Assembly: GCA_004369085.1 (NCBI GenBank)
Contig: ML210338.1
Coordinates: 7,032-58,350 of the forward strand
DNA from: Coprinopsis marcescibilis
Taxonomy: Eukaryota > Basidiomycota > Agaricomycetes > Agaricales > Psathyrellaceae
Length of the DNA: 51,319 nucleotides
Reading direction: 5' to 3'
The translations under genes were made by a program, and so were the position numbers. Below the pieces are notes generated by a model that was not told where the DNA came from, made no database searches, and was given only the letters and a program-made list of their open reading frames with translations. Numbering within the stretch: the first letter of the stretch is position 1; the number at the start of each line of letters is the position of its first letter. Positions 1-51,319 of the stretch are shown piece after piece.

Positions 1-110
1 TTGTGGACACTATGGACACAACATGGACACAACATGGAGACACAGTGGACACATTATGAGGAGTGTACGAGGAGTGTATGTACACCTGTGGGCCAGTGTT
101 AAGTGTAGCA
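1..110. repeat. Left arm of window-end inverted repeat
   Basis: The first ~45 bases are a short-period array of TGGACAC/ACAACA units. They are followed by two tandem GAGGAGTGTAC units and the string GTGGGCCAGTGT. The reverse complement of 51211-51319 has the same order of parts, with a few substitutions. The arm runs straight into a truncated DxDW reading frame. It could be the end of a transposable element or a dispersed repeat at which the assembly broke; no transposase is visible nearby. Confidence 0.7.
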
Positions 111-114
111 AATT

Positions 115-439
115 GAAGTTCTTTACCATTGATGTCGACTGGAATATCACTGTGGAAGCCCCCAAAAAAGACGTGGAGTGGACATGGGTCTCCCAAGAGG
201 TCCGCAACGTGACTGGAATCCAAGGATATATCCTCGTTCATGACACTGGAGGCTTCATCTACAAATACACGATTAATTTCATCGGAGAGTAGACGGGACA
301 TTATTGGTTTGCCGATGAGATGGGTGAATGGTATCTTGTTGTTAAGAGGGCCAATGACTATACTCCCCATTTTATTTGGTACAACTCAAATAAGCCGGCA
401 ATAAAGCAGGTTGCATATTTGTCAGACAACTGGGAGTAA
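115..439 (+). pseudogene. DxDW-family fragment, 5' truncated with internal stop
   Basis: The translation starts abruptly at the conserved core (IDVDWNITV) and follows the family pattern: IQGY.LVHD, IYKYTINF, HYWFADE and PHFIWYNS.KPAIKQV, ending at TAA 437-439. A TAG at 290-292 interrupts it just after the IYKYTINF segment. The N-terminal half found in full-length relatives (about 200-215 residues) is missing and is replaced by the window-end repeat. A truncated, decayed copy is the simplest reading. The function of the family is unknown. Confidence 0.75.
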
Positions 440-1123
440 AGTAATCTTTTTAGTAACGTCTTCTCTGTAAAGTAGGGTTGGATGTTCTTTGAGCTTTGCT
501 TTAACCATTCAAATTGCAAGCTGGTGAGCTCTTTTGATAGGACAAACCCTTCTGAATTGGATTGCATTGTTTCCTGAGAGGTCTCAGGTATAAATCGTGC
601 GCATTCAAATCTCACTCCTCACTGGGACATTATGCTACGCCTTTCAAGTTACTTAAGGTAGAGGGTGTTATTTAATCCATTAGATATCTCTGTGGGCATC
701 AGACTCCTACCCACCTATAGACTCCTGATCTAGTTTCAACTTTTTACCAAGGTGAGTAGGTATCCAGCATGACTGACGCAAAGAATCTTCCGACTAGACT
801 AGTTTGGCTGAATCAGTGCTTTCTACTCCCATTGAGCCTCATACGTCGACTCATAATTCAGGCCTCAGCTGCCTTGCCTCTATAGTCGCATGTGATTCTA
901 ATTCTGATAAAGTAAAGTCTGATAATGATCACAACAATGACGAGAGCAATGGGCAACATCTGACAACGACTGGACACATGAGCCCTTTTGCAGCAGGTGT
1001 AATGTTACAAGCTCCCGTGTCTTTGATTCATTCAGATTACCCTGAGAGAAGTCAATTAATCTGGGCATATAAGATATCTAATACGCTGAAAATGTGCCGA
1101 ACTCACCCACAACATTGTCTATC

Positions 1124-1744
1124 ATGCCACAAGAAGAGTTTTCGCTTCCCTCAGATGCTCTCATCAGTGACATTCAATGCTTGGGCAACGGTGACCAACT
1201 CGAAGATGGCGTCTCAGAAAATGGGGCTCCATACCAAGTGGGTGTCAGGGTGTTTTCAACCCCGGAGGGCCTAGATATGTCTTTCGGCACACCAGCGCCA
1301 TCGAAGCTCTCGCTTCCGTCCCTGTCCCCATCCCCACCCCAATCCAAGGTTCAACCCGCACCTGAAGCTACAGGAGCCGGGGACGTCCACATCCAAGCAC
1401 ACCCTGTTGTCCATAGACTCGACATCGACTGGCCGGTGACCGTAACAGGCTCGCAAGAGCGTCGCTGGACAGCCACAGGCCCCAAAGCCTACGCCATAGG
1501 CGTTGAAAGCTACATCCTCACCCACAACCCCAAAGCCCTCGTATACAAATACGCCTTGGACATATACATCTCACAAGTGGGGTGGTTCACTTTCAAGGAC
1601 GAGGAGGGCGACACGTACAAGCTGAATGTGACCGGTTGGTCTCTGACTCAGCGGTCCCGCGGCAGCATCCGCTACATCTGCTTTAATTCGAAAAAGGCGA
1701 CAATTAAACATGTTACTTGGACACCGCAGTATATCATACAGTAA
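1124..1744 (+). CDS. DxDW-family protein, single exon, 206 aa
   Basis: Intact frame from the first in-frame ATG; the longer frame upstream begins with GTG and is not used. The N-terminal part is low complexity with a conserved GAPYQVGVR segment near residue 45, the counterpart of GGKPYRVGFR in the copy at 22929. The C-terminal ~110 residues carry the family core: LDIDWPVTV, YILTHNPKALVYKYAL, WFTFKDEEGDTYKL and CFNSKKATIKHV. There is no signal peptide or membrane segment, so it is probably a soluble intracellular protein. I do not recognise the domain; the alternating pattern suggests an all-beta fold. Length matches its relatives, which supports the start. Confidence 0.7.
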   Translation: MPQEEFSLPSDALISDIQCLGNGDQLEDGVSENGAPYQVGVRVFSTPEGLDMSFGTPAPSKLSLPSLSPSPPQSKVQPAPEATGAGDVHIQAHPVVHRLDIDWPVTVTGSQERRWTATGPKAYAIGVESYILTHNPKALVYKYALDIYISQVGWFTFKDEEGDTYKLNVTGWSLTQRSRGSIRYICFNSKKATIKHVTWTPQYIIQ

Positions 1745-1929
1745 ATAACCTCCGAAATGCATGTGTGTTATTGGTTGCTTTTGGCTCTTGCACTGTTCTG
1801 TTGAAAGACCTGAACTGTATTTTTTGGTCGTTTTGCTGGTGTCACTGCGCAGCATGGGGAAATGGTGACTCTGGTTCCTGTACTGCTGGCTACTTTAGGT
1901 TATTTTATAGTAAATGGCCTTGTTAATTA

Positions 1930-4600
1930 TGACCAACTTTGTTACGAGGCTTCAGTATGCATTGCTTGGGAGGGTGCCATAGATAGCATCTATGTACCCA
2001 GCTTCTAAATATCAGTGCATAGCCTGTAATATGTCTGGGCCGGTGCGGGCGCTTTAACGTTTAGAGTGGAATTCGGCATGTATTCACCTGAACCCATGTG
2101 ACCTTTACGCAGGTTCTTCACCATCAGATAGCAGATGATAGACTGAATGTACGCAGGGAAGGTAGCGTTTCTGATTTCCGGGTCCCTCAATGGGGCTTGA
2201 GTGAAGATTCGAAAGGTATATCACTTCAGGTACACTTTCAATTCCATCGATCAACTGACGACGATTACCCTCTCTCCTCTCTGCCAACAGCTGTATCTTC
2301 CAATGTCACAGCGCACCGAATTCGACCATGTTCCACCTCCTTTGTCAGACGCCACTCAACAGCCACAACTTGGACCTTCAGACGACGATAATATCCACTT
2401 TGAAGAAGCGATGTCTGACAAAGGTGACCCATACAGAACTGAATTTGGAGGCAATGCTACCATAGATGGCGTCAGTTTTCCTATCGCTGTATTGATAAGC
2501 GGATGGAGCAGTGATAACTTGTACATCTGTTGACCTTGCAACGAAAGGCGACAACGGCGGGCTCAGAGCCTGCAACCACCGACACCTCCACGCCCGCGGC
2601 ACCCAAGCCCATCGACGTCGCTGCCTCTGCATCCACCTCTACGACGCTCAGCTCCTTCGCAGCTCAATCCAGATCAAAAGCAGGTTCCATCAATGTCGAC
2701 TGGCAAGTCACTGTGCAAGGCGGAATCACAAACAAGGTGAAATGCACACGGCTCTCCGACGAAGCGCGCAGCGCCACCACAATCCAAGGATACTTCATCA
2801 TGCATGACAGCCCCGCATCTCTGCTCTACAAATACACACTCTACGTCATCGTTAAGAAGTCCGCGGACTATTGGTTCATTGATGAGGAGGGCGATCGGTA
2901 TTCGATCCGTATCGTGAGGCCCAACAATGGGAAGACTCCCCATTTCATTTGGTACAACTCGAAGAAACCGGCCATAAACAGGTTGTGTATTTACTGCTAG
3001 AGTAGATACTACAAAGATCACAAACGATTATTCTAAGTTCTAACAAACAGGGGGATTACAAAGAAAACGCGAGTACCTGACATCTTGGGCTGTCCTTGAC
3101 ATTCGGCTGAGATAACAATCTCTCTTGTGAACGCAGGAGGGTCGACCAACATGGGAGATAAAAGATACAGTATTAAAACTATTGTCAACATGCCGAACTA
3201 AACAAGAATGGTAACTACCTCCCCCGTACACAATCTCCACACTTAACTCCCCACCCACCTCGTCTCCAACACCTTCAAATGCGCCATCCCACACGCCCCC
3301 ACAGTCCAGTCCTTCAAACACCTATACTTTCTCTTCCCCCCACACCCCTCAACCGCACACACCCCCGGTCCTCGACCCGGTACACCTCCACCACCCTCCA
3401 CATCCATCGGCACACCCGCCCCCAGCTCAAGCTGGCGCCTCCGCAACTGCAAACCCATCTGCATGTGCACATTCAGATCCGGTGCGCACTCGATCGCCTC
3501 CGCGCTTGGGTACTCCTCTGGGACCTCTCATTCAGGCAACGCGGACGCAGGAACACTGAAACTCATTACAATCTTCCTCTCCACTCTTCCCGGGGCGGAT
3601 TTATCATTCTCCACATCCATCGCGTTCTCGTCTGCAACCGCCGTTTCGTTATCCTTGTGCTTATCGCTGGTTTTGACATCAGGATTGGCGTTTGGTGGTC
3701 CCCCACCTGCATCGACATCAACATCCACAACGCTCGACACCCACCTATACATAGTCGGTACCGGCACCTGCTCCACATATTCCTCCTCCTCCACATCCAC
3801 ATCCTCCTCCCTCCTCTACATCGCCCTGCTCAACCTCCTCGCCCTCGGCCTCCTCAATCGCCTCCTCCACAGCGGCGTTCTCATCCTTGGCGTTGGCGTT
3901 GGCAGAACGGCCTTGGCTTGCGCGATGGGTTGGGTGAAACAGGATACGACGCCGATAGGGGTTGAGCTGCGGGGGAATGGTGAGTCGGCCGTGCCCATCC
4001 TTCGTGCTCGAGGCCGGGTCTGTTTCTTGAGAAGCCGGTTGATCATCTCTGCCTGTAATAAACAGCGCAAACTTGAGTCAGAACATCGTCGCAGAGAACA
4101 CGGACGCAGCGGGAACGTATGATGGTAGAAGCGATAGCAAGGTATCACGAAAGAAAAAGAAATCCTCACTTTCTCATCCTCCAACTTTTTCTCACTGAGA
4201 TTCTTCCGCTTCCTCGCCGTCTCTTCCCTCTTCAACGGGAGTTCCATCTCAGAAAGGGGCTGCTTCCTCGGCCGACTGGATCCTTCGAGCGTGACGTGCG
4301 AGGAATCGACCATGCTAGCGAGACAGCCTGGCGGGTTGTCATGGGGCATGCGCTCCCGCCAGTTGCGCCCAAGGCAGAGCCAGAGGTGGACACGAGCTCG
4401 TCTTCGGACGAGGCGGCGGAGGGGTCGCTGTCACCGGGATTTAAGACTGATTCTTCAGATTCGACTTGCTCCCTCAAAGCTCGTGTTCTGATGTTGCGAG
4501 CTGGTGGCTTGACGACTCGAGGGGCAGCTGGTCGTTCTGGGAAAGGTATATGAGATATCAGGGTAGGCGATGGAGATAGGGAATTTAGAAACTCACTACG
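1930..4600. repeat. Segmental duplication block, copy 1
   Basis: This stretch matches 23500-26250 in the same orientation. The match starts inside what would be the last codons of the upstream DxDW gene (TTTGTTACGA(G/A)GCTTC and onward). It continues through the two-exon DxDW gene and then the Ies2 exons on the other strand. Copy 1 has accumulated indels and stops in the Ies2 part, while the 24-27 kb copy is intact, so the right-hand block looks closer to the ancestral state. Confidence 0.8.
2303..3000 (+). CDS. DxDW-family protein, two exons, damaged splice donor
   Basis: The ATG at 2303 opens exon 1, which contains KGDPYRTEF, the family's short N-terminal motif. Exon 2 starts near 2548 and carries NVDWQVTV, IQGYFIMHD, LLYKYTLYV, WFIDEEGDRYSI and WYNSKKPAI. 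It is the duplicate of 23901-24601. There the donor reads CA|GTAAGT; here the aligned position reads TTG|ATAAGC, so the canonical GT is lost. A GT at 2489 could replace it in frame (exons 2303-2488 and 2548-3000), but it is a weak donor. The acceptor is also changed from CAG to AAG. The gene may be functional with altered splicing or at the start of decay. Confidence 0.55.
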
Positions 4601-4870
4601 TGGTGATGCCTGCACTTTTCTGTTTCCTACGGCGTTGCCTCTTGCGCTATTTTGAGCTTGATCTTGAGCGGGCGCAGCCTGTTGCCCTTCTTCCGGCGTT
4701 GACTGCCTCTGGGAGCGTTGTACTACTAATCATCCTAGAGAGAAAAGTCAGACGGAGCAAGAGAAACCAGGGGGCGAGACATACGGCCCAAGCTCCGATT
4801 TGGTCCTCCATAGCGGCATTTTTATTCGACTCCTCGCCATTGCGGCCTGTGGGAATTGGCTGATCACCAT
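3243..4870 (-). pseudogene. INO80 subunit B (Ies2) pseudogene, copy 1
   Basis: It aligns exon by exon with the intact Ies2 gene at 24869-26997. Recognisable parts are the tail of exon 1 (AAMEDQI), a shortened exon 2, the PAPA-1-like region (KREETARKRKNLSEKK then NRLLKKQ) and the zf-HIT end (CAVEGCG...YRC...GACGMAHLK). Several lesions break it. There is a one-base loss near 4325. A ten-base deletion near 3910 lies where the intact gene encodes AKAVKVRSANT. A TGA replaces the Trp of the LP.WEVP motif near 3535. Most of exon 1 is absent. It cannot encode a full subunit. Confidence 0.8.
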
Positions 4871-5640
4871 ACACGCTTACGAGGCGGGGAGTCTTGCTCC
4901 AATTGAGCCTTATCGCTAGCATCGCTGTGCGGAGCAGTGTTGGCATCGAGTGCTGTCGGGGGCGAGGCTGACGAAGGGACTGTTCCAGACTCGCTGGTGT
5001 CTTCGCTGTCCCTCCTCCGCTTCAGGGTGTTCGTTATCGCTATCGCTAGCATTGGCGGAGGTGATCGCGGCTGCTCTGTCGGTACCGTTGCTGCTGACGA
5101 CATGGTTCTCTTGCAGACTCGTTCTGCCAATCTTCACTCGCTCCAGGGCCTTGTGCTTGAGATAATACTTGGAGCTGGCGAGCAGGGGCATCGGGGGCGA
5201 ACATTTCAAAGTGGATGGCGTGATTTCTCGCTCTTAGTCTTGGTAGGCAACTGGGGCTGCACGGAGGTTGGCGATATAGAGAGTGAAAGGCATTGGGAGG
5301 AGACGACGATTTCCAAAGCCGAGTCTTTGTTTGCGTTGGGCCCCGTGCTGACGCTGACACTCTCGAAGAACACTGTACACGCAGCCAACGCAGATTTCTT
5401 GCGCAGGCTGAATGCGAACATGCGGTCGAATGGCATCCCGCAGTCTGTAAAGCCTTATATTGGTTATAAGTGGCAAAACTATTGTACTGACCAAAACAAG
5501 AGCCCCTCTGCACCTTGGACGTCTTGGGAAGAAGACAAGAAACAAAAAAGCAGATGGTCTCATCCTGCGGGTGTAGTGATGACGCCATCAGATCGGGGCA
5601 CGCGTGTTTGGTCCGATATTCTGTTTTGGGCGACCTCAAT
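4864..5640 (-). other. Unrecognised segment fused upstream of the Ies2 pseudogene
   Basis: Where the intact Ies2 gene has its alanine-rich exon 1, this copy has unrelated sequence. On the minus strand, open stretches read MFAFSLRKKSALAACTV (near 5420) and SKYYLKHKALERVKIGRTS (near 5180). A Ser/Asp-rich stretch ends at a stop near 4865. The same segment, shorter, lies upstream of the second Ies2 pseudogene (13150-13510), but not upstream of the intact gene. It may be part of another gene captured before the second duplication. No family recognised and no complete frame. Confidence 0.4.
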
Positions 5641-5784
5641 GACCATTTGTTTTGGACTGCTGCTACGCCCGTATCCGCTCGACCATCATAGCACCGTTTC
5701 AGGCAGCATGTCTGCCACAGCTTGACAGGCCAGTCCTCTTTGTAACCCGTACTCACTGGAAGCGTTTACCTGCCTCGACTATTG

Positions 5785-6620
5785 CCTACTCTGTTGTTAG
5801 CCTCTCGACAGCGCGCATTGGGCTCGTCTGGAACCGCCCCGTCCCTTTCACCTTTCAGCATGACACTTCCTATTATAGGACGCCCTCTCGCTACGGCCAT
5901 CCCACCTCAAACCCACATTCCAGATCAGCTTTAGCTTATGTGTTACCAGCTAGATATCTTCCTAACCGGTAACGCTTAAGGCCATTCTAGATCGCCAGCA
6001 AAGTGTGCAACACGATCAAGGCTCAAGATATACGCACTCTTGATACTGCTTTGGGCCCCTATGCAAGATTCTCCATGGCTCTTGCTAGTGATTCAGTAAT
6101 CCAGAGTGCGGACTAGCGAAAAAGGATGGGCAGATCATTGTACAGTCCCCTGATCCATTCCGTTCATATCATCCGTCCGCTCCGTCGTCAACCTCCAGCT
6201 AACACGATTATGCACTCAAATCCAACCCCACAGGCAGGTTCACCCCTCCCTACCAGCCAGTGTGATTTGGGCTCGACTGGGACCCCAATCCGACAGCCCC
6301 ATCCATATGGCCTTTTAACAGCACGACATTGTGTAATGAGCCCTCTCGCTTCGGCCATCCCCCAGCAAAACCGACGTTCCAGATCAGCTTGAGTTTAAGT
6401 GATACCAGGTGGATATCTCACCACAAAGCGTACAAAGTCGTGCTAAATGTATATGTATGCAGATAACCTCACCATCCCCTCTCAATCACGCTCGATATCC
6501 GCACTCTTAAATAATGAGTGACGGCTGCCAACTGCTTCGTCTTTCGGTCGCTAAGGAAGTTTCACTCGTGATTCACCAATATAGAGTACGGACTACCGAA
6601 GACAGATAGGTACAAGACGA
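5785..6620. repeat. Two degenerate direct repeats
   Basis: The units 5785-6125 and about 6240-6605 share, in order, GGGCTCG.CTGG, CAGCA.GACA, CCCTCTCGCT.CGGCCATCCC, TTCCAGATCAGCTT.AG.TTA, a TACCAG.T.GATATCT string and a GATTCA.CAAT..AGAGT.CGGACTA string. Related pieces recur at 13.6-14.6 kb. There is no coding potential. They look like old dispersed elements of unknown class. Confidence 0.6.
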
Positions 6621-9600
6621 ACCTCCAGCCCCACGAAACAGGCTGCCGTCGTCGCCCGATCTCCAGACCATCATGCGAGTCCCTGATCCATTCCCGTTCA
6701 CATCAGCTCATCCGCTTTGTCGTCAGCCTCGCCCTAACGCAAATTTAAGCTCGAACCCAACCCTCCTTCTTTAGCACCACAACACGTCAGATTATGGAAC
6801 CACCACCCCGGATGGCGTGGTTCAACTTTCACTACTGCCATCACCCTATGCGCTAAATATACAATCTCTCTGTACAGTGTAGCCCCTTCTTACTGTTTCT
6901 AATCTATCTACTCTGGCCCTATCGTGCTCTGATCCTTTTCTGACCGTAGCCCTCCTTACTAGGGCATGTCCACTGTATTGGACAGGTCAGTTCTCCCTGT
7001 AACCCATGCTCGCTGCTAGATCTGTTCCAGATGATCATTGGACAATCCAGACGCACTCGAACTACAAGTCAACCCATGAACTACATGCATCGGCTAGAAT
7101 CTAGCGCAAATTTATGACCTTGCCATGACCCCTACGGAGGTTATACCTACTGCTGTCGGCCTCATAACTCTTTACGGTCCTCAGGGCATCAGTTGAAAAA
7201 ATAAAATGCATATCATCACATACGGTTGTCGATGCTATATTGGCATTGAATTTTGTCTGGCAACTCTGTTTTGTCATTTGTGCTGGTTCGGTCTTCTCAG
7301 GCTGAAGATAAAAACCAGAGCATTAAGTAGTGTTGGTGACTGCCACGCATGTCACCCTCGCAGATTTGAATGCTGAGCTCCATTCTTGCTACACGTGTAA
7401 ACTGCGAGGATACAACGGGAGGAGTTGCGGTGCATGCTGAAGCCTGAGGGTATGTACGATAGGTTGGGGTTCGCATTTTCGTGCCAATCAGACTACATTT
7501 CTGGGCCCCGGCCCGTAACAGGGTTGAATATTCGACTGGAACCTCGCTTTATTGAACCACCAAATCTATCCTCCGCAGCATGCTGGTCCCTGGACTCACC
7601 CACAAACTGCTCAGCATTGTTACTGTTATGAGAGAAGAAGGGTCGACTTTGGTACCTGGCTACATATCAGTTTGCTTGCATTATATTCATGGGCCTCCGC
7701 TTTTCATCACTACGCGTCTATTTAACTGATTCCGCAAAGTGGTTGAGGCCAAGAATCAAGAAACAAGAGACGGTACGATGATGTCATGCAATTATGTCCA
7801 CTGCCCCATGTCCCATCCTGATTCAAAAGTCCCATCATCCCTTGTCCACCCCAATGCACGATGCACACTGATATATAGTCTGCATCCAAATCGAATAGAC
7901 TCTTCCGCACACATGTAGTATGCATGCACAGAGCGAGGCTTGAGCGAAGCATGTTTCATCCCGCTGGATTCGGAGTGAGGGATGACGCAATCTGATAATC
8001 AGGTCTTGAAACGTGTAAGACGCCATCAGACCTGAAACACGTTGTGCTGTGTTTCGTCCCTTTCCGAGTCAGTCTGCGGATCTCTTCTCTCTCTAACTGC
8101 TCCTCCGCTCACGCGACTCTGTCGCACATTGTCTTCAATAGTCACATCGTTTATACTCCTACACTTGTATGCGCAATAAGTATAGTTCCCTTACGGTAGT
8201 GCTCAAACTCAATCAAGGAGGATTGTTGCAACTGCAAGTATGACACGGTTTGTTTATCGCCCACCACCACCTTCGTTGAAAGTAATCTCAATGAAAACTT
8301 CCTCTTATATTGTTCTCTGGGCTCCAACCCGAAAACCAAGCGCTCATTCGAGGCGTTCTCGAAGTGAACCATGCTAACCATCAGATCGATTATCATCTGA
8401 GTATGGTCGATGACGGAGACTAAGTATGGCTTGAATACCACATAGCTCCAGGATTCGCTCACTTTATTATAATTTGTCGTTATTCCGCATCAAGATTCAA
8501 CTCTTGACCTTAAGAACATTGTAAACTCAAGAGGTGTGGCCCTGATGATCACATCCGAACATGCACCAAACGCGTGGAACGGTGTTGCCTTGCAATGTGT
8601 GAGCCTTGAGGTGCCTGATTTCACTTCTGATAGAGTGGGATCCCTGAGTGCTTGGCTCGTGTGTTTCATTTTATATGTTCAAAGCTGTTCTGAGATCCAT
8701 TTTTGCACTTTGCCTCATCGTCGACACCAGCTGCTGCTCTAAACAAGATTTATCATGCAACTGCACTGCATCTTTGCTACAAGCATGCGCTGGGCTAACA
8801 ACGGTCAAGTGTGCCGTTGAGTCCGAATTCAACCATGCGGTCGCACAGCATCCTGCAGGGCGTCAATTCGTTAGACTATTTATTAGCGAGGAGGCGAATG
8901 CACTGACCACTACAAGAGCCCCTCACCAACCAACTAACCTTCTACTACTTGTAACTTGGCTGTCTTTCAAGAGATGAAAAAGCGTTTCTGCGTGTTTTTT
9001 TTTTCTTTTGCGCTCTTCCCCGACTATTCCCTTTGCTCTTTGACGTTGTCGGGTCGTTCCGTGGTACCCTTGGTATATGCGTATGCATATGTCCAGCACG
9101 CCTTGGGAGGGACTCAGACGTGGTTGTTGCAGCCTGCAGGGAGCCTGAGAGTGGCAAGAGCTTTGTTCGCATCACTCATCAGCTTAGAGTAGTCAGTCCC
9201 TCGAGATATCGAATATCCATAGAATTTCTCACGGACATTGGAATCTCGATTCATTCATGATCACTTACGCTGTGATACATTAGTGGTTCAAAGCCACGCC
9301 GAATCGCTGTACGTGTCAGCTGAGGCCTCTTAATGAATCCATAGCACCTCTTCTTGTGTTTACTGGAGCTTCTGCCCTGCTTCAGAGTCTGTGAGTGGGA
9401 TCCTCATCATCACTTCAACTAATTCGCGCTGAATTTGAATATGCTACGAGAGCAGCACTGCCATTGATTCGGATCAGTCGCCGATTCAGCCATTGGTAAG
9501 CCTATCTTCGGAGCTGATCGACCGCTGATCGCCATTGGCCTGCGCCCCTGCACCAGAACTCAGGCCGCTCGAAAGTTACCGCTGGACAGAAACACAGTCC

Positions 9601-9820
9601 TATTGAATACCACTGATAGACCATCCAGAGAGTACGCTGAAAGCCAAGCACTAAAACTAGAGAGTGGGAGAAGGTGAGTATATAGATATTAGAGACAAAC
9701 ATCAAGATGTATGTTAAGTGGGAACAGAGAACCATACTGGGAGGCTTGTGTCAAACTGTCACAGACTGATAAATTAATCCTTCAACAGGAAGACTGCGGC
9801 CTACCGCTACACATATGTAC
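6620..9820. other. No gene recognised
   Basis: Both strands hold only short frames with no family resemblance, and several longer ones begin with GTG or TTG rather than ATG. There is no clear splice-linked series of exons. Probably intergenic and partly repeat-derived. Confidence 0.5.
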
Positions 9821-9825
9821 GCCCG

Positions 9826-10698
9826 TCACTCCATACAGTTGATGATGTGCGCCAAGATTTCATTGTGGCTTTTGGCGCGAAACATACCTGCGCCCCTGTC
9901 GATGAATTCTTTCCACACCTTCAATCGAAGCTCCTGCTCCCGCTCCAGCGCCAGATTCCGCGCCTTCTCATTTAGAAGGACTGTGTCCCACTGCGTGGTG
10001 ACCAGGGCGACATTATGGAAGGACTCGCGGCCGCACATCCTCTGGAACATCTCCAGGTTCGTCAACATCGATTTATGCATACGCTTCTGAGAAATGTCCT
10101 CCATATACACAATCCCTGCAACGGTCATGTCCTGCGGGTAGCTGAAAAGAGAGTGAGAGAATGTATAATTTTAGGATTTAAAATGAGCTTACTGCTTGGC
10201 CATCCATGAAGATACTCTCCGCAAGATAACCGAGTCGTCGGCATTATAGGTATCGTCAAATCCAGGTGTGTCTATGAAAACGATGTTCCTGGAGCTTAGA
10301 CCGGGATACCTCCCGGCGAGGTATGAGGGCATTGTCATCTTGACTGCCTGGGGATCTTGGGTGCATGACTTGAGCCCGTGTCCCACAACCGCATCTATGC
10401 GTCCTGTGACGGCGTTTATGAACTACATGTACTCGATTAGAATCTCAAAGACGCTAGCGCAAATTCTTGACGCCTACCGAGCTTTTACCCACTCCCGTTA
10501 GCCCTATAACGCTTTAAAGCCGCCAACATGTCACTGTCAGCTGTGCTCACAGACCACGGTAGTCAATTTAACTTACGGGATGATGATGTCGTCCCTGCTA
10601 TACTCGTCGCGATGTCGCCGGATCTTGAACGGTTTGAAAACCCGACTCCAGAGTTTTCTTTTCGAATTGGCTTCGTCGGTCGACTTGTTTTTTGCCAT
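9826..10698 (-). CDS. AIG1/septin-like P-loop GTPase, 233 aa
   Basis: Four exons (10698-10577, 10511-10478, 10422-10193, 10141-9826) join in frame. A Lys/Arg-rich N-terminus (MAKNKSTDEANSKRK) precedes the G domain. The Walker A motif GLTGVGKSS sits on the tiny 34-base exon 2. Exon 3 encodes FINAVTGR, a switch-like segment and the G3 motif FIDTPGFDD. Exon 4 encodes VALVTTQWD, in the position of the base-recognition motif (G4), and a helical end. It probably binds and hydrolyses GTP. Such short G-domain proteins form lineage-expanded families in Agaricomycetes with largely unknown roles. No membrane segment or long C-terminal extension. Its paralogue at 18468-19323 has the same exon plan. Confidence 0.8.
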
Positions 10699-10939
10699 GG
10701 AGGACTCGGATGGGCTGGTGGAGGTCACAGAATTGGACTGCAGCATAATATATAGTAGATATTTTTGTTCTCCATGCAGTATGCAAGCTGCGAGCCTCGA
10801 GGACAGTGAATTTCTGCCCAGCCAGGCAGGAGCAGCGCGCACAAATATGAATAAACCAGAAGTTCGTGCCAGCCACATGTTCGTTTTTAACCCACTTCCG
10901 CCCCTCATGAGGCCGAAAAAATTGGCAAATCGACTCATA

Positions 10940-11860
10940 CGGGATTTTTAGCTCTCTTAAGTTTTGTTGCCAGGACGCGTTTGGCGCGGAAATCGAACAG
11001 GTGGTTGGAACACAGTACTGGTTAGGGATATTACATGGTACATATCTAGTGATAATCTGAATCTCTGTGATCTGATCCTCGAATGTCGAATCACGTAACT
11101 CAGTTTCAGGCTCTCGAAACTCGCGTCCAAAAATGGTTGATGGGTCCAGGGTTTTGTCCTGGCTTCTCACACGAAACAGTGCCCACAACCCTATCCTCCC
11201 CCACTCGTAGAATTCCCAAAAACCTTCGTTTTCACTACATCCTGAGACAACCTCATGAATTTTTTTTGCCACATCACAAGTCGGCTATGAGAAACACAGT
11301 ACCTACACAGCACCCTCATCGCCTGCATCCGACCATTCCAGGAACGGGCTGCCCGTAGTATCCTTCTCTGCGGTCGCCGGTTGCTTGCCAAGGCCCTCCC
11401 GCTCACTGACAGAACGTCGTCCTGATACAACCAACGCTGCGCCATCCGGGTTGCTTCAATCTTCAATGTGACGTTTCGTACCGCAAGGCTAGCCTATCGA
11501 TTGCCAGACGGAGGTCCCGCGGCCCAGTGCCTCCCACGTACGTACAGCCTGGATAATTTCTTAAACGGTTAGGCTTGTCGTTCAGGTGGTCCAGAGCTCA
11601 CCGAAAGTCCTTCTGAAGTTCAGAAGGTTACAGGAGAACCTTTGTGATTAAATCTAGGCGCCTCAGCCCTGGTGAACCGTGATAATCGCCATGAAGCTTG
11701 ACTGAGTCACCCATGTGGTATGGTATACGAAACATACTACAAGAAATACATTGTATTGCTTTGTGACCACGATCACAAGCTGAAAATTATATAACCGGTC
11801 AGCTCTAGAGTCCACCCCCACCTCACAGTCTTCGAATCAAGCAAGTAGCCAGTACAGCCC
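10940..11860. other. No gene recognised
   Basis: A long minus-strand frame (11272-10598) crosses this stretch but overlaps exon 1 of the GTPase gene in another frame and matches no family. Nothing else stands out. Confidence 0.4.
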
Positions 11861-11871
11861 ATCGTCAACAT

Positions 11872-13110
11872 CTAACTCCCTACCCACCTCGTCTCCAACG
11901 CCTTCAAATGCGCCATCCCACACGCTCCCACCGTCCAATCCTTCACACACCGATCCTTTCTCTTCCCCCCACACCCCTCAACCGCACACACCCCCGGTCC
12001 TCGACCCGGCACGCCCCCACCACCCTCCACATCCATCGGCACACCCGCCCCCAGCTCGAGCTGGCGCCTCCGCACCCGCAAACCCATCTGCATCCGCACA
12101 TTCGGATCCGGTTCGCACTCGATCGCTTCCGCGCTGGGGTACTCTTCCGGGACCTCCCACCCAGGAAATGCGGACGCAGGAACACTGAAACTCATCACAA
12201 TCTTCCTCTCCACTCTTCCCGGGGCGGATTTATCATTCTCCACATCCATCGCATTCTCGTCTGCAACCGCCGTTGCGTTATCCTTGTCCTTGTCGCCGGG
12301 TTTGACATCGGGATTGGGATTGACGTTGGCGTGGTGGTCCCTGCCCGCACCAACATCAACATCCACAACCCTCGACACCCACCTATACATAGTCGGTACC
12401 GGCACCTGCTCCACGTCCACATCCTCCTCCCCATCCTCCACATCGCCCTGCTCGACCTCCTCGCCCTCGCCCTCCATTCGTCTCCTCCACAGCGGCGTTC
12501 TCATCCTTGGCCTTGACTTGCGCGATGGGTCGCGCGAAACGGGAGACGACACCGGTAGGGGTTGAGCTGCCATGGAATGGCGAGTCGGCCGTGCCCATCC
12601 TTCGTGCTTGAGGCCGGGTCTGTTTCTTAAGTAGTCGGTTGATCGTCTCTGCCTGTAATAAAAGAACATGGTCGCAGAGAAGAGGGCCGCAGCGGGAACG
12701 CATGATTGTAAAAGCGATAGCAAGGTATCGCAACAAGAAAAAGAGATGCTCACTTTCTCATCCTCCAACTTTTTCTCACTGAGATTCTTCCTCTTCCTCG
12801 CCGTTTCTTCCCTCTTCAAGGCCAGTTCCATCTCCGAGAGGGGCTGCTTCTTCGGCCGACTGGATTCTTCGAGCGTGACGTGCGACCATGCTAGCGAGGA
12901 CTGGCTGTCGGGTTGTCATGGGGCGTGCGCTCCCGCCGGGTGCGCCCAAGGAAGAGCCAGCGGTGGACGCGAGCTTGTCTTCGGACGAGGCAGCGGAGCG
13001 GTCGCTGTCACTGGGATTTGAGACTGATTCTTCGGATTCGACTTGCTCCCTCAAAGCTCGTGTTCTAACGTTGCAAGCTGGTGGCTTGACAACTCGGAGG
13101 GCAGCTACTC
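11872..13110 (-). pseudogene. INO80 subunit B (Ies2) pseudogene, copy 2
   Basis: Third copy of the Ies2 3' half. It keeps the PAPA-1-like region (KREETARKRKNLSEKK, NRLLKKQ), the PTMYRWVS segment and the zf-HIT end (CAVEGCGGKRKDRC...GACGMAHLK). An eight-base deletion near 12480, in the stretch that encodes a Glu-rich linker in the intact gene, shifts the frame of the spliced product. The 319-residue open frame seen here exists only if the intron is read through, which scrambles the conserved NRLLKKQ part. Exons 1 and 2 of Ies2 are absent; upstream lies the same unrelated segment as in copy 1. Confidence 0.75.
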
Positions 13111-13149
13111 GTTCTGGACAAAGGTAATGATATATAAGTGTTGGTGATG

Positions 13150-13510
13150 GCCTTGTGATTGAGATAACTAGCAAACAGGGTATCAAAGGCGAGCACTTGA
13201 GCAGCGCATGGAGCGACTTCTTGCTCTTTGTCTTGGTGGGCGACGGGGGTTGCACGACGGTTGGCGGGCTGGTTAGTGAGAGACATTGGGAGGAGACGAC
13301 ATCTTCCAAAGCCGAGTCTTTGTTTGCGTTGGGCCCTGTGCTGCTGACACTCTCGAGGGACACTGTACACGCAGCCAACGCAGATTTCTTGCGCAGACTG
13401 AATGCGAACATATGGTCGTGATGACGCCATCACATTGGCACGTGGACGTGTTTGGTCCGATTTTGTGTTTTTGGGAGACCGCGACTCTCGGGCGCCTCCT
13501 CAACGACGCT
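13150..13510. repeat. Second copy of the segment upstream of the Ies2 pseudogenes
   Basis: It matches 5190-5640, including the minus-strand stretch MFAFSLRKKSALAACTV and the string GTTTGGTCCGAT. Copy 1 has an extra ~140 bases (about 5430-5570). Sharing of this flank by both pseudogenes, and not by the intact gene, shows that one pseudogene was copied from the other or that both came from one chimeric intermediate. Confidence 0.65.
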
Positions 13511-13639
13511 GGGCTGGTCTGGCCGATCTAGCTGCCATTCGAGCTACATATAAGGCGGTCGCCTGACCCTCAGGCTAGCAACAGAGGATCTCTCGTCCCA
13601 GTACCCAGCCAAACTCCCGACCATCGAACCTCACATCGC

Positions 13640-15330
13640 TGCAAGCCTTGGCCCGCCCTTGGCTCCTGCTGTCGCCTCATCGACCATTTCATCTCAAACC
13701 GATTTCTCAGGTCAGCTTGTGCTTAAGTGCTACCAGGTTGAAATCCTACTACCTGGTAACGCTTAAGCACAGTCTGTATCACCAAGGAAGCGCAGAGTAC
13801 TAGCACGGCCCAAGATTCAGGTTCTCTTGATTCGGTGGCTAAACAAGAGATTCGCCATAGCTCTCGCTCGGGATTCAGCAACATCGCTCGCGGTCATTCA
13901 TAGGCCCGAGCCCAACCTCCTCCTTTAGCGCCCCGATGCTGTTTTGGGCGATTCCCTCGACAGCCGCGCGCTACGCCTCTCAGGCTGGACTGTGTCTTGC
14001 CGATCCCGATGGCGCTCGAACCGCACATTAGCTCATCTTCTCGACCTCAAGGGTCAGGCCTAGCAATAGACCGATGCTCATCTCACTGTCCTCTGAGTCT
14101 GACGCCCAGTCGCTTTGGACATACCACCGACATTCCGGGCAAGGTTCAGCTCAAGTCTTACCTATTCAGGTAGTGCTCAATGTCGCTTGGGAGTTGCAAT
14201 AACCGATTGTACAGAGGGTTGCCCAGTGTCCCTGGGATCATCTGGTCTGAATTTGTGGCTGGTCAGTCCTTCTGAGAACCGATATATCGCTTATCAATCC
14301 ACGCAGTCGCTTCACAGTACACGATCGTTGGATTCATCTCATCGCACAGGCCACGTTCAAACCCCCACCGACGCGTACCCGATCTCTGCGCAACAGGGCT
14401 AGCAACAGGCAAACTTTCCGCCCAATGGCCAGCCATTCCCAGGACCAAAGTGACTTGCCCCGACCCTCTTTCACTTGCCTTCTCTGTTGTAACTCTCCAG
14501 CGCATAGGGCTCGTCTGGGACGCCCCGTCCCTTTCGTCTTCCAGCACGACACTCCTGTCAGACGCCCTCTCGCTACGGTCATCCCACTTTAAACCCACAT
14601 TCAATCGTACGTATATCAAGAACTTTAACTAGGGGGGACCCACCTTCCTTATGGTTTAGGGTTTAATTGTGCAAGTCCCGACAAAGATCCTTTCGCAACT
14701 GCTACAAAATAACTGCAGGACTAGCTCGACTCCTCAGCGCTGCATCCCGTATATGCGGCGTCCTCGATGCCGCTGGGCCAGTCGGAATGATTCACAGTCC
14801 AGAGCCAGACGAAAGTTCAAACGAATCGCTCAGGTTTGCAAACTCTGAAGATGTTGTTCAGTGTCGCTATCTGCTCATCTGGTCCGAGTTTTTACCTGCT
14901 CAGTCCATCGAGAATCGCAGTCCCTTCCCGCCCGGTACGGTATTTATTCACAGTCCAGAGCGAGAACCTACCAAATTCCACGCACACTGTGACACAGCCC
15001 TGCCCGGTTAGATCGAGCTTGAGGCTGTGCCACCCAGTCGACAGCGCGCTCCGCTGCGAATGCAATATTAGAGCACCCTTGCTTCTGCCCATCGCCTGGC
15101 AGCTCGAGGCGACCGAGCTAGCCTAGCCCGCCACCCGTGCCTGGAGTGTCCCTACGGACAACTCCAACGATGTCTCCCGGTTTTGCTCCGTCGCTGTCTG
15201 CTCATTTGGCCTGCATTTGTGTCTGGTCAGTCCATTGCGAATCGATATCCAGATTAGCAATCCATGCAGTCGCTTCCCTGTACACGATGACTTACGATTC
15301 ATCTCATCGCGCATGCGTCAGCAACTCACC
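13640..15330. repeat. Repeat-derived gene-poor region
   Basis: It contains degenerate pieces of the family seen at 5.8-6.6 kb (for example 13700-13790 and 14470-14605). There is also a local direct repeat of about 105 bases, 14245-14350 against 15205-15315, sharing CTGGTCAGTCC, GCAGTCGCTTC, GTACACGAT and GATTCATCTCATCGC; a weaker third piece lies near 14870-14920. No coding region could be supported. Confidence 0.55.
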
Positions 15331-15487
15331 CCAATCCCGGAGTGCGCATCTATTCAAATTAAAGAGCGAGTTACTACAATTCCACAAATACAGGTCGGTT
15401 GTTTAACTTTGACTCGCCCCTCGGTCACGCTTACTCGTATTCCTTGAGCTCTGCGGCAAAAACGCTTTCAGTGAGCTGCTTTACTTG

Positions 15488-16311
15488 TTATCCATCAATG
15501 AGGACTGAACTTCTGTAAACGTAACCGCCAGTATTCTGATATGCACTCCAGCCCCTGATATCGAGCATCTGTGCCGCAGTTTCCCATCCATGCACCCGCA
15601 ACTGGGCCAAGTGCACGTTTGTATCCTGCACTAGTGCTTTGATACCCGCGTCAACCCAATTCCTGACCCTGAATTCCCTCCCAAACGCCAACTGCTCAGT
15701 GCTGGTTAAGGTGTGCGGAGCACAGAGCGATCTAATCGCCGTCTTTCGTATCTGTAGTGAAACAAATCACATCCATATCCACTTTCGAGCATTAACCGAA
15801 TCACTTACATCCGTCATATCCCACTTCGTAGCCAGCCTCAACACGCTGACCCACTCCTCCTTCTTTAGTTGTATATCTATAGTCTTATTCTCGACCACAA
15901 AGTGGGTGATCCTGCCGAGACATTGGGCACAGCATTTCAAAGAGCAAGGTTCCAAGTCATAACACTCACGTTGGGTACATGTACTTGAGTAGACAGATGA
16001 CATCCTCCTTTTTGTACCCTTCTAACCCAATAGGATGCTCCTTATCGCGTCCCTCCACCGGCATACCCAAAGTGGGAACCGAGAACATATTGTCAAAGAC
16101 AGAGTCCTTCGCTGCCGCGAATCCACTACGAGGTACGCAGAGCTCGTACTCGACCTGTCAAGGCATCGCGATAAGCGAAAAGAGGCGGTGATCTCAGAAT
16201 AGACTCAAGTCGATGAGGGGCCTTGAACCAGATCGGCTCCCAACAGAACATGTTGTTGTACTTGGTGAACCCGTCTTCAGCAGCAATGTTGCCGGCGCCT
16301 GGGTTGGCCAT
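15488..16311 (-). CDS. BTB/POZ-like protein lacking the C-terminal Cys-rich part, 213 aa
   Basis: Four exons (16311-16222, 16154-15970, 15911-15809, 15751-15488) join in frame. It has the family's MFCWEPIWFK start, the BTB core (CVPRSGFAAAKDSVFDNMF, a GRDKEHPIGLEG segment, LLKYMYP) and the LKKEEWVSVLRLATKW segment. Intron 1 would need a GC donor (AAG|GCCCCT), unlike the GT donors of its paralogues. The last exon is 264 bases against 600-657 in paralogues, so the zinc-ribbon-like Cys pairs are missing. BTB domains mediate dimerisation and often recruit cullin-3; the role here is unknown. It may be a truncated gene or a young pseudogene. Confidence 0.6.
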
Positions 16312-16779
16312 GATGTCGCAAAGGTCACCGTTATCGCACAGTCGCGCTGGGGATACCAACTGAGCTTGAACCCGTCGTACTGGTGGCAGCCTGATTGTTT
16401 AATGTTGGTGACGGAAGATAACAAACAGCGTCATTGATAGGATCATGAGGCACTTGAACCTAGTCCGGCGGGTGCATGTTTAAGCGCTACCATGGGCTCG
16501 AACTCAACGCGAACGTCTTCCCGACTCGGTGCTCAAACCAACATTCCCCGGTAGTGCTCATCCTTCGCCAAGTTCGCTGGGAATCAAACACTAGATGGAG
16601 ATGAAAATCAATCGCTCAGAGTGGGCGAGCTCTGACGACGTGGGTGCACGGAGATAGCAGCACTTTGGATAATTCTCTGGTATGCAGGGACATTACGGAA
16701 CGATGTCAGAGATGTTACATATGCATGCCTTTTCGCCAGACAGCGCTTTGGAAACATATTCGTTTTGGGTGGAATTATG

Positions 16780-17435
16780 CGCTCACACCTCTGTCAAAGA
16801 GCCTCGAGGCGGTCCCGATTAGTCACTTTAGTCATTCCGTTCGCAGTCACGACCCTGGATGGGACTCACATGCGTCCTGAATTTGCCCCTGGACTCGGTT
16901 TATTCTTTGAGCCCTAGTCAACGGCCAAAACCCCATCTCACTGCATTAATATATACACACACCAACCCAAGTTTGTTCGTATGCCTTTAGATTCGTCCTC
17001 TCGGGCTGCCGCTGCATGTCGGCCACGGGACCTTGGGGAACACGCACAACTGGTTGTTCATCACCGCTGATTACCATACTAGAGAATCGTCCGTTCTTGA
17101 CAGGCCGGATGTACCCGACTCCCTGACCTGAAAAGGTTTAGTAGCAGAAGAAGCGGACCGATGGGCCTTTTGGATCCTTGTCTTTCTATCAGAATTGGAA
17201 TATGTATGACAAACAACCCCTTCCTGATTCAGTACTACCAGTTAGATCTCATTCAGGATTCCACATCTTCCTTGCCCTTCTTGAGACTTGAGCGTCCTGA
17301 TTGATGTATTCGACAAATGATTTCGGAACTATGTAATCTTATGTGAGTCCCATCGAGCATCGTCGGACTGGGAACGGAATACAATCGGAACCCCCTCGAG
17401 GCTCTTTGACAGACGTGTGAGCGCATAGGCAAGAA
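16780..17435. repeat. Inverted repeat of about 100 bases
   Basis: 16783-16880 and the reverse complement of 17335-17435 share GCGCTCACAC, CTGTCAAAGAGCCTCGAGG, ATTCCGTTC.CAGTC and GATGGGACTCACAT. The second arm abuts the inverted GTPase fragment at 17430-17694, so nested inversions are piled up here. Confidence 0.6.
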
Positions 17436-17694
17436 GAGCAAACACGATCGGAGCTCTGGGAGGAATTTCAAAAATGGCCCAGCTATGTTTCCCGCTCCTG
17501 CTCATCGTCAAACCTTAGAGCACATCGTTGCGTTAGCTTAACAGCTTTGTATCGGGCCTTAGCACCTGGCTCCGTAGCAGGTGGCATGTAGTGCCAGGTC
17601 CTTTTTTCATCTTCCTGTTGCGGCTTCATCATCCGACGGGTCGCGAGTAACGTGCTTGTATAATATGGGCTTCCTTGACAATCTCTCATTCACT
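17430..17694 (+). pseudogene. Inverted fragment of the GTPase gene's last exon
   Basis: This plus-strand piece is the reverse complement of 18339-18602, with about four of five bases matching. It carries the end of the GTPase (GAGCTCTGGGAGGAATTT, then AATGGC..AGCTATGTTTCCC) and its 3' flank. Bases are lost at the EEFIKNG position, which shifts the frame, and a stop follows soon after. With the parental copy it forms a large imperfect palindrome with a ~640-base centre. Confidence 0.7.
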
Positions 17695-17699
17695 ATTAC

Positions 17700-18335
17700 C
17701 GGCGGCCGCGCTCGGGCTCAAAGAGTAAACTGACTCCAGCGGCAAATTCAGGCGGGCCCCGAGATCGTCAATACTTATCTAAGTACATAGGTACACGTGG
17801 GAACCCCGGTGATTTTTCAAATGTTTCAAGTTTCCAAATGGGTACATAACTACTAACATGCGTCATTATCTTAATTAATTGCAGTTAAATAATCATACAT
17901 CATGAACGGTGGTGCACATCATAGACCCTGCATGACGGTAAGGTTTGGTGTCCTATCGAATCTCACTTACAGTGCAGACGGCCAGTGGTTTGCACATACA
18001 TTGTGCTGCCTGGCAATCCTGACTGGAGCTGGCAGTTCAATGTTGCCAGCGATCGGGCCAGTGAGAATTTTTGGTCAAGTAGTTCTCAAGCTTCCAACCC
18101 ATTGCAATCACAGGTGCCGGTCCAACAATTGAGCCCGACTACCCATGGAATCTCAATTCACCGCCTTGCGCGTGCTTACGTTCCCGCCTCGTGCATCCTG
18201 CGGCGTGCAAGCCAGTGGTTACCACGGATAATTCCACTGGCGTGCTGTGGATGATGGACACAGAGAACTTCGTTAGTCTCACTTTATCCTACCTCTTTGA
18301 GTGGATTCCCCTCCACAAATGCGCGCCCGCCGTCA
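17700..18335. other. No gene recognised (centre of the GTPase palindrome)
   Basis: Only short frames are present; a plus-strand frame at 17985-18254 matches no family that I know. It forms the loop between the two inverted GTPase arms. Confidence 0.4.
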
Positions 18336-18467
18336 ATGGTGAATGAGAAATTGTCAGGAAGTATTATAGAAGCTTAGAGTACGTTACTCGCGACCAGTCG
18401 GATGATGAAGCTGCAACAAGAAGATGGAATAATACAATGTACATACCACCTTATACAGAGCCAGGCG

Positions 18468-19323
18468 CTAAGGTTCGATACAAGGTTGACAAGCCAACGA
18501 AATGATGTGCTCTAAGATTTGACGATGAGCAGAAGCGGGAAACATAGCTGCGCCATTTTTAATGAATTCCTCCCAGAGCTCCATTCGTGTTTGCTCTCGT
18601 GACGCCTCCTCTTGCGGAGGGACTTTGTCACACGTCGTGACCAGGACGAAGCGGTGGTAGTCGATGTTGAGCAGCTGCTTGAGATCCTTCAGGTTGGTTC
18701 GCGTCGATTCCTGTATATATATAATCCCTGAAATGGTCACACCCTGTGTGCGCCTGAAAGAAGATGAAAGAAGGTAAGAATTGCATATATACAAATGTTT
18801 GGCATAGCAAAGACACTCACCGGCTCTTCAGCCACAGCACCATTCTCTGCAAGATCTCCGAATCGTCGAGGTGGCTATTGTCAAAGCCAGGTGTGTCGAC
18901 AAGAACGATATTCTTGGAGCATAGGCCGGGATACTTGTTGGCAAGCTCCAAGGGCATGACCATCTTGAACTCTTCCATATCCTTGGTGCACGACTCGAGG
19001 CCATGCCCCACAACCGCATCTGTGCGTCCAGTGACGGCGTTTATGAACTAGATTCACTCGGTTAGAATCTCAAATACGCTAGAGCAAAGTCTCGACGCTT
19101 ACCGAGCTTTTACCTGCTCCTGTTGGCCCCATAACACTGTGTAGCCGCCAAGATGTCAGTTCTGCGCACAGATCATGGACGTTGATTCAACTAACGCTAT
19201 GAAGATGTCGTTCAAGCTAGATTTGTCCTGGTTATCCTGTTTACGGATCTTGAGAAACTGTAAAGCCCGAATTAAGACTTTTGTTTTCGAATTGGGTTGG
19301 TCCGTTGCCCTGATATTCGCCAT
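18468..19323 (-). CDS. AIG1/septin-like P-loop GTPase, 224 aa
   Basis: Four exons (19323-19196, 19136-19103, 19047-18821, 18753-18468), the same plan and phases as 9826-10698. Walker A reads GPTGAGKSS on the 34-base exon 2. FINAVTGRTDAVVGHGL and the G3 motif VLVDTPGFDN follow on exon 3. Exon 4 has FVLVTTCDKV in the base-recognition position and ends in a helical stretch. The N-terminus is rich in Lys and Gln (KIRKQDNQDK). It is clearly a paralogue of the other GTPase. A predicted soluble GTP-binding protein; its partner is unknown. Confidence 0.8.
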
Positions 19324-19329
19324 GTGTGA

Positions 19330-20585
19330 TAACGCTTGAGTGTGCTTGTGAAAGTGAAAAGTTTTACAGGAAGGAGAAATGGAATATAATAGGTGGGGTG
19401 TCGAAGGAAAGATCCAATTTATACTCGCCACGTATGTGCGATCTTACCAAAACAGTACCCGCCTCGAGGCTCGGTTATGTCAGGACACATCGCGGTATGT
19501 TAGATGGGTATCTTCAACTTTTACCGACACTGTCACACTGATTAGGCGCCTCTTGGCCCTGATACACCATGGCAAGTAAAAGTTTGTTGAGCCGTGGTAC
19601 CTCATGGGCCGCTTTGGGACGTCCAGGATAAAACACCCGGGCCATGCTTGGCTGAGTAACGGAGTCAGCGCCCACATTGCCTTCTAGAGTACGCCACCCG
19701 ACATCGACTAGATCTTATGGGGCAGAGTAAGTGTAAAGCACAGCATCCAGGCATGGCTGACGTTCACTCACTCAGCCTGTTCCCGAGGTCTTCGTGTGAA
19801 TGATATCCGGGCTTCGATCGTAAAGTTAAGGTTCGGTAGCATGATGGAGATCCTCTGGTCTCTATTGGAATTCGGCCACCTTTATTACTTCAAAGGACTG
19901 CCAACCAGGAAAGTATGCAACAATATCCTTCTTCATCGCCAATGGGTCTCCCACTCGCCATTCACCAAGCCGATCCTTTCGCTACTCGTTGCGGATATCT
20001 CCGAGTCGTAGCAACAACGGGGCTTTGAAAATAGTACCGTTGATGTGCACGAAAGCTCAATCACTGATCAGTGGCACCGAGCAATTGTACCGAAAGGGAA
20101 AGCCCGGCTTTTACCACCGTGCATAAACTGTAATGCATTCCTCAAACGGAAAGCATGTAGCAGCGAATGTGACGAGCCCAAGCCCGATAGACTCCATCAG
20201 CACCACGACTTGCTGCACTCCTTGAACCAACAGTACTGCCTTTTTGGCCTACAACTCGTTTGTGCGCTGGGCCTCGTTACGTCCGATTTTCAAGTCTGGT
20301 CTCTGATGGATATTGAATATGGAGTCTCGATTATCAATACACACAGTCGCTTGACATGCTTCTCGCGCAGCACACACTATGACTACTCCTACTACCACCG
20401 GGGACCAGGCTGTCCCCCCACTATATAATAGTAAATCCATTGCCTACATTTCGATACTGTACAGCCCCATAGAAATAGAGAAGACACATCGCAGAAATAA
20501 AAAAACAAACGTGAACATACATACTTAATGCATCCTTGCGCGGTAACTTAATTGAACATCAGAGATCATAAGCAATCAAGCTAAA
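19330..20585. other. No gene recognised
   Basis: Short frames only (for example 20045-20428 plus), without family resemblance or splice-linked neighbours. Confidence 0.4.
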
Positions 20586-20589
20586 AAAT

Positions 20590-20673
20590 TGGGAGACGGG
20601 GAATCGAATCCCGAGCTGCCGCGGACACTCGATGAATGAGAGGCGGCAATGTTAGCCGTTACACCATATCCGA
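20590..20673 (-). tRNA. tRNA-Glu(CTC)-like, degenerate
   Basis: The A box (TGGTGTAACGG) and the anticodon region CCTCTCA with an inserted intron-like stretch match the tRNA at 27644-27730. The T arm has a mismatch (CGGGA against CCCCG). The acceptor stem no longer pairs: TCGGATA faces TCTCCCA. A run of T follows. It is probably a tRNA pseudogene or a badly folding copy. Confidence 0.5.
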
Positions 20674-20679
20674 TTAAGG

Positions 20680-21150
20680 ATGCTGACGTTCACCTCTCAG
20701 GGATCAGTTTATCGAGGACTGTCACACGTACGTAGACCCAGGACCAACCATCCAAGCTACTCAACTTGGAGCCTGCTCTCTGCCTCATGAATTTCCTTGT
20801 TCTGTTTTAAGCTCCCGAATCCCAATCACAATCACGCAATGATTTCTAGCGGAGTTCCGGCCTCGTTTTTCGGATATAGAGACTACTATTTGCGGACTTC
20901 TAGTCCTTGAATTATGGCAGTTTGTCTTGACTCTTGCCTCGAGTCTTTATCAGGTGGTGGTCGGTGGATAATCCAGGCACCAGTCAAGGTAGTTTTGAGG
21001 ATAAGGAGTCTTAGTAATGTACGCAAATGATACTTATGCTTTAGATGATGGGATGAATGAGAAGTGACGAATATGATAATTGTACATTCTACCTATCACA
21101 CTGGTGACAATACATACTGAGTTCTACATACTTGATCTTAAACTGAGCCT
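20680..21150. other. No gene recognised
   Basis: Intergenic stretch with no frame of interest. It ends with a short CTAAAGC tandem near 21150-21165. Confidence 0.4.
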
Positions 21151-21155
21151 AAAGC

Positions 21156-22313
21156 CTAAAGCCTAAAGGGGACTATAGCAAACAGCCTTAATCGTTGGCT
21201 TGCTCGAGTTGAATACAACAGATCCACATAATTCACCCCCAGGAAATATGTGGTACCCGTCACTGTGAGTGTATACACGTCGCCTTCTTCGTCCCTGAAC
21301 TTGTATCTTCCCGGATGGTCTGTGGAGATCTGGAGCTCATAAGAGTAGAGGAAGGCGTTGTAGAGACTGGGACTTGGCTGCAACCAGCCAAGCCCATCTC
21401 TGTTCTCCTATCACAACACATCTCGCACCCAACAGCGCCAACACGGTGCAATCATTTAGGCGCCTGATCACGTGACCACCGAAACTTCGAGATTCCCGCC
21501 CGTCGCATGCATCCAAATCCCCTTTCAAGCCACATCTCCGCCCCAAAACACCCTCAGCCCCACTCTTTCAATCATCGGGCACCCACCTTGGGCTTCATCT
21601 CACTTCCGAGCGCCCAGCAAGGTCCAGAATTGGCTTAGTGCGTGGGAGACCAACCCTGAAGACCCAAAACAAATGATACCCGGCGAATATTTGCCTNNNN
21701 NNNNNNNNNNNNNNNNNNNNNNNNNNNNNNNNNNNNNNNNNNNNNNNNNNNNNNNNNNNNNNNNNNNNNNNNNNNNNNNNNNNNNNNNNNNNNNNNNNNN
21801 NNNNNNNNNNNNNNNTCTAAAGCCACTGCGCTTTCGCTGATCGGTTCCAGCCAGCAGAACCGAGCCAAACCCCTCAACTACAACTCAGCACTTACCTGCG
21901 AGTGGTCTGACTCGTGACCAGAGCAAGTCAAGCACCCTCACATCACACGAAGAACCTCTCTTCAGCGTGCGTGTCGTGGATGATGTTGTAGTACCGGACT
22001 TGGGTTTGATTGCGGATATCGTGGTTGGTATACACTCCTTTGCCTGTGGGTAGCCAGTCAACGGGAACCCAGCTGTCGCCGTTCTGTGCGAGTACCCCCA
22101 GTGCCAGTGCGGTGGAGGAGTTGGAGGTGATGTTGATCCCGAGTTCGGACGTGCTTTGAAATTCCGCCGCGGTACCAATCACTTTGCCGTCGTTGGAGGC
22201 CGCTGTATCAACAACCTTGATCCCGACTTTGTATGTGGTCCGTCGGAGGATATTGCATCTGAACCATTCTCGAGGTCTTCGCCGATATGTCGCGGTTCCG
22301 TGTTGGAGCTCAT
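21156..22313 (-). pseudogene. DxDW-family gene, frameshifted and crossed by an assembly gap
   Basis: The minus-strand ATG at 22313 begins MSSNTEPRHIGEDLENG. The family motif TYKVGIKVV follows in another frame (one base missing near 22240). Then come VPVDWLPTG and QVRYYNIIHDTHA, and the frame closes near 21943. The family's second half appears much further down (21383-21156): AFLYSYELQI, YKFRDEEGDVYTLTV. Between them lie ~560 bases including 119 N. The gene may be broken by an insertion, or the region may be misassembled around the gap. It is the only DxDW copy in this part on the minus strand and faces away from the copy at 22929. Confidence 0.6.
21697..21815. other. Assembly gap (119 N)
   Basis: Run of N; the true length is unknown. 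It falls inside the broken DxDW gene. Confidence 0.99.
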
Positions 22314-22928
22314 TGTATATTACTGATCAGGCGGTGCTAGGCGAAGCATATGTGTCATGCATTGCAGAATGATATCAACCGTTGTACTTACTATTTTCGG
22401 CCCTGGTATATAATCTGGCGTGATGGGGAGGCAGGAGGGTAACTCATCGAAAGAAGGGGTTGAGACTTATACAGGCTGCATTCCAGCTACACACCCCAAG
22501 ACATAAGCACCGAACTCAAACCGGATTCAGGCAGTGAGCAGTCCCGAGTGACTCTAACTGTTATTGACACAGACAGGCCATATTGAAGACTGCGTGAGGC
22601 ACCGGATGGTGAGAGTTTGATGCGAGGAAAACCCTCTTGTGTACTGTGTACGGAGCCTGGGCGGAAATAACGCCCAGGCCAAGCGAAAGGCCACAGTACC
22701 AGAGGTTTATAGACACGGCCTTGTTCCCTGTTGACACCGACTTGAATTCAAGCTGTCTGTCAACACTTGTTTTAGGGATCCTTACGCCGTGTTATTGTTA
22801 ATTGACGTGGAAAATACCTATGCCGGCAAAGGAGGGCACAATAAATACAGAATACGATCTTCAATTACTGACCCTCCATCTGCCCACATTATCTTGACTT
22901 TCAAGTGGAATTCATCCACAGATCCATC

Positions 22929-23552
22929 ATGACTCCTCACTCCGCCAACGAATCTTCAACTCCAGCCCCCATTCCAGCTTCTGATTCTGCAATCCAAGCA
23001 GCCTTACCAGGATTGATTGAGCTCAAGGAAGTCGTAACCGCCGGCGGCAAGCCATACCGAGTTGGCTTCAGACCCCTCGAGTTGATCGCGGACATTTGGA
23101 CTCCTCCCGTTGACCAAACCAGCGCTTCTCCCCTTGAAACCACAGCAAACGACGTCGCTGCAGTGTCCAACAAGAATTTACCCAACTCCAGCGGAGTTGT
23201 TACCATTAAAGCTTTACCCTACAATAGAGGGACAGCAGCTGAGAGGGGTTATGGTATTGCCGTTGACTGGCCAGTCACATCCGATTGGGTCGCCACCACC
23301 CCCGAGGTGTCCAAAGTAACCTCCATCACGCATTACAGGCTCAGTTACGATCCAAAGGCATTCATCTACAGCTATACGCTGGAGATTACCCATAAGGGAG
23401 CCCACTTTTATCAGATATATGACGAAGAGAACGATATGTACGAAGTTGGTGGGCAAGTGTCGGGGACGCGTTCACTGTGGTTCAATTCGAAGCTCCCTAC
23501 GATCAAGTTTGTTACGAAGCTTCGGTATACGATGCTTGGGAGAATTCCGTAG
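22929..23552 (+). CDS. DxDW-family protein, single exon, 207 aa
   Basis: The ATG at 22929 is the first in-frame start; the longer frame begins at a GTG. The N-terminal half is Ser/Thr/Pro/Ala-rich with GGKPYRVGFRPLEL near residue 40. The C-terminal core has IAVDWPVTSDW, HYRLSYDPKAFIYSYTLEI, FYQIYDEENDMYEV and LWFNSKLPTIKFV. No signal peptide and no transmembrane segment. Its last codons and 3' flank are repeated at 1930-2000, marking one edge of the large duplication. It stands immediately upstream of a second DxDW gene on the same strand, so the pair may be an old tandem duplication. The molecular role is unknown. Confidence 0.75.
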   Translation: MTPHSANESSTPAPIPASDSAIQAALPGLIELKEVVTAGGKPYRVGFRPLELIADIWTPPVDQTSASPLETTANDVAAVSNKNLPNSSGVVTIKALPYNRGTAAERGYGIAVDWPVTSDWVATTPEVSKVTSITHYRLSYDPKAFIYSYTLEITHKGAHFYQIYDEENDMYEVGGQVSGTRSLWFNSKLPTIKFVTKLRYTMLGRIP

Positions 23553-26250
23553 ACAAGTAGCGTATGTGTCACAACTTCTAAATCGGTATGTAGCTTGTAG
23601 TAATATGTATGGTCCGGTGTTAGATCGGTCGCTTTAAACTTTAGGGTGGAAGAACTTTCCTTATGCATGCATCGGCGCTTATTCCATGTGACTTTTACAT
23701 ATCGCAAGTTCTTCACCATCAGATAACTGCAGATGACAGACTGAATGTACGCAGGAAAGGTAATGTTTCTGATTTCCGGGTCCCTCAATGGGGCTTGAGC
23801 GAAGATTGGAAAGGTATATCACTTCAGGTACACTTTCAAATCCATCGATCAACTGACGACGATTACCCTCCCTCCTCTCTGCCAACAGCTGTATCTTCCA
23901 ATGTCACAGCGCACCGAATTCGACCAAGTTCCATCTCATTTGTCAGACGCCACTCAACAGCCACAACTTGGACCTTCAGACGACGATAATATCCACTTTG
24001 AAGAAGCGGTGTCTGACAAAGGTGACCCATACAGAACTGGATTTGGAGGCCATGTTACCATAGATGGCGTCAGTCTCTCTATCGCTGCATCAGTAAGTAG
24101 ATTGGGCAATCGCAGTTTATATCTTTGTTGACCTTGCAATGACAGGCTACAGCGATGGGCTCAGAGCCTGCAACCACCGACACCTCCACGCCCGCGCCGC
24201 CCAAGCCCATCGACGTCGCTGCCTCTGCCTCCGCCTCTACGACGCTTAGCTCCTTCGCAGCTCAATCCAAATCAAAAGTAGGCTCCATCGATGTCGACTG
24301 GCAAGTCACTGTGCAAGGCGAAATCACAAACAAAGTGAAACGGACATGGCTCTCTGACGAAGAGTGCAGCGCCACCGCAATCCAGGGATACTTCATCGTG
24401 CACAACCCCGCGGCTCTGTTCTACAAATACACGCTCTACATCATGGTCGAGAAGTCCGCAGACTATTGGTTCATTGACGAGGAGGGCGATCGGTATTCGA
24501 TCCGTATCGTGAGGCCCAACAATGGGAAGACTCCCCATTTCATTTGGTACAACTCAAAGAAACCGGCCATAAAGCAGGTCGTGTATTTACTGCTAGAGTA
24601 GATACTACAAAGAGCACAAAGCGATTATTCTAATTTTTAACAAACAAGGGGAATTACAAAGAACAAGCGAGTTCCTGACATCTTGGGCCGTCCTTGGCAT
24701 TCGGCTGAGATAACAATCTCGTTCTCTCGTGAACGCAGAGGGTCGACCAACATGGGAGATATAACAAGATAAAAGATACAGTATTAAACTATCGTCGACA
24801 CGCCGAACTAAACAAGAATGGTAACCACCTCCCCCGTACACCACCTCCCTCGTACATCACCTCCACACCTAGCTCCCTACCCACCTCGTCTCCAACACTT
24901 TCAAATGCGCCATCCCACACGCCCCAACCGTCCAATCCTTCACACACCGATACTTTCTCTTCACCCCACACCCCTCAACCGCACACACCCCCGGTCCTCG
25001 ACCCGGCACAGCGCCACCACCCTCCACATCCATCGGCACACCCGCCCCCAGCTCAAGCTGGCGCTTCCGCACCCGCATACTCATCTGCATGCGCACATCC
25101 GGATCCGGTTCGCACTCGATCGCTTCCGCGCTGGGGCACTCCTCCGGAACCTCCCACGTAGGCAAGGCGGACGCAGGAACACTGAAACTCATCACCATCT
25201 TCCTCTCCACCCTTCCCGCGGCGGATTTCTCATGCTCCACATCCATCGCGTTCTCGTCTGTACCCGCCTTTGCGCTATCCTTGTCCTTATCGACATTGGG
25301 ATTGGCAATGGCGTGGGTGTCCCCGCCCGCACCAACATCAACATCCACAACCCTCGACACCCACCTATACATAGTCGGTACCGGCGCCTGCTCCACATAC
25401 TCCTCCTCCTCCACATCCACATCCTCCTCCCCCTCCTCCACATCGCCCTGCTCAACCTCCTCGCCCTCGGCCTCCTCAATCACCTCCTCCACAGCGGCGT
25501 TCTCATCCTTGGCCTTGGTGTTGGCAGAACGCACTTTGACGGCCTTGGCTTGCGCGATGGGTCGGGCGAAACGGGAGACGACACCGGTAGGGGTTGAGCT
25601 GCCGGGGAATGGCGAGTCGGCCGTGCCCATCCTTCGTGCTCGAGGCCGGGTCTGTTTCTTGAGTAGCCGGTTGATCGTCTCTGCCTGTAATAAACTTGAG
25701 TCAGAACATCGTCGCAGAGAAGAGGGACGCAGCGGGAACGCATGATTGTAAAAGCGACAGCAATGTATCGCAAAAAGAAAAAGGAATGCTCACCTTCTCA
25801 TCCTCCAACTTTTTCTCACTGAGATTCTTCCTCTTCCTCGCCGTTTCTTCCCTCTTCAACGCCAGTTCCATCTCCGAGAGGGGCTGCTTCTTCGGCCGAC
25901 TGGATTCTTCGAGCGTGACGTGCGAGGAATCGACCATGCTAGCGAGGACGGCCTGGCGGGTTGTCATGGGGCGTGCGCTCCCGCCGGTTGCGCCCAAGGC
26001 AGAGCCGGCGGTGGACGCAAGCTCGTCTTCAGACGAGGCGGCAGAGGGGTCGCTGTCACTGGGGTTTGAGACTGATTCTTCGGATTCGACTTGCTCCCTC
26101 AATGCTCGTGTTCTGACGTTGCGAGCTGGTGGCTTGACGACTCGAGGGGCAGCTGCTCGTTCTGGGAAAAGTTGGATAACATGTCAGAGAAGATGGGGTA
26201 CGGATAGGGTTTAGAAACTCACTACGTGGTGATGCCTGTGCTTTCCCTTT
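23500..26250. repeat. Segmental duplication block, copy with intact genes
   Basis: Direct counterpart of 1930-4600. It contains the two-exon DxDW gene and most of Ies2, both intact here. Its Ies2 3' half also matches 11872-13110. Confidence 0.8.
23901..24601 (+). CDS. DxDW-family protein, two exons, 215 aa
   Basis: Exon 1 (23901-24092) encodes an acidic, Gln/Asp-rich N-terminus with KGDPYRTGF. A canonical CA|GTAAGT donor and a TGACAG acceptor join it in frame to exon 2 (24146-24601). Exon 2 holds a Thr/Ser/Ala-rich linker, then the core: DVDWQVTV, IQGYFIVHNPAALFYKYTLYI, YWFIDEEGDRYSIRIV and HFIWYNSKKPAIKQV. Length agrees with the single-exon relatives. This is the intact partner of 2303-3000. 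It converges with the Ies2 gene on the other strand (268 bases between stops). A soluble protein of unknown function. Confidence 0.75.
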
Positions 26251-26997
26251 TCCTTTGGCGTTGCCCCTCCCGTTCGACCTTGGTGGGGGGACGTCCTCAT
26301 CTAGTTCGGCAGGGGTAGCGGATCCCCCAGCGGTGCTGTTACTTGAGCTCAAAACGATGTTGTTTCCCATCTTAAGCTTAATCTTGAGCGCAGGTGCAGC
26401 AACCTGTTTGGCCTTCTTCCGGCGTTGGCTGCCTCTGGGAGTGTTGTGGTATTCTTCATCCTAAGGAAGAAAGTCAGGCTGAATAAAGTGGAACTAGGGA
26501 GCGAGACATACAGCTGAAGCTTCTATTTGGTCTTCCATGGCGGCATCGCTGTCCTCGTCCTCGCCATTGGCACCTGCGGGTATCCCGGGTTTGCCATCCA
26601 CGTCGACGTCTGCGTCTCCGTCAGCATCGACATCCACGTCTACATCCACTTCCTCCTCGCCATCAGCGTCGTCGTCTGCATCTTCATCCACGACGACCCT
26701 GCCTCGCGCAGACCGGCGGTGCTGCTGGTAGGAGGTCGACACTCGCGGCTGCATGTCGTCCTCCTCTTCCTCCTCCTCCATATCGTCGTTATTATGCGAT
26801 GAACCCCCAGAAACGTCCATATCGTCGTCCGACTCCATCTGCATGTCTATATTCTTCGCCGCACGGGCAGCAGCAGCACGGCGGGAAGGCGTGTGCGTCG
26901 GTGTGGTGGTCACGATGGCAGAAGCAGTCCCCCGCCGCGATGAAGTGGCAGCAGCAGCGGCAGCAGCGGCAGAACGTGTTTGGCGTCGAGGAGGCAT
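24869..26997 (-). CDS. INO80 chromatin-remodelling complex subunit B (Ies2), 635 aa
   Basis: Four exons (26997-26512, 26460-26223, 26161-25794, 25684-24869) join in frame. Exon 1 encodes a basic start (MPPRRQTRSAA) and a long Asp/Glu-rich stretch. Exon 3 ends with the PAPA-1-like region (ELALKREETARKRKNLSEKK), which continues as ETINRLLKKQ in exon 4. After an acidic linker come MYRWVS, MSFSVPAS and a zf-HIT finger (CAVEGCG, YRC, ACGMAHLK) at the very C-terminus. This is the architecture of Ies2/INO80B, a nuclear subunit that supports the ATPase and nucleosome-sliding activity of INO80. It is the only intact copy of three in the window and presumably the working gene. Confidence 0.88.
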
Positions 26998-26999
26998 AG

Positions 27000-27640
27000 T
27001 CGGAGACGACGGTGAAGAGCAAAGGTTACCACGACGGGTTTGGCGTTCCAAAACGTTCGATATGCCAGTTGAATTTCCCACCCGCGCAAGAAATTGGTCA
27101 GGTGTAGAAGGGTGACCGGTGAAACGTATACAAGGTTAACGTCAACAGGGTTTATTGATCAGTGATGGAAGCAAGACTGATATATACCATTCTGCTCACC
27201 GCTACCCGACCCTTCGTCATATCTTGGATATCCTCCTGCCTCGACCTTGGTGCTTGCCATTCTTTCGGTTCTCCCAGGTGCGAGCTTACCGGACGGGTTA
27301 GTACTGATATGAAATCGTGTTGATCAGTGCTGTAGATTAAAAGCAGTTGGACTAGATGTTATAGATGCAACAGGTGCGAAGAAAGGAAGCCGAGATTCGT
27401 CTGTGTTGCTGGCAATGCATGTCCAATGTCGACGACGAGCTCGATGCCTCAACCACCGACGGCGATGTCCGAGACAAATCTTATCTTATCTCACCCGACT
27501 CGGTTGCTCAAAAGCACGGTACAGCTCCAACTTCCCTCAGAAAAACTTCATCCTGCGCTTGCATGATGGACATTTCTTGTCGAAAAATAAGAACTACAAC
27601 CACCGAATTCTGGCTTGCTTGGCAAGTCGAACGAGGTAAA
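27000..27640. other. Intergenic, Ies2 upstream region
   Basis: Promoter side of Ies2 and the approach to the tRNA gene. No conserved frame. Confidence 0.4.
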
Positions 27641-27643
27641 AAT

Positions 27644-27730
27644 TCGGGTACGGGGAATCGAACCCCGAGCTGCCGCGGACACTCCTCAACAGATGAGAGG
27701 CGGCAATGTTAGCCGTTACACCATACCCGA
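27644..27730 (-). tRNA. tRNA-Glu(CTC) with intron
   Basis: The acceptor stem TCGGGTA pairs perfectly with TACCCGA. The A box is TGGTGTAACGG and the B box GGTTCGATTCC. The anticodon stem GCCGC/GCGGC encloses a loop starting CTCTCA (anticodon CTC), followed by an intron of roughly 15 bases at the usual position after base 37. The T-run TTTTT just downstream serves as the Pol III terminator. Confidence 0.85.
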
Positions 27731-27925
27731 TGTGTTAATCTGTTGCTGGCGTTCCATCTCTGCCTGAGCGCTCCGCAACGCACTGTTCCAGTTTCTCACA
27801 TTCAACCACTTAAATGCTGAAAGACTTAGAAGTTTGAAAGAACCAGGTTAATCGAAATTCCAGTAATCAAACGCTAAAATACACCTATCAAGCGAACACT
27901 GTCTGCGAAGCTCAAGCCTCAACAT

Positions 27926-29453
27926 TCAAGTCCACAAACCCATCGCCTCTTCGGATTTACCAAAGTACCTATCACCCTTGACCTCGCTCTTCTCAACAAT
28001 GGCAGTGATCTCTGCGAAATCTTCCTTGGACAATTTAATTTCTCCTGCCGCGAGGTTTTCGAGGGTTCTGGACGCTTTCCTGTTAACAGTTCCAATTCAG
28101 ATATGCCAGAACAATACTTCTACTATGAGTGTACAAAGAGAACACTCACGAGGAACCGGGGAGGGGCACGACGTTTGGACCAAGATGCTTGACCCAGGCG
28201 ATACAAAGCTGTGCATTCGTCACTTCAACGCTCTTGGCGATGGTACTCAGCTCATCGACGATGGCCATGTTGTGCTCGAAGTACTTCTCCTTTAGGCGCG
28301 AGAGGTGTCTGCGGAAGTCGTCCGCTTGAAGATCAGACACGCTCTTGAATCGCCCAGTCAAGAAGCCACGTCCGAGCGGCCTGTGTAGTGTGTATCGTGC
28401 AATCAGTACTCAGATGCACCGATGATGACTCGGATGTGAAGACGCACGAGTAGGCGATGACGGAGACACCCAGCTCTTTGGACGCCTCGAGGAGGTCTTC
28501 TGTTCGTACGACCACGGGCTGATCTCAACCTCCGCAGCAGTAATCGGATGTACCTTTCGAACAAAAACAAACGGGGAACTGCGTTAGACTCTGACGACAC
28601 GATGATGCAAGTAAAGGTCAAAGAAAGCATACCGCATGAGCTTTTCTTAACGTGGCGCCTGTGATCTCTGAGAGGCCGATATGGTCGAACTTGCCTTCAT
28701 TCTTGAGGGTGACGAGGTTCGCCATGAGCTCTTCGAGGGGTATCGACCGGTCGATGCGAGCGGGCTGGTAGAGGTCCATCTTCTTGTTCGGCCCGAGGGC
28801 TCTGGTGATGTTGTCCACGCTGGCCCGCAGAAACTCGAGGCTAAAGATAACGATAACCCCACATAGTGAATGAGATACTGCAATGTAACTTAGGGCACTG
28901 ACAGGACGTACGATCCATGAGGCTGCATTTGCTTATCCATCGCTCCCTTGACAGAAAGGAAGGTCTTGCTGGCGTATTCGGGGTACGTGGCGTAGAACCT
29001 AGAGAGTAGCTCGAGGTTGGCAGTGCCTAGGTCCAGGGAATAGAATTCTCCTGAATGGTGGGACGTAGGGGTAATCGTTAGCTGATTGAGGTGTTACAGT
29101 TCAAGGTTCGACTGAAATGATACCCACCGGCGTTCAGAAACATCTTGGTGCCGGGAGGGAGGGCGTCTACTCCTGATTTAATGGATTCGAAGCATTGCTC
29201 ATCCGAGTGGACTTCTGGCTTCCATCTGTAGCAGAGAGCGTTGGTTTTTTATGGTCAGCTTGAAGGGGGAATGCAGGGGGCGCTGTGCATTAACATACAC
29301 CATCATCATCAAGCCATGCTAAAGACAAGGGAGGCACATCGTCAGCAAGATGGCTTAGATAGGGATTTGAGCGCTGCTTACAGCGACAGTTCCGATTTGA
29401 ACATCAGAGTCGGTCCCTCCGAGTTTAGTAGTAGTTTGGATAGGGTTAGACAT
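27926..29453 (-). CDS. Aldo-keto reductase, pyridoxal-reductase-like, with one-base frameshift
   Basis: Eight exons (29453-29382, 29318-29299, 29225-29128, 29050-28912, 28840-28633, 28553-28448, 28380-28150, 28079-27926) give about 342 residues, the usual AKR length. Visible are IGTVAHGLMMMVW, FLNAGEFYSL (catalytic Tyr position), FLSVKGAM, IDLYQPARID-like MDLYQPARIDRSIP, IGLSEIT and PLGRGFLTGRFKS. The family reduces pyridoxal or other small carbonyls with NADPH in the cytosol. In exon 6 the frame shifts by one base between EVEISPW and EDLLEASKELGVSVIAYS (about 28505-28530). Exon arithmetic also shows one base missing. Either a sequencing error or a recent inactivating deletion. Confidence 0.8.
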
Positions 29454-29459
29454 GTTAAT

Positions 29460-30140
29460 GCGAATAGTCAGTTATTGGAAGGTGAGATTATAAGAGGGCT
29501 GAAGGAATGTGGAGCAGTAGCCAAATGTCAAGCGCTTTTTATACCTACCAATGTCCCCAAAAACCGGCATAGATTGAAAGGCACCAGGTAAGCGCAGGTT
29601 GGTCAGGATAACAAGCATTCATGTCATTTCTTCCACAGAACTTGCTGCGGAGTATCTGTGGCTTCATACCGGCCATTGGGAAGTGACGCGTTTGGCCGGC
29701 AGCACAGAAACGAAACTAAAGTCGCGTTGTTCTTGCCTTCTGCACCCCTAATTAAGCTGTGGGAGTCCGTAAAGCCCGTCAAACACCCGCCGGGTACAGT
29801 TGAATCCAATCAGCTTTGAGCGAATATTCGATATATGAGTAGGCAACAATTGGTAACAAGTCACGGTAGTTGACCACACGTCCACCCCGACTCTTCTGGA
29901 TCGTATCATCACTACCTATAGATGGCTGACCACATTGACAGGCCCCTTCTGTTACTGCCCGGTCACTGTCTGCGAGGGCAGCAAATATGCCTCTAATTAA
30001 AAGAAGCCCATTCGCTTCCACCACTAACAAAAGCCAAAAATGAAACACAAAATGGGTTTACAGTCATCTGGATCAATTGCAGAAACTTGACGGTACTTGA
30101 GTGGTGTACAAAAGTGATACAGAGAGCAAATTCAGGAAGA
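29460..30140. other. Intergenic
   Basis: Promoter side of the reductase and 3' side of the BTB gene; no frame of interest. Confidence 0.4.
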
Positions 30141-30150
30141 CGCAGACATG

Positions 30151-31329
30151 CTACTCATACTGTTTGATCTCGTCCCCAAAGTACTTTTCGATCAGCATAT
30201 CAACGGTAGGCTCTATGTAAACTCGAATCTGGCCGGTGGATGACGCATTCACTTTACAAGAAGTGCAAACGACGTTGGCGTTGTGCAACGCGTACTGTCG
30301 GCACTGATCTCGGACGCAGATGATGGAGCTCCAGCCCAGGACCAGCTCGGACCCAGGGGTTCCCCCACCGTACGTGAACGTGAGATCGGTGATGGCACTC
30401 CCAATCCCACAGTACCGGCAGTTCTGGCTTGTGGTTTTGTATAACGGCTCGGTGGTCTTGCATGAGGCGCAGCGAATGGTCTGGAATCTCAGCCATTGAA
30501 CCCCATTGCCCTCTGCGCAGTGGTGCGGCCGCTTGGCATCATGCTCGCGTATCGCGAATATGTGTGCCGCACAGTCCCATCCGACTAGCGCGCCCAGATC
30601 GTCAACTTCGAGGGGAGACTTCTGCACGAGTGCTTTAATCCCTTCCTTGAACCATCCGCCAACACGGTACTCCTTCGCCAGTTGGAGCTTCTCCATCGCG
30701 GACATCGCGAGGTCCGTCTTTGACAAGCATTCGATTGCATGATTCCTAAGCTGTTCACGTCGAGTACACCGTCAGTAACACATCGCAGAACCCCAGTTCC
30801 AATAAACATGGCTACATACCTTGTCCATCTTCCAAATCGTCGTCAACTTCAAGACGCTCATCCACTCTTCCTTCTTTAGATCGAGCTTGATGCCTTCTTT
30901 CGCAATGAACATGCTGGGTCTACAAGCACTCCCTCAGTTCTCGAAGTCACAACACACAACACATCGACGAAGACGCACATCGGGTACATCACCTTGAGCA
31001 ACGACTCGAAATCCACCTTCTTCAAATCGGGAAGGTCGATGGGGTGTGATTTGTCCCGTCCAGCTTCGAGCTCTGCCGTCCCGCTGGGTAGCTGGAACGC
31101 ATCAGTAAAGACTAAATCAGATGCGGCTGTGAATCCACTTCGAGGGACGCAAAATAGTTCGTCCTCGACCTAATCATGCAGTAAGAGATCATCGATGACC
31201 GAATCGATTGCCGTCAGTACGGGCGCGGGCAGGATAAGCTTGATTACGAACCTTGAACCAGATAGGCTCCCAACAGAAAAGGTTGTTGAACTTGGGCGGG
31301 TCTCCTCCTGGAGTTGATGCGTTATCCAT
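30151..31329 (-). CDS. BTB/POZ-domain protein with Cys-rich C-terminus, 320 aa
   Basis: Four exons (31329-31252, 31169-30979, 30913-30820, 30750-30151) join in frame. The BTB part spans roughly residues 15-100: FNNLFCWEPIWFK, VEDELFCVPRSGF, DAFQLPSGTAELEAGRDKS and FESLLKVMYPM. Helical LKKEEWMSVLKLTTIWKM follows. The last exon has a helical region, GWDCAAHIFAIREHD, then Cys pairs (CASC, CRYC, CVRDQC, CTSC) that look like zinc ribbons, ending near YFGDEIKQYE. BTB proteins of this kind form large families in Agaricomycetes; they dimerise and may act as cullin-3 adaptors. The substrate is unknown. Tandem with a close paralogue at 32102-33276. Confidence 0.82.
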
Positions 31330-31587
31330 TCTGGTTGAACGTAAGTAGAGTAGGGGGGTGTTGTAAAAGCGAGAGAGGTCAACGCACCTCTTTAATAGCT
31401 AGCTTGGCCAGCTGATCATGTTCAACACGAGGCGGAATGGTCCCACGTCTATTTTAAGCGCGCGTCACGATGGCCTCCACGTTCCCTTCCCATTCAACCT
31501 TTCATCAATCCATAGTCTTCTCCGCAGTACATTTCGCACATCCGCCGACTCCACGCGGAGCTGTACATGCGTGAAAGAGACTTCAAG

Positions 31588-31664
31588 TCCAATATGGTGT
31601 AACGGCTAACATTACCGCCTTTCATGAGAACGCGGTAGCTCGGGGTTCGATTCCCCGTATCGGA
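31588..31664 (+). tRNA. tRNA-Glu(TTC) with short intron
   Basis: Acceptor stem TCCAATA against TATCGGA (one A-C mismatch), A box TGGTGTAACGG, B box GGTTCGATTCC. The stem ACCGC/GCGGT closes a loop beginning CTTTCA (anticodon TTC). The loop is longer than seven bases, which implies a small intron. A T-rich run follows. Confidence 0.75.
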
Positions 31665-31679
31665 ATCTTTTGAGCTGTG

Positions 31680-32095
31680 CAACATGTGTTTCAATTTCAT
31701 CCACGTTACGTACCACCCTCTCTGTCAGTGTCTGTATTTGAAGCTTGTTAACAAATTACATTACCATCTTTTGCCCATTGTAAGGATGACACATATATGC
31801 GCGTGTCCGATCAGTAGACTAGGCATTCTACCTTGTACTGTAACCACGACCATCACCCGTATAGACGTTGTCCATATCAGCTTGTCTGTGTGCGTCTAGT
31901 GTTTTCTGTGTATCGCCGACACAGTCTTCCACCCATTGCTCCTTCTAATTACGATAGACTAAGAAAGGTGTATCGAATGATCATTCCTGTTAACTGCATA
32001 ACGCATTTTGGTACAGTGGTCAACCCTCGTGAGTCGTCGCTCGTTCTCATTCTCAGAGGGTTCAACATTGGTTCAACCGATACGTATTTACGTGA
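31680..32095. other. Intergenic
   Basis: Between the tRNA and the end of the next BTB gene; no supported frame. Confidence 0.4.
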
Positions 32096-32101
32096 ATACA
32101 T

Positions 32102-33276
32102 TCAAGAAGACACGGACATAATATCACACTGTTTGATCTCGTCTCCAAAGTACTTATCGACCAGCTGATCAACTGTAGGCTCAATAAATACTCGAACATG
32201 GCCCATTACAGTAGCATGACAAGAGGTGCAAGCGCCGACATGCCCCCCGTGATGGGCGATCTGGGACTGGCCCCAGCACCCCGGTTTTGTGCAATGGATT
32301 GAATTTATTGCCACGACCTGCTCGGTCCCTGGGTTTCCGCCTGTGACTATTATGAACGTCCGATCGGTAGTACCTGTCTCATTCCCACTGCACAGGCAGA
32401 TCTGGCTTTCACCTGTATATAACGGTGAGGTAGTGTTGCATGCGGCGCAGCGGATTGAATGGAATCTCAGCCACTGGACCCCATTTCCATCAGTACAATG
32501 CTTCTTTGGCCGTCGGAGATCATGTTCCCGAATAGCGAATATGTGTGCCACAGAGTCCCAACCCAGTAGGAGGCCCAGTTCGTCAACTGAGGGGCTTGGT
32601 TCCTGAACGAGTGCCTTGATCCCTTCTTTAACCCATCCCTCAATGTGGTATTCCCTCGCTAGGCGAATCTTCTCGACCGGGGACATAGTGTTGTCCAGCC
32701 TCGACAAACAATCGATCGCAATATCCCTCAGCTATCCGCGTGGAGTGCATTAGTGTCATACCATGGAGCGGTGGATACATCTCATACCTTGACCATCTTC
32801 CATTTTGTCGTCAACTTCAAAACATTCATCAACTCCTCCATTCCGAGATCGAGCTTGATACCTTCTTTCGCGATGACCATATTGGTCCTACAACTCATGC
32901 TTCAGTCCGCGGATACATGAAACACATCGAAAGAAGACGTACACGGGTTGAGCAAAGATTCGAAGTCTGTCTTGCGCAGATCTGAAAGGACGATAGGATA
33001 TGTTTTGTCCCGCCCGGCTCCAACCTCTGTATTTGCAGTTCCGCTAGGTAGTTGGAACACATCGGCAAAGAATTCAGGAGTGAATCCGCTCCGAGGGACA
33101 CAAAACAGTTCGTCCTCGACCTGATCATTGAGTAGGAATACACCGATGGCCGATCGTACCGTCAGTAAGGGCATTGCAAAGGAGAGACTTCTGACACAAA
33201 CCTTGACCCAGATGGACTCCCAACAGAAAAGGTCGTTGAACTTGAGCGGGTCTACTCCTGGGGTTGCACCATCCAT
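32102..33276 (-). CDS. BTB/POZ-domain protein with Cys-rich C-terminus, 326 aa
   Basis: Exons 33276-33202, 33120-32945, 32887-32788 and 32731-32102 join in frame with the same phases as its neighbour. BTB core: FNDLFCWESIWVK, VEDELFCVPRSGF, DVFQLPSGTANTE, FESLLN. The usual LLKVMYP end of the core reads LLNP here, so one core helix is slightly shortened. The middle has MEELMNVLKLTTKWKM. The C-terminus has GWDSVAHIFAIREHD, Cys pairs (CAAC, a CLC motif, CTKPGC, CTSC) and YFGDEIKQC. Very likely a tandem duplicate of 30151-31329. It is divergently arranged (465 bases between starts) with a third BTB gene, so they may share promoter elements. Confidence 0.8.
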
Positions 33277-33740
33277 TCTGGATGGACTTGGGTACAGAAG
33301 TGGTACTTACGATAAAGGCACACCTTTTATATTATTGGTCTAGATTGACGGTTGATAAGATTCGAATGCGAGGCGGAATGTCCCACTTCTATTTTAATCG
33401 TGCGTCATGATTGCCTCCATAGCACAACTGGAGGTCCCTTTCACCGTAACAAAAGAAAGACCATGAGATAGTGGAGGACATTTAATATGCGAGCAGCGAT
33501 ACTGTATTCCAGGGTCAGTGGTCACAAAGGCTCAGACAGACTATTGGTAGACGCAGTCCAGTCAACTCCATGTCCCTCCTCGTGGTCTTCGAAGACCAGG
33601 TGACCAACAACTGCGGCCTCGTGCGAGGCAACGCGCGCTTCTTGAGAATTCTTATCGATGGTCCCTTGTGCCACTGTCGCCTAACGTTTGGTACTTTCTT
33701 CGAACTCTCATCTTCATCGTCTTTTATAATCTTACGCTAC

Positions 33741-34965
33741 ATGGCCGATCCCGTTGTTGCTCCTCGTGCGGAAAATGAGTATCCATACAAGGTGAACGAG
33801 CTTTTTCGGTCAGAGCATATTTGGTTCAGGGTAGGTGATGTGTGCGACATACATTCAATGTAGACGATACCAAGAATCTGTCTTACCTAGGTCGAGGACG
33901 AGCTCTTCTGCGTCGCAAGAAATGAACTCGCAGCGTCCTCTGAGGTATTTTCGGACATGTTTCTTCTTCCGACCGCAGAAGGACTGGCGGATGGGCGTGA
34001 CAAGAGTAACGCAGTATTCCTTGAAGGCCAGAAGAAATCGGACTTTCTCGCACTGTTGAAGGTCATATACCCAACGTGAATCCTTTGTTTTATGCATGTC
34101 ATGGCTGGACTCTGGAGCTAACGCGATGTTCTCAGATTTCGCGCATTGAGGTCAAGCTCGTCATTGGAATTTAGGATTGGTCTCTCGAAAGAGGAATGGA
34201 TAGGAGTTTTAAAGCTTTCGACGATGTGGGACATGAAGGAAGTGAGTTTTATTCTGGTAGTTCACTGGTCAATGATGGATCTGGACGTGATAGGCTGATA
34301 CGCTATAGATACGCGACTTTAGCATCAAGATGCTTCAGGAACGCCACGATCTAAGCGCAGTGGATATGATTCAGCTGGCTAGGGCTTGCAGCATTGGGTC
34401 ATGGTTGAAGCAAGGTGCCGTTCGACTCGCCGAGTCGGATGAATCGATGCCACTGCAAACCCTCACGGACCTTGGTTGGGAAACTGCCGCTATCGTCCTC
34501 AGCATCAGAGACCGCTCAAGATGCTCGCCAACACGACTCACTAACACCATTCTCGCTCAATCCATCCAATGCGGACGCTGCGACAGTCCTTTCCCTCTCC
34601 TCCCGCTTGACCAGGCGAACAGCACAACCACTAAACAGTGCAAGTGCGACTATCGTATTACTCTGCGGACTGTGCTGCGGCTTAAAGGACACCCGCATGC
34701 TGGTGAAAATGGGGTTCGTATCTGTATAGACGACATTTGTTGTCTTGATACGGACCAGCGTCGATCCACAGGGCATCGGGGTCCAATTTTCTCAGGTCCA
34801 TTTACGTGTCGGCTATGCGCCTCGGTTACTACTATGGGCAGAGGTGACACCGTGCGCATAACCCCAGTGGAGAAACCTCGCCGAAGTTTCATAGAAGAGC
34901 TGGTCTCCGAACATTTTGGGGCAAAAATCGAAGATTACGACAAGAGCTTTCCCCCCAGCGTTTAA
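33741..34965 (+). CDS. BTB/POZ-domain protein with Cys-rich C-terminus, 345 aa
   Basis: Exons 33741-33830, 33891-34075, 34136-34241 and 34309-34965 join in frame. The BTB core reads FRSEHIWFR, VEDELFCVARNE, EVFSDMFLLPTAEG, DFLALLKVIYP. Then come LSKEEWIGVLKLSTMWDM and a longer last exon with LGWETAAIVLSIRDR, Cys pairs (CGRCDS, CKCD, CRLC) and SEHFGAKIEDYDK near the end. It is more divergent than the two minus-strand copies but has the same intron positions. The gene ends 180 bases from the convergent Cys-cluster gene. Confidence 0.8.
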
Positions 34966-35145
34966 ACTTTTACGGTATAACGCTGCCATTGCTGCGACCC
35001 TGCGACTTTAACATCTCTCAGTTCGGGATGTAGGAGCTATTTATCTCGAGTAGGGTTAAAATTGTAGTTTGTCTGACTGTGGTAGTACAATGTATGAGTC
35101 CGTTTCTTGACTTTCCTTCCCCAAAATAGCGTAAAAGCTATTCAG

Positions 35146-36572
35146 CTACGCTTTCCCATTCATTAAGTCGACGAGTGTATCAGTTGAGGCGGTGCGACGG
35201 TGTCCAACAGGCCCAATGGTGCTACCGCCAACGTTTCCAGTTCCCTGCAACTTGCCTGCCCCACCGCACACAGAAAGAATTCCCTCTAACGCCCTGACTT
35301 CCTGCAAGGTTATTTCTTTGCACTTCAAGATATTGTCGGTGTTTCTCCTAATCTCCTTCAACTCGTCCAAGATTCCCTTCAACACGGAAACAAGACCTTG
35401 TCCATCGCTGGCATCCAATTCGTAGTCGCAGGATCCACTATCCACCTGGTCCGTGCCGATATCGATATCCTTGTTAAATGAATTAGCGACTTCAAGGCTG
35501 TCGCCGGCATATCGGGGAGAGTCGGTGTCGACCGTATCAACCATATCGTCTTGCCCCTCCTTCAAGCCTCCAACTGGAGATTCGCTTCTGTCATTTCCAT
35601 CCAATGATTGCGTTGCATGGAGTACAGTACGCTCCAAGACGTCAACCAGATTGTCATCCTCGAAAATTCTCGTCACCTGCGACAGCATCTCAGCCTCTCA
35701 GGTCTAATTTCTATGAGCGAATCATGATCGGTGTGGACTTACCTCGTGAAAAGTATCCACTCCTCGCTCAAGGTGTTCAAATCTGACTTTCATCGCGACA
35801 CCGTCCTCCGTCTCTACCCGTTGCAAGCTGGTCTTATCGATCAACTGAACAATTGTTTCAGCAAAGACGTTCATGTGTCTTGATACTGGAGCTGGCGTAC
35901 CTGCTCTGTGACATGCGGTCCCATCCCGTCACTCCGCTCTTCAACCTTCGTCTCGACCGATTCCGTCATCGTCTGATCTTTCTGCCCCTTACCCCGATCT
36001 CTACTCATTCTCAACTCACATTTTCTACGAGCCGCCCGACATAAGAAGCAGCATGTGCCCGTCGCTTCGCGCGCCGCTCCATCATGCTTTCGAAAAACCG
36101 GCTCTTTCTGCCTCTGACAGCGCTTCCCTAGACCCACACATTGGGTGCAGGGATACGCCGACCAGGAGTAGCCCGGCTGTCGAATGCATGGCCCTGCAGC
36201 GCGAAGTGGCGACACCGGCTGCCCCACATATCGACGAGGTATCAACACGGCAGACCTCATTTCCAATCGTTCAGCCTCACAGACTGTTTCCGCCGCGCTG
36301 CTCAGTGCTCATCCACTCTTGGAACGTTTCACAGACGCACCTGCACTTGAGAACTCGGTATCGCTTTCGCTGTCCTCGGCAGCGACTTTCTTGCCCTCAG
36401 TTTCCGCAGCACCGCCGTTTCTGGACGCTTTGCCTGCACCACGTTCCTTAGCAGGCCTCTCTTCCTCGTCACTACCGTCATCTACCCTCCTATTAACTCG
36501 CCTCCGTCTCTTGTTCGACCGGGGAGTGCCAGAGTCTGCAGCCAGATTTCGTTTGCCAGGTGTGGTGACCAT
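35146..36572 (-). CDS. Cys-cluster (Zn2Cys6-like) protein with coiled-coil tail
   Basis: About four exons: near 36572-36330, 36265-35890, 35840-35746 and 35694-35146; the inner limits of the first two are uncertain. The N-terminus is basic and acidic by turns (RSNKRRRRVNRR, then DDGSDEEE), as in nuclear proteins. Two Cys triads follow, CTQCVGLGKRC and CFLCRAARRKC, each C-x2-C-x6-C with about 18 residues between them. This resembles the fungal Zn2Cys6 binuclear cluster seen in many Agaricomycete proteins. Exon 3 ends FEHLERGVDTFHE; exon 4 contains a likely coiled coil (LKGILDELKEIRRNTDNI). Perhaps a DNA-binding regulator; that is inference. Confidence 0.6.
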
Positions 36573-36599
36573 GGAGGAGATGGGTGATAAGAGGAAAGG

Positions 36600-36824
36600 T
36601 CAGAGCCCATTTATGGTCTGCGCAGCAACTGGTTCATGACATGTCCAATCAAGTTCAAACTCCGGTGAATAGAAGGTTCTGCGAGACCAAATATTACGTC
36701 TAGTGGGGTCCGTGCTCTCACGCCGGGCCTTGAGATGTTTTATACGCGGTACATTATCGACACCAAGCCATCGAGCGATTTTATAACTGACGTAGTAAGT
36801 AGTGATCAAATCCGAGTCCGTCAT
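36600..36824 (-). CDS. Small hypothetical ORF, 74 aa
   Basis: An ATG-started frame upstream of the Cys-cluster gene on the same strand, beginning MTDSDLITTYYVSYKIARWL. The composition is protein-like but matches no family that I know. It could be a separate small gene, a 5' exon, or chance. Confidence 0.2.
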   Translation of the reverse strand: MTDSDLITTYYVSYKIARWLGVDNVPRIKHLKARRESTDPTRRNIWSRRTFYSPEFELDWTCHEPVAAQTINGL

Positions 36825-36829
36825 CGTCT

Positions 36830-37370
36830 TAGCGCCGTTTGGTCAAATCTGGACGAGGCGCATCAATACGTCATATGATGATTGGGCTCGGGATATCCCA
36901 ACTGGGAGGGCCCATTGCCCAACGCTATTAGTCCCCAGACGGTAGAAATATTGCGGCTCGAGCGCCACCCTGAACTCATATATAGCGTGTGCGCAAAGCG
37001 TGGAAGCCTTGGCTATTCCTCGGGCTTCACAATTTGAACTATACGGTCACTTCCGACCCCCCAGAAACACCCCCTATGTTGCCCATCAAACGGAAAATCG
37101 GGTGGCTTAGTGCCAAGTGGTTAAATTCAGTTTGTAACACGGAAAGTCGGAAGTCGATATACACGTAGCAATGCGCACAGCTATATTAATACTTTAAAAT
37201 GTGCTCTATTTCCGCGAGTGGACTCACACAATCACCCCCGTTTACAGTGAACGGTTACTATCAGTACCTATTACGTTCGACTCGTCCTGGCCGATTGCTC
37301 ATTCTCGATTACTGGAGCAAATCTCGCGACAATCGAATTCACTTGGAGCCTAATCCACTTTCGATATCAC
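36830..37370. other. Intergenic, upstream of precursor A
   Basis: Promoter region of the plus-strand precursor gene; no frame of interest. Confidence 0.4.
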
Positions 37371-37371
37371 A

Positions 37372-38375
37372 ATGCCCAACGTCTCAATCGCGCTCCTCCT
37401 CTTCTCGATTTGCGCACCTCAACTCACCAGCGCATTCCAACTCGGCCAAAGCTCGGACAATTTAGACACTCGTTCAGTGTCACTCGGGCGCTTGGAGGAA
37501 CTTGAAGCTCGTGTATTTACAAATATGTGCGTACACCTATAATTTATCCCCGTGTGCCTTGTCTTCCATCGTAACGCACCATCCAATCCAACGCATTCTG
37601 ACGTCATCGCGAACATATCACTGTCCAATGCAAAACACACCACTGCAGCCTTACTCAGTTCACGCGCGACATCGATGGCGATGAGCTCGAAGCTCGATAC
37701 ATTAATTCCGACGCCCAAGAACTCGACGCTCGATCTATCAAGAGGTTTTTCGGGAAAATTGGTGGAATGTACGTGTGCTAGGGTACATAAGTTCAGAGCC
37801 AAAGGATTCATAGGCTTACGCAGACATAGCGACGAAATTGACACTCGAAGTATTGACCAGTTGGACGACATACTCGAAGCCAGATTTGTTCCTCTATTGT
37901 TGTGAGTGCCCTTTCCTTCAAGTCGTCCGGTTCACGAACGAGTGGAATATCGATCAATAGCGGCGTAGCCCGCAAGATAGGAAAGGCAGTTTTGGGAGGT
38001 CGCGATCTGGATACCGACAGCATTCTCGAAGCTCGATCCACTGAGCTCTCCGAGTTCGAAAGTAGAGCACTGGCCAAAGCGTAAGTCAATCTTTTCAGCT
38101 TTACATTCACCATTCCCTGGGGCTGTCTTATGGCACTTGCACCGGCGGTATTCCATATTCACGAGAACAATATAGACTAACCGCACTCCCTTACTGTTTA
38201 TAGCCTCAGGCGCGGGATCACCTGGGCTAATTCCAGACGCAATCAGTTCGAAAACGGCCCCGAATTTCTCCACCGGGAGTTTGCCGAAGCAGAAGTGGAG
38301 GCCATAGTACGGGATATGTTGGATAAGTCGTACCTTGAGGTGCGGGAGGAGGGCTTGCTTGACGAGCTTGACTAA
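37372..38375 (+). CDS. Secreted exon-repeat precursor A, 223 aa
   Basis: Five exons (37372-37526, 37649-37768, 37797-37901, 37961-38080, 38204-38375), all joined by phase-2 introns, give one open frame. Residues 1-20 form a signal peptide (MPNVSIALLLFSIC...LTSA). Each later exon starts with the second half of a Gly/Lys/hydrophobic segment, passes an acidic spacer and ends near a D/E-LEAR-like motif (EELEAR, QELDAR, DDILEAR). Dibasic sites include IKR in exon 2, LRR in exon 3 and LRR, SRR in exon 5. The C-terminus EEGLLDELD matches precursors B and C. Probably secreted and cut by Kex2-type proteases into several peptides. It is the most diverged of the three. Confidence 0.7.
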
Positions 38376-38695
38376 GATCTGTCCGCGACCTCAGGCATCC
38401 CGAAGCCGAGGCTAATTATGAACCCCCGAGTCCAGAACATACATTTTGATGATCGCTGTTGATGTTGTAGATTTGAGCGAGGGATGAACCATGTAGATTG
38501 ATCCAAGGCCTAGGTAGGGGATTGGTATGCAGTGTGAAAAGCGCTGTGCATTCTTGAGGTCATGGAACACACGATCCTATTGTTCTACTGCAACAGAAGC
38601 GATGGGTGAGCAGCGTTGCAATGAGAAGACAGCGCGTACACGAACCTATCTACATCCCAGATCCATTCATTCCATCACTCGGGAATACACCCCTT

Positions 38696-39498
38696 CTAGT
38701 TCACAGCGATATCGATTGGGAACGGTGAGATCCCAGTTGCGTTGGTGATGAGGGGCACCGCAGACCGCCCTCGCTCAGATGACGTATGAGTTATCATCGT
38801 TTGCAGTGCCTTGGTTAGTGTGTTGGCGAGGCTTGCTTGGAAAGTATGAAAGTCTGTGAACAGTCCATATTTAGCTTCTGTGGCGAAAATATCGCAAAAA
38901 GAAGCAGTCGCGCACCATTATCGTTCCGCTGTCGTATGTCTACATTGATGACCCTGTGACAAACGCGGTCAGTACCCTCTTTATTCGAACGATGAGGGAG
39001 ATGTACATACCATTGTTCCCAGGGAACAAGTTCCTCTCCGACGGTGAACCACGACTTCTTCTCAACCTTTTGAGAAAAGGTGACGACTATCTCTGGGAAT
39101 GTCAGGACACTGGCGTTTATCGAAGTGCAAAGACTAACCTGACCACGTCTTCGACCGTTATCAACCCCTCTCCAGAACCCATCCACCTTATCCTTCACCA
39201 GTCGTTCCATTTCTGGATCCACCACGCCAGGCTGGAGAGATGGGGGAATGCTGTTAAGCCTCGAAAAGGTACGGAGTAACTGCACATACCAAAGTCACAT
39301 CTAGAACTTCAAATGTCGTTGGCTTGATGGTCCCAAAGAGGCGGTGGAAGAGTATTGAGTGTAAAACGCCATGCAACACGTCTTTTGTCGTGGAACGGTC
39401 CAACGTCTGCGAATGGTTGGAGTCGTTAGTGGGGTGTACGACGCTGTTCAATGACCACTTACAAGGTCTATGGTAATCGTGTGATATGCATTTGCCAT
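38696..39498 (-). CDS. atg101: Autophagy-related protein 101 (ATG101), 173 aa
   Basis: Six exons (39498-39463, 39406-39290, 39231-39139, 39090-39011, 38953-38916, 38853-38696) join in frame. Family motifs run the whole length: TLDRSTTKDVLHGVLHSILF, HRLFGTIKP, FEVLDVTLPGVVDPE, LVKDKVDGFW, VTFSQK, GEELVPWEQWVINVDIRQ, and a C-terminal helix with ISPFPIDI. ATG101 has a HORMA fold and pairs with Atg13 in the Atg1/ULK initiation complex in the cytoplasm. It is found in most fungi apart from budding yeasts. The gene converges with precursor A and diverges from the hydroxylase gene, so its place between them is probably incidental. Confidence 0.9.
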
Positions 39499-39499
39499 A

Positions 39500-40320
39500 A
39501 CTTTAGAGAGTTGATATCATTTGTGAAGGATGGCGCGGCGACGAATAGGTTGTGGTATCAGTTCCACACGCAGCGAGGGTGACACTGGCGTCACGAACTC
39601 GGAGCCTTTGCAATACTCTCGCACGCATTGACCACAGGTACACAGCCACTCAAGCGTCCACCGCCACCGCGCCAGACATCGTGGGCGCTTAAAAAGGGAG
39701 GAGATCCAAAATGCTGCAGGTTTCCACGCAACGAGGACAGGTACCCGAGTCCATGAAAAGCTGATGGACGTTCTGTTGATTTAACGTCGTATGTACTCTG
39801 GACCGGGGAGCGTTTATAAGCGCGAGACTGGCTTGGAGCCGCCCTTCGGTCGTTGTTTTTCATGCAACGAACCTCGATTTGCACCCCAGTTTTGGCTAAA
39901 GAGGAGGAACGCTGTCTACATTCACTGTCTCTAAATGCGGGATATCACTAATCGCGTTGCCCAGCTCAAAGTACGGGAATATAAACTGCTGACGAGTGCA
40001 TTCACTGGCCACCCCGCCCGATCAGCGGTTTAAAGCCGGCCCGTGCTTCAGTCAGCAATAGGGATCTAGAGCCTAATATGTGCTCAATGAGAGATGTATG
40101 TCAAAGTATCACGCCGACCCCAGGACCAAGTTCACCGAAACTCGGCCTACTACACATACATGCTGAGCAATTTGAATACACCTTGGCCGCAAGTGGACCA
40201 GCCCAGACCAATTGTTGCTCTTGACTGGATGAACTATATAAGCTGCATGTGGACACCATCCAATTTCAGACTCGAGCAACTCACATTTCCTTCATTAATC
40301 AATTCCACACTCTACCGCAC
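39500..40320. other. Intergenic, divergent promoter region
   Basis: About 820 bases between the starts of atg101 and the hydroxylase gene. A 97-residue minus-strand frame here has no recognisable features. Confidence 0.5.
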
Positions 40321-40324
40321 CAAT

Positions 40325-41276
40325 ATGGCCATTGCCGACGTCCCCAGCACTGTTTCCAATCTCACCTACTTTATTCCACCGGTAGACGGTCGACCGGCAT
40401 ACCAATACGTCAACGCTGACCCAGCAACCGGCAAGGCTGCACACAACTACGATCGCAAACAGTACCCCGTAGAAGTCGAAAATATCCGGGGACAGGAGGA
40501 CCGCTATCTCCTGAATGAAGCAGGCTTCCAGTTTCTCCACTACCCAACTAAGCACACATTGACCTTCGACGACGACGAGAGAATCAAGAGAGAGTATTAC
40601 CCCGATAGCGTCGAGCTGCTGAAGAACTTCACGGGAGCCAGCCACGTTGTCGTTTTCGACCACAGTACGTCGATATGTGTGCTATACCCGATCGATTCAT
40701 TAAACATGGCCTATTCATAGCTGTCCGCCGCCATCGCCCCGACGAGATCGATGACGGCCCTGCGAAGCGTAAACCACTTCCGCAAGTTCACATAGATCAG
40801 ACGCCCAAATCTGTCCGCGACCGAGCTCACAGACACATCGGGCCCAACGCCGAGACCCTGCTCAAGAAGCGGTGCCAACTCGTAAACGTCTGGCGCCCAA
40901 TTAATCATGCTGCATGGGATGTCCCCCTCGCTTGCTGCGACTACCGCAGCGTCGATCCCAACGACCCTCTACCTATAACTCTGATCTACCCCGACATGGA
41001 AGGGGAGTTCTACGGTGTGGCGTACAGCCCTGAGCACAGGTGGAAATACATGAGGGGTATGACACCTGATGAGGCGCTACTCATTAAATGGTAAGCAGTG
41101 GGTCTGTGGTGTGAATATAGATAGCTGATCAAGACCGGATACACAGCTACGACTCGATACAAGATGGGAGCGTCGCTTTGTGGACGCCACATACAGCATT
41201 CAAGGATCCATCCGCGCCTAAGGATGCTCCCTTTAGGGAATCCATCGAGCTTCGAGCATTCCTATTCTACGATTGA
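40325..41276 (+). CDS. CmcJ/asaB-like hydroxylase/desaturase, 279 aa
   Basis: Three exons (40325-40664, 40721-41090, 41147-41276) join in frame. The family signature is clear: VSNLTYFIPP at the N-terminus, VENIRGQEDRY, VVVFDHTVRRH across the first junction, VHIDQTP, LVNVWRPI, PLACCDYRSVDP, HRWKYMRGMTPDEALLIKC, then TPHTAFKDPSAPKDAPFRES and ELRAFLFYD at the end. Members include the cephamycin CmcJ protein and the aspergillic-acid enzyme AsaB. They are soluble, probably 2-oxoglutarate-type oxygenases; HIDQT and the later HTAF and RESIE residues fit metal and co-substrate binding. It sits between precursors A and B, so a tailoring role is possible but unproved. Confidence 0.85.
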
Positions 41277-41690
41277 TCAGCTGTCGTGCCTACAGTTATC
41301 AAAGAACATCCAACCTTGTTCATTCTCCGATCTATCAATAGCTTTGCTTGTAATTGTCGTCCATATTTACATTGTTTCTCCTAATAAAAGCATATCATGA
41401 TTGCGAAGAGAGCTTATTTATACTTCCATCTTTCATCGCCACATTTTACACACTATGTCGTGAACAGCCAAAGGTAACTTTTACGAGAGTTTCTGCGCAC
41501 ATCTCGGATGGTGAACTCCGCCTACCTCCTTAAATCCCTGCTCAGTGAGCTCCACAGCGGGAACATCGAGCTGTACTTGAATGGCACACATAGACTCTGA
41601 GTAGATACATGGTAAAGCATAATTCTTCTGAGCATCATTATGTATTTATTGATGGAATTGCCTGCCAACGCTGCAGCTGTGGTTTCTCAA

Positions 41691-42815
41691 TTAATCCAAC
41701 TCGTCGAGAGTTGCACCATCGTAAATACCCCTGAAACCAACATCCTCGTAGTCTCGTACTTGCAGCGAGACCAGTTCATCGAACACAAAATCGCGAACGA
41801 GGAGGTCCAGCTCATCGTTTTCCAAATCCCTCAGGTCGAATTCTTGCCCATCAAGATCCCGCTTTCTTTTCTTGAAAGCACTGCGAAGGAGGGAGATTCC
41901 TTTAAACCTAGTGACAGAGAACAGTAAGTATGCAGTTCATCATTTGTCCGTACATCAAAGACACCAACACTAGACCAAAAATTCGGGCCTCAAGTTCCGG
42001 TTCTTGAAGCTCCCTGGCGGCGATTTCATCGCCTAGCTCTTCTCTTCGGAAGCCAAAGAACGACTTAATACCGCCCAGGCTACGACAGGAGTTGAAATTA
42101 GCTGAGAATCTACTCCATGATCAAAGTCTACAAACATGTTTTTGATGATTCGAGCTTCGAGCTCATCGTACTCTCGGAGCTCTCGGGAACTCAGCTGGTC
42201 CAGCCCATCGTCAAACTCCCTGCTCTCGATGGCATCGAATCTAATATCTATCAACAAGGCGTGCCATGGATGTAAAAGGGACACATACAGTTTCTCGAAG
42301 AGCCGTACTTCGAGTTCGTCGTACCCTTGCATATGGCGGGTGATCAAGTCCTCGGCATCGCCTTCGATGTCTCTACCGAAACCAAAGAACTTCCCGATTC
42401 CGCTGAAGCTGAGGTGCATTGTGGTAAGTATGAAGCTTTGAGTCGCGCGGCGATTACTTACATCTTGCCGATAATTCGGGCCTCAAGCTCTTCGGTAGGA
42501 CCATTGCGGGTGGCCACAGCGTTGCCTCTATCAGTGTTCCGGGCAGTCAGGTCCTCAGCTTCAGCTTCCATGTCTCTACCAAACCCAAAGAATTTTCCGA
42601 TTCCTCCAAGGCTGGGGTGTACTGTCAGTGAATCGTTTGAAGATTTGTATGTTCAATACCTACATCTTTCCGATGATCCGAACCTCGAGTTCTTCAGTGG
42701 GTGCATTTCGGATGGCCACCTCGCCTTGATCCAGAGGGGCTCCTTTCACAATTGGCAGTGCGCCTGACGCAAGGAGAACAACGACAGCCAGGGTTGAGTA
42801 GGATGCTTTAACCAT
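41691..42815 (-). CDS. Secreted exon-repeat precursor B, 284 aa
   Basis: Six exons (42815-42664, 42611-42462, 42408-42289, 42240-42136, 42079-41969, 41907-41691), all phase 2, give one frame. A signal peptide (MVKASYSTLAVVVLLASGAL) is followed by repeats ending in EELEVR, EELEAR or DELEAR and then IIGKI-like half segments; the next exon supplies (L/F)(G/S)GI(G/K). Two repeats end in GFGRD rather than the dibasic GFRRD of gene C, so only some keep a Kex2-type site; the fifth has FRRE and the last exon KKRKRD. Exon 4 has lost the glycine-rich half. The C-terminus DGATLDELD matches C. Start and signal are nearly identical to C, so this is a duplicated, diverged sister. Confidence 0.75.
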
Positions 42816-42879
42816 TGTAGTAGGTGGATGGTGGTTGGATGAGCGTGTGAGATGAATGTATGTGTTTGATGTTGATTGG

Positions 42880-42976
42880 AGACTTGCAACGAGCTCAACC
42901 AGGAGCGTTAGTTGTGAAAGTCGTAGGACGAGACCAGCTGAGTAAATTTGGTTGTTTTCAAGTGGTTTATATATGT
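42880..42976 (-). promoter_or_regulatory. Conserved upstream region of precursor B
   Basis: A stretch of about 65 bases (42880-42945) containing, on the plus strand, ACTTGCAACGAGCTC, ACCAGGAGC and TAGTTGTGAAAGT is conserved with 44683-44746 upstream of precursor C. A TATA-like TTATATATG lies just beyond (about 42968-42976), and AAAACTCAGAG follows in both genes. The pair probably shares regulation. Confidence 0.55.
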
Positions 42977-42989
42977 ATCCCTCCTCAGG

Positions 42990-43500
42990 TTAAAACTCAG
43001 AGAATAGACCAACAGTTCATCTAGATCTATCATCTAGATAGCAATCTTGTAGCTGGACTGAGTTTTGGCTACTGAACAATCCCGGGGACCGCGCCTCATA
43101 CCTTCGGCGGACCCACAGATAGATGAATACTCAAAGAAGCACCTGGAATATACACCTGTGTGATTTAGCCTGGATGATAAGGCGGTCCGAACGGAGTCGG
43201 AGACGCGAGCGCTACGATGAGTGTGGACGTTGCCGACAGGATTATAGCCATGGGCAAACTTACCAGCGCTCAGCAAACTCAACCGAGCGGGTTGTACTTG
43301 GCCTCCGGCATTCCGGACCCCGACGCCAAGCCCTATTGATGATGGCGCATCATAACAGCTGAACCAAAGAGTCGTGGCGGCCCGCCTCACTGCCCTCACA
43401 GAACGAGAATCGCGAAGAACACTCTTCAACATTGCAATATAGTATCGTGGATTGAGGAATTGTTATATACGGGATAAGTTAAACCTGTTATAATTAAGCT
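42990..43500. other. Spacer between precursor genes B and C
   Basis: A 132-residue minus-strand frame (43432-43034) and a short plus-strand one show no family features. Probably 3' flank of C and upstream region of B. Confidence 0.4.
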
Positions 43501-43505
43501 AACGT

Positions 43506-44597
43506 TTAGTCAAGCTCATCCATGGATGCTCCGTCGAACATATCCCTCGCGTCAACATCTTCGTAGTCCCGTGCTTCCAGCGTATCCATATCAGCCAAGA
43601 GATCTCGGACAATAATATCGAGCTCTGCGTCGGTGAAGTCGCGAGTGGACAGTCCCTGGGCTTCGACGTCCCTCCTGAAACCGAGGAACCTCTTGACACC
43701 ACCGAAGCTGAAGAGGCAAGCCAGCGGTTAATGTATGTTGGACCAAGTCACCAGGCTAGTACGTACATCTTGCCAATGAAACGAGCCTCGAGTTCACTGT
43801 AGTCTTCGAAGTCCCTGGCGTCGAGTTCATCGCCGAACTCGCTTCTGCGGAAGCCAAGGAAGCCTTTGACACCCCTGAAACTACGAGTGAGGAACAACGG
43901 GTCAGCAACGCTCCAGGGTGCGCCACGCGGTCGACTTACATCTTTCCGATGAATCGGGCCTCAAGCTGGTCGAATCCTTCAAGGTCACGGGCGTTGAGAT
44001 CTTCGGCGCTGAGATCCCGTCGGAAACCTAGGACGCCCCTGACACCTCGGAAGCTGCAAAGTTGGTGTCACTAAAGTTGCTTGGATCAGCAACTGAATAG
44101 CTTACATCCTTCCAATAAATCGGGCTTCAAGCTCATCGAGACCTTCAAGGTCACGAACCTCGAGATCTTGGCCGCTGAGGTCCCGTCGGAAACCCAAGAC
44201 GCCCCTGACACCTCGGAAGCTGCAAAGTTGGTGTCAACTAAGGTTGCCTGGATCAGCATCTGAATAACTCACATCTTGCCGATGAATCGGCTTTCGAGCT
44301 CGGTGAACTCTTGGACGTCCCGTGCGCTGACGTTGACTGGCTCGTTGATATCCCGCCTGAAACCGAGGAAGCGCTTGACACCACCGAAGCTGAAGGAGGG
44401 GTGCTGTGTCAGCCAAAAGCGTTTAATCTACCGCGCAGTCTGTCTTACATCTTGCCAATGAATCGGGCATCGAGCTCTTGGGTGGTGGCACCACGGGCAA
44501 TCAAGCTGTTCTCGTTGCTCAAAGGGGCGGCATTGACGAGAGCGCCAGAGGCAACGAGGGCAACGACAGCAACGGTGGAGTATGAAATCTTGGCCAT
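43506..44597 (-). CDS. Secreted exon-repeat precursor C, 269 aa
   Basis: Six exons (44597-44449, 44389-44273, 44219-44106, 44053-43940, 43880-43767, 43707-43506), all phase-2 introns; inner exons are 117, 114, 114 and 114 bases, one 38-39-residue repeat each. A signal peptide (MAKISYSTVAVVALVASGAL) precedes the repeats. Each exon begins F(R/G)GV(R/K), runs to LGFRR, passes an acidic spacer and ends (E/Q)LEARFIGKI or close. Dibasic RR follows every LGF, and VKR occurs in the first and last repeats. The tail DGASMDELD is shared with B. The design fits a Kex2-processed repeat protein (KEP class). Product and activity are unknown. Confidence 0.8.
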
Positions 44598-44682
44598 TGT
44601 ATTGAGTTTGTAGGGTGGGAGAGGAAGAAAAGAAGTAGTTGTGTGTAGAGAGAGAGGAGGTGAGAGTAGATTGATTTGTGCG

Positions 44683-44780
44683 GAGACTTGCAACAAGCTC
44701 GACCAGGAGCTGTAGTTGTGAAAGTGGGAGGATGAGACCAGCTGAAGAACCAGAGAGGATTTCCACCACCCTTTTATAAG
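44683..44780 (-). promoter_or_regulatory. Conserved upstream region of precursor C
   Basis: Counterpart of 42880-42976: ACTTGCAACAAGCTC, ACCAGGAGC and TAGTTGTGAAAGT on the plus strand, a TATA-like CTTTTATAAG near 44771-44780 (minus-strand reading), then AAAACTCAGAG. Coding-independent conservation suggests a shared 5' leader or core promoter. Confidence 0.55.
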
Positions 44781-44789
44781 CTTCCGTCT

Positions 44790-46260
44790 ATGGATTAAAA
44801 CTCAGAGTTTCGAAACGAGTAACTTGGATCGAGTGAGTTGATCTAACGGTTGCCCCTTACTGCATCGGCAAAGTTCCGGCAAAGATTTATCCTTGAGACT
44901 GGCAACAACGTGTCGCCAAAAAAGTGCAGTGAAGGTCTCCGCGAGACCCGACGTTACGTTGCGACGCACTTCATGGGCCTCTTTGTTCTTATCATTCAAT
45001 TTACTCCGTATGCAAGAGTTCACCTTTGGACCCAGGTATTTACAATGTTTCTGCAACCGAAATCATACCCTCCCGTGACTCTCGCCAGGAAGTACTGGTA
45101 TACTGTCGATATTATCACAGGTTTGAAGTCACCGCCTGAAGACCAAGTTGATCAATTTAATTTATCGCGTCGCTTGCGCTCAATGTGCCGCAACATTTGC
45201 GGATATCTAGCATGAGGTATAGCTAAGGTAGTTTCAAAACGAGAATGGCCAAGCCAACGACCTGGAATCTGTCAGCGCCGCAATGATGAAAAAGCAATGT
45301 TCAAGTGCGTCACGTCCGGAGATAAGCTAATTTGGTTAAAAACGGATGGCCGGACTCAGCGCAATCTCACAGCTCCTGTCACAGCCTCTGCCTCAACTTT
45401 GCATCAACTTTGCATCAACGATCAATTTTGCGGTTGCCAAAGTACCGAGCACAGGGTAGCAAGGGCTTGAGGGAAGGGTTTCTAGGATTTGAGATATATC
45501 ACTCTCACTCCCTAGTAATTTGAGAAAAGAGGGATCGTATGAACACATAATATGAGTGAAACTCCGCACTTTCGTCTCCTTGGTATCGTCGCAGGTGTTG
45601 TGCTGGATGCTGTGATGCTTTGGAGATACTCGGCCATCCGCAGTGGCTGCCCGTGGTGCCCGCCAATGCACAGTACGTTACAATTCTCACAACTTGTGGG
45701 CACAAATCCCCGACTTCCATGGGATTGAATAAGAGCCGGTGTCCTCGCCCTTTGAGAATACTTATCGACAGCATAAAAGCGGCAGGGATGGAACTGCATC
45801 TGTGAGGTTATGGAGGAAAAAATCTGATCAAACCAGATCCATCAGAATCAAGAGGTGCTCCAGAAGCGCTGCGCAATCTATTAATGGCCATCTGTGTCGT
45901 CGCATATACCTTCGCCGAGCGCCCAAATTCGAATCATTGTTCGAGTGCAACAGCTTGATCCCGTCCCGATGCTATCTCCACATCATTTGCTCGTACACAG
46001 ATAAGGCCAGCCAAGCCATCCTTGCCTGATACATGAACCTTCGTCCTCTTTGAATTCTTTGAGTCCAGACTGTTTGATAGCACTTGCAAGGTTGTTTTCA
46101 TTCATCCAATGCAAGGTGTTACCTTAAAGTCTGACGCCATCGAATCTTTGATACTTGCTCTCGTGATAAGTATACTATTACTATGTGCATGTTTCACCCA
46201 TCGCTGGTTGTGCTGACCCGCCCCACAAGCACAGGATCTGTGTACCAGGTGAGTTAGTAT
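44790..46260. other. Mostly intergenic
   Basis: Several overlapping short frames on both strands, none recognisable; see the small ORF at 45552. Confidence 0.4.
45552..45728 (+). CDS. Possible small membrane ORF, 58 aa
   Basis: ATG-started frame with one hydrophobic stretch (LLGIVAGVVLDAVML) followed by CPWCPP. Too short for certainty; it could be an exon of something larger or chance. Confidence 0.15.
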   Translation: MSETPHFRLLGIVAGVVLDAVMLWRYSAIRSGCPWCPPMHSTLQFSQLVGTNPRLPWD

Positions 46261-46267
46261 CATAACC

Positions 46268-48087
46268 CTAGTTAGGGCCGCTACTATCTTTTATTACTAC
46301 TGGTACATTGTCCATCTCAATACCCATATTCTCTAAAACCACGCCACCCACATCTACATCCGGAACTTCCACATCCGCAGAAATCACCGTTGACCTCGGT
46401 CGAGTCTCAACAGGTCCCACATCACCATAGAACTGTCGCACCAGTGGTATTCGGTTGAACCCTGTCGTTCTCCCTTGCGAGGGAGGGTCAGCAAAGTTCA
46501 CCGTCGTGCGATGCCGATGTTCATCAGTGGAGAGCGTCCCGATTGAGAATTCCCCTGTGTGTGTGGTGTCGAAGCGGGTGGTGCGAGCTCCAGTGCGGTT
46601 GATGGCTTGGTTCTGGAAAGAGATGCCTGTGGAGCCAGTCATGGTCGAATGTGCTCTTGATTTGCTCTCCCAACTGCGCAGTGCGAGGAGGAAGCGGGCG
46701 GTGAGGAGTGCGGATAACCTTCAGTCAAGGCCGAGGACAGTCAGTGTGCCATTAGATAGGCCACGTCGGAGTTTCAGACTCACGGGAGTTTCAGGCTGTT
46801 GAGAGGCCGACTGATGCCACCCCATGTTTTCTGTAAGTGCTGTTGTTAGGATGTCTCTCTTTGCGCTGTAATATTATCCGACTAACGAGATTGAGGATGG
46901 CGGAGATGACTGTGAGGCCAAGGACAGCGCTAAGGTGATGAAGAGATCGACGCCGTCAGAAACATCTCGGGGCGTAATGCAAAGGTTCAAACTAGGTCAG
47001 ACTTACGCGATATACAGGAAACCTATAAGGAGCACACATAATTGCTTTATTTTCAAGAGAAATATGATAGATGGGGTATAAGGTCGTACCTTGGGACAAG
47101 ATGATATAGTTGATCGATTGGCGAGGATTTCTCCCAAAGCCGCCTTCGTGCCGAACCGACCGCCATACGCGCATGGCGGCTAGTGTGAATGCGCTCATTT
47201 CAAACACAAACATGAGGGCTGCGACCGCAATGCCGACTGTAGAGGTAAATGGACGACGCAGGGTACTAGGTCAACAACAAGGTAATTAACTTTTTGCGAT
47301 TTAGGTACTCACCTCTAGGAAAGTTGAGGCGAAATGGGATGTCAATGAGAATTTCTTATCATGGCGGTATCGGGACTCACTGTCCCGACCTTGAGCTAGT
47401 CGTCGGGCAATGGCTAACCACTTCGCCACCCTGGTTACTGCAATCGACATCATCGAAAATCGCTGCAAAGGGAATGTAACTTACTATTCGAAGCCCCAGG
47501 ATGCTCGCCCCAAGCACACCCAAGATGATAGGTACTGCGCGGGTTCCATTACAGATCGCACATGTTCGGAGGGCCCATACGGCTACAATGGTGCGGAACT
47601 GTAAGCGTCATTCCCTGACCTCCAATAAAGGAATAACCCACACATAACCCCGATGTGTCCGAAAATCGCGAGAATGCCTGCGGATCGATTGATAGTTGTA
47701 CAGCTACACAGGAAGTCAACAAGGATTAGGACGCTCCGCATGTGGTGAGATGAGGACGGAAGCGAACTAGGGGTTATGAATGTTAAGGTCGAAGCCTGAG
47801 CGTGATTATATGAACCGAAGACGGACCCTCATAGTGATGCCTTCCGTCTTTCCAAGGAGGTGTATGAGGTTCGCGGCCAATGCATATCGACAACATAGGT
47901 AGAGGAAGGTTGTAGTTTTTCGTGTGGTGATATTTGCCCATATATATTGTATCTCGTCCGGGAGGGTGAGGACGTAGTCGTAGTAGAGGAGAACTATGCA
48001 CAAGTGAGCTTGAGGCCTAAAATCTCGAGACTCAAACAACGACGTACCAACGCTGGCCGCTTGGATGCTGTATTCAGCTCTGTTCAT
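46268..48087 (-). CDS. DUF6533-type seven-helix membrane protein
   Basis: A multi-exon gene of at least seven exons; outer parts are clear, middle limits approximate. Exon 1 (48087-48048) joins exon 2 from 47993 to give YYDYVLTLPDEIQYIW, the hallmark of the DUF6533 family. Further hydrophobic exons follow: one near 47690-47620 (SAGILAIFGHIG), one near 47600-47478 (RTIVAVWALRTC, PIILGVLGASILG), one near 47238-47091 (VAALMFVFEMSAF, then SINYIILSQG), a tiny exon near 47022-47007, one with AVLGLTVISAILNL, and the last transmembrane part LTARFLLALRSWESKSR. A hydrophilic cytoplasmic tail ends at 46268. Integral membrane protein, possibly receptor-like; the ligand is unknown. Confidence 0.75.
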
Positions 48088-48099
48088 GTTCAGTCATCT

Positions 48100-51000
48100 C
48101 TTCGATATAGTTACTCGGAGTAATTCACCGAGAGAGCACTGTGTTGTCTGAGTCTGTGGACATTTCACCATGGACCACGATCCCACAACATCTAATCTTT
48201 CCGCCAATACAACTTCAGTTGTCCAGCCTGCTGGCCTATAGCTTGCGAAGTTGCGGAATCGGTCGCTACGTGGATGGGCTGGACGCAGAGAAGGCCGTAC
48301 GACGCAAAGCGAATGACGGGCGGTGGTCCAATGCGTTGGCCTCAGTCGAAGTAGAGATTGCCGGTTCGTATGAGAGAGTGACTGAGCTAGGATGTGGTAG
48401 GATCCATACCACGTCGTCAACTATTGAAGCCCCAATAGTAACACATATGCGGCCGAAAGCCTAAGCAAGGAAGAAGCTTCGCGAACCATATGCTTTCGCG
48501 CTGCTGCGAGCCGGAATGCCTGATGGTTGATGGTGTTTCTGATCATTGATGATCCGAGTGTGGCCAATCAATTACCCCGAAGACATCGGTAAACACCGGT
48601 CGGTGGGATAAAGCGGGATAAGGCTTGATGATCTGATAACAAGATAATAACATGTTGTCAGAATGATAATGCCTGATCAACCTTTATCAGAATGATAATG
48701 CGAGTGAAAAGTCGCAGGTTCGCGAACGAACGTTGATCTAAGCTGTACTCTGTCAGACTCTGTCGTACTCTGCACATAAATAAGTCAGGCCCTGTATACC
48801 CACATCAGGATCCCGCAGCAAGCCGAGTGCTGTGCCACTGCGACACCTTGCGGATCGGAATTCTGGCGGCTATAGCGCCAGTAGGCCAACCGGGCCCGAA
48901 ACAAGCAAATCGCCTGGTCTACTGTAAATATCACAGGCGTCTATGCATCTGGAGGGGGTGTGCATATCCATAGCTAGCATTCGCCTCTCCAGATTAATGT
49001 TGGGAGAAAGAAGGTCAGAGCCTCCATTGACAGGCGTATGAAGTAATAACAACGGTTGAACAAGCGCAAGGCAAGCGATCGATAACGAGCATTCTCAGCC
49101 AGTCTCCTAAGCAGCCAGCACACAGCCAGGCAAAACCGCGCACACTAGACATATTTTTACTACACTTCACCAACTGTCCAACTATCTTGGCCTAAAAATT
49201 CTATTATTACTCCGGATTTGCTACTACATATCGGATATCCTGTGTAGCACCACGGGTTCAAGGTTCAAGCTCAAGGTTCAACTCTCATTTCGGTAGGAAA
49301 GGCAGTCCAGGCACTGAGCAGATCTGGCCCAGGCTTTCAGGCCGCCCAAGACTTGCACATCACAATGTTAGCAATGTTAGGGCGCTGGGATTGTGTTCAT
49401 AATGTCAATCAGGGTCAATGCTCTGGGACTCAATGGCGCCAGTTATCCGGTTGTTACAGCTCTCGTAGAGACTGCCAAGGTCAAACCAGACCTCGGAAAT
49501 ATGTAGCCCTGTGATAAGTGTTTGCAGCTGGCCGGTGTGGTTGAGGAAGCTCGAGGAAGGTTTGAATCGTTTGATCCTCTTGATTTGTATATCCGTCAAT
49601 TCATAGATATATGACGTTATATCACCAATGCAAACGCAAAAGGCTCAAACAGATCGTGTCCGCCCCACGTCCGCCAAACACTTCAGTCGAAATCCAGTGT
49701 TCAGCGGAGCCTAGTACAGTCTGTCTATTTATTCTTGGCCGAGAAAAGCGCATTGCGAACACCAATGCCGCAGAATCCAGATCGAGCTATACTAATATGC
49801 TGACTTAGTGGACAGGATGCTTTACCCCAATAAGGTTGTCAGAAATAGTCGTATCCAGTCGTATCAAACCTGACCTGTGCAGAGCGCAGCAGCTCATAAA
49901 TTTTCATGATCGAGTGGTACCGATGATTGAACAGGGGAAATCCGCAACATTCTGACTGCCTGATGGCATTCTGATACTTTAGGATCAGTATGATGGAAAA
50001 CAGTTATTTTGAGTGGAAAATGGTCAACTTAACCATTGGAGGGAACGATTCAACTGAACGGTGCGGATTTGGATAATCCAGACTCGTGGTTGTCAGTGGC
50101 CGGATCAAGCCATAATTACATGCTAGTTGATTGGTTGGTTGTGTAGGTTGGACAAGCCTGGTAGTTCGATTTCGTGCGCCAAGAGCGTGCACAGAGTGTA
50201 CACCTTGCATGGCCGAATGGTCGAAGGCTTTGTAGCGTCGTAGTGGGTTCTTCAGAAAGTAGTCGATGGCGACATGGTACCAATATGGCATCACTACAAT
50301 ACAACGAGCAAACGCACTCAAAGATATGTAGGATAGATCATAGAATGGAGGTCGGTACAGCATATAGGACTACCATGGTGCTCCGAATCCTTGCCTGGCA
50401 GGGAGTCTCCACAGCCTCTTCGAGTATCTCCCCGAGTCACTGTTCCTCGCAATCGATTAACTCCTCGGCTACCTTCCAATGGCTTACTGGGCCATAAGCA
50501 TAGTTGATGCCTCAACCAGTGCCAGGATGCAGCGGACTGCACACGAGTAATACGACGATGAGACCTGTGCAGAATAGCCTATACAAAGGGGCCAGAGGAA
50601 CCTTCCTAGTCATAATTCATATACCTGTAGAATGTTATCGTTTTACGTAGCCTTCGTTCAATAAAACGTAGCTTCAGCCCAAAGGAATTATACTACAAGA
50701 TGCTACGCGTCAGTTGAATACTGGACCTGGACCCGGCGAATGCGACCCTGGATAGTTTGACTGTCGATTTCTATCCTGGCTACATTGTGTGCAATATAAA
50801 ATTTGGGAAAAACAAATAATTAAAATTGGGCAGTGCATATGCTGTTACTACAGGTGGAGATAGCTAATGCGGCGCCGCTAACCATCGACGAGGACTACTA
50901 ATGACTACAGTTAGACTCGGATGCCCAATTTTTGTTGACCTGAGCCCATATGGCCGAGAATGTAGATGCAGGGGAAGCTGTCGAAACGTTTAATCAGACT

Positions 51001-51110
51001 ATATCGGTCGTGGACAAGTGATTAAGATTAACTCTCCCCGAATGCATTGAAACCATATGTTGCAGAGAGCAGAATATCGTACACCATTCCTCTCACGAAC
51101 ACGGTTGACC
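48100..51110. other. No gene recognised
   Basis: Three kilobases with only short frames. Small direct repeats occur (TCAGAATGATAATGC at about 48658 and 48688). Nothing suggests a conserved gene or RNA. Confidence 0.45.
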
Positions 51111-51319
51111 TATTGATGGCCTGCCAATGAGATATTCCAGTCTAAGTTAAAGAGGATACAGAGAGACTCGCCGTGCATCACATCATTCTCATGGTTGGTC
51201 AACATTGAGTACTTTACACTGGCCCACGGGTGTACGTACACTCCTCGTACACTCCTCGCACACATATTGTACACAACATGGACACAGTGCAGACACAACA
51301 TGAACACAGCTTATGCACT
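51110..51319. repeat. Right arm of window-end inverted repeat with DxDW fragment
   Basis: The reverse complement reads GAGGAGTGTAC twice, then a GTACAC and GTGGGCCAGTGT string like the left arm. After some 40 different bases comes a short frame FNLDWNISLAG, the start of the DxDW core (left arm: TIDVDWNITVEA). The outermost bases are the same TGTCCATGTTGTG-like short repeat, inverted relative to the left end. Confidence 0.7.

Follow-up and report, generated by a model that had tools for sequence, protein, structure and literature searches.

Animals are the classic source of linear, ribosomally made helical antimicrobial peptides; in fungi such peptides are, to our knowledge, scarcely known, and most of the defence peptides described there are disulphide-rich or nonribosomal. 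Among fungal precursors, the nearest described systems are the Kex2-processed repeat proteins (KEPs), the dikaritins of the ustiloxin type, and Ece1 of Candida. An XP or XA dipeptide behind a Kex2 site is the signature of STE13, and C. cinerea KEPs expressed in Pichia gave products apparently cut after a single Arg (PMC9769878). Kex2 releases eight products from Ece1, and the lytic peptide, one among these, is not a repeated unit (PMC7329392). Among animals, the magainin and caerulein genes of Xenopus laevis contain tandem peptide-encoding exons, the antimicrobial region in Silurana is split over two exons, and the pipid frog precursor genes are traced to a cholecystokinin hormone gene (PMC3731216).

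The window analyzed here, a 51,319-nucleotide stretch of the Coprinopsis marcescibilis contig ML210338.1, carries three related genes, A, B, and C. Like KEPs, their products are fungal precursors, here predicted to be secreted, with several cores bordered by basic sites; relatives show the STE13-type XP, and Kex2- and STE13-type genes are present in the C. marcescibilis genome. Unlike KEPs, the family has single-Arg borders on the N side, cationic cores predicted to be helical, and acidic spacers. Compared by description only, Ece1 shares the plan of a fungal polyprotein releasing a linear membrane-damaging peptide, candidalysin (PMC9769878, PMC7329392), and differs in that the cationic core of A/B/C is the repeat. 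We favor, with moderate confidence, the reading that A, B, and C are KEP-like secreted polyproteins cut largely at single Arg residues, from which linear amphipathic helices, probably membrane-acting, would be released.

Gene structure and exon duplication

Genes A (37372..38375, forward strand), B (41691..42815, reverse strand), and C (43506..44597, reverse strand) were spliced by hand into precursors of 214, 284, and 269 amino acids, each open to its stop. All three N termini are hydrophobic and signal-like, as judged by reading the translations, and all three C termini are (L/M)DELD (LLDELD in A, TLDELD in B, and SMDELD in C). The first-pass annotation had placed the genes within 37372..44597, limits that are the starts of A and C, and had described four or five downstream exons joined only by phase-2 introns and a shared C terminus. 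These features were correct: in the spliced models, A has 5 exons and B and C have 6 each, and 14/14 introns are GT..AG and in phase 2. Twelve introns measure 48 to 61 nt; the other two, both in A, are longer, at 122 nt (intron 1) and, with the deposited acceptor, 123 nt (intron 4). Gene A corresponds to the deposited protein FA15DRAFT_759996 (P0029; 99% identity), in which intron 4 runs to 38203; our hand-spliced choice lay 6 nt farther downstream (exon 5 from 38210). B and C were absent among the deposited-protein matches found by sequence search. Within what was previously called a cluster of three genes, at least one unrelated-looking open reading frame (ORF; ∼40325 to 41276, forward strand) separates A from B and C.

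The repeat is most regular in C, where five cationic 17-mers (FIGKIFxGVxxFLGFRR; net charge of +5 each) alternate with acidic spacers. The cores are, in order, FIGKIFGGVKRFLGFRR, FIGKIFRGVRGVLGFRR, FIGRIFRGVRGVLGFRR, FIGKIFRGVKGFLGFRR, and again FIGKIFGGVKRFLGFRR. Exon 1 (44449..44597) encodes the predicted signal peptide, a spacer, and the half-core FIGK; exons 2 (44273..44389), 3 (44106..44219), 4 (43940..44053), and 5 (43767..43880) follow, and exon 6 (43506..43707) holds the last core and an acidic tail. Gene B is laid out similarly, with the predicted signal peptide and first half-core in exon 1 (42664..42815), internal exons 2 (42462..42611), 3 (42289..42408), 4 (42136..42240), and 5 (41969..42079), and the last core and acidic tail in exon 6 (41691..41907). 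Its cores are IIGKILGGIGKFFGFGR, IIGKIFSGIGKFFGFGR, IIKNILGGIKSFFGFRR, and the diverged IFGLVFKGISLLRSAFKKRKR; the core of exon 4, LFEKLFDAIESR, lacks positive charge (net −1). Gene A is a divergent member with one clear cationic segment, FVPLLFGVARKIGKAVLGGR (+4). Its exon 1 (37372..37526) encodes the predicted signal peptide, a spacer, and the first half-core VFTN, and is followed by exons 2 (37649..37768), 3 (37824..37901), 4 (37961..38080), and 5 (38204..38375, with the acceptor of the deposited protein). The earlier description of one repeat per exon is exact in C, holds for most of B apart from exon 4, which has lost its cationic core, and is weak in A.

The borders of the exons are not those of the peptides. 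The cationic 17-mer straddles each exon junction, 12/14 introns sit four residues past an Arg and hence inside the peptide, and the intron positions are homologous. The recurrence of LEAR, which the first-pass annotation had put forward within an ELEAR-like motif, stands, in the role of the single-Arg site preceding the 17-mer; the unit of interest is the cationic 17-mer and not the ELEAR motif. The annotation's proposal that repeats are gained by exon duplication is borne out in C, where exons 3 and 4 are identical at 97/114 positions and intron 3 (44054..44105) matches intron 2 (44220..44272) at 47/53; none of 200 shuffles gave more than 35 matches. By these identities, one exon-plus-intron unit of C is duplicated en bloc. 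Repeat 2 of the relative P0001 is the best match for C repeats 2 and 3 alike. P0001 is a continuous ORF on a contig of 937 nt, and its four cores run straight through the positions of the C junctions; since C has five cores, one C junction has no counterpart in P0001. A further precursor in the C. marcescibilis genome, on contig C213, contains two long repeats within one open frame or exon. Across these comparisons, the exon-per-repeat layout is a trait of A, B, and C and not of the wider scaffold. Under the proposed mechanism, repeats would be gained by duplication of the exon-plus-intron unit. Because the phase is identical at both ends of every internal exon, an added copy would stay in frame, and a complete core would be restored at each junction.

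Relatives and chemistry of the cores

The first-pass annotation had proposed a family of secreted multipeptide precursors, and relatives do occur in other Agaricomycetes, with representatives in several Agaricales genera. A hidden Markov model (HMM) built from 18 relatives only scored C at 249.4 bits, B at 121.1 bits, and A at 30.9 bits; the best shuffles, with the first 22 residues kept fixed, reached 14.3 (n = 300), 13.4 (n = 300), and 5.7 bits (n = 293 scored), respectively. Genome matches on contigs C142, C168, and C219 were dropped because reading gave no precursor-like frame, and at the C82 match (E = 5e-7) no reading frame passed the frame filter. The annotation knew of no described family with this motif. 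A and B matched no Pfam family at E ≤ 1, C matched CEP44 only below the cutoff (22.7 versus 27 bits), and no profile of a characterized nonprocessed family, a match that had been singled out for checking, reached the Pfam cutoff on A, B, or C. Six core strings occurred in none of 5.39 million papers searched, and PDB sequence searches with one core and with 16 cores gave no match. Literature listings on basidiomycete cytolytic or polyprotein peptides, Cyclocybe, and C. marcescibilis yielded no entry recognized as this family, and no description of this core was found in the parts consulted of three KEP papers (Le Marquer 2019, Umemura 2020, and Vogt 2022).

Pfam matches on other family members were mostly below the cutoff and carried unrelated names; they look like chance in repetitive, biased sequence. 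Not used as evidence were the above-cutoff matches of DUF502 on P0016 (34.3 versus 23.8 bits) and DUF5969 on P0025 (34.3 versus 25 bits), Antimicrobial_3 on P0025 (25.3 versus a cutoff of 25 bits), and the precomputed labels PF16838 on P0003 (26.9 versus 27 bits in our own scan), PF04367 on P0016 to P0018, PF15291 on P0016, and PF26627 on P0020 and P0022. P0025 was not counted as a secure member (no charge alternation; P = 0.745). Clavanin (PF05452) matched P0002 and P0008 weakly (E = 0.0013 and 0.00093; 19.3 and 19.8 bits against a gathering cutoff of 21), and at such scores the likeness is one of composition only. Clavanin is a tunicate family.

A regular expression matched 90 cores in 22/31 proteins, with net charges of +3 to +6; the matched cores are short and cationic, and no Cys is present among the cores listed. 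Cationic hydrophobic 15-mers free of D, E, and P number five in C (shuffle mean, 0.68; maximum, 4; n = 5,000), four in B (mean, 0.39; maximum, 4), and two in A (mean, 0.34; maximum, 3). Charge alternation was judged by a variance test and not by window maxima: variance along the chain exceeded that of shuffles (P < 0.05) in 31/38 proteins and was not significant for A alone or B alone, and the window maxima were not significant for C and were significant in 3/38 proteins. In the sequences themselves, the alternation of acidic spacer and cationic amphipathic core is clear in B and C and weak in A. Over 37 distinct cores, the hydrophobic moment averaged 0.392, more than in 500/500 shuffled sets (mean, 0.299; maximum, 0.389). 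Taken singly, with the angle held at 100 degrees, the cores had a median shuffle P value of 0.31, and 19% of the 37 fell below 0.05. With the best angle between 85 and 115 degrees, P was <0.05 for 3/9 untrimmed and 6/9 trimmed window cores and for 10/17 trimmed cores of relatives (16/26 trimmed cores overall). The AlphaFold model of P0001 places a helix across most of each of its four cores at low confidence (mean pLDDT, 46.6; no residue reaching 70), a quality too low to support a fold search.

Amphipathic cores in a repeat precursor of a filamentous basidiomycete would also suit assembly into a hyphal surface coat, by analogy with the Rep1 peptides of Ustilago maydis, which form amyloid-like fibrils on the hyphal surface (PMC9769878). 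We consider such a coat improbable here, given the shortness of the cores, their strong positive charge (+3 to +6), and the helical state predicted for them at low confidence. Somewhat less improbable, though still unlikely, is that the released peptides are hormone- or pheromone-like signals and not membrane-active. Several genera share a conserved FIGKIF..FLGF core, as they might a signal, and alpha-pheromones derived from KEPs are matured through this Kex2/STE13 route as well (PMC9769878). However, scaffolds that resemble one another carry widely differing cores (FIGKIF.. in C, GFGKFLKGAFKVGK.. in P0006, RFGSFFKKVAKVGGRVAGSLFF in P0031, and FRLGNIIKKVGGIARKAAG.. in P0032), which suits chemical defence better than a single receptor, and both the strong positive charge and the presence in C of up to five similar, mostly nonidentical cores point away from signaling.

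Predicted processing of the precursors

The N-side border of the cores is a single Arg in L-[E/D]-x-R. Directly after this Arg, 75 of the 90 matched cores carry XP and the other 15 start differently; many of the copies are near-identical, so these counts are not independent. In the relatives, X-Pro after the border Arg is predicted to mark the mature N terminus. The C213 precursor has the same border-Arg pattern without exon-separated repeats. In A and B, most core borders lack a dibasic site. The first-pass annotation had suggested the KEP class; in a rough version of the KR/RR fragment screen (at least three similar fragments), C passes and A and B fail. In total, 21/38 proteins pass; the published KEP pipeline also tries KK and other thresholds (PMC6339444). 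A screen for KR/RR only would miss the part of the family that fails the rough version (17/38), such as P0011, which has five cores, no KR, and no RR, with KK inside the cores. A KR inside C cores 1 and 5 is a possible internal Kex2 cut; internal KR is also found in 3/4 matched cores of C. cinerea P0012 and in cores of P0016 to P0018. P_proprotein (Kex2-type) has four matches at three places in the C. marcescibilis genome, two of them with internal stops, as introns would give, and the DPPIV_N (STE13-type) matches fall at one place.

The scarcity of dibasic borders in A and B and the homologous intron positions could instead reflect an unprocessed secreted acidic repeat protein, in which the recurrence of LEAR is a mere footprint of exon duplication. 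This is improbable in view of the XP right after the border Arg in most matched cores and of the C213 precursor, where the Arg pattern persists in repeats that are not exon separated. Also against it, core pN is lower than spacer pN in 3/3 exon pairs compared. Core pN/pS is 0.17 for 10 pairs within C, 0.27 for 3 within B, and 0.37 for 15 B-C pairs; sequence comparison shows the cores of B and C to be under purifying selection.

A dikaritin-like reading, raised in the first-pass annotation, did not hold up. Dikaritin precursors share with A, B, and C repeated cores and a signal peptide (predicted in A, B, and C), but A and B give no similar fragments when cut at KR/RR. The genome contains at least eight UstYa (DUF3328) matches, those listed being on contigs C72, C280, and C59, and the ORF of unknown family between A and B could be looked on as a candidate tailoring enzyme for a modified cyclic peptide. 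However, two pieces of this ORF had no Pfam match, the cores are long and linear-looking, and none of the listed UstYa matches falls on the 58-kb contig that carries the precursors (C193). On present sequence evidence, A, B, and C are not considered dikaritin precursors, and the dikaritin route is very improbable.

Proposed activity and comparison with frog peptide genes

Under the preferred reading of release as membrane-acting helices, the precursor would enter the secretory pathway with its acidic spacers offsetting the charge of the cores. On the N side, Kex2-type proteases would cleave behind the Arg of L-[E/D]-x-R; on the C side, cleavage would follow the R or RR that closes GF-R/RR. STE13 would strip XP in the relatives that carry it, and a carboxypeptidase such as KEX1 would trim the basic tail, yielding linear 15- to 16-mers such as FIGKIFRGVKGFLGF. 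On membranes, the released peptides would adopt amphipathic helices and permeabilize competing microbes or small predators. Vogt et al. report that the synthetic KEP peptides they tested lacked antibacterial activity and that six kep knockouts showed no phenotype, for peptides and genes not necessarily of the A/B/C family (PMC9769878).

As with frog-skin antibiotics, the chains are probably cleaved into separate peptides, which would probably act on membranes in the manner of frog-skin peptides and candidalysin. More tentatively, and with slightly less than even confidence, the family may be a mushroom counterpart of the frog-skin arsenal: a large family in which one conserved scaffold, made up of a signal peptide, acidic spacers with single Arg residues, and a DELD tail, would carry widely different linear cationic helices released by single-Arg Kex2-type cutting, with exon-plus-intron copying in the A/B/C branch and peptides assembled across the junctions. 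Tandem peptide-encoding exons are shared with the magainin and caerulein precursors, which are vertebrate genes; no homology is claimed, and the gene architecture would be a clean case of convergence. If the proposal is true, mushrooms hold a large unexplored set of linear helical peptides, and a simple function that can be tested is provided for Kex2-type repeat precursors.

A bacterial promoter scan was set aside as not meaningful for fungal DNA. Upstream of B, a TATA-like stretch and CTCTGAGTTTTAA are followed by a 64-nt element (42878..42941, reverse strand) that is 89% identical to one upstream of C (44682..44745, reverse strand).

Gene structure and the repeated unit

Genes A (37372-38375, forward strand), B (42815-41691, reverse strand), and C (44597-43506, reverse strand) encode spliced, open precursors of 214, 284, and 269 aa, respectively. 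All 14 of their introns are in phase 2, confirming the first-pass annotation on this point. Gene A is represented among deposited proteins by FA15DRAFT_759996 (99% match) from Coprinopsis marcescibilis (Agaricales, Psathyrellaceae). The sole difference was an acceptor 6 nt upstream of that in the first hand-made model, and the deposited acceptor was adopted. Protein searches returned no deposited C. marcescibilis counterpart of B or C (∼8000 candidates sharing most words, of similar length only); thus, unlike A, these two may be unannotated genes.

Gene C carries five 17-mers of the form FIGKIFxGVxxFLGFRR, each with a net charge of +5 (the cores), between which lie acidic spacers with single arginines in the pattern L-[E/D]-x-R. 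The cores of B are IIGKILGGIGKFFGFGR and relatives, the unit in exon 4 having lost its charge. Gene A has diverged, and one of its segments is clearly cationic. For 12 of the 14 introns, the splice junction falls exactly four residues past an arginine, after FIGK; both exceptions are in A. Therefore, each core of B and C is put together across a splice junction. The LEAR motif marked in the first-pass annotation does recur but, because the junctions sit four residues after the arginine and inside the core, it is the arginine site ahead of each core rather than a product. Exons 2 and 6 of C (cores 1 and 5) contain a core-internal KR (GGVKRFLGF), a possible cut point within the peptide; the C. 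cinerea relative P0012 has one too.

Exon duplication had been proposed as the route by which repeats are gained, and gene C bears this out: exons 3 and 4 are identical at 97/114 positions and introns 2 and 3 at 47/53 (maximum in 200 shuffles, 35). Among the other nine intron pairs of C, two beat their own shuffles by a single match and seven do not beat theirs. Any exon-plus-intron copy stays in frame, since the internal exons start and end in the same phase. In P0001, a relative with four cores in an unbroken frame, repeat 2 is the best match of both repeats 2 and 3 of C; repeats 4 and 5 of C match P0001 repeats 3 and 4, and repeat 1 has no clear partner. The simplest account of these alignments is that one exon-plus-intron unit of C was duplicated once, after the split from the P0001 lineage.

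Relatives in mushrooms and elsewhere in the genome

Searches of 5.8 billion proteins matched 36 distinct proteins, gene A among them (14 at E ≤ 0.01; 28 at E ≤ 0.001, containing those 14; and 12, four of them already counted). Those with a named source come from Coprinopsis cinerea, Coprinellus aureogranulatus, Coprinellus micaceus, Ephemerocybe angulata, Candolleomyces eurysporus, Cyclocybe aegerita, Flammula alnicola, and Pleurotus eryngii. Different cores on a similar plan are seen in the members from Pleurotus, Cyclocybe, Candolleomyces, and Flammula; the Candolleomyces (E 5.1e-7) and Flammula (E 1.5e-4) matches are weak, and UniRef labels the Cyclocybe record "Antimicrobial peptide". Many relatives are long open frames on ∼1-kb contigs, presumably transcripts. 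Excluding gene A, the C-terminus of the 35 relatives is DELD in 20, a close variant of it in 6, and neither in 9, some of which look truncated.

A family profile was built from 18 relatives without any sequence of the window, and its scores were set against those of shuffles that kept the first 22 residues. C scored 249.4, B 121.1, and A 30.9 bits, against shuffle maxima of 14.3, 13.4, and 5.7 bits (n = 300, 300, and 293 scored). A and B also match by BLAST (E 3e-08 in a single comparison). Cationic hydrophobic 15-mers number five in C versus at most 4 in 5000 shuffles, 4 in B (shuffle maximum, 4), and 2 in A (shuffle maximum, 3), so that A by itself is unremarkable in this respect. As uncorrected proportions over short stretches, core pN/pS was 0.17 for the 10 pairs within C, 0.27 for the 3 within B, and 0.37 for the 15 that join B with C; among exons 3, 4, and 5 of C, core pN was 0.00, 0.11, and 0.08 versus 0.15, 0.38, and 0.37 for the spacers.

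No further close copies were found when the genome was searched with A, B, and C. Distant relatives used as queries brought up other precursor-like frames. Contig C213 holds one at 36446-37127 (E 8.7e-15; tail IDDLD), whose single open frame contains two long repeats that end in SLGFRE, and contig C43 holds one near 68 kb (E 3.6e-9; tail ILDELD). Two more on C43, at 56.6-57.3 kb (E 0.12-0.15; tail IEELD) and a large one at ∼42.4-43.3 kb (E 0.84; tail EFDELD), were recognized by spacer and tail resemblance only; in the latter, one open frame contains several near-identical repeats rich in Arg (REPRRGARGGRSRTPTGVSDSAGRFVGGLLGGALNQRD). Thus, the exon-per-repeat organization described earlier applies to A, B, and C but not to the wider scaffold.

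Peptide borders and likely function

A regular expression recovered 90 cores in 22/31 proteins, which are not independent because many are near-identical copies. X-Pro follows the border arginine in 75 of the 90; the 15 without it comprise the cores of B, C, P0001, and P0002. Le Marquer et al. (PMC6339444) and Vogt et al. (PMC9769878) take XP or XA behind a Kex2 site as the signature of STE13. With XP removed, the N-termini are of the kind FIGK, FLGK, FFGK, IFGK, or GFGK, the same start point as in the XP-free cores of B and C. At the C-terminal border, the cores finish with GFRR, GFGR, GFR, or FGR, as a rule followed by an acidic residue. One relative, P0011, contains five cores but neither KR nor RR, with KK within the cores; C. 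cinerea KEPs (KEX2-processed repeat proteins) made in Pichia yielded products apparently cut after single arginines (Vogt et al., PMC9769878). In the C. marcescibilis genome, Kex2-type matches lie at three places and STE13-type matches at one. Kex2-type cleavage would release the cores, STE13 and a carboxypeptidase would trim them, and the released peptides would probably act on membranes.

Such membrane action is suggested by the mean hydrophobic moment of the cores, which exceeds all 500 shuffled sets (single cores are often not significant), and by helices predicted at low confidence over most of each P0001 core. Charge alternates in 31/38 proteins, not in A or B taken alone. Against this reading of release and membrane action stands the internal KR in some cores of C, P0012, and P0016-P0018. 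Vogt et al. (PMC9769878) saw no antibacterial effect of the synthetic KEP peptides that they assayed and no phenotype on knocking out six kep genes; the A/B/C family may or may not be represented among those KEPs.

The family works like KEPs, and its likeness to Ece1 of Candida and to frog-skin precursors lies in the cores. The first-pass annotation placed the family in the KEP class; in a rough dibasic (KR/RR) screen, C passes as a KEP and A and B fail. The accompanying dikaritin comparison was rejected, as no UstYa match lay on their contig among the matches listed. A text-string search of the literature found no occurrence of six core strings; supplements of the KEP papers may well include members under no name. 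Searches on KEP, candidalysin, and mushroom antimicrobials returned the three KEP papers (Le Marquer et al., Umemura, and Vogt et al.), reviews, and work on other subjects.

Surroundings in the window

The upstream regions of B and C (42813-43010 and 44595-44815, reverse strand) are alike: both have CTCTGAGTTTTAA and a TATA-like stretch, together with a 64-nt block that is 89% identical and for which a genome search returned only these two places. A promoter and leader common to B and C are likely on this resemblance. An ORF of at least three exons lies between A and B (∼40325-41276, forward strand); two pieces of it had no Pfam match, and it may resemble CmcJ/GA4-desaturase-like proteins. Three long ORFs (30154-30771 and 32105-32731, reverse strand; 34309-34962, forward strand) have similar text (LA..Y..GGW.KEGIKALVQ, LA..Y..EGWVKEGIKALVQ, and LARACSIGSWLKQGAVRLA) and look like a local family.
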